Positions 1 to 32,739 of a DNA stretch of 32,739 bases are shown piece by piece. The translations under genes were made by a program, and so were the position numbers. Numbering within the stretch: position 1 is the first letter of the stretch; every line of letters begins with the position of its first letter. The notes under the pieces were generated by a model that worked only from the letters and a program-made list of their open reading frames with translations, did not search any database and was not told where the DNA came from. This stretch comes from an uncultured Verrucomicrobiota bacterium (GTDB lineage: Bacteria > Verrucomicrobiota > Verrucomicrobiia > Verrucomicrobiales > Akkermansiaceae), in the NCBI GenBank assembly GCA_937867415.1, contig CALMKO010000026.1, positions 1 to 32,739 on the forward strand, written 5' to 3'.

Positions 1-1196
1 GGGAGTTTGGAGAGCTCGGTCTGAACCCCGATGAGTGCGAGGCGGACTGTGTCGGCTTCCCGGGATCGAACGGCGAGGCGCTGATGAGCTTCCGATTTCT
101 CCAAGGCTCCGAGGATGGCGGTTGCCAGATCGTGATGAAGCCTCGCCTGCCGCACGGCTTCGGCGGCTTGGCGGTGGGAAGTTTCAGCGGCTTGGCTTGC
201 TGCGCGGGCGGTTTCTTCTTCGAGAGTGAGCTCCGTCTGTTTTTCCTCCGCGGGAACAAGTGTTGTTCGTGCGATTGCGACCTGTTGGTGAAGCTGGAGG
301 ATCTTCGCGTCATCCTTGGAAATCTGCTCGCGTGTCGCGGTGGCGGCTTGGAAAGCGCGAAGTTGCGTTTCCTCCTGGCTGCGGAGTTCCTTGACCTGGG
401 TGAGTTTCGCTTCGGTGGCGGCCTGCTGCTCGCGAAGGCCGGGGATTACTGAAACAGCCTCGGCGATTTCCTTCTCGGCGCGGGCATGTTCGCTGACAGC
501 TTGATCGAGGCGGGCGGCGGTTTCCCGGGTGCGTTGCAGATCTTCCTCGGCGTTGGCCAGTTGGGCTCTGGCAAGCTCGGGCGTGGACCCGGCCTTGGGT
601 TTGCCGGTGCCGGTGAAGAGTTCGTCGTAAGCGCCGGCGATGCGCTCGCGCACCCGCTGGTCGGTAGCCGATTGCATGACGGCGGCGATGCCATCCTTTT
701 GAAGCCGCTGGACGAGCGTGTCCTTGTGAATGGACGCATGCCCGGCGGGATCCTCGCCGGAACTGCCCTGCCAGACCCACAGGTGGGACCAGGTCGAGGC
801 GAGTTGGCTGGCGTTAGTACGGCTGCCGGATTCGGTTTTCAGGATTTCCGAAAGCTTGGAGTCGGCTTCCTCGTCCTTAAGCGCGGTCATCCCGGCTCCC
901 GTTAGCCGGGTGCTGCCCTTGGAGCCGGCAAAGCGTTTTTCGAGTTCCCATGTCACGCCACAGGCCTCGAAGCGGAGCGAAACCTCCGGTTCTCCGTGGT
1001 GGATGCTGGACGCCATTTCCTTCTGAATGCCGCCACCGGTTTTGGCGCGAAGGAAGAGCGCGCGGTGGATGGCTTCGGCGAGGGTGCTTTTGCCTGATTC
1101 GTTGGGTCCGCCGATCAGGTTGCGCGAGGGATCGAAGGAAACGGAGAGTTCCTTGTGGACCCGATAGTTACGGAGAGTGACGGAAAGAAGTCGCAT
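1..1196 (-). CDS. SbcC/Rad50-like AAA ATPase, DNA repair (partial, C-terminus missing)
   Basis: The frame is open from an ATG at 1196 to the left edge, giving 398 residues of a longer protein. The N-terminus reads MRLLSVTLRNYRVHKELSV, followed by a Walker A motif GPNESGKST at about residues 30-38, the layout of SMC/SbcC/RecN-type ATPases that bind DNA ends. From about residue 210 the sequence becomes rich in Glu, Ala, Gln and Arg with heptad-like spacing, as expected for the coiled-coil arm. Walker B and the signature motif would lie beyond the window. The gene starts 10 bases after the stop of an SbcD-like nuclease, which supports a two-subunit nuclease/ATPase complex. YhaN/YhaO of Bacillus is an alternative family comparison. 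The cytoplasmic DNA-repair role comes from the family, not from direct evidence. Confidence 0.85.
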   Translation of the reverse strand, partial: MRLLSVTLRNYRVHKELSVSFDPSRNLIGGPNESGKSTLAEAIHRALFLRAKTGGGIQKEMASSIHHGEPEVSLRFEACGVTWELEKRFAGSKGSTRLTGAGMTALKDEEADSKLSEILKTESGSRTNASQLASTWSHLWVWQGSSGEDPAGHASIHKDTLVQRLQKDGIAAVMQSATDQRVRERIAGAYDELFTGTGKPKAGSTPELARAQLANAEEDLQRTRETAARLDQAVSEHARAEKEIAEAVSVIPGLREQQAATEAKLTQVKELRSQEETQLRAFQAATATREQISKDDAKILQLHQQVAIARTTLVPAEEKQTELTLEEETARAASQAAETSHRQAAEAVRQARLHHDLATAILGALEKSEAHQRLAVRSREADTVRLALIGVQTELSKL

Positions 1197-1206
1197 CGGG
1201 GGGGGC

Positions 1207-2382
1207 TTAGGCGAGGCAGGAGGAGTTGAGTTCGCGGAGGGCAATCCGGGCGATGGCCGCATCCTCGTCATCACCGTCGATCTGGGCGACGAGTTGGCTC
1301 GCGACCGTGGCAATGAGGGGATCTTCCGCCCGTTGAGTAAGAGCGATGATTTCCTCCTCGGTGGGTGCGATCGTTACTCGGTGATCGAGTTTCAGACGCA
1401 GCAGGCGGGCTTCCCAGGATTCGAGGATTTTTTCCAACCGCCCGGAGGCTTCGATGCCGAGTGAGCCGACAAGTGACAGTAGGAGCAAATGTTCGTCGCC
1501 GCGTTGACCGATGGCTTCGTCCAGCCGCGATGCGAAGAGACCGAGGCTGGCGTCGTCGGAGAAACGAAATTCCAATTCTTTCCAGAGAAAGTGACCGATG
1601 GAAATCTTCTCAATCGCCGGGGCCTGGCCGCGAGAGACGGTGACTTTGAGCAGATTCCCGGGATCATTCCCTTCGCCTTTAGGAAAGCGGTCGGTTTCAG
1701 GAGTACCGCTGTACCAGGCTTTCGGGCCGACCTGCTTGGTCCCATGCCAATCGCCGAGAGCGATGTAATCGAGCTGTTCCATCGGGAGACGAGAAAGGTC
1801 GATCCAGTTTACGACGGTGGAACCGCCGTCCTCATCCTCTTGCGAGGAGCCGAATCCTTGGATGGTCCCGTGTGCGAGAGCGATTCTCGGCAACTCGGGT
1901 GGCAATGATGGATCCTCCAGCGCTGCACGAATCCAGGCGGTAGGATCTCCCGAGTCGTGGCGACGGAGGAGGGGGGCGGGGAAAATGATGGCGTTTTCCA
2001 ATACCACCGATTCCGGGGTGAGGATTACCCGGAGATTGGGAGCGAGCTGCTGCTGTTCGCGTTTGAAAAACTCCTGCTCCCAGATGCTGCCCGGCCCGGC
2101 GTGATCGTGATTTCCGGGAATTGCCAACACCGGGATTTTCAGGGATCCAATCGCGGCACATGCAGCGGACACCGTCGCTTTCGTCGCATGGGACGAGTCG
2201 AAGAGGTCTCCCGCCACCAAAACGAACGACGCACCCGTTTTCTCCACCACCTCCTTCAATCGCTGCACCGCGTGAAGACGTTCCTGTTGGACTCGGTGAC
2301 GTTTGGAAGGCTCCTCGATTGAGGCGAAGGGTTTCCCAAGTTGCCAGTCGGCGGTGTGTAGGAACGTAAGGCTCATGATCAT
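1207..2382 (-). CDS. SbcD/YhaO-like metallophosphoesterase (DNA exonuclease subunit)
   Basis: This 391-residue protein carries the ordered metal-binding motifs of calcineurin-like phosphoesterases of the Mre11/SbcD type: HTADWQLGK near the N-terminus, then VAGDLFDSS, IPGNHDHAG, ALAHGTIQG and ALGDWHG. These coordinate two metal ions, usually Mn, for DNA-end nuclease activity. The length and the C-terminal half without further catalytic motifs fit SbcD/YhaO, where the C-terminal part contacts the ATPase partner. The partner is encoded immediately downstream with a 10-base gap. A second in-frame ATG at 2376 begins MSLTFLHTADWQ and may be the true start. Sequence-level assignment to the family is strong; the SbcD versus YhaO subtype is not decided. 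Confidence 0.88.
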   Translation of the reverse strand: MIMSLTFLHTADWQLGKPFASIEEPSKRHRVQQERLHAVQRLKEVVEKTGASFVLVAGDLFDSSHATKATVSAACAAIGSLKIPVLAIPGNHDHAGPGSIWEQEFFKREQQQLAPNLRVILTPESVVLENAIIFPAPLLRRHDSGDPTAWIRAALEDPSLPPELPRIALAHGTIQGFGSSQEDEDGGSTVVNWIDLSRLPMEQLDYIALGDWHGTKQVGPKAWYSGTPETDRFPKGEGNDPGNLLKVTVSRGQAPAIEKISIGHFLWKELEFRFSDDASLGLFASRLDEAIGQRGDEHLLLLSLVGSLGIEASGRLEKILESWEARLLRLKLDHRVTIAPTEEEIIALTQRAEDPLIATVASQLVAQIDGDDEDAAIARIALRELNSSCLA

Positions 2383-2954
2383 TCTCTAACCTAGCGGGCG
2401 GAGCATGAGCAGCTTGAATGGGAGCTTCAATAACCATTTTCGAGTAATACGATAGTAGGCGGTGTCATCTGTTCGCTGGAAGGCGATCGAAATGGCAAAG
2501 TGGCTCACCACGGGGCGAGAGCGAAGGGGAGTTTGGCCAAACCATTGGGCACAACAGAGGGGGCCACGGAAGGAACCGTTTCATGCCGGACCTACCGCCG
2601 ATCATCCGCCCGGAGGTGTCCGGTTGGGTGCTGGAGAATGATCCTCTCGGATTCGGCTTTCGTGCGGTCATCAGCCTTTGACGCTGCGTAGGCATGCTCG
2701 AAGTTACCGCCTGGTTTGGGTGGCTGCAGAGAATTGCCTCCGTTCAATCCAAGTTGCGACGGTTCTTCGAAAAAAGGATTAATCTCGATCAAGAGCCCCC
2801 TCATTGTTACGGTTGCTCAGGCAGTTTCAATTGCGGAGCCGGATCGACCGGGGGCAGTTTTTCGTCCTGTGGTGCCGAAATCCTCAGACCCACAATTGCT
2901 CGTGGTTGGCTAGGGAGGATGCCGGCCCGCACGGGAGTGGGTGGTGGCGTTTTC
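2383..2954. other. Gene-poor stretch between sbcD-like gene and TPR remnant
   Basis: About 570 bases without a convincing gene. Short frames exist on both strands, but none has a recognisable domain. Given the decayed gene next door, this may be eroded coding DNA. The only local hint of translation is a 32-codon frame on the plus strand at 2583-2681, listed separately. No tRNA, CRISPR or clear terminator was seen. Confidence 0.4.
2583..2681 (+). CDS. Possible 32-aa small ORF (very tentative)
   Basis: An ATG at 2583 is preceded at good spacing by GGAAGGAA, one of the few Shine-Dalgarno-like sequences in the window. It opens a 32-residue frame beginning MPDLPPIIRPEVSGWV and ending GFGFRAVISL. 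The peptide has a protein-like composition but no recognised family. It could equally be a remnant of a larger gene, or chance, since the opposite strand is also open here. No function is proposed. Confidence 0.15.
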   Translation: MPDLPPIIRPEVSGWVLENDPLGFGFRAVISL

Positions 2955-3635
2955 TTATCCGGTGATCGCCTTGGTGAGAATTGTAATCAACTGCTTATCG
3001 AGGGCGTCGAGGTCGACCTCGGACGCCTTTTTGCGCGGCACGATGGTTTTGATAAGTTCGTGGATGAGGAACTCGACCTGCTCGGCGGAGGGATTGCCAA
3101 TGCGTGATTTGAGGGCGTCGGCTAACATTTGGGCGGCTTCCGCGCCTGTGTCCTCGCGGGGCTTCATTTTCGCGACCCAAGTGGCGGATAGCAATGCAAG
3201 TGCGTTATCCCGTTTTTTCTGCAGGAAATTCCTGTACATCGTCGCGATGCCGGCCCAGTCCTTGTTGTCGGACATCAGCGTGGTGGCGGAATTCAGCGCG
3301 TATTGGATGACGTCATCCGAGCTGTCCGACCACACCGCATTGCAGTAAGCCTCAATGGCAAGACTTTGGAACTTCGCGAGCTCGTTGGGCTTGTCCGTCG
3401 TTTTCTTCTTATAGGTGTATGCGAGCAGGCAATACATCGAGCCGGCGGAAGTGTCGTCGGGATGTAGCTGCAGGAAAGTGGTCAGATCCTTGATGGTCTT
3501 GTTCGACTGGTCCACTTCTTTGTCATTGAAATCAATGAACGCGAGGCGGTAACACATGTCGTCGGTATAGCTGCCATCCGGGAATCTGGAGGGGTAATCC
3601 TTACAGGAGGCGAGCGTCTTTCTGAATTCGTTCAT
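2955..3635 (-). CDS. TPR-type protein, C-terminal remnant of a broken gene
   Basis: The 226-residue frame has helix-turn-helix tetratricopeptide-like texture, for example MCYRLAFIDFND, TTFLQLHPDD and AGSMYCLLAYTYKKK, with alternating aromatic, small and leucine positions. It has no signal peptide and begins in the middle of a repeat, so it looks like the 3' part of a longer TPR protein. Fragments of what appears to be the 5' part lie just upstream at 3758-4074 in other frames. TPR proteins next to VWA-domain proteins usually act as scaffolds in envelope-associated complexes. Whether this fragment is translated on its own is unknown. Confidence 0.55.
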   Translation of the reverse strand: MNEFRKTLASCKDYPSRFPDGSYTDDMCYRLAFIDFNDKEVDQSNKTIKDLTTFLQLHPDDTSAGSMYCLLAYTYKKKTTDKPNELAKFQSLAIEAYCNAVWSDSSDDVIQYALNSATTLMSDNKDWAGIATMYRNFLQKKRDNALALLSATWVAKMKPREDTGAEAAQMLADALKSRIGNPSAEQVEFLIHELIKTIVPRKKASEVDLDALDKQLITILTKAITG

Positions 3636-3695
3636 GGCTGGTGCTGGTTTGGTTTGAGCACCTTCAGTATCTGGTCTTGGACGGTCGCCTACACC

Positions 3696-3710
3696 CCCCG
3701 GAAGCCGGGG
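3696..3710. other. Perfect GC-rich hairpin within the broken TPR locus
   Basis: CCCCGG-AAG-CCGGGG forms a 6-bp perfect stem with a 3-base loop. It lies between the two halves of the TPR remnant, roughly at the place where coding sequence seems to be missing. There is no following T-run on either strand, so it is not a classical terminator. It could be a deletion scar or chance. Confidence 0.3.
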
Positions 3711-3757
3711 AGAGGTCGGTGAGCTTTTGCTGGGTAGCGGGCTTTACAGACGAATCT

Positions 3758-4074
3758 TTACACTACCTCGGTGAACGCGGCTTCCGCTTCGACCGGTTCC
3801 TCACCCAGCAGGTTTCCGAGTCCGACATTGAAATAAAGCAACCCCAGCGGCGCATCCTTGTAAGATTCGAGACCTTTGAGAAGTTCCTCGATCTTGGCGG
3901 ACAGCACCCATATAACCCTACTCGGCGAACGCGGCCTCCGCCTCACTAAAAAGGTGGTTCAATGCGTCCGGTGCGACCGGAACCGCAGGGGCTGCCGGTG
4001 GTGCCTGGGCTGCCACGCGGGATTTCTGGGAATCTTTTGTAGCATACTTAGGTTTGAAAAGTGAAAGGTTACGC
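3758..4074 (-). pseudogene. 5' remnant of the TPR gene, broken by two stops and a frameshift
   Basis: Reading on the minus strand directly after the VWA gene, one frame gives an Ala/Pro-rich linker followed by DALNHLFSEAEAAFAE and a TAG stop at about 3918. A few bases later another frame continues the TPR-like sequence: LSAKIEELLKGLESYKDAP, then LLYFNVGLGNLLGEEPVEAE and AAFTEVV, then a TAA stop at about 3758 followed by codons for Arg-Phe. Both stops sit where Lys or Gln would fit and are one substitution away from either. Together with the 226-codon open piece downstream, these fragments reconstruct a single TPR protein gene that has lost function. No clear start codon was found for the first fragment. 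Confidence 0.6.
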
Positions 4075-5160
4075 CTAGTCCTTGGGAGTCGATCCTTCCG
4101 AAACTTCACGGAATTCACCGTTGTATTTCTCGGCGAGCTTTCTGAGTTGATCTCCGTTGTGGTCCTTGTTCTTGATCCAGAGACTGTTTACCACCGGGAC
4201 GCGAATCCCCTTTTTGAGCGATTTGTCAATTGCTCTGAAAGCGCGGTCGGCGTTCTTCGTCGGAATCTGCCCGTCGGTCATGAATATAATGACATCGGGA
4301 GGAGGATTGGCCTCCATGGCGTATCCAAACGGCTGGCGCCAGTCCGTGCCACCGGGCGCGGCCACTTGTGCGCGAACGCCATTCATGATTTTTTTCACGT
4401 TTGAGGCATCGGTCGCCATCCAGGTGGGCGGATCAAGCTTGGCTCTTGCGACCAGTTCGAAGTTGTCGTATTCATCTACCTTCTTCCATTTACTCATGAT
4501 CTCGGGAGCCGTCTGATTGTAGAGCCACGCAGGGCCTGCCCACGGTATGATGAGGACCTGCGTATCGGAAGTGGCCATTTTCAAGGACTTCTCGAGCTCG
4601 CGTTCCATGAATTTGCGGAATTGGCCACTCATGCTGCCGCTATAGTCCAGAAGGAAAGCGATTCGTTTCGCGCTTGTCTGCAAGCCGAAAAGCTTGATTC
4701 CGAGCGCGCCACCCGTGCCCATGCCGCCGCCGAGGCCAGATCCTTTGCCAAATCCGGAACCGGTGCCTGAGCCACCGAGACCGCCCGACATGCCGCCGCC
4801 AGCGAGGGAACTGAGGCTGGACATTTCACCGAAATCGTCGCCCTGCTCGGGGATGGAGTAGGACGCAGTGGCTCCTTCGGCGAAGACACGCTTGACGTTG
4901 GTCGATGGGGTGATCTGCGCGCGCTTCTTCACCGCGACAGTTTCCGCGCCGCGTGCGCCGCCTCCGCCTCCGGGTGGCATGAAATCGACTTTTTTCTCAG
5001 GTTGCTTAATCATTTGAAACACCCAGAAACCGCCGATCACCAGCAGAACGGCGTGAAACAAGGCGGCAATGAGCAGGGATCCGCCACCGATCTTCTGCCA
5101 TAAACTCGGTTTGGCCCTTATTGCTGGTTTGAGATAATCTTCGCTATCGTATGAGTTCAT
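4075..5160 (-). CDS. Membrane-anchored VWA-domain protein with Gly-rich linker
   Basis: The product is 361 residues from the ATG at 5160; an ATG at 5193 would add 11 residues. One hydrophobic segment, LLIAALFHAVLLVIGGFWVF, near residues 29-50 anchors it in the inner membrane. A Gly-rich flexible linker with runs such as GGGGG and GLGGG lies at about residues 110-160. A von Willebrand A domain follows, with the metal-ion-dependent adhesion motif DYSGSMSG (DxSxS) and a later FMTDGQIP strand. VWA domains of this kind mediate metal-dependent protein-protein contacts at the cell envelope. The TPR gene directly downstream is broken, so this protein may have lost its partner. The gene itself shows no defect. 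Confidence 0.8.
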   Translation of the reverse strand: MNSYDSEDYLKPAIRAKPSLWQKIGGGSLLIAALFHAVLLVIGGFWVFQMIKQPEKKVDFMPPGGGGGARGAETVAVKKRAQITPSTNVKRVFAEGATASYSIPEQGDDFGEMSSLSSLAGGGMSGGLGGSGTGSGFGKGSGLGGGMGTGGALGIKLFGLQTSAKRIAFLLDYSGSMSGQFRKFMERELEKSLKMATSDTQVLIIPWAGPAWLYNQTAPEIMSKWKKVDEYDNFELVARAKLDPPTWMATDASNVKKIMNGVRAQVAAPGGTDWRQPFGYAMEANPPPDVIIFMTDGQIPTKNADRAFRAIDKSLKKGIRVPVVNSLWIKNKDHNGDQLRKLAEKYNGEFREVSEGSTPKD

Positions 5161-5403
5161 AGTTTTATTGTATTTCTTCCGGAAAATGTTCATGACACCT
5201 GCCAGGTTGCTCGGCCAGATTGGGCACTTGATCGGAGATGTCGTTGGTGACCGCAGGCGCCTTCGCGGTGGCGAACGATGCGGTGGTCGATAGTGTCAGT
5301 AAGAAGGTTCCGCAGTTGTAAGCATGGCTCGATTTTATGTGTCTTCTGTAATTAGAGACTGTCAGGTGACTTAGTTCTTCGTAGGTTTTGAACAGTTGTG
5401 CAT

Positions 5404-6174
5404 TTAGAAATCCTGCCACTCGGGCTTGTGGTCATAGACCCAGCGGAAGTAGTCCGCGCGTTGAAGCTTTGCTGCTGCGGCTTCGTCGAGACAGACCTTT
5501 GCTGTTTGATGCATTTGCAGAACTGACGCCGGATTCATCGACGTAATTGGTCCTTCGATTGCCTCGGCGACTGCACGAGCTTTTTGACATCCGAAAGCAA
5601 GTAACAGAATCTGCCGGGCTTCCATGATTGTCCCGATTCCCATGGTGATGACGTGATGGGGAACTTCCCTTTCACTGCCAAAGAAGCGTGCGTTATCCGC
5701 GCAGGTTTGCTGGGTTAGAGTCTTAATCCGAGTGCGGGAGGTGAGGCTGGAAGTGGGCTCGTTGAATCCGATGTGCCCGTCGGTTCCGATGCCGAGCAAT
5801 TGTAGGTCGATTCCGCCCGCTTCGTGGATTTTTATCTCATAGTCGCTGCAAAACTTCGGTATGTCCGGGGCGTGACCATCCGGTATGTGGACGTTTTCTT
5901 TGGGGATGTTGATGTGTTGGAAAAGATTCTCCCACATGAAGCTGTGGTAGGACTGCGGGTGCGCTCGCGGCAGGCCGATGTATTCGTCGAGGTTGAAAGT
6001 GGTGACTTTGCTCCAGTCTAGATTCATCGCGATCAGCGCCTGATAGAGCGGTAATGGCGTGCTGCCGGTGGCAAGACCGAGGACCGCATCCGGTTTGTCG
6101 TGAAGCAGGCGAGCGATGATCCGCGCGGCGACGGATACTGCGGCCTCGGTCGTGGGCTGGATGATGATTTCCAT
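5404..6174 (-). CDS. nagB: Glucosamine-6-phosphate deaminase NagB
   Basis: This 256-residue protein matches NagB in length and motifs: a phosphate-binding loop GLATGSTPLPLY, then FNLDEYIGL carrying the catalytic Asp region, and the family signature GIGTDGHIGFNEP with the Asp-His-Glu catalytic set. It converts glucosamine-6-phosphate to fructose-6-phosphate and ammonia, the last step of amino-sugar catabolism, in the cytoplasm. Its ATG overlaps the preceding PIG-L gene's stop by one base (TAATG), so the two are likely translationally coupled. It ends a four-gene operon with a kinase and a sugar porter. The assignment is firm. Confidence 0.95.
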   Translation of the reverse strand: MEIIIQPTTEAAVSVAARIIARLLHDKPDAVLGLATGSTPLPLYQALIAMNLDWSKVTTFNLDEYIGLPRAHPQSYHSFMWENLFQHINIPKENVHIPDGHAPDIPKFCSDYEIKIHEAGGIDLQLLGIGTDGHIGFNEPTSSLTSRTRIKTLTQQTCADNARFFGSEREVPHHVITMGIGTIMEARQILLLAFGCQKARAVAEAIEGPITSMNPASVLQMHQTAKVCLDEAAAAKLQRADYFRWVYDHKPEWQDF

Positions 6175-7031
6175 TAGATCAGGCCGAGTTGTTTGCTGAG
6201 CTTGTGGTGGACGTCGGCGTTGAATTGCTCGATGAGATCGCAGACATAGCCGACGATGTCGGTGGTCTCGTCCGAGACGAGGGGCGTGAGATCGAGACCG
6301 AAAATGAGCTGAGTCGCGGCGTCCGTGGCGTGGGATTCGAAGAAGGTCGCGTTGGCCGCCCGGCGTCCGAGGGTGGCGAGGTCATAGCGTTTTCCGCCGG
6401 CGATCTGGGAGTCGAAAACACCGTTCAGTGCGGCGGCAAGATTGTCGCGACCACTGACATCCATGAGCACTTTCTGCGAATCGGGCAGCCAGTCGAGGTT
6501 GCGCCAGACTTCGCAGCCAATTACTTGCTTTGGCCGGAGATCACGGGGAAGCTCGCGCATCGCCTTGAGCGCTGCGATGGTCACGCCAATGTGGGTGTCA
6601 TGCTTGTCGGCGGGATTGTGGGTGTAGACGACCTGGGGGCGGGTTGCGGTTAGGATTTCCATCAAATCCTCTTTCAGTCTTGGGTCGGTGGCGCTCTTCA
6701 CCGCGCTGCTCGGGTAGTCGAGTTGGATCATTGCACCAAATTCGCCAACGGTTGCGGCGGTGTTTTGTTCCTGACGCCGAATTGCCATCATGCCCTCGTC
6801 GGTGAACGCCGCGTATGGGCCACTGCGCGAACTGCCGGCACCGTTGGTGCAGGTGACGCCGCCGAACCATTGGTCGTCGCGGGCAAAACAATTGAGAATC
6901 CCATGGAAGGCCATGAATTCCAGATCGTCTTGGTGCGCGCCGATGCCAAGATGGGTGACGCGCGACAGGGCCTCGCCTTCGGGCTTGCTGTCGGGGATGA
7001 AAAGTGAAGTGCTGGCATTGTGGAGTTTCAT
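6174..7031 (-). CDS. PIG-L/LmbE family deacetylase, candidate GlcNAc or GlcNAc-6-P deacetylase
   Basis: The product is 285 residues. The zinc-binding motif AHQDDLE lies at about residues 32-38 and the second motif HNPADKHDTHIGV at about residues 139-151; together they form the His-Asp-His site of PIG-L deacetylases. The family removes N-acetyl groups from GlcNAc-containing substrates, as in GlcNAc-PI, mycothiol and bacillithiol precursors and diacetylchitobiose. There is no signal peptide, so it acts in the cytoplasm. It is translationally coupled to nagB and follows the ROK-like kinase by 4 bases. No nagA homologue is in the operon, so a role in deacetylating GlcNAc-6-phosphate or GlcNAc is the natural inference. 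The exact substrate is not shown by the sequence. Confidence 0.88.
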   Translation of the reverse strand: MKLHNASTSLFIPDSKPEGEALSRVTHLGIGAHQDDLEFMAFHGILNCFARDDQWFGGVTCTNGAGSSRSGPYAAFTDEGMMAIRRQEQNTAATVGEFGAMIQLDYPSSAVKSATDPRLKEDLMEILTATRPQVVYTHNPADKHDTHIGVTIAALKAMRELPRDLRPKQVIGCEVWRNLDWLPDSQKVLMDVSGRDNLAAALNGVFDSQIAGGKRYDLATLGRRAANATFFESHATDAATQLIFGLDLTPLVSDETTDIVGYVCDLIEQFNADVHHKLSKQLGLI

Positions 7032-7035
7032 GAGA

Positions 7036-8400
7036 TTATTTTTTTACTTTTGGCAGACTTGCAGCGGCCACTGCCTGGCCGACACGCCGGGATTTCTCAT
7101 CCGGCACGTGCATTGAGATGCCGACTTCGGGGAACTCCGTGGCTAGCACTTCGCGGGCCTTGGCAAGCACGATGTCGCCACCTCTGCCAGTCGTCACGCG
7201 ACCAAGGATGAGCATGTGATCGAAGTCATAAAAATCGAGATAGTGCGGAATCGTATAGCCGAGATAGACGCCCATCGTCTCATAGATTCGCGCCGCACGC
7301 TCATCTCCGGCAGCCATCAGATTCTGGACCTCCTTGAGGCGCTCGGGAAGGCCCGTGACCTTCGGCAATTTGATCTTCGCCGCTGGTAGAAGCTTGTTAA
7401 CCGCCTGTTGTGAAAAATAGAGAGCACCTACACCTTGGTCGCCCGACCATTCATCGGCGACAGCCTTTGGATTGTAATCGACAGGGGCGAAGGCGAGTTC
7501 GTTGAGCCAGCCGAGAATGCGGCCGCGCTTGTCCATGAAGCCGGCGGCCTCGCTGGACCCCATGGCGATTCCCAACATGCCTTTTTGTTTGAGGGAGAGG
7601 GCGCCGGCGAGCGCGGTAACGTCGCCGTCATTCATCACTACCAAGGGAACATTCCATTCCTTCGCGACGCGCTTGAAAACGGCTGCTGCGGTGGGGAAGA
7701 GTTTTTTTGGAATCGCCCGCAGCAGAGAAGCCACGCGGATTTCGTTATCGACGATAACTCCGGCGGAACTGCCGCCGATTGCATCGACGCGCGGCATGCA
7801 GGCGGCGGCCCGGTGGAGTGCGGCGGAAATGTGGTGGTAGTGATACTCCGGGTCGGCCTGGATTTTCGGATCCCACGGAGTTTCCTCCGTGAAGATTGCC
7901 TCCCCATCGACTACGGCGGAGACCTTGTAATCGCTGGCCCCGAGATCGAAGCCGATGCGACAACCTTTGAGATGGCCGCCAGCTGCGACCTGCATGTCTT
8001 TCGCCGCGGGAACTTTGTTCGGATTGGTCAGGACAACTTCGAATTTTCGCCCGTAGGCCAAGGCCATCATATGGCAGTCGAACTTGCGTGCGCCGCGTAC
8101 CGAGTAAGTTCTGCGAATGAACTCACCGATGGCCTTCGGTCCGCCAAAGTGGAGTTTCCAACCGCCGCGGCCCCAGAGCAGGAATTTCACGATGCGCTCG
8201 ACATATTGCAGTGTGTCGGCGTCTGGGGTGGGACTGACGAAAGTCTCAAATCGGGATACAAGCCCGCCTTCCCGTTCAAGACCCAGCACCAGTGGCACAG
8301 CCTTGCCCGAAGCATGGACACTACCGACATAGTTGCGGTTGAAGAGGACTGCGGGTTGAAAACCGGGGTCGAGAGGCGCTGAGTGACTTGGCTTGATCAT
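7036..8400 (-). CDS. ROK/ASKHA-fold sugar kinase with long N-terminal extension
   Basis: The ATG at 8400 (MIKPSHSAPLDPGF) gives 454 residues; the frame is open further upstream, but that part lies within the porter gene. A phosphate-1 loop GFDLGASDYKVSAV at about residues 150-163 and VVMNDGDVTALAGAL, matching the ROK catalytic Asp region, place it in the hexokinase-like ASKHA fold. The first ~145 residues precede the kinase loop and are unusual, since ROK kinases normally start at the loop. It lies between a sugar porter (16-base gap) and the PIG-L deacetylase (4-base gap), so it probably phosphorylates an imported hexose or hexosamine such as GlcNAc. Substrate specificity cannot be read directly. 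Confidence 0.78.
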   Translation of the reverse strand: MIKPSHSAPLDPGFQPAVLFNRNYVGSVHASGKAVPLVLGLEREGGLVSRFETFVSPTPDADTLQYVERIVKFLLWGRGGWKLHFGGPKAIGEFIRRTYSVRGARKFDCHMMALAYGRKFEVVLTNPNKVPAAKDMQVAAGGHLKGCRIGFDLGASDYKVSAVVDGEAIFTEETPWDPKIQADPEYHYHHISAALHRAAACMPRVDAIGGSSAGVIVDNEIRVASLLRAIPKKLFPTAAAVFKRVAKEWNVPLVVMNDGDVTALAGALSLKQKGMLGIAMGSSEAAGFMDKRGRILGWLNELAFAPVDYNPKAVADEWSGDQGVGALYFSQQAVNKLLPAAKIKLPKVTGLPERLKEVQNLMAAGDERAARIYETMGVYLGYTIPHYLDFYDFDHMLILGRVTTGRGGDIVLAKAREVLATEFPEVGISMHVPDEKSRRVGQAVAAASLPKVKK

Positions 8401-8416
8401 GATTCTAACGGAGGTG

Positions 8417-10138
8417 TTATCTGCCTTCGAAATGCCCTTCGATCTCTTCGAGCGTTTTACCCTTGGTTTCAGGAAGGAAGAACGCGGCAGTGATGAAATA
8501 GACAACGGTACAAGCCGACCAGAAGCCGAACATCGCGAAGTAACCGTAGTTTCCAACGATTGGTAGGAAGAACGCGGCGATGCCAGTGGAGACCCCCTGG
8601 TTGATCAATAGTGCGACTCCCATCCCGATGGAGCGGATGCGGGTGGGCATCAGTTCGGATAGAGCGAGCCAGACACAGACGCCTGGCCCCACGGCGAAGA
8701 AGGCGATGAATACTGCGAGACAGATGGCCACAATTCCTCCGGTCGTAGCGGTGGGCACCGGGCCCGCATTGGCACGGAGGATACGGAGAGGTTTACCGGC
8801 GTTTTCCTTGTCGGCGGGCTGCGGCGCGATGTCGACCCGACGGCTTTTCGGGTCATTGCTGAGTGCTACGGCGATTCCTTGCTTGTCACCATAGGCATAG
8901 TGAATCGACAGTTGAACGGGCTGCCCCTCTTCCACTACGTTACCGAGATCGACATTCTTTAAATCAAAACTGAGTCTGTCATCCACAATCAAGGTGTTTA
9001 CCTTTTCAACTATATCCATCCGCTTGGACTCGAACGAGTAGAAGACCGCTGATGCGACCAGAAGTGAGATGATGATGCCTCCGGTGCCAAGTTTCAGCAG
9101 GAACTTGCGGCCCTTTTTGTCCACCAGCATCACGGCGACGACGGTCATCACGCAATTGAGAATCTTGATCCAGAGTCCACTCTGCGAAGCGGCTTCCGCG
9201 GCGAGGCCAGCCTGTTGCAGGATGGTCGTCATGAAGCCAAGAATCGAATTGATTCCGGTAGCCTGGTTCAAACCTAGGATCATGCAGGCAAGGATGAATG
9301 GGATGATGTATTTGCGCTGGGTGAAGATCTCCCTCATGGATTCGACGAAAGTGATCCTTGGCTTGGCATGTTCATGAATGAGAGCGATTTCCAGTTCGGC
9401 GATTTCCGCCTCTGTCTCCGCCGTTGTTCGCGACCGATGCATCGCGGCACGAGCCTGTTCCCGGCGGCCCTTTCGATAGAGCCAGCGTGGCGACTCGGTG
9501 ATGAAGAATCCGCCTAACAGAAATGCGATGCCGGGGTAGATTACCGCGAGAAACATCCCTCTCCACGCATGATCCGCAGCAGAGACAATCGCTTGTTGGT
9601 CGCCAGCGGCGAGAGTGATGGCGGTCTCCGCGTTTTTCGTGTAATGATCGCCAACGATGGCCGCGACTACGATGCCCAAGGTGAGCATGAATTGGAACAT
9701 CGACGCCCCCCGGCCACGTGTGTCCGCTCGCAGGCACTCTGCAAGATAGAGCGGCACCACCACCGCGATGACGCCACCGCTCATGCCCTGAAGGATGCGG
9801 CCGAGTAGCAGCGGAAGATAGGTTTGCGAAGTGAAGATGATCCCAACACTGGCGATGAACATGACCGCGCTGATGAGCATCATCACTTTGCGTCCCAGGA
9901 GATCCGCGAAGAATCCGGCGATTACTGAAGCGAACATTGACCCGCCGAGGACTGCGGCCACGATGACGGATTTGTTCTCCTCGGTCATTGACATCGTTCT
10001 GCCCAGATAGCCGAGCGCTGGATCGATGATTCCGATGTCGATGCCGTAAAGAAGGCCTCCTAGACCTGCAACCAAGAGTAGAAAGCGGTTGTAGGCGACT
10101 TTGTCTGCCTTCCGGGTTGAAATTGAGTTTTTGTTCAC
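8417..10138 (-). CDS. MFS sugar porter with ~95-residue insertion between TM9 and TM10
   Basis: This 573-residue protein has the twelve hydrophobic segments and hallmarks of the sugar porter family: GRILQGMSGGVIAVVVPLYL after TM4, ADLLGRK between TM2 and TM3, and the C-terminal PETKGKTLEEIE. It would import a monosaccharide, probably by proton symport, through the inner membrane. Members are usually about 450-500 residues. The extra length is a hydrophilic block of about 95 residues, from SFESKRMDIVEK to LRILRANAGPVP, lying between TM9 and TM10, a loop that faces the periplasm. The gene heads the operon with the kinase, PIG-L deacetylase and nagB, pointing to an amino sugar as cargo. Confidence 0.9.
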   Translation of the reverse strand: MNKNSISTRKADKVAYNRFLLLVAGLGGLLYGIDIGIIDPALGYLGRTMSMTEENKSVIVAAVLGGSMFASVIAGFFADLLGRKVMMLISAVMFIASVGIIFTSQTYLPLLLGRILQGMSGGVIAVVVPLYLAECLRADTRGRGASMFQFMLTLGIVVAAIVGDHYTKNAETAITLAAGDQQAIVSAADHAWRGMFLAVIYPGIAFLLGGFFITESPRWLYRKGRREQARAAMHRSRTTAETEAEIAELEIALIHEHAKPRITFVESMREIFTQRKYIIPFILACMILGLNQATGINSILGFMTTILQQAGLAAEAASQSGLWIKILNCVMTVVAVMLVDKKGRKFLLKLGTGGIIISLLVASAVFYSFESKRMDIVEKVNTLIVDDRLSFDLKNVDLGNVVEEGQPVQLSIHYAYGDKQGIAVALSNDPKSRRVDIAPQPADKENAGKPLRILRANAGPVPTATTGGIVAICLAVFIAFFAVGPGVCVWLALSELMPTRIRSIGMGVALLINQGVSTGIAAFFLPIVGNYGYFAMFGFWSACTVVYFITAAFFLPETKGKTLEEIEGHFEGR

Positions 10139-10199
10139 GCGGGTATTCGCTTTAGCTTTTCGGGTATTGGGCGTGTCCGATCCGATGCTGGTTGTTGCG

Positions 10200-10214
10200 G
10201 GCCTGACTCAGGCC
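10200..10214. promoter_or_regulatory. 15-bp palindrome upstream of the sugar porter operon
   Basis: GGCCTGA-C-TCAGGCC is a perfect 7-bp inverted repeat with a single central base, about 62 bases upstream of the porter start codon. The gap to the fucosidase gene behind it is 282 bases. The position suits an operator or a leader hairpin controlling the amino-sugar operon. Nearby, CGGGTATT occurs twice, 21 bases apart (10140 and 10161). No cognate regulator gene is visible other than the sigma/FecR pair. Confidence 0.35.
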
Positions 10215-10420
10215 GAGAGCACTAACCGCATTAATGATCGACGGACCATCTGGTCGGGTGCTATCCAAGCCGCGAGGGTAGGAGCGGCAGGAGAGTTGGA
10301 TTGTTGTGGTAAATGATGACGAACCGAACGGACATGGTTAGTTTGCATGACCACAGCCGGATTTGTTCATTGAGGTTGAATTTCAAATCTGAGAGGCTGC
10401 AGGGGGTGGATTTTCGCTAA

Positions 10421-11788
10421 TCATTCCAAGCGGATCACCGTGGCCACTGGATCGGGCAGTTCTGCAGGGAGTTGGATCGTGGTTTGTGAAGGAGTTGATT
10501 TGAGCTGGACTGACTGTCCGCCAGCCAATAGACTTGCCTTGGTGGCTTGGATCGGCAGGGTGATCGTCCCGCCTTCCGGCCTGCTGAATATATGAAGATA
10601 ATGAATTTTCCCCTTGGTGGTGATGCGTCCGTCGAAGTTGAGCTTACCAACGTTTGAGGCGGTTGTTTCGCGGATGGACTCGGCATTCGTATCCATCCAT
10701 CGACCGACTTCGGTCATGCATGTGACGCTTTCCTCTGGGATTGATCCATCTCCTTTGGGACCGATGTTGAGCAGGAAGTTGCCGCCTTTGCTCGCGATAT
10801 CGACGAGATTTTGGATGATCTGCTTCGAGTTTTTCCATTTTTGATCGTGGGCGTTGTATCCCCATGAGGTGTTCATGGTCATGCAGGATTCCCAGTCCAC
10901 TCCTGGCAGTCCGACATCAGGGATGTGTTGCTCTGGAGTGACGAAGTCGCCGTATTTTGGATCCATTTGATTGGTGACATCGTCGGTTCCCATGCCGCTG
11001 AATCCGGCTTCCGGGATGCGGAAAAGCCGGTTGTTCATGATGACGCTCGGATGTTTGGCGCGAACGGTTTTCATGAGGTCGGAGGCTCGCCAGGCGGAAT
11101 CGCCTTGGAAGTCTTCGGAGCTGTAGTCCCACCAGAGGATATCGACCTTCCCGTAGTTTGAAATCAGTTCGCCGACCTGCCCGTGAAGGAAATCGACATA
11201 GCGTGTGTGATCCCGTGGGTTGGTGGCAAGTTTGGCACCGCCGTCGGGGTAGGGCAGTTGCTTGGACTTTGTGAAGTCGTATTGAGGGTGGTGCCAATCG
11301 ATCACAGAGTGATAGAAGCCGACCTTGAGTCCTTCCGCGTGCAGCGCGTCGGTGATTTCCCTGACGAGGTCGCGATTCAGCAGGTCGCCCGCATCATACT
11401 GGGAAAGTTTGGAGTCGTGGAGAGAAAATCCTTCATGGTGTTTGGTCGTGAAGACGACGTATTGGCAACCCGCTTGTTTGGCGAGTCTCGCCCATTCTGT
11501 GGCGAAGCCCGGCTTAGGCTGGAACTTCGGTATCGCTTGTGCGGCGTAGGTGTGGGTGTCCGCACCAACAAGCTTCTGGATCCATTCGAGTCCACCAGAA
11601 TCGGCGACCATCTTGTCATTCCAGCTTCCGGCAAGCCCTGAATAGAGGCCCCAATGGACGAACATTCCGAATCGCGCTTGTCGCCACCAAGCCATGCGGG
11701 CATCTCTTTCGGCAGGGGATTCGGGAGCAGACGTGGCGATAGGGGGCATCGCCATGACAGCAGTGATAAGTAGAGTCGTGATTTTCAT
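10421..11788 (-). CDS. Secreted alpha-L-fucosidase, GH29
   Basis: From the ATG at 11788 the protein is 455 residues with a cleavable signal peptide (MKITTLLITAVMAMPPIATS, cut near residue 20). GH29 landmarks follow: WWRQARFGMFVHWGLYSG at about 34-51, FTTKHHEGFSL at about 113-123, FYHSVIDWHHP, and DILWWDYSSEDF, in which Asp221 is the expected catalytic nucleophile. The enzyme would remove terminal alpha-L-fucose outside the cytoplasm. Its ATG overlaps the stop of the SGNH hydrolase gene by four bases (ATGA), so the two are translationally coupled. The exact linkage specificity and GH29 subfamily cannot be fixed by eye. Confidence 0.93.
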   Translation of the reverse strand: MKITTLLITAVMAMPPIATSAPESPAERDARMAWWRQARFGMFVHWGLYSGLAGSWNDKMVADSGGLEWIQKLVGADTHTYAAQAIPKFQPKPGFATEWARLAKQAGCQYVVFTTKHHEGFSLHDSKLSQYDAGDLLNRDLVREITDALHAEGLKVGFYHSVIDWHHPQYDFTKSKQLPYPDGGAKLATNPRDHTRYVDFLHGQVGELISNYGKVDILWWDYSSEDFQGDSAWRASDLMKTVRAKHPSVIMNNRLFRIPEAGFSGMGTDDVTNQMDPKYGDFVTPEQHIPDVGLPGVDWESCMTMNTSWGYNAHDQKWKNSKQIIQNLVDIASKGGNFLLNIGPKGDGSIPEESVTCMTEVGRWMDTNAESIRETTASNVGKLNFDGRITTKGKIHYLHIFSRPEGGTITLPIQATKASLLAGGQSVQLKSTPSQTTIQLPAELPDPVATVIRLE

Positions 11789-12732
11789 GGATGAGCAGCT
11801 TGGCTGCTTGGGGGTGCGGTAAAAAATGCCAACATGATTTTCCCGAGGATTTGTTCGCCGTATTCGTTGGCGTGGACAGCGTCTCGGTAAAACAGGTGAG
11901 GGTGTTTCTTGGACGACCGGATGTATTCGACCCATGGAGTGGTGAGATCTAGGTAGGCGCATTGCTCCACTTTCGCCAAGGATTTGAGCGCCTGGCCATA
12001 GGGGCCTGTGCCGGAATGGGGAGCTTTCGAAAGTTCAATTCCGTTGCGTGGGTCACAGGTGCCGAAGGCACCGGTCGCGAGCAGGAACTCGGTCTCCGGA
12101 AGTGCTGCGCGAATTTCCCTGATTACCCGGAAAATACTGTAGGTGTCGCGCTGGCTGATGCCGCCGATGAACACCAAATCCGGCTTGCGGGGGAGGAGGT
12201 TTTTTGCAATCCTGCCCTCCTCAGCATAGTGATGACAGCCGCCGCCGCCACGCACATACACGGTTGTGGTGATTGATGCTTTGGGATAGGATTCTGCCAG
12301 TTTTGCCACCCAACCGGAGCGCATCGCGTCATTGATGATGCTGTCCCCTAGGGCCAGCACGCGCAGTTCCCCCCCTTCCATGAGTATCCGTCGCGTGCGC
12401 GTGAGATGCTTCCAATCGGCAAGCGGCTGCGTGAATCTCCCAGCGGGCATATCTGCCTGAATTGCATCAATTTGCGAAATTGAGCGACACGGTGAAAGGA
12501 AAAGAAAGTAGTCATCTTCAACAGGCAAGGTTTCCTCCTTCAGATCCGGAGGGAAAAGAGCTGGAAGCGGCCCTCCACTCGGGAATTTCACCGGGGAATC
12601 TGCGTGCATTCCACCAGGTGAGGTGGTGGTGTTGACTGAGTTATGATCAGCCGGAGCGGCATTTTGAGCCGGGGCCGCTTGAGTCTGGAGGGCTAGTAAA
12701 GCACTACAGATGCATAGAACTATGTTTTTCAT
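11785..12732 (-). CDS. Secreted SGNH/GDSL-type hydrolase (carbohydrate esterase candidate)
   Basis: The 315-residue product has a signal peptide (MKNIVLCICSALLALQTQAA) and a low-complexity Ala/Pro/Asn/Thr stretch to about residue 50. The catalytic domain starts at LRVLALGDSIINDAMR (Ser about residue 131), the block I GDS motif. Near the C-terminus DAVHANEYGEQI supplies the Asp-x-x-His pair of block V. Such enzymes often remove acetyl groups from polysaccharides. It is coupled to the GH29 fucosidase downstream, suggesting that de-esterification and defucosylation act on the same glycan. The substrate is not determined by the sequence. Confidence 0.82.
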   Translation of the reverse strand: MKNIVLCICSALLALQTQAAPAQNAAPADHNSVNTTTSPGGMHADSPVKFPSGGPLPALFPPDLKEETLPVEDDYFLFLSPCRSISQIDAIQADMPAGRFTQPLADWKHLTRTRRILMEGGELRVLALGDSIINDAMRSGWVAKLAESYPKASITTTVYVRGGGGCHHYAEEGRIAKNLLPRKPDLVFIGGISQRDTYSIFRVIREIRAALPETEFLLATGAFGTCDPRNGIELSKAPHSGTGPYGQALKSLAKVEQCAYLDLTTPWVEYIRSSKKHPHLFYRDAVHANEYGEQILGKIMLAFFTAPPSSQAAHP

Positions 12733-12783
12733 GAAGATTCTCGACGTGAATTCGAGGGGAATAAGAATTTTAGCTTTCAGGAT

Positions 12784-12794
12784 GAACAGTGTTC
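12784..12794. promoter_or_regulatory. Short palindrome upstream of the SGNH gene
   Basis: GAACA-G-TGTTC lies 52 bases upstream of the SGNH start, in the 112-base gap after the FecR-type gene. It could be a regulator half-site pair. Its 11-bp length is near what chance allows, so this is a weak call. Confidence 0.18.
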
Positions 12795-12844
12795 GTTCCT
12801 ATAGGATTTTTGTAGTTGCCTGGACATCGTCTGCAATGAGTGCC

Positions 12845-14479
12845 TCATTTGAATACCGCACGGCCCCAAGTCCCTGCGCGTTCCCATGTGAAGATCCGCG
12901 GAGGTTCGCTCGAATTGCGGATCTCTGCCAGTTCGCCTGTCCAAACTCGGCCGCTTTCGTCACTCCAGTGGGTTGTCCAGGACATAGCGAATGTGTCGCC
13001 GGGTACTGGCGGTCGCGGGGCATTTAGGAGAGTCCAAGGGATGGCGTATTCGAGGGTGTATCCGGTGCCGTCGGCATCCTGACGCATGCTTCCGCGGTAC
13101 CCCGGCGGATTGGCGACCCCAGAATGAAAGTCCATGCCGTATTCCAGAAAGAGACAATCCCGCCCTTCAGGAGCATAGTGCCACATGGAGAAGTGAGAGA
13201 AGCGCTTGTCAGAAGCTATTGCGATCTGGGCGGGGTCGGCGGGCAGGTTCCGAAGTTTGAAATAAACGGGTGCGTGGGCTTCGACAGGCCAGCCAAGGCT
13301 TGCGTCGGCTGCTAGACGAATTTGCAAGCCACCGCCGCGCCATGCAAACTCTGGATCAGTTACTGGATCGACAATGTTTCTCATTGGGTATGGGTCGCCA
13401 ATGTGAGCGGCAACGTAGAGGAAATCCTTGTCATACCGCATGCGTCCTTCGATGTAATAGATATCGGAGTCTGGACCTTCGCGCTCGCTACGGAATGCCC
13501 CGTCGGGAGACCAATCGCTGAGATCACCATCAAGGATTGGTGCGGAGTTGGCCGGCAACACCAAAATTTCCTCGAAGCGAGCACGGTTGAAGGGAAACAC
13601 CCGGCTGCTATCGTGTTCGATGGGCGGCGAAACATCGAGCTTGCGGATGAAACGGTCTGGGGCGTAGACGAGGGGACCGGGACCGGAACCCTTGGCGGGG
13701 TCAAATCGAAGTGCTTTGCCTGCGTCGATCTGTTGCGGAAAGCCGCTAGAAGAGGCGGCCTTTGAAGTTGTGACGACTTTGCCATCGAAAACTTGCACAT
13801 CGGTGACCAAGTCAGCACTGACCTTAGCCGCGAATTCCGTACCCAGATCGATCACGTCTGCCACTGGCGTTTCGAGCCGGAAGCCATGTGCGTTTTCCGG
13901 CACTCGAACGACAACTTGGCCCCCAGTAAGGACGGCATGCATGGGATTGATCAAGTTGAGCTCCCCTGGTCCCTCGAAGATCATGTTGACGCCGTTGTTG
14001 AGCAGCAATTCCATGGTCCCTGCGTTCAGGGCTATGTTGCCCGCAGCGAGATCCTGCCCGGTCGTGAAGGATTGACCATCCCGGGTGGTTTGGGTACCCC
14101 GTGTTGCGACGATCTGGGCGATCGAGACCAATGGGCTGGAAGATGGCAACATGGATTTTTCTGATCGGGACCAGATGAAGAGCGTCACGACCGCGGCAGC
14201 GCCCATCGCAATTACCCAAGGCCGGAATTGGCTCAGTTTGGCGGGGCGGCGGGTCCGCAGCTGGGGATCAAGTGGGACCCCGACCTCGAAACACTCCGTA
14301 GCCTCTCGTTGTGCTTTGGCGTGCACAGCCTCACGGATTTGCTGATCAAAAATGCTGAGTTCCACGAACAAGCGCATGTTTTCGCGAGAGGCTCGCATCC
14401 ATGCTTTCAGGAGGGTCTGCTCCGCGGGGCTGATGGAGCCGTCGAGCGCGTCGTTGATCCATTGCTCAAAATCTTTCAT
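12845..14479 (-). CDS. FecR-type membrane anti-sigma/sensor protein with CBM9/DOMON-like C-terminal domain
   Basis: From the ATG at 14479 the product is 544 residues. Residues 1-85 are cytoplasmic and helical, beginning MKDFEQWINDALDGSISPAE as in FecR anti-sigma regions. One transmembrane segment, WVIAMGAAAVVTLFIW, lies at about 88-103. A periplasmic FecR domain follows at about 120-240, with MELLLNNGVNMIFEGPGEL and DLGTEFAAKV. From about residue 305 to the end is a beta-rich domain opening with APILDGDLSDW and containing YTLEYAIPWTLLN, typical of CBM9/DOMON-like carbohydrate-binding domains. The start overlaps the sigma factor stop by four bases (ATGA), so the pair is made together. It probably holds the sigma factor until a glycan is sensed. 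The sensing role is inferred. Confidence 0.85.
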   Translation of the reverse strand: MKDFEQWINDALDGSISPAEQTLLKAWMRASRENMRLFVELSIFDQQIREAVHAKAQREATECFEVGVPLDPQLRTRRPAKLSQFRPWVIAMGAAAVVTLFIWSRSEKSMLPSSSPLVSIAQIVATRGTQTTRDGQSFTTGQDLAAGNIALNAGTMELLLNNGVNMIFEGPGELNLINPMHAVLTGGQVVVRVPENAHGFRLETPVADVIDLGTEFAAKVSADLVTDVQVFDGKVVTTSKAASSSGFPQQIDAGKALRFDPAKGSGPGPLVYAPDRFIRKLDVSPPIEHDSSRVFPFNRARFEEILVLPANSAPILDGDLSDWSPDGAFRSEREGPDSDIYYIEGRMRYDKDFLYVAAHIGDPYPMRNIVDPVTDPEFAWRGGGLQIRLAADASLGWPVEAHAPVYFKLRNLPADPAQIAIASDKRFSHFSMWHYAPEGRDCLFLEYGMDFHSGVANPPGYRGSMRQDADGTGYTLEYAIPWTLLNAPRPPVPGDTFAMSWTTHWSDESGRVWTGELAEIRNSSEPPRIFTWERAGTWGRAVFK

Positions 14480-15003
14480 GCTGCCCCCCCTTCCGTGGAC
14501 AGCTTTTCCTCGGTGCATTTGCGGAGTTGATCGCGGATGCGCTGGAGCATCATCCGTATCGAGGCGTCGCTCGAACCGAGTCGACCGCCAATCTCAACTC
14601 CAGTAAGTCCCTCGAAATATCGCATCTGCACAATCTTTCGAGCCCGCGCTGAAAGCTTGTCCAAGCAGTATTCAAGCGCCGTCGCGCGATAGTCTGCTGC
14701 CTGGCTGGCATCGGTCCATTCTTCGGTGAAACGATCCAGTAAGTCGGGTTCGAAGCTAAGGAATGAGCGGGCGGCATCGCGGCGGTGTCCAAGAATCTGG
14801 AATTTTGCCACGCCCATGGCCCACGCGGTGAACGGGCGGGAATCGTCGTAGTCGGAGAAACGACGAAATAGGGTGAGGGCTGTGTTTTGCAAGATGTCAT
14901 TGGCGGTATCCCCCGGGACCAATGCGCGAATGTAACCCACGACCGCAGGCTGCGATGCCGTCCACAGACGCATAAACCTTTCTTGGTCGTTTTGACAACT
15001 CAT
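14476..15003 (-). CDS. ECF RNA polymerase sigma factor (Rhodopirellula/Verrucomicrobium type)
   Basis: The protein is 175 residues from the ATG at 15003, which begins MSCQNDQERFMRLWTASQPA. Region 2 covers about residues 10-75, with DILQNTALTLFRRFSDYDDS and FTAWAMGVAKFQILGHRRD. Region 4 covers about 105-165, with the helix-turn-helix GVEIGGRLGSSDASIRMMLQ. Length and motifs fit ECF sigma factors of the planctomycete/verrucomicrobial type. It is translationally coupled to the FecR-type sensor and likely directs transcription of this glycan locus and of its own operon. No promoter consensus could be extracted by eye. Confidence 0.92.
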   Translation of the reverse strand: MSCQNDQERFMRLWTASQPAVVGYIRALVPGDTANDILQNTALTLFRRFSDYDDSRPFTAWAMGVAKFQILGHRRDAARSFLSFEPDLLDRFTEEWTDASQAADYRATALEYCLDKLSARARKIVQMRYFEGLTGVEIGGRLGSSDASIRMMLQRIRDQLRKCTEEKLSTEGGAA

Positions 15004-15201
15004 ATTGATTCTTTCCGCAGGAGGTGCGAAACGTAACAAGAATTGAAAGAATTTGCGAAGAATTCCATTTCAAACGCATTAAGGCTGAAATTGATCGGAA
15101 AACCGAACGAGTTGTCCACTCCGCGAGTGCCTCTTCGGCTCCCGGTGCGGCGCAAGCAGACTGAGAACCAGTAGATTACGTCTGAAATATGGCGATGCGC
15201 A

Positions 15202-15223
15202 TTTTCACGCCTCCGCGTGAAAA
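15202..15223. promoter_or_regulatory. Perfect inverted repeat (9-bp arms, 4-base loop) upstream of the sigma factor
   Basis: TTTTCACGC-CTCC-GCGTGAAAA is a flawless 22-base hairpin about 200 bases upstream of the sigma factor start. Neither strand has a following T-run, so it is not a standard terminator. Its size and placement suit a dimeric regulator's operator or a leader-RNA structure. Confidence 0.45.
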
Positions 15224-15262
15224 GACCCGAGTAGGAGAAATCAACCGAAACGGAACTCCATC

Positions 15263-15547
15263 ATGCCGAGGTCGGTCGCTGCCTCAAGTTCCCCAGCGTA
15301 TGAGTTGGCTTTATCTTTCTTTCGGGCGCATGCCGCCGAGCTCCTGGAAAAAGCTGCCAACTTGACCTTTTCCGCGCATCGGCGCCGCTCCCCGGGCGGT
15401 GCGAGAACCCGGGGCTGGCAAGGCTTAGAGAAGCCCTTTGGTTGGGTGGGAACGAAGAGTGCCCCCGGGGATGGGACGTTATCTGGATTGAAAGCCTCCG
15501 ATGAGGAACGCCAAGTTTCAACACCCCGCCCTTGGTCGGGAGTCTGA
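15263..15547. ncRNA. Candidate structured RNA or dispersed repeat (unassigned)
   Basis: This stretch is open on both strands for more than 80 codons yet has no recognisable protein domain. It holds at least two good stems: CCCCGGG/CCCGGGG with an ~11-base loop near 15393-15418, and GGCTT-AGAG-AAGCC near 15421-15434. Open frames on both strands plus stems are typical of intergenic repeats or structured RNAs mis-called as hypothetical proteins. Strand and function are unknown. A short unrecognised protein on either strand is the alternative. Confidence 0.25.
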
Positions 15548-15673
15548 AAAAAGATCAAAGGCTAGTTACGTTTGGATCTCGTAGCGGAAAGATAAGAGGG
15601 TGGGGAGGGGAATTTCGTCCCTGCTCCACTATCCAACTGACCCACCAGCCGAGGAATAAAACCACCCGTGATC

Positions 15674-15811
15674 ATGAAATTTCGCCGCTTCCTCCGGATG
15701 GTCGCCGCACCTTGGGACCTTCTGTCAACCAATCCGCCGGACAACGCTGAGCCTGCACCGACCGTGGATTCCTCCACATTCGCTGCCAATCTTGCACCGC
15801 AGGTCATCTAA
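15674..15811 (+). CDS. Possible 45-aa small protein upstream of the exported-protein cluster
   Basis: An ATG at 15674 (MKFRRFLRMVAAPWDLLSTN) opens 45 codons ending NLAPQVI. A GAGGAATAA sequence lies about 15 bases upstream, rather far for a ribosome site. The N-terminus is basic and the rest is Pro/Ala/Asn-rich, with no family recognised. It ends 73 bases before the start of the large exported protein gene and could be a leader peptide, a small protein or chance. Confidence 0.25.
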   Translation: MKFRRFLRMVAAPWDLLSTNPPDNAEPAPTVDSSTFAANLAPQVI

Positions 15812-15884
15812 GGCCGAAGTCTCCGACACCCTGCTCGCGCGTCATATCAACAGGCACGGCCGGTATCAACAAATCCATCAATTC

Positions 15885-18848
15885 ATGAGAAAAAATAATA
15901 TCGCAAAACTTGGAATGGCGCTTTGTGCGCTGGCTTCCTTGTCCGGTCCGCTGCGTGGACAGCAGGTGAACGCGCACCAATGGTTGGAACAACAGACATT
16001 GCCCGTTTTCAAGCCGGGTCACACCCTGCCAAAGCTGGGACAGATGCTTTTTACGGACGATCTCAGCAACGACACGCGTACAGTGCGGGCCAAACATTAT
16101 GGTTATGGGGTAAGGCTATCCAGAACCAACGAACGCGCCAATGAGAGGGCCTTGGCGGATCTCTGCGCGACGAACCCCAAACTCTACAGAGTGTCTCTGT
16201 TTTGCTCCAACATGGATGCGGTGCCGAACCGGCCTGAATATCAATGGCCTGAGGGGTCCTACATTCCGGGCACAAAGGTCTTCAGTCCGGAAATGCCAGA
16301 TGCGGCCTTCGACAACACGATCGATTACATCATGAAGATGTTCGAGACGCAGCTGGGGGGGCTTCCGCCGGAGAGTGTGGGCACGATTGAGAACTGGACT
16401 GAGTATGGGCTCCATGTTCCCATGTCATACACGGAAATGGGAGACGCCAATCCGTTCTTGTTGAAAGCAAAGGGAGACCGGACGTGGCGGGATTATATTT
16501 CCATGCGAAAGGCGAATTATGAGAAAAGACTTCGCGCAGCCATCAAGGCACGTTACCCCAACGCGCTTTACTCAGCATATACTTACTCCGGTCTGGAACA
16601 GGAGAGGGACAGCATGTATGGATTTGATTTCAAATACATGAACGAAGGCGTGGATTACGCATCTCCAGAAATCTACTTCAACTATTTCAATAGCGGATTC
16701 GGTGGCAAAGAGGACATTTTCTCCGAATTGACCCATACCCGATTCGAGGAAATCAAATACAACTCACCTCACTATTTCGCATGGTTGTCCGCGGGTTATG
16801 CGAGGGAGATCGCACGATATCAAGGTGATGAGAGTCAGGGTGTTTATGCCCCAATGGACAGGTGGATGGGATTCCTGAAGATGAATTACACAGCCGGAAT
16901 GCTGGGTGGTGTCACCACCGGCGAATTCGATAAAGTGGATTTCTCGCTACAGTTCTCCCCGGATAGTCCGCCACCATGGGTCGAACAAATGGCCGTGCTG
17001 GGACATGCTCATGCCCTCTTCAGCTGGCTCGAACCTGTCTTGCGCAACAGCGATCTGCTCGAAGGCCCTTGTAAGCACAAGTGGAGTCCTGCACAGCCAG
17101 CCTACGAATTCACCCAGGATGATTCGAAAGTCATGGTGCGGAGAACACGTGGAAAGGATCAATGGTTGGTTTCGGCATGGGCCATGGATGGTGTCGAACG
17201 GAACGTGAAGGTAAGCATCCCTGATCTGGGTGACTACACGATTCTGGCCCGCGCATGTGGAACGGTCTTTCTCGTTGAGAAAAACGCGAGTGGAGTCACC
17301 TCCAGATGGTGTGATGAGAACGGGATGTACCCCAGCCTTACGGCAAGCCAGATGAACGGCAAATATCAGCAGGCGCGAGATATCTCCGTGGATGCCTACA
17401 CCCCCATTCCGGTGGGCGGGACCAAACAGCTGACAGTCAAGTTCCATCCTGAGAATACGACGAATCAGTCGGTGGTATGGACTTCCTCTGATCCGCAGAT
17501 TGCCACGGTCACGCCAACAGGCCTGGTGACTCGTCATAGGGAAGGGTCGGCGGACATCACGGCTACGGAACAGGAGATTGGCTATCATGCGGTTTTCCAG
17601 CTCACTGTGCCGGTAACTGGCATTGCCGTGGACATTCCGAAAAAGGAAATCACGGGAATCGGATCGGTTCAGCTGAAATCCAGGATACAACCTGAAACCG
17701 CCACCAATAATACGATCACTTGGACTTCTGATAATCCAGAAGTCGCCACTGTGAATAAAAAGGGGCTCGTCACCACGGCCAAGGCAGGAGTGGCAACCAT
17801 CACCGCAACGTCGGATGATCACACGAAGCTGACCGCAACTTGTCAGATTGTGGTGAAAGAACAGCCCGTGACCTCGATCCGACTTTCCCCCGTCTTCATC
17901 GAGGTGGGAAAAAGCAAGGTGCTGAGTCCCATGTTCACACCGGCAAATGCGATTGAGAAAGCCGTGAAGTGGGGTCTGCCAAGCAGTTCCGAGGTGATCA
18001 TGGCGGTGCCGGGCGAATTCTCATGCGAAGTTCGCGGCATGGGGCTGGGGGATGCCACAATCACTGCGACATCAATTGATGGGGGACACAATGCGACAGC
18101 CGCAATTAAGGTAGTGCCGGTGCCTCCGGCTCCAAATTACTTCAATGGACCAAATACAGGCTCCGTGAATGACAAGACGGGCTATGTAGGCTACCAGTTC
18201 ACGGTTAAAAGTGAAAATGATGTCACGGTATTTGCTTTGGGACGCTTTACGAACGGCACCCTGAAAGACGATCACAAGGTTCAACTCTGGAGTGTCGCGG
18301 AACGGAAGCTCCTGGCATCCACGACCATTACTCCCGCCTCGCTCTATGATGAACTTGGATATCAATATGAGAGCTTGCCCAAACCGGTGATACTGAACAC
18401 GGGAAAATCCTATCGAGTTGTATCGCAAGAGATGGCTGGCGGGGACACTTGGAAAGGACTGGGGAAATTCGCAGGAAGCTGGGGTTATGCGAAAATCGAC
18501 CACGGAGTCACAGGGAGTGGCGATGAGAAGGAATTCCCCTCCGCGATCGCACCTGACGCGAAGGAATCCCATGGATATGGTGGGGCGACGATTTACGCGA
18601 AGAGAAACCACATGGTGGTTGGAATCAGGCTCAACAAATCCACATCCAAACTGGAAGTTGGCAAATCGGAGCAGCTCGAAGCCGAGATCCTGATTCAATC
18701 CGCACTCCACTCTGCCACTTGGTCGAGTTCCAATCCCGAAACTGTGACCGTTTCGTCAACGGGTTTGGTGACGAGACGCGCACCTGGCCATGCGACCATC
18801 ACCGCCACGTCATTTGATGGATACAGTGCCTCGTGTGTCTATGAATAG
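15885..18848 (+). CDS. Exported multidomain protein: unassigned N-terminal domain plus Big_2 repeats
   Basis: The ATG at 15885 gives 987 residues with a signal peptide (MRKNNIAKLGMALCALASLS, ending near RGQQ). Residues ~45-495 form a domain rich in Tyr, Trp and acidic residues that resembles a TIM-barrel glycoside hydrolase in texture (for example GTIENWTEYGLHVPMSYTEM and GVDYASPEIYFNYFNSGFGG), but I cannot assign a CAZy family. Residues ~499-745 are three bacterial Ig-like group 2 (Big_2) repeats with VWTSSDPQIATVTPTGLVT and TWTSDNPEVATVNKKGLVT. Residues ~750-904 look like a DUF4082-type beta domain. A fourth Big_2 repeat ends the protein (TWSSSNPETVTVSSTGLVT). It leads the plus-strand cluster and probably acts on, or binds, the target polysaccharide outside the cell. 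Confidence 0.75.
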   Translation: MRKNNIAKLGMALCALASLSGPLRGQQVNAHQWLEQQTLPVFKPGHTLPKLGQMLFTDDLSNDTRTVRAKHYGYGVRLSRTNERANERALADLCATNPKLYRVSLFCSNMDAVPNRPEYQWPEGSYIPGTKVFSPEMPDAAFDNTIDYIMKMFETQLGGLPPESVGTIENWTEYGLHVPMSYTEMGDANPFLLKAKGDRTWRDYISMRKANYEKRLRAAIKARYPNALYSAYTYSGLEQERDSMYGFDFKYMNEGVDYASPEIYFNYFNSGFGGKEDIFSELTHTRFEEIKYNSPHYFAWLSAGYAREIARYQGDESQGVYAPMDRWMGFLKMNYTAGMLGGVTTGEFDKVDFSLQFSPDSPPPWVEQMAVLGHAHALFSWLEPVLRNSDLLEGPCKHKWSPAQPAYEFTQDDSKVMVRRTRGKDQWLVSAWAMDGVERNVKVSIPDLGDYTILARACGTVFLVEKNASGVTSRWCDENGMYPSLTASQMNGKYQQARDISVDAYTPIPVGGTKQLTVKFHPENTTNQSVVWTSSDPQIATVTPTGLVTRHREGSADITATEQEIGYHAVFQLTVPVTGIAVDIPKKEITGIGSVQLKSRIQPETATNNTITWTSDNPEVATVNKKGLVTTAKAGVATITATSDDHTKLTATCQIVVKEQPVTSIRLSPVFIEVGKSKVLSPMFTPANAIEKAVKWGLPSSSEVIMAVPGEFSCEVRGMGLGDATITATSIDGGHNATAAIKVVPVPPAPNYFNGPNTGSVNDKTGYVGYQFTVKSENDVTVFALGRFTNGTLKDDHKVQLWSVAERKLLASTTITPASLYDELGYQYESLPKPVILNTGKSYRVVSQEMAGGDTWKGLGKFAGSWGYAKIDHGVTGSGDEKEFPSAIAPDAKESHGYGGATIYAKRNHMVVGIRLNKSTSKLEVGKSEQLEAEILIQSALHSATWSSSNPETVTVSSTGLVTRRAPGHATITATSFDGYSASCVYE

Positions 18849-18879
18849 TAGCTCCTGTTTTGATCAATCCTTCTTAGAT

Positions 18880-20064
18880 ATGCCCCATCCACTCAATCGT
18901 CGTTCCTTCCTGCGAACCCTTGGCGCTAGTGCCGGGACCCTGCTGGCCCCGGGCGGCGCGCGTGCGTCAGGTCCGGTGCCTTCGATCCCGTCCTATTTGA
19001 AGGGTTATGAAAAACTCTACGCCGAGAATCCCCGCGCGGCGGCACTCCAATGGTTCCGCGAGGCCCGATTTGGGTTGTTTCTGCACTATGGACTCTACTC
19101 GCTCGAAGGCCGGCACGAGTGGCTGCAGCTTCGCGAGAAGGTTCCAGTCGCCAACTACGCCAAACTCAAGGATCGGTTTACAGCCGAGAAGTTCGACGCT
19201 GATTTCATCACCGATCTCGCTGTGGCTGCGGGGATGCGCTACGTCAACCTGACCACGCGGCATCATGACAGCTTCTGCTTGTTTGCTACGAAGCAAACGG
19301 ACTTCAACAGCATGAACAGCCCAGCAAAACGGGATCTCGTAGCGGAACTGGCCGACGCTTGCCGGAAGAAGGGCCTAGGGCTTTGTCTCTACTATTCGCA
19401 CGGTCGGGACTGGAGGCATCCGCATGCGCCAAACAACGACGTGTGGGGTGGCAACGCGCGTCCGGAATACAATCCTCCGGAGCCTGCCTATGCCACTGGC
19501 AAGGACCATGATCTCAACAAGTATGTCGATTTCATGAGTGCCCAGATCACCGAGTTGCTGACCAACTACGGACCGATTGCCGCGATATGGCTCGATGGCA
19601 TCGCGGTGCCCCTGCATGACAAGCGCAGAGGCGGACAACAGCCTCCGTCGCAACCCGACAATGCTCCGGACTTCCGTTGTCAGAAGCTCTATGACCATAT
19701 CCATTCACTGCAACCGCAGGTGCTTGTATCGTATAAGCAAGGCCTGTTAGGCACCGAGGATTTCCTTGCGCCCGAACACCAGGCCATCCCCGTCGAGTCC
19801 GGCAAGCCGTTGGAAATCTGTTCCACCCTGCAGGAGGACAGCTGGGGATATTTCATTGGAAAACGCCATCTCACTGCCGATGAGGCATGGGCAAAACTCA
19901 CAAATGCCCGCAAGGCAAATGCCAACCTCCTGCTCAACACCGGCCCGCTGCCCGATGGCTCGATCCACCGCCAGGACGTGCAAACGCTGCGCGAAGCCGG
20001 ACGCCGCATTCGGGAGCAAGGTTGGCCAAATGAGGCTCCGTCACCTGACTCGAAGATGGATTGA
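18880..20064 (+). CDS. Tat-exported alpha-L-fucosidase, GH29
   Basis: The start at 18880 gives 394 residues with a twin-arginine signal, NRRSFLRTLGASAGTLLAPG, so the enzyme is probably exported folded. An in-frame ATG at 18841 overlapping the upstream stop is an alternative. GH29 landmarks are WFREARFGLFLHYGLYSLEG at about 58-77, LTTRHHDSFCLF at about 124-135, and AAIWLDGIAV, with Asp239 the expected nucleophile. The protein is shorter than many GH29 enzymes, lacking a C-terminal beta-sandwich, but the barrel looks complete. It differs clearly from the Sec-exported GH29 at 10421-11788, so the locus has two fucosidases that may prefer different linkages. Confidence 0.9.
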   Translation: MPHPLNRRSFLRTLGASAGTLLAPGGARASGPVPSIPSYLKGYEKLYAENPRAAALQWFREARFGLFLHYGLYSLEGRHEWLQLREKVPVANYAKLKDRFTAEKFDADFITDLAVAAGMRYVNLTTRHHDSFCLFATKQTDFNSMNSPAKRDLVAELADACRKKGLGLCLYYSHGRDWRHPHAPNNDVWGGNARPEYNPPEPAYATGKDHDLNKYVDFMSAQITELLTNYGPIAAIWLDGIAVPLHDKRRGGQQPPSQPDNAPDFRCQKLYDHIHSLQPQVLVSYKQGLLGTEDFLAPEHQAIPVESGKPLEICSTLQEDSWGYFIGKRHLTADEAWAKLTNARKANANLLLNTGPLPDGSIHRQDVQTLREAGRRIREQGWPNEAPSPDSKMD

Positions 20065-20138
20065 TCATCAGAGCCATCTTCGGGTGAAACGGGTGAAGAA
20101 GCCCGTCAATCGCCAGGCCGAACTTAAGCTCATCACAT

Positions 20139-20254
20139 ATGAAGAACGCCACTACCAGTTCCCCACTGCTTGCCGCCGTGCTGGCCACCTGCCTTCACGC
20201 CGCGGCCTCTCCCTCCGAAGCTCCGGCGAAGCAAGGACGCCCCAACATCCTTTT
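20139..20254 (+). pseudogene. Sulfatase gene, 5' fragment cut by an IS element
   Basis: The ATG at 20139 opens a signal peptide (MKNATTSSPLLAAVLATCLH) and the start of a sulfatase, APAKQGRPNILF, the usual first strand before the metal-binding Asp pair. The frame is then interrupted after CATCCTTTT by the left end of an IS element. The 3' fragment resumes at 21712 with a copy of the same nine bases. Joining the two restores [11 protein letters not shown] in frame. The gene follows the GH29 fucosidase by 74 bases. Confidence 0.85.
20246..20254 (+). repeat. Target-site duplication, left copy
   Basis: CATCCTTTT directly abuts the left terminal repeat of the IS element and recurs exactly at 21712-21720 beyond the right end. 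It marks the insertion site inside the sulfatase gene. Confidence 0.85.
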
Positions 20255-20270
20255 CACAGCCATCCCACAG
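20255..20270 (+). repeat. IS terminal inverted repeat, left
   Basis: CACAGCCATCCCACAG pairs with the right end at 21696-21711 with four mismatches in sixteen bases. Confidence 0.75.
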
Positions 20271-20339
20271 GATGGCATAACTTCGGCGGGAAAAACGGGC
20301 TGGTGTTGAATTGAAATCCCTGCCACTCGGTAGGGTGTT

Positions 20340-21566
20340 ATGAACAATACAACACCAACCCGCGCCAATGGGGTCGTCCTCAAGCAAATGCTCAATCTCA
20401 TTCCTCGGGGAATGATCAACCGCCACGCCCTCGAAACCGTCGTGGAGGCCAAGGCCCGCACCTTCAGCGTGGTGAGCCATCTTTCCGCGATGTTCTTCGC
20501 CCAACTCTCCCACGCCATGGGACTCAACGACGTTTGCGACTGGCTGCGCCTCAAGTCGGGTGTGCTGGCACGCTTCGGCGTCACCCCTCCATCCAGGAAC
20601 GGCCTCTCCAACGCCAACAAGGAGCGCAGCGCGGAGTTTGCGGAAAAGCTCTTTTGGTCGGTGCTGGGTCATCTCCAGCACGCCAGCCCGGATTTCGCCG
20701 CAGGGCGCAAAGGCAAAGGCTTGCTGCGACGCTTCAAGGTCAGGATCCATGCGGTGGACTCCACCGTCACCCAGTTGGTGGCCAACTGCATGGACTGGGC
20801 CAAGCACCGCCGGCGCAAGGCGGCCGCCAAGATGCACCTGCGGCTCGACCTCCACAGCTTCCTGCCCTCGTTTGCCATCGTGGACACTGCCGGACAGCAC
20901 GACAACAAACGCGCTCGCGAGGTCTGCGCGACGATCCTGTCGGGCGAAATCGTCGTGTTCGACAAGGCCTTCGTGGATTTCGAACACCTCTTCGATTTGA
21001 ACATGCGCGGCGTCTGGTGGGTCACCCGGGCCAAGGACAACATGAAATTCCGCGTAGTCAAAAATCACACCAAGGGCCACGAGAAAATCATCAAGGATCA
21101 GATCATCGCGTTGCAAGGCAAGCACAAGGGGATGACGCTGCGGCGCGTCGAAGCGTGGGTGGAAGTGGACGATGAGTGGCGGGTAATGGTTTTCATCACG
21201 AACCATACCGAGTGGAGCCCGCGTTCCGTGTGCGACCTCTATCGCCGCCGCTGGGACATCGAGGTGTTTTTCAAACAGGTCAAGCAGAGCCTCAAGCTCG
21301 GCAGCTTTCTCGGTCATAGCGCCAACGCGGTGAGATGGCAGGTTTACACGGCTTTGCTGGTGTATGTGCTGCTGCGGTTCATGGCGCACCTTTCGGCCTG
21401 GGGGCATAGCTTCACGCGGCTGTTTGCCGTCACGCGTTCGGCGTTGTGGGAGCGGCTTGATCTGTTGGCCCTGTTGAAATCCTATGGGACAGCATCCGGG
21501 CGATTCAAGGTGATCGGAGCACTCAATACGGCCTGGTTGTCGGGATTCGCACCTATCAGAATATGA
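20340..21566 (+). CDS. IS4-family DDE transposase
   Basis: The protein is 408 residues with an N-terminal domain of the type seen in IS4-group transposases (SHLSAMFFAQLSHAMGLNDV) and a DDE catalytic core. The acidic residues are visible in order: HAVDST (Asp about 140), VVFDKAFVDF (Asp about 208) and YRRRWDIEVFFKQVK, the YREK signature with Glu about 308. It cuts and joins the element's ends. There is no frameshift or premature stop, so the element may be active. A long open frame exists on the opposite strand here but is a shadow of this gene. Confidence 0.95.
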   Translation: MNNTTPTRANGVVLKQMLNLIPRGMINRHALETVVEAKARTFSVVSHLSAMFFAQLSHAMGLNDVCDWLRLKSGVLARFGVTPPSRNGLSNANKERSAEFAEKLFWSVLGHLQHASPDFAAGRKGKGLLRRFKVRIHAVDSTVTQLVANCMDWAKHRRRKAAAKMHLRLDLHSFLPSFAIVDTAGQHDNKRAREVCATILSGEIVVFDKAFVDFEHLFDLNMRGVWWVTRAKDNMKFRVVKNHTKGHEKIIKDQIIALQGKHKGMTLRRVEAWVEVDDEWRVMVFITNHTEWSPRSVCDLYRRRWDIEVFFKQVKQSLKLGSFLGHSANAVRWQVYTALLVYVLLRFMAHLSAWGHSFTRLFAVTRSALWERLDLLALLKSYGTASGRFKVIGALNTAWLSGFAPIRI

Positions 21567-21695
21567 ATTCATGGGACAGCATCGGCACTTGAATACCAGG
21601 ATATATCAACTGCTCCCAAAAATTCGCAATCGCCATTTCCCTGAATTGAACTCATGGCCTTGTAAACTCAAGGCTCAAGACGCGCCGTGCTCAGT

Positions 21696-21711
21696 CAGTG
21701 GGACGGTAGTG
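21696..21711 (-). repeat. IS terminal inverted repeat, right
   Basis: Read inward, CACTACCGTCCCACTG matches the left end at 12 of 16 positions. Confidence 0.75.
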
Positions 21712-21720
21712 CATCCTTTT
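21712..21720 (+). repeat. Target-site duplication, right copy
   Basis: CATCCTTTT is identical to 20246-20254 and is followed by the resumed sulfatase frame. Confidence 0.85.
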
Positions 21721-22654
21721 TGCCATTGCCGATGACGAAATTGTGCGCCACGACATGCTTGATTACGCTTTTGAAGTGGAGCACAGCGACAAGCACCTCG
21801 GCCGCATGATGGCGGAACTTGAAAAACGCGGCCTGTTGGAGAAAACTATTATCATTGTCACTTCGGATCACGGCATGCCCTTTCCGCGCTGCAAGGGATA
21901 CTGTTACGAGGACAGCAACCGCGTGCCGCTCGCGATCCGCTATCCCGCCGGCATGAAAAAGACCGGACGGGTGATCGATGATTTCGTCAACTTCATCGAC
22001 ATCGCTCCGACGATTCTTGATTTCGCCGGCATCGCGGAAAGGGACAGCGGCATGCAGCCCATCACGGGTGCGAGCTGGCGCCCCATCATCGAAAGCGACA
22101 AGAGCGGCCGTGTCATCGCCGCACGCGACCACACACTCATCGGCAAGGAACGCACCGACGTCGGCCGCCCGAACGATTGGGGCTACCCCATTCGCGGAAT
22201 TGTCACCGACAGTCACTTGTTCTTGAAAAACTACGAGCCGAGTCGCTGGCCCGCCGGAAATCCCGAATCCGGCTACCCGGACGCCGACACCAGCCCCACC
22301 AAAACACTCATCCTCGAAATGGGTCGCAAAAACCGTGCGGACAAGTTCTGGCAGCTCAACTTCGGCATGCTTCCCTCCGCGCAGCTATACGACCTCAAGG
22401 ACGATCCGCCTGCCGCGCGCAATCTTGCCGTGGAACCCACCTACAAGGAAACCATCACGAAATTGCGCGATCGCATGGAGGCAGAGTTAAAGTCCCAGAA
22501 TGACCCTCGCATGGCCGGAAACGGCAAAATCTTCGATGAATATCCGGTGACCACCCACGCTGGCTTCCATGAGAAGATCATGCGCGGAGAAAAAAACAAC
22601 GCCAGTTGGGTTGCCCCGACCGACTTCGAAAAGGAGCCTATCATTCAGCCATGA
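21712..22654 (+). pseudogene. Sulfatase gene, 3' fragment, lacking the catalytic-cysteine region
   Basis: After the target duplication the frame reads ILFAIADD and then passes directly to [20 protein letters not shown], a segment normally found far downstream in heparan-sulfatase-like S1 sulfatases. The intervening part, with the formylglycine motif C-x-P/A-x-R and much of the active site, is absent. The rest is present: [19 protein letters not shown] with metal-binding Asp-His, [10 protein letters not shown], and a C-terminal domain ending near EKEPIIQP. Joined across the IS, the gene would encode about 349 residues, well short of the usual 450-550. A GTG at 21743 could start a truncated product, but such a product would lack catalysis. 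Confidence 0.85.
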
Positions 22655-22715
22655 GCTACCCGTGACATTTAACTTCGCTTAGCACTCTATCGCCAACAGA
22701 TTTAACACCGCCTTG

Positions 22716-24824
22716 ATGATCCCCATGCACCATACATTCCTCATCCTGAAGCTGGCGTTTCTCGCACTCGTTACACCCCTTTCCGCCCAGATACCATTTC
22801 AATCGACAGGTGCTGTTCCGGCAGCTGGAGACTGCGCCTCGCGCGGCGTGCCGCTCACCGATCGTTGGCTCGAAGGGGATTTCCGCTTCTTCGACAGAGA
22901 TAATCCCAAATCCTCAGTTGATGCGTTCTTCGAGCGCTTTTCAGGCTACTACGAGGCGTCGAAGGATGGCGTTGCAGGCATTATGCTCAATGTTGGCTGG
23001 TTTGCCGATGTTGTGCTTGCTTACTCCGGCACCTTGGATTCCCAAGTGCCACTTGCGGTGTTTCGTCCTCTTGACGGAGAGAACTCGGGTCAAACCATGG
23101 GTGACGACGTCTGGACATATCGTCAGGTTCAAGGAGTCGTGTCCGCATTGAAGGAGGGAGCGCGCCGCCATCTTGGCAGAGAGGATTTTCGCGTGGGACT
23201 GCTGCTTCTGGGTTGGTCGTCCATCTACTATGCCGAAACTCCGGTCTGGTTCAAGGAACATCCTGAGAGTTTCCGCTGGGGGAGAAGATCGTTGACCGAT
23301 CCACATTACTTGTTTCTCGACTACGCTTCAAGCCTTCGCCCTGATTCACGGCGTTACGCTGCTTTCCCGGACGGGATCCCCGCCGCGACCCGCCTGCCTC
23401 ATTTCCTCGCCGCACAATGGGCGGAACTTAGCCGGGCCACCGGATTCGACACCCTGCTTCTTCGCGACGGGATGTTAGGTCTTTCCAGCTATCGCCATGC
23501 CTCGCCTGCCTGGGACAACGATTGTTTCGAGGGACTTCGTACCTGCCTGCGGGAAATCAAGCGCCTTGCCCCGAAGACTATGACGATCGGTTACTCGGTG
23601 GGCGGAAGTGCGATTGCGGAGTTGCGCAGCGGAAGTTTCGATCTGCGAACGCTGGCTCGCGATGGCTGCCTCGACGCTTGGATTACCCAGTCATGGGGTT
23701 GCAACTGGATTGAACAGAAACGTCTCGAACTCACTCCCGCCATGCAGGTGCCGATCATCCTTGTCCACCGGGCCCTGCTTGAAGGGACGGGAGTGAAACA
23801 CTATCCGGTGTTCAACATGCTCGACGCTTATGAGTTTCTCACCACCAAGACTTTCGCGGAGCGCTGGCAAGCGCTTCGCTGGGAGATCTGGGCCTACACG
23901 CATGCCTCGCTCAATCGCTATTGGGATACCGAAGGCACCTGGGGGCTGAAGGAAGGAGCCCCGCTATCGATGGCAAGCGGGATCTACGGTTCATGGTTCC
24001 ACGTCCGGGATCGCATGCTTTCCGCCGAGGATACCGAGCTTCTCACCCGGGAGACCGAGAAGGCAGTCACCGATGCCCGCGCCACTACGAAAATCGGCGG
24101 CATCAACATGGTGGTGCACGACGATTTCGCGCGGCGCTGCAATGGATCGGCCGATCCGTTTGCCTATCATGGTGAAAATGTTGACGAAACCGCCGGTCTG
24201 CTCGTCCGCGCCGGCTTGCCGATTCTTTCCTCATCCCGTATCACCGAGCGGGACTTTGCCAAGAACAACCAGCCTCTTCTGCTTCACAATCCGGTGAATC
24301 TGCCGCTCGACCTTCTTGCTGCCCTGAAACGTTCCCCAATTGCGTTGGTGGTGGGTTCTGCCGACACCTCCGCTGGATTCGATGCTCTGAAGTGGAACCC
24401 GGCAGAGAAATTCGATCCCCTCGGCGACGGCCGGAGACTTCGCTACGAGCTGATGCCAAAGGAGGTTTCCGATCTAAGCTCCGAAGTGTGGAAGGGCATC
24501 GGCGGGCCGCGATTCCTGACTTCTCCCGGACAATGCCTGCATCTCCAATACTGGTGGACTGCCGAGGGCAGTCTGATGCTCTTGATCGGTAACATCGAGG
24601 TCGGAGCGAAATCCGCCACTGTTGAACTGCTTCTTCCTAATGAATGGCTGAATGATCAGAAAATGTCTCCCGGTAGTCTTGTGGACTCATCCGAGCCAAA
24701 CCGGACATGGCAACCAACACGCCGAGACGAGGGGATTGTTTTCACGATTGATATGGCTGCCAACACCTCGCTGGTGTGCCAAGCAATCTCCAATTCAGCC
24801 ACACCGAAGATACGGTCGCGTTGA
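22716..24824 (+). CDS. Exported protein of unknown family, possible TIM-barrel hydrolase
   Basis: The product is 702 residues with a signal peptide (LILKLAFLALVTPLSA); ATG 22725 is an equally good start. The mature part has alternating beta and helix texture with many Trp, Asp and Glu, for example GIMLNVGWFADVVLAYSG, FDTLLLRDGMLGLSSY, DAWITQSWGCNWIEQKR and WEIWAYTHASLNRYWDTEG, consistent with a (beta/alpha)8 barrel glycosidase. The last ~130 residues look like a beta-sandwich (QYWWTAEGSLMLLIGNIEVG). I do not recognise a CAZy family. It lies between the broken and the intact sulfatase genes in the same orientation, so a role in the same polysaccharide pathway is likely but unproven. Confidence 0.7.
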   Translation: MIPMHHTFLILKLAFLALVTPLSAQIPFQSTGAVPAAGDCASRGVPLTDRWLEGDFRFFDRDNPKSSVDAFFERFSGYYEASKDGVAGIMLNVGWFADVVLAYSGTLDSQVPLAVFRPLDGENSGQTMGDDVWTYRQVQGVVSALKEGARRHLGREDFRVGLLLLGWSSIYYAETPVWFKEHPESFRWGRRSLTDPHYLFLDYASSLRPDSRRYAAFPDGIPAATRLPHFLAAQWAELSRATGFDTLLLRDGMLGLSSYRHASPAWDNDCFEGLRTCLREIKRLAPKTMTIGYSVGGSAIAELRSGSFDLRTLARDGCLDAWITQSWGCNWIEQKRLELTPAMQVPIILVHRALLEGTGVKHYPVFNMLDAYEFLTTKTFAERWQALRWEIWAYTHASLNRYWDTEGTWGLKEGAPLSMASGIYGSWFHVRDRMLSAEDTELLTRETEKAVTDARATTKIGGINMVVHDDFARRCNGSADPFAYHGENVDETAGLLVRAGLPILSSSRITERDFAKNNQPLLLHNPVNLPLDLLAALKRSPIALVVGSADTSAGFDALKWNPAEKFDPLGDGRRLRYELMPKEVSDLSSEVWKGIGGPRFLTSPGQCLHLQYWWTAEGSLMLLIGNIEVGAKSATVELLLPNEWLNDQKMSPGSLVDSSEPNRTWQPTRRDEGIVFTIDMAANTSLVCQAISNSATPKIRSR

Positions 24825-25051
24825 GTATGAAGCACTCACGAGATTTCGAGGTGCTTTCGGGTTCTGCTTTCCTTTGATTTTGTCGCAAATCGTTACGTTT
24901 TGCGCTCGCGACGGAAATAAGCCGAACAGGGCTCGATAATCCTCAGTCCCATTCCGGCCATCGGCTCTTCCGAACTCCATCATCCTCAAAGCAAAAACCC
25001 TTGCAGCCACTTCAGCACATCCCCTCTCTGATTGGCGCGCTCTTCAATCCA

Positions 25052-26422
25052 GTGACGAAATTCTTCATCATCGGCTTATGCGCCCTTCTGATCCCCAACG
25101 CTCTAAAGGCTGCGGAGCGCCCGAATATTGTCCTGATCTTTCTCGATGACGCAGCCTACTCGGACTTTCATCCCTTTGGGAAACCACCTTACGCCACGCC
25201 GAACGTCGAAAAGCTCGCCGCTGAGGGAGTTCGCTACACGCGCTTTCATGTGCCGCAGGCCGTGTGTTCCGCATCACGGGCCGCGCTGCTGACCGGATGT
25301 TACCCGCACCACAACCGCGTCGTCAGCGCTCTTGCACCTGGTGCCCCCGGGCTCGATCCCGAATTCCCGATTCTCTCGGAAACCCTCAAACAGCACGGCT
25401 ACGCCACCGCCCACTTTGGTAAATGGCACCTTGGAGATGTTCCTGCGACCCGACCAACCGCGCGAGGCTTCGACTTCCACGCGGGTTTGCTCGTCTCCAA
25501 TGACATGTGGAGGCACAATGAGTCTTGGAGAAAACACAAAGGCGAGCACCCCTTGCCCTACTGGGAAAATGGCGCGATCAAGATCCCCGACATCAGCCCT
25601 GATGACCAGAAGCACCTCACCCGCCGGGCCACCGAGGGAGCCACGCAATTCATTCGCGATCACGCAGGAAAGAACCCGTTCTTTCTCTACGTCGCGCACT
25701 CCATGCCGCATGTGCCGCTCTACTGTAGCGATGATTTCAAAGGGAAATCCGGCACGGGACTTTTTGGCGATGTGATGATGGAAATCGATTGGTCGCTGGG
25801 TGAGATTGTGAGTGAGCTCAGCGAGAGTGGCGTCGAGAACGATACCATCGTGCTCTTCACATCAGATAACGGACCTTGGGAGGAATACGGCAACCACGCG
25901 GGAAAAACTCCTTTTCGTCAACACAAGGGCACCAGTTTTGAGGGCGGGATCCGCTCGGCACTCACCGTGAAATACCCTAAACAACTCAAGCCCGGCACCG
26001 TCAACGACAGCGCGTTCGGTTCCATCGATCTTTTCCCCACAATCGCTCACCTAGCTGGTGCTCCTTTGCCCGCCAAGTCCATCGATGGCAAAAATGTCTG
26101 GCCGCTCCTGCGTGGCGATGAAGGCGCAAAGAATCCCCACGAATGTTATTTCATCTCCACCGATTGGAATCTCGAAGCCGTCATGAGTTCCGATGGAAAA
26201 TGGAAACTCCATCTGCCCCATGGTTACCGTGATGTCGTGCGGCCCGGCAATGACGGCGAGCGTGGTCTCACCAAGAGATCGCACATCGAAGAATCCCTTT
26301 TCAATCTACTCGACGATCCGCTCGAACAAACAAATGTTATCGCCAGTTACCCCGAGATCGCCACGCGACTCAAGCAAGCCGCAGAAGCTCACCTCAAACA
26401 ATATCCCCTTCCCACAGAATAA
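25052..26422 (+). CDS. Exported sulfatase, family S1 (arylsulfatase type)
   Basis: Starting from the GTG at 25052 gives 456 residues with a tidy signal peptide (TKFFIIGLCALLIPNALKA); a TTG at 25001 would add 17 residues. Sulfatase landmarks are complete: IVLIFLDDAAYSDF with the metal-binding Asp pair, AVCSASRAALLTGCYPHH with the C-x-A-x-R formylglycine motif, YATAHFGKWHLG, and VLFTSDNGPWEEYG. It would hydrolyse sulfate esters on a glycan outside the cytoplasm and needs a formylglycine-generating enzyme encoded elsewhere. The next gene starts 9 bases after its stop, so they are probably co-transcribed. S1 subfamily and regiospecificity are undetermined. Confidence 0.92.
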   Translation: MTKFFIIGLCALLIPNALKAAERPNIVLIFLDDAAYSDFHPFGKPPYATPNVEKLAAEGVRYTRFHVPQAVCSASRAALLTGCYPHHNRVVSALAPGAPGLDPEFPILSETLKQHGYATAHFGKWHLGDVPATRPTARGFDFHAGLLVSNDMWRHNESWRKHKGEHPLPYWENGAIKIPDISPDDQKHLTRRATEGATQFIRDHAGKNPFFLYVAHSMPHVPLYCSDDFKGKSGTGLFGDVMMEIDWSLGEIVSELSESGVENDTIVLFTSDNGPWEEYGNHAGKTPFRQHKGTSFEGGIRSALTVKYPKQLKPGTVNDSAFGSIDLFPTIAHLAGAPLPAKSIDGKNVWPLLRGDEGAKNPHECYFISTDWNLEAVMSSDGKWKLHLPHGYRDVVRPGNDGERGLTKRSHIEESLFNLLDDPLEQTNVIASYPEIATRLKQAAEAHLKQYPLPTE

Positions 26423-26431
26423 AATCACCCG

Positions 26432-29400
26432 ATGAAAACCCGGTATATCAAATCAATTGTTTTAACCTGTCTTGTTCTGGCCAACCATCCGACTGTCCAC
26501 GCCGAGGTGGCGGGTTCAGCCGAAACGGAGAAGCCTGCGACAACCGCACTCGAAGCCAAGACCTTGGCCGATATCCGGGGATGGGGTGAGTTGAAAGCCG
26601 GCAATGGCCCACTGGGGCGTCCGCTGCCTCTCGCCGCCAGTTGGGCCGCCGGAGCCGGCCCCTATGGGCTCGTCTTTGGCAACGGAAAGTCGATTGGTGA
26701 TCCTGTGCATGACTATTTCGTGATTGATCCCCTTCATGGGCCCGGCCCTGACCGGATGATCGAGGAAATCAAAAAGGGCAAACACGTGATGATCACGTTT
26801 GAAGATGTGGTCGGCGCTGGTGGCATCCACCGTCCTGCATCAAGGTTTGAGAAAGATCCCGGATATGTAAGATTCTTTGACAAATACTATCGACCGGCCC
26901 TCGAATATGCCCGGACTCACAAATTGCCTATCGCCATCCGGGGCTGGAACTGGGCCTTGACCCTCGTCGATGTTGAAAATGGTGTGCCGGGGCGCGGTCG
27001 TGCCACCCAGGAGCAGGGCCCCGACGATACCGCCAAGCTGATTCGGAACGGCAAAGTCCTGAACAAGGTGGCCGATCCCTTCGGTTCGATCGCTCGTTGG
27101 CAGGAATTCGGCAAGATCTGGATGGGGCATGAGGTGATGAGGAAAATCCAGGAGATTTATCCGAATCCGCCCATGGTGGTCTTCATCAACAACCATGAAG
27201 GTGGAGAGATTACCAGTGCATCCGGAATAGATGATACCTGCGATCGCTTTGTAGCGCTGTATGGAAAGGGCAAAGACCTGGACTTCCGGGCAAAAAAGAT
27301 TCGTGAAGGATATACCGAGCGTTACGAAGCGCTCTTTGCCTCCGCCCGCGCCGCCTTCGTCCAGCCAGCTTGGCGGGAAAACTCCCTGTTCATTGCATAT
27401 AACAATCTGGGGGCACAGGCTCTCACACGCGGAGCCACCTCCAAAACACAATGGACTGGCAGGATCAATTTGGATCCTGAATCCGGCCTTGTTGAACATC
27501 GGAAGTATGATGGAGGAACTCCCGAGTATTACGACAACCACTGGCAAGCGCCGGCCAAAAGTGATGCCAGTCCGTGGAGTCCTCAAGTGGAAGCCAGCAA
27601 TCTGATTGCGTATCAGGATAGCAAGGTCTGGGCGGAGAATCCCAACTTCTATTGGTCGTCCAGCCTTTGGGGCGGAGACATGCCGTCAAACCTCTTCGGT
27701 CGCCCGGGGCGTTACATCACGGACGGAGCGGAACCCAATGCGAAATGGGATCTGAACCGTTACTCCGGGATGGTCCAGTTCGGGTTGTGGATGTTGCGGC
27801 CACGTGAGTATCGGGAGTTCCGTGGTGAGGACGATTTGCGCGGATTCTACGGGGCGGCTTGGGATGTGCTGGTGCAATCGGTGGACCGTGTTTGGAATGA
27901 TGCCACACTCACCGAGTTCTGGAAATTCGGGAAACTCGTGCACAATCCTGTGTTCGGCGAGAGAAATCATTACTTCGGCAGCGTTCCCACCATGCCAGCT
28001 TGGCTTCGCGATATGGATCGCTGGTTTTTGCTTACCAGCGATGCCAACCCCGCTGAGTCCACTTGGCCTGTCTACAATCTTCTCAAGAAGGAGCATGCCC
28101 TGAAGGTTTTTGCCCTTGCCCTCCAGTTGGGTGAAAGCCCCAAGCGCCGGTGGTTGATCTATGCCCATGCGCCTCTGGGCGCTGTGGCCGGTTCCTCGGT
28201 CGAGCTTCCCGGCAAAGGCGCAGTGCTGCTGGATTACATCTCGACAGGTGGTTCCTTTTACTTGGTGGACGAGGCTACGGGGAAAGCGAACGCACTTGTA
28301 CGCGGGGGACCTGCGGAAATTGCCTTGGAATCCAACGCCCGGCATATCAAGCCCGGTTCGACGATCGAAGTGGAGGCAAGTCTTCGAAATCCCGCCAGCG
28401 CCCCTTTCGAAAGCTACACCTGGCGCGTGCCAGGCCAGGCGGATCGCACCAACGCGACACTCGGAAAGCAGAGCTTCTCATTCCCCAATGCGGGAGAATA
28501 CATGATCACCTTGGAAGCTTCGACCAAGGCAGGCGAAAAGACTGTGGGTCAGATGCCGGTCTGGGTGCGTCCGAGTCCTCCCGCCGAGAATGCCGTGGTC
28601 GATATGCCACTCTCCGGTTCGTATTCGGACAAGGGTCCGTGGGGAACTGAGATGAAAAGCGGGAAACTGCTTACATTCCGTTACCTACCGAATGCTTCGA
28701 TCTCTTTCGATCATGCTCCGGTATTGCTTGGAGGGCAGTTTGTAAATGATTCAAACATGGGACCCGTGCTCGAAGTCAACGGAGCGGATGAGGGAGTGAT
28801 TATCCCCCGTTCAAGCAGCACGATCATGGATTCTCAAGGCCACGCGGATTTGGCCATTGGGTTCAAGTTCAAGGCAGAAGATGTTCAACGGTTGCAACAA
28901 CTTTATGCCCAAGGCTGGGCTGAGCGTCCGGGAATCAGCATCTATCTGGAAGGAGGACAGCTTCATGCGGGCTCTTGGTGCATGAACAAGGACAAATCCC
29001 TAAACTTTCCCGGAGAGTGGATCAGCACGCCCGTTGAGGCAGGAAAGTGGTATCAGGTTCGCTTCGTCATGAAGGATGCTGAACCCGCACCTCGTTCGGG
29101 TGTGGCCACACTTTACGTCGATGGCAAATCAGTCGGTTCAGCCTCCGCAGCCCGATTGCCCCAACATTACGGCAACCCGCGGTTGAGTGTGGCCGGACTC
29201 GCGATGAAATCCGCCACAAAGAGCGGCGTTCTGATGGGAAAAGAAAACTTCTTCAATGGATGCTTTGCAGACTTCACCTTCATCACAGGCGGGCCGGCGC
29301 TTGCCGGAGACCGGAACGGAACGGTCAAAAATCTTCCTTTGCGTGCGATCAATATCGGCGGAGAGAAACTGCGCGGTTCTTCGGGAATCATTTATGAAGC

Positions 29401-29794
29401 GGACTCTGGTGGCACCGGCGGCAGTGTCCAAACCATCTTGGCCACCCTTCCGGTTGAGGCGGAGTCCGACCAGGATGTTTATCGCTCATTTCGATCAGGC
29501 GCTTCGTTCCAATATCAGTTTCCACTTTCGAATGGTGATTACAGCGTGCTGCTCAAATTCATCGAACCCGAGCATCGTTCCACCCCCCGGCGGATAGACG
29601 TGAGTCTCCAAGGAAAGACTGTCCTCAAGGGGCTCGATGTACAGGCGAAGGTCGGTGTTCTCAAAGAACACGAAGTGAAATTGCCAGCCCGGGTGACAGA
29701 CGGGAAACTCACCTTGAAGTTCACCGGAACTGCTGGCGAAGCGCTGCTTGCCGGACTGGTGATCGAGAAAGCTTCCCCGTCTCCCCAGAAGTAG
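26432..29794 (+). CDS. Giant exported protein: unassigned catalytic-like domain, PKD-like, LamG-like and malectin-like modules
   Basis: The protein is 1120 residues with a signal peptide (IVLTCLVLANHPTVHA). Residues ~60-560 form a conserved domain shared with the next gene, including PIAIRGWNWALTLVDVENG, KVADPFGSIARWQEFGKIW and MVVFINNHEGGEI; Glu256 and Glu259 are candidate active-site acids. Residues ~635-720 are a PKD-like beta-sandwich. Residues ~725-970 are a LamG/concanavalin-like domain with WISTPVEAGKWYQVRFVMKD and ATLYVDGKSVGSA. Residues ~985-1113 resemble a malectin domain (AINIGGEKL, YEADSGGTGG, DVYRSFRSGASFQYQFPLSN, GDYSVLLKFIEP). It probably binds and may cleave the target polysaccharide. 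The N-terminal family is not recognised. Confidence 0.78.
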   Translation: MKTRYIKSIVLTCLVLANHPTVHAEVAGSAETEKPATTALEAKTLADIRGWGELKAGNGPLGRPLPLAASWAAGAGPYGLVFGNGKSIGDPVHDYFVIDPLHGPGPDRMIEEIKKGKHVMITFEDVVGAGGIHRPASRFEKDPGYVRFFDKYYRPALEYARTHKLPIAIRGWNWALTLVDVENGVPGRGRATQEQGPDDTAKLIRNGKVLNKVADPFGSIARWQEFGKIWMGHEVMRKIQEIYPNPPMVVFINNHEGGEITSASGIDDTCDRFVALYGKGKDLDFRAKKIREGYTERYEALFASARAAFVQPAWRENSLFIAYNNLGAQALTRGATSKTQWTGRINLDPESGLVEHRKYDGGTPEYYDNHWQAPAKSDASPWSPQVEASNLIAYQDSKVWAENPNFYWSSSLWGGDMPSNLFGRPGRYITDGAEPNAKWDLNRYSGMVQFGLWMLRPREYREFRGEDDLRGFYGAAWDVLVQSVDRVWNDATLTEFWKFGKLVHNPVFGERNHYFGSVPTMPAWLRDMDRWFLLTSDANPAESTWPVYNLLKKEHALKVFALALQLGESPKRRWLIYAHAPLGAVAGSSVELPGKGAVLLDYISTGGSFYLVDEATGKANALVRGGPAEIALESNARHIKPGSTIEVEASLRNPASAPFESYTWRVPGQADRTNATLGKQSFSFPNAGEYMITLEASTKAGEKTVGQMPVWVRPSPPAENAVVDMPLSGSYSDKGPWGTEMKSGKLLTFRYLPNASISFDHAPVLLGGQFVNDSNMGPVLEVNGADEGVIIPRSSSTIMDSQGHADLAIGFKFKAEDVQRLQQLYAQGWAERPGISIYLEGGQLHAGSWCMNKDKSLNFPGEWISTPVEAGKWYQVRFVMKDAEPAPRSGVATLYVDGKSVGSASAARLPQHYGNPRLSVAGLAMKSATKSGVLMGKENFFNGCFADFTFITGGPALAGDRNGTVKNLPLRAINIGGEKLRGSSGIIYEADSGGTGGSVQTILATLPVEAESDQDVYRSFRSGASFQYQFPLSNGDYSVLLKFIEPEHRSTPRRIDVSLQGKTVLKGLDVQAKVGVLKEHEVKLPARVTDGKLTLKFTGTAGEALLAGLVIEKASPSPQK

Positions 29795-29818
29795 AACATG
29801 TTACCTAACAACTGTATC

Positions 29819-32739
29819 ATGATATCATTAAAGAAACTCCCGATCATCATTCCCGCGGCGGCCGGGGCTCTGTATGTCCTAAGCACAGGCATGACTGCGG
29901 AGGAGGAAGTGTGGACTCCCGAAAGTCTATATGCACCGAGGTTGTCGGATAAGACGGTGCGCGGCAGCGGCGGTCCCGCAAGAGTCGAGTTCAAAGACTT
30001 CATTGATCTGAAACTCGTGGCCGCGGCTCCAGCGTCGGACGTCGATGCTTCCCGGGCGGCCACTGACCTCGAAGCCTGGAGCACGCAGCCCGCCACCAGT
30101 CCCCAGGGCCGGCCGCTACCGGTCGCGATGCACATGTTGGATGACGATCCGCAGTATGTGGCTGGTTTGGTCAAGGCAGGTCATCATGTGATGCCGATGC
30201 TCGATAACCCTGTCTTTCGTGTGCATCACGACACGATCCTTACGCCGAAAAACGCGGCCCGGTTGGATGAGCTGTGGGAGAAGGACTGGAAGCCTCGCCT
30301 GGAGGAGGCCCGCAAGCTCAAGTTGCCGATAATGTTTTTCGGCGGGAACTGGGCGGTTGATCTCGTCGATTACGAGGCACGGCGCATCAAGTTCGGCAAG
30401 GAGGAAATCCCCAAGGAGAAGCGCGCGGCTGTGAGCATCGTCGGAGACAGGATCTACAACAAGATCGCCGACCCGCTTGGCCCCACGGAGGCATGGAAGG
30501 AGTATGGCCGGTTCTGGACTGGGAATGTGATCATGAAACGCATGCAGGAGGTTTATCCCGACCCGCCATTGGTTCTCTTCGGAGACAACGCCGAAACCGG
30601 GGAATTGCACGACCTGAACATGTTCATGAAATCCGAGCGATTTCAGGCGAAGCATGGCCAAGGCCCGCACACGCCGGCTTTCGCAGCCAAGATCTTGCAG
30701 GACGGCTACCGCGAGCGCTACACAGCCATGTTCGCAGAGGTCAGAAACGCTCTGGTCTCGCCCGCATGGAAGAAGAACATTCGTTTCCTCGCATACAACA
30801 CCTTTTGGGAGCATTCTGCCATCGGCAGCAACGGTCCCAGGGCAGGTTTCGACTACGATCCTCAGGAGGGATGGCGGCGCTGGCAGAGCTACGAGGGTAG
30901 CATCCCCGAGCTTTATGATAATGACTGGCAGCCCGGCAAGCGCGACAACGTCCCGTTTTCGATGCAGGTTGAGTCTGGCAACTACTATGCGATGCAGGAG
31001 CGGGTGTTCGACGAGCGCCCCGATTTCTGGTGGACATCCTTCGTTTGGGACGGCGCTGTGGTATCGGAGGTCTTCCGCGGCACACGCGGCACATCCAAGC
31101 CTTTCTGGTATGTGTCGCGGGGTGAGCGGTGGAGTTTCCCACGATACGAGGGATGGTTGCAGTTTTCCCTCTGGGCGACCCGCCCGCGACTCTCGATCGA
31201 ATTCCGCGCAAAAGAACCGAAGGATGCCATCCGAAAAGGAATCTGGCAATCCTTGGTCACTATCGTGGACCGCCCGTGGAACCATCCGGTGCTCGGCGAG
31301 TTTTGGAGACATGGCGAACTTGTGCCCAACACAGCCGAACGCCCGTGGTTCGACGAGTTGCCTGACGATGTGCCGGATTGGATGAAGAAACTGAACCGCT
31401 GGTATATTCTGACCACCGATGCGAACCCTGCACGGGAGTCATGGGATCAAGAAACGACTCTCAACGTGTTCGCGCAGGCTTTGGTCCTGGGCGATGCGCC
31501 GAATCGACGCTGGCTTGTCAATGCCCATGCGCCCAATGGAAACGTGATGAACGCCGGGGTCTCGATTCCAGGATACGGGAATATTCGTCTTCCCTCTGTA
31601 TCGTTGAGCGGATCGTTTTTCGAAATCAGTGAGTCTGACCGCACCGTGCGTCCCATCCTCGATGGTGGACCACACGAGATTCGGGTTCGCGTGTCGGATT
31701 CCCCGTCGCCGAGGCTGCCAAAATGGATCAAGCCCGGCGACGAGATCGCGCTTGATGCGGCGATTCACGCGCCCGGCCAGAAGTTCCGTCGGTTTCATTG
31801 GAACTTCGGTGACGGCAAGACGCTCGAGTCGCGGCAGCCCGGACAAGTGAAGCACCGTTTCGAGAAACCGGGTGTCTATCTGGTGACTGCCACGGCAGAA
31901 GCACAAGAGGGCGCGCCTCTGGTCGATCAGATTGCGATCTATGTAGGAGATTCACCGCCGGAATCAGTGGCTTACGACCTTCCGCTCGACGATGCCATCG
32001 CATGGGAAGGGCCCTGGTCCGGAGTGGGGGATGAAGGTCAGACGCTGGCAACCTACCGCCACACAGCCAACCGCAGTGCATCCGTTCCGGCAGCAGTGGT
32101 GACGGGCGGGCGCTTTGTTGATGATTCCCAACGTGGCAGAGTGTTTGAGATAGACGAAGAACACGGTGGCATTTGGTTGATGCGCGGCAGGCCAACCGTG
32201 ATCAGCGCCGGGAAAAGCATCGCCAACAGGACGATCTCTCTCTGGTTCAACGCTGAGGATGTGAACAAGCGACAGGTGCTCTATGCTTCCGGGTTGGCGG
32301 AGGTAGGCGTCAATATCTACCTCGACAAGGGCAGGCTTTATGCAGGCAGCTGGGCGACCGTTGATGGCATAAAGGGCACACAGAACCCACTCCGCGGCTA
32401 CAACTGGAAAGGCGATTGGATCGACACGCCGGTGGAACCCGGTCGGTGGTATCAGGTCGCCTGGGTCCTGAAGGACGGAGCGGACAAGGTCGAACCCGAC
32501 CGGCAGCACCTCTACCTCGACGGAAAACTGGTTGGCAAGGCACCCGGTGCGGCCATCCCGGCCGAATACGTGCCGCCGCGTGTTGGTCGGACGAACTTGG
32601 ACGGCGGGGATGGACAGACCAGTGGGGCGACATCATCACTCACCCGCTTTCACGACCAAGATCGCATCGACGCACTCAAGGGACCGGAGCGAGTGAAGGC
32701 CAATGCCATCCCGACATTCCGCGGTCGGCTTGATGAATT
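29819..32739 (+). CDS. Second giant exported protein, tandem relative of the preceding gene (partial, C-terminus missing)
   Basis: The frame from the ATG at 29819 is open to the right edge (973 codons); an ATG at 29798 would add seven residues. A signal-like hydrophobic stretch follows MISLKKLP. The N-terminal domain aligns by eye with the previous protein: LPIMFFGGNWAVDLVDYEA, YNKIADPLGPTEAWKEYGRF and LVLFGDNAETGEL; the Glu in DNAE corresponds to Glu256 there. A clear PKD motif, FHWNFGDGKTLES, follows, then a LamG-like domain with WIDTPVEPGRWYQVAWVLKD and HLYLDGKLVGKA. The gene starts 24 bases after the previous stop, and divergence is substantial, so the duplication is old. Confidence 0.78.
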   Translation, partial: MISLKKLPIIIPAAAGALYVLSTGMTAEEEVWTPESLYAPRLSDKTVRGSGGPARVEFKDFIDLKLVAAAPASDVDASRAATDLEAWSTQPATSPQGRPLPVAMHMLDDDPQYVAGLVKAGHHVMPMLDNPVFRVHHDTILTPKNAARLDELWEKDWKPRLEEARKLKLPIMFFGGNWAVDLVDYEARRIKFGKEEIPKEKRAAVSIVGDRIYNKIADPLGPTEAWKEYGRFWTGNVIMKRMQEVYPDPPLVLFGDNAETGELHDLNMFMKSERFQAKHGQGPHTPAFAAKILQDGYRERYTAMFAEVRNALVSPAWKKNIRFLAYNTFWEHSAIGSNGPRAGFDYDPQEGWRRWQSYEGSIPELYDNDWQPGKRDNVPFSMQVESGNYYAMQERVFDERPDFWWTSFVWDGAVVSEVFRGTRGTSKPFWYVSRGERWSFPRYEGWLQFSLWATRPRLSIEFRAKEPKDAIRKGIWQSLVTIVDRPWNHPVLGEFWRHGELVPNTAERPWFDELPDDVPDWMKKLNRWYILTTDANPARESWDQETTLNVFAQALVLGDAPNRRWLVNAHAPNGNVMNAGVSIPGYGNIRLPSVSLSGSFFEISESDRTVRPILDGGPHEIRVRVSDSPSPRLPKWIKPGDEIALDAAIHAPGQKFRRFHWNFGDGKTLESRQPGQVKHRFEKPGVYLVTATAEAQEGAPLVDQIAIYVGDSPPESVAYDLPLDDAIAWEGPWSGVGDEGQTLATYRHTANRSASVPAAVVTGGRFVDDSQRGRVFEIDEEHGGIWLMRGRPTVISAGKSIANRTISLWFNAEDVNKRQVLYASGLAEVGVNIYLDKGRLYAGSWATVDGIKGTQNPLRGYNWKGDWIDTPVEPGRWYQVAWVLKDGADKVEPDRQHLYLDGKLVGKAPGAAIPAEYVPPRVGRTNLDGGDGQTSGATSSLTRFHDQDRIDALKGPERVKANAIPTFRGRLDE

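Follow-up and report, generated by a model that had tools for sequence, protein, structure and literature searches.

The window, that is, the whole stretch of 32,739 nucleotides analysed here, comes from an uncultured bacterium of the Akkermansiaceae and contains a gene for a sulfatase, an enzyme that cleaves sulfate off sugars, with an IS4-family element inside it (Table 1). The gene starts with an ATG at 20139 and ends with a stop codon at 22652-22654. When its two pieces are joined, a single frame of exactly 350 codons is obtained (349 residues plus the stop) without any internal stop. This agrees with a preliminary description of the window, in which joining the pieces across one copy of the 9-base duplication had given a frame of about 350 codons and the same reading at the junction. 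The locus also holds a neighbouring gene with a full sulfatase domain and the motif CSASR, two alpha-L-fucosidase-family genes, a sugar transporter, a sigma factor and a weakly FecR-like gene that stays below the Pfam cut-off. These neighbouring genes suggest that the locus targets a fucose-containing glycan.

Table 1. Positions in the window of the interrupted sulfatase gene, the inserted element and the genes downstream.
Feature	Position	Strand	Remarks
Sulfatase gene, whole	20139..22654		IS4-family element inside
5' piece of sulfatase gene	20139..20254	+	signal peptide and RPNILF; 38 codons plus 2 bases
Target-site duplication, left copy CATCCTTTT	20246..20254		9 bp
IS4-family insertion sequence	20255..21711	+	1457 bp; imperfect terminal inverted repeats
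IS4-family transposase	20340..21566	+	408 aa; intact frame; Y-x2-R-x3-E-x6-K present
Target-site duplication, right copy CATCCTTTT	21712..21720		9/9 bases identical to left copy
3' piece of sulfatase gene	21721..22654	+	end of IADD, deletion junction, last part of sulfatase domain, C-terminal region
GATGAC, single remaining copy of Asp-Asp codon repeat	21731..21736	+	at junction of 546-bp deletion
Gene of 703-aa protein	22713..24824		adjoins the broken sulfatase gene
Neighbouring sulfatase gene	25001..26422		
Large tandem paralogue	26432..29794		
Large tandem paralogue	29798..32737		

The remaining parts of the gene are homologous to intact S1 sulfatases. The RPNILF motif of the 5' piece is also present near the N-terminus of relatives; a Pfam search with this 38-residue piece yields no family match. 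Both Sulfatase and SGSH_C score above the Pfam cut-off in the 3' piece, where the former is matched only at profile positions 205-301 of 301 and the whole-length domain is absent. Also absent from the joined translation is C-x-[PAST]-x-R, the cysteine motif of S1 (formylglycine) sulfatases. The remnant nevertheless reaches 53.9 bits against a Pfam sulfatase cut-off of 25, meaning that sulfatase counts can include dead genes.

The inserted element is an ordinary member of the IS4 family as defined in NCBIfam (NF033592), without unusual features. Its imperfect ends share CAC..CC.TCCCAC. The transposase carries the Pfam domains DUF4372 and DDE_Tnp_1, the latter matched at profile positions 7-200 of 200, and scores 230 bits against the NCBIfam model (cut-off 115); Y-x2-R-x3-E-x6-K is the transposase signature of this family. 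An IS4 insertion in the sulfatase had been proposed from the outset, and the intact transposase, the perfect 9-bp duplication and the strong family match bear it out. Full-length relatives of the element, 87-89% identical, occur in three congeneric genomes and match its bases 1-1457, 1-1456 and 1-1457, and the element boundaries are therefore real. Two related copies, L109 and L110, lack a clear 9-bp duplication in the flanking stretches compared. Matches at E<=1e-50 are present in 23 of the 260 family genomes, the window's own included, and within its own assembly the element is single-copy. The intact frame together with the perfect duplication suggests that the insertion is recent.

Compared with its relatives, the joined protein lacks 182 residues (546 bp) between IADD and EIVRHD, the CAPSR cysteine motif included. 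Measurements were possible for 25 of the 26 non-identical close relatives, and the loss amounts to 182 residues against 24 of these; the exception is L122, with a separate deletion. In a scan of genome contigs, RPN or a variant of it was found at 66 of 80 loci, in all 66 cases 191-198 residues before the VRHDML position, against 13 residues in the window. The difference can be seen most directly in L004 (Prosthecobacter sp. isolate VE4, NZ_JACSRD010000085.1), an intact S1 sulfatase with 81% identity over 303 C-terminal residues. It shares its N-terminal motif with the window gene, but its frame runs through without interruption and contains the 182-residue core, of which CAPSR is part.

The wider set leads to the same picture. 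From 125 loci examined, 10 duplicates and 11 loci without the C-terminal motif were set aside, which left 104 distinct homologues with that motif. C-x-[PAST]-x-R is present in 100 of them, the other four (L029, L032, L041 and L132) being cut by a contig start. Three of the 11 excluded loci (L095, L102 and L103) align with an intact relative over nearly the whole length, three more (L090, L046 and L107) are truncated at contig ends, L002 (27% identity over most of the length) and L003 (24% over about the first two thirds) are distant sulfatases, and L104-L106 are pieces of other sulfatases of the window's own genome. L029, L032, L041, L046, L090 and L132 were rejected as naturally short forms because the contig ends there. 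The preliminary description had claimed the in-frame loss of a catalytic core of 150-200 residues with C-x-P/A-x-R, and had named homologues naturally lacking this segment as evidence that would speak against it. The first holds, with 182 residues measured and the motif present in relatives; the second were looked for and not found among the 104 measured relatives, none of the relatives measured having the window's deletion either. Relocation or shuffling of the core to another place in the own genome was likewise rejected, as the best match there is only about 40% identical; it lies in another sulfatase, L107 (contig C344, 7245-8063), which breaks off where the contig ends.

Both ends of the missing segment carry Asp-Asp codon pairs in many relatives. 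On the N-terminal side all 25 close relatives measured read ADD|W, and on the C-terminal side Asp-Asp precedes EIV, DIV or KIV in 14 of the 25. In these 14 relatives the two pairs share one codon register, and a slip between them therefore keeps the frame. Identical bases at both breakpoints extend over 8 bp in L004 and L012 and 6 in L013; the remaining 22 have 0-3. Short repeats are familiar sites of deletion, and an in-frame slip between the Asp-Asp pairs is a plausible natural mechanism, in which the length of the slipped repeat is judged from relatives. Slippage between two such pairs had been suggested before; the paired codons make it plausible, but the 6-8 shared bases exist in only three of the 25 relatives.

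We therefore read the gene as carrying two lesions. An in-frame deletion of 546 bp between codon-aligned Asp-Asp pairs (IADD|W... and ...PDD|EIV) removed 182 residues along with the active-site cysteine motif, most likely via replication slippage or another short-repeat process. An IS4-family element inserted shortly after the signal-peptide region, giving rise to the 9-bp duplication. On this evidence the gene is very probably a recently inactivated S1-type (formylglycine) sulfatase gene, hit by both an in-frame core deletion and an IS4-family insertion, and either lesion alone should abolish sulfatase activity.

The timing was analysed with a codon model (12 sequences, 301 codons, fixed FastTree topology). 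Omega is 0.066 on the window branch against 0.044 elsewhere, which is not a significant difference (2dlnL 2.3), and a smaller set of 9 sequences gives 0.073 against 0.044 (2dlnL 3.5, again not significant). An omega of 1 on the window branch is rejected by about 45 log units (lnL -5964.9 vs -5919.4). The best-fitting neutral tail is 0.05 substitutions per codon, indistinguishable from zero, with an interpolated bound of about 0.17. These fits show purifying selection on the remaining codons along nearly all of the window's branch, and the loss of the sulfatase is therefore recent. The perfect duplication and the clean frame, taken together with the codon-model fit, lead to the same conclusion for the inactivation as a whole. 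If 0.1 indels per substitution are assumed, a clean frame has a probability of about 0.001 at the upper bound and about 0.1 at the best value. Since a clean frame is unlikely at the upper bound, the inactivation probably dates from the younger end of this range.

Of 28 sequences compared, that of the window has the largest number of private changes at 107 otherwise invariant columns, namely 6 (0-4 in the others), in a count where near-identical pairs score low by construction. Its terminal branch in the protein tree is long (0.24-0.25 vs 0.02 in L004), as is the fitted codon branch. Relaxed constraint on the window gene is not claimed, because the branch-omega test is not significant and the intact L010, one of the control branches, lies at least as far from the background (omega about 0.10; 2dlnL 3.5 with 9 sequences and 5.5 with 12).

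Relatives with one lesion only were not seen in searches of the family and order genomes, which scored at most 9 and 6 first-look candidates per genome, respectively, so that a match may be missed. Matches at E<=1e-110 occur in four of the 260 family genomes. One is the window's own, and in the remaining three the gene is 57-67% identical and its frame 535-692 aa long. At E<=1e-140, 24 of 386 order genomes have a match (the window's own included), and 22 of the 23 others have frames of at least 519 aa, while the 23rd, L132 (335 aa), begins at a contig edge.

The insertion and the deletion are likely separate events, although they lie close together: only 10 bp separate the end of the IS duplication from the Asp-Asp deletion repeat that follows (window 20246-21736), and the chance that two random positions in 1050 bp fall within 15 bp of each other is about 3%. 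Unrelated events leave this proximity unexplained, whereas it would follow if the IS had made the adjoining DNA deletion-prone or if both lesions had followed one break. Such a mechanistic link is nonetheless unlikely in our view. Classical IS-adjacent deletions begin at the element's end, but in the window the duplication survives in both copies together with the next 10 bases, and a single distance spotted after the fact carries little weight.

With its 470 contigs the assembly is a draft, and one or both junctions might be absent from the organism as a result of misassembly or of a strain chimaera. We consider this very improbable. The 9-bp duplication is perfect and the ends of the element agree with those in other genomes. 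Moreover, the measured relatives have no more than 8 bp of homology at the junction, which would be below the usual overlaps of assemblers. As the element is found once in the assembly, repeat collapse need not be invoked either, though unbinned copies are possible.

There is scarcely any likelihood that a core-less sulfatase-like protein (for instance a glycan-binding or regulatory pseudoenzyme) was kept for its function until the IS landed: the joined 350-codon frame without stop or frameshift and the C-terminal codons with omega far below 1 would fit, but recent loss predicts the same data, with the low omega explained by the functional past, the shortened form occurs in no measured relative, and an alpha/beta domain without its 182 middle residues would hardly stay folded. 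A related and highly doubtful idea starts from the Asp-Asp codon pairs that flank the core in register in 14 of the 25 close relatives; because of these, the gene lineage could have a built-in weak site for frame-preserving core loss, in which case core-less forms might recur and sometimes be kept as non-catalytic proteins. The sulfatase gene of the window is instead a real, recent and doubly broken pseudogene, a case of ordinary gene decay.

The nearest homologue of this pseudogene is 81% identical and belongs to a genome of another family (f4, genus g8), whereas the best match elsewhere in its own family, from a congener, reaches 67%. In DNA the gene of the f4 genome equals L004 over the part compared. 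Record titles are not all consistent here: L010, from the same group, is titled Akkermansia muciniphila. In the protein tree the window adjoins L004 with a support of 0.80-0.85, on a long branch of its own. The gene at 1207-2382 of the same contig, which we take from its translation to be SbcD-like, is most similar to genes of the window's own genus (77% and 71%). Since the nearest homologue lies in another family and the best congener is clearly more distant, the sulfatase was likely acquired late from another lineage and then lost, as far as sequence comparison can tell. Regarding gene order, the other window genes tested are unmatched at 99 loci (L004-L083 and L085-L103; tblastn E<=1e-15), many of which have short flanks; as exceptions, L098 has short matches to the transposase, and the neighbouring sulfatase gene draws generic sulfatase matches of at most 42%. 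The best solved relative of the intact L004 is an S1_8A sulfatase (PDB 9bb9 / 9bes, E 2.4e-34). This is a distant one, and its substrate is not transferable to the window gene, which has no matching core. Published work on this sulfatase gene was not found at the level of abstracts.

Elsewhere in the genome 10 other places score above the Pfam sulfatase cut-off (two C344 pieces counted as one; some may be other superfamily enzymes), and there are 5 places with an FGE domain. What has been lost is therefore one enzyme rather than sulfatase chemistry as such, and the loss of one desulfation step is plausible. Gene loss is seen here with clarity in a locus for glycan degradation, with the neighbouring fucosidase and sulfatase genes still open, and the sulfatase being discarded has its closest known kin in another family. 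Well preserved as it is, the case is an ordinary one of recent gene loss.

Some further observations concern the surroundings and the relatives. The 703-aa protein has no Pfam or NCBIfam match at E<=0.001, and among the 260 family genomes it is found only in its own genome at E<=1e-60. The large tandem paralogues downstream share 34% identity over 936 aligned columns; Pfam finds Malectin and Laminin_G-like domains in one and PKD and Laminin_G-like domains in the other, and each has more than 600 N-terminal residues without a family. In the 77% homologue L122 (genome G366, contig C117), the same sulfatase gene has likewise lost an internal stretch in frame. This deletion covers 36 residues (108 bp) against 182 in the window, lies at another place, leaves the Cys motif in place and comes without an insertion. 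It is independent of the window's deletion and represents a second case of frame-preserving loss in the sulfatase gene. In L006 and L010, AGCC can be read by eye at both ends of the stretch that is missing in L122.
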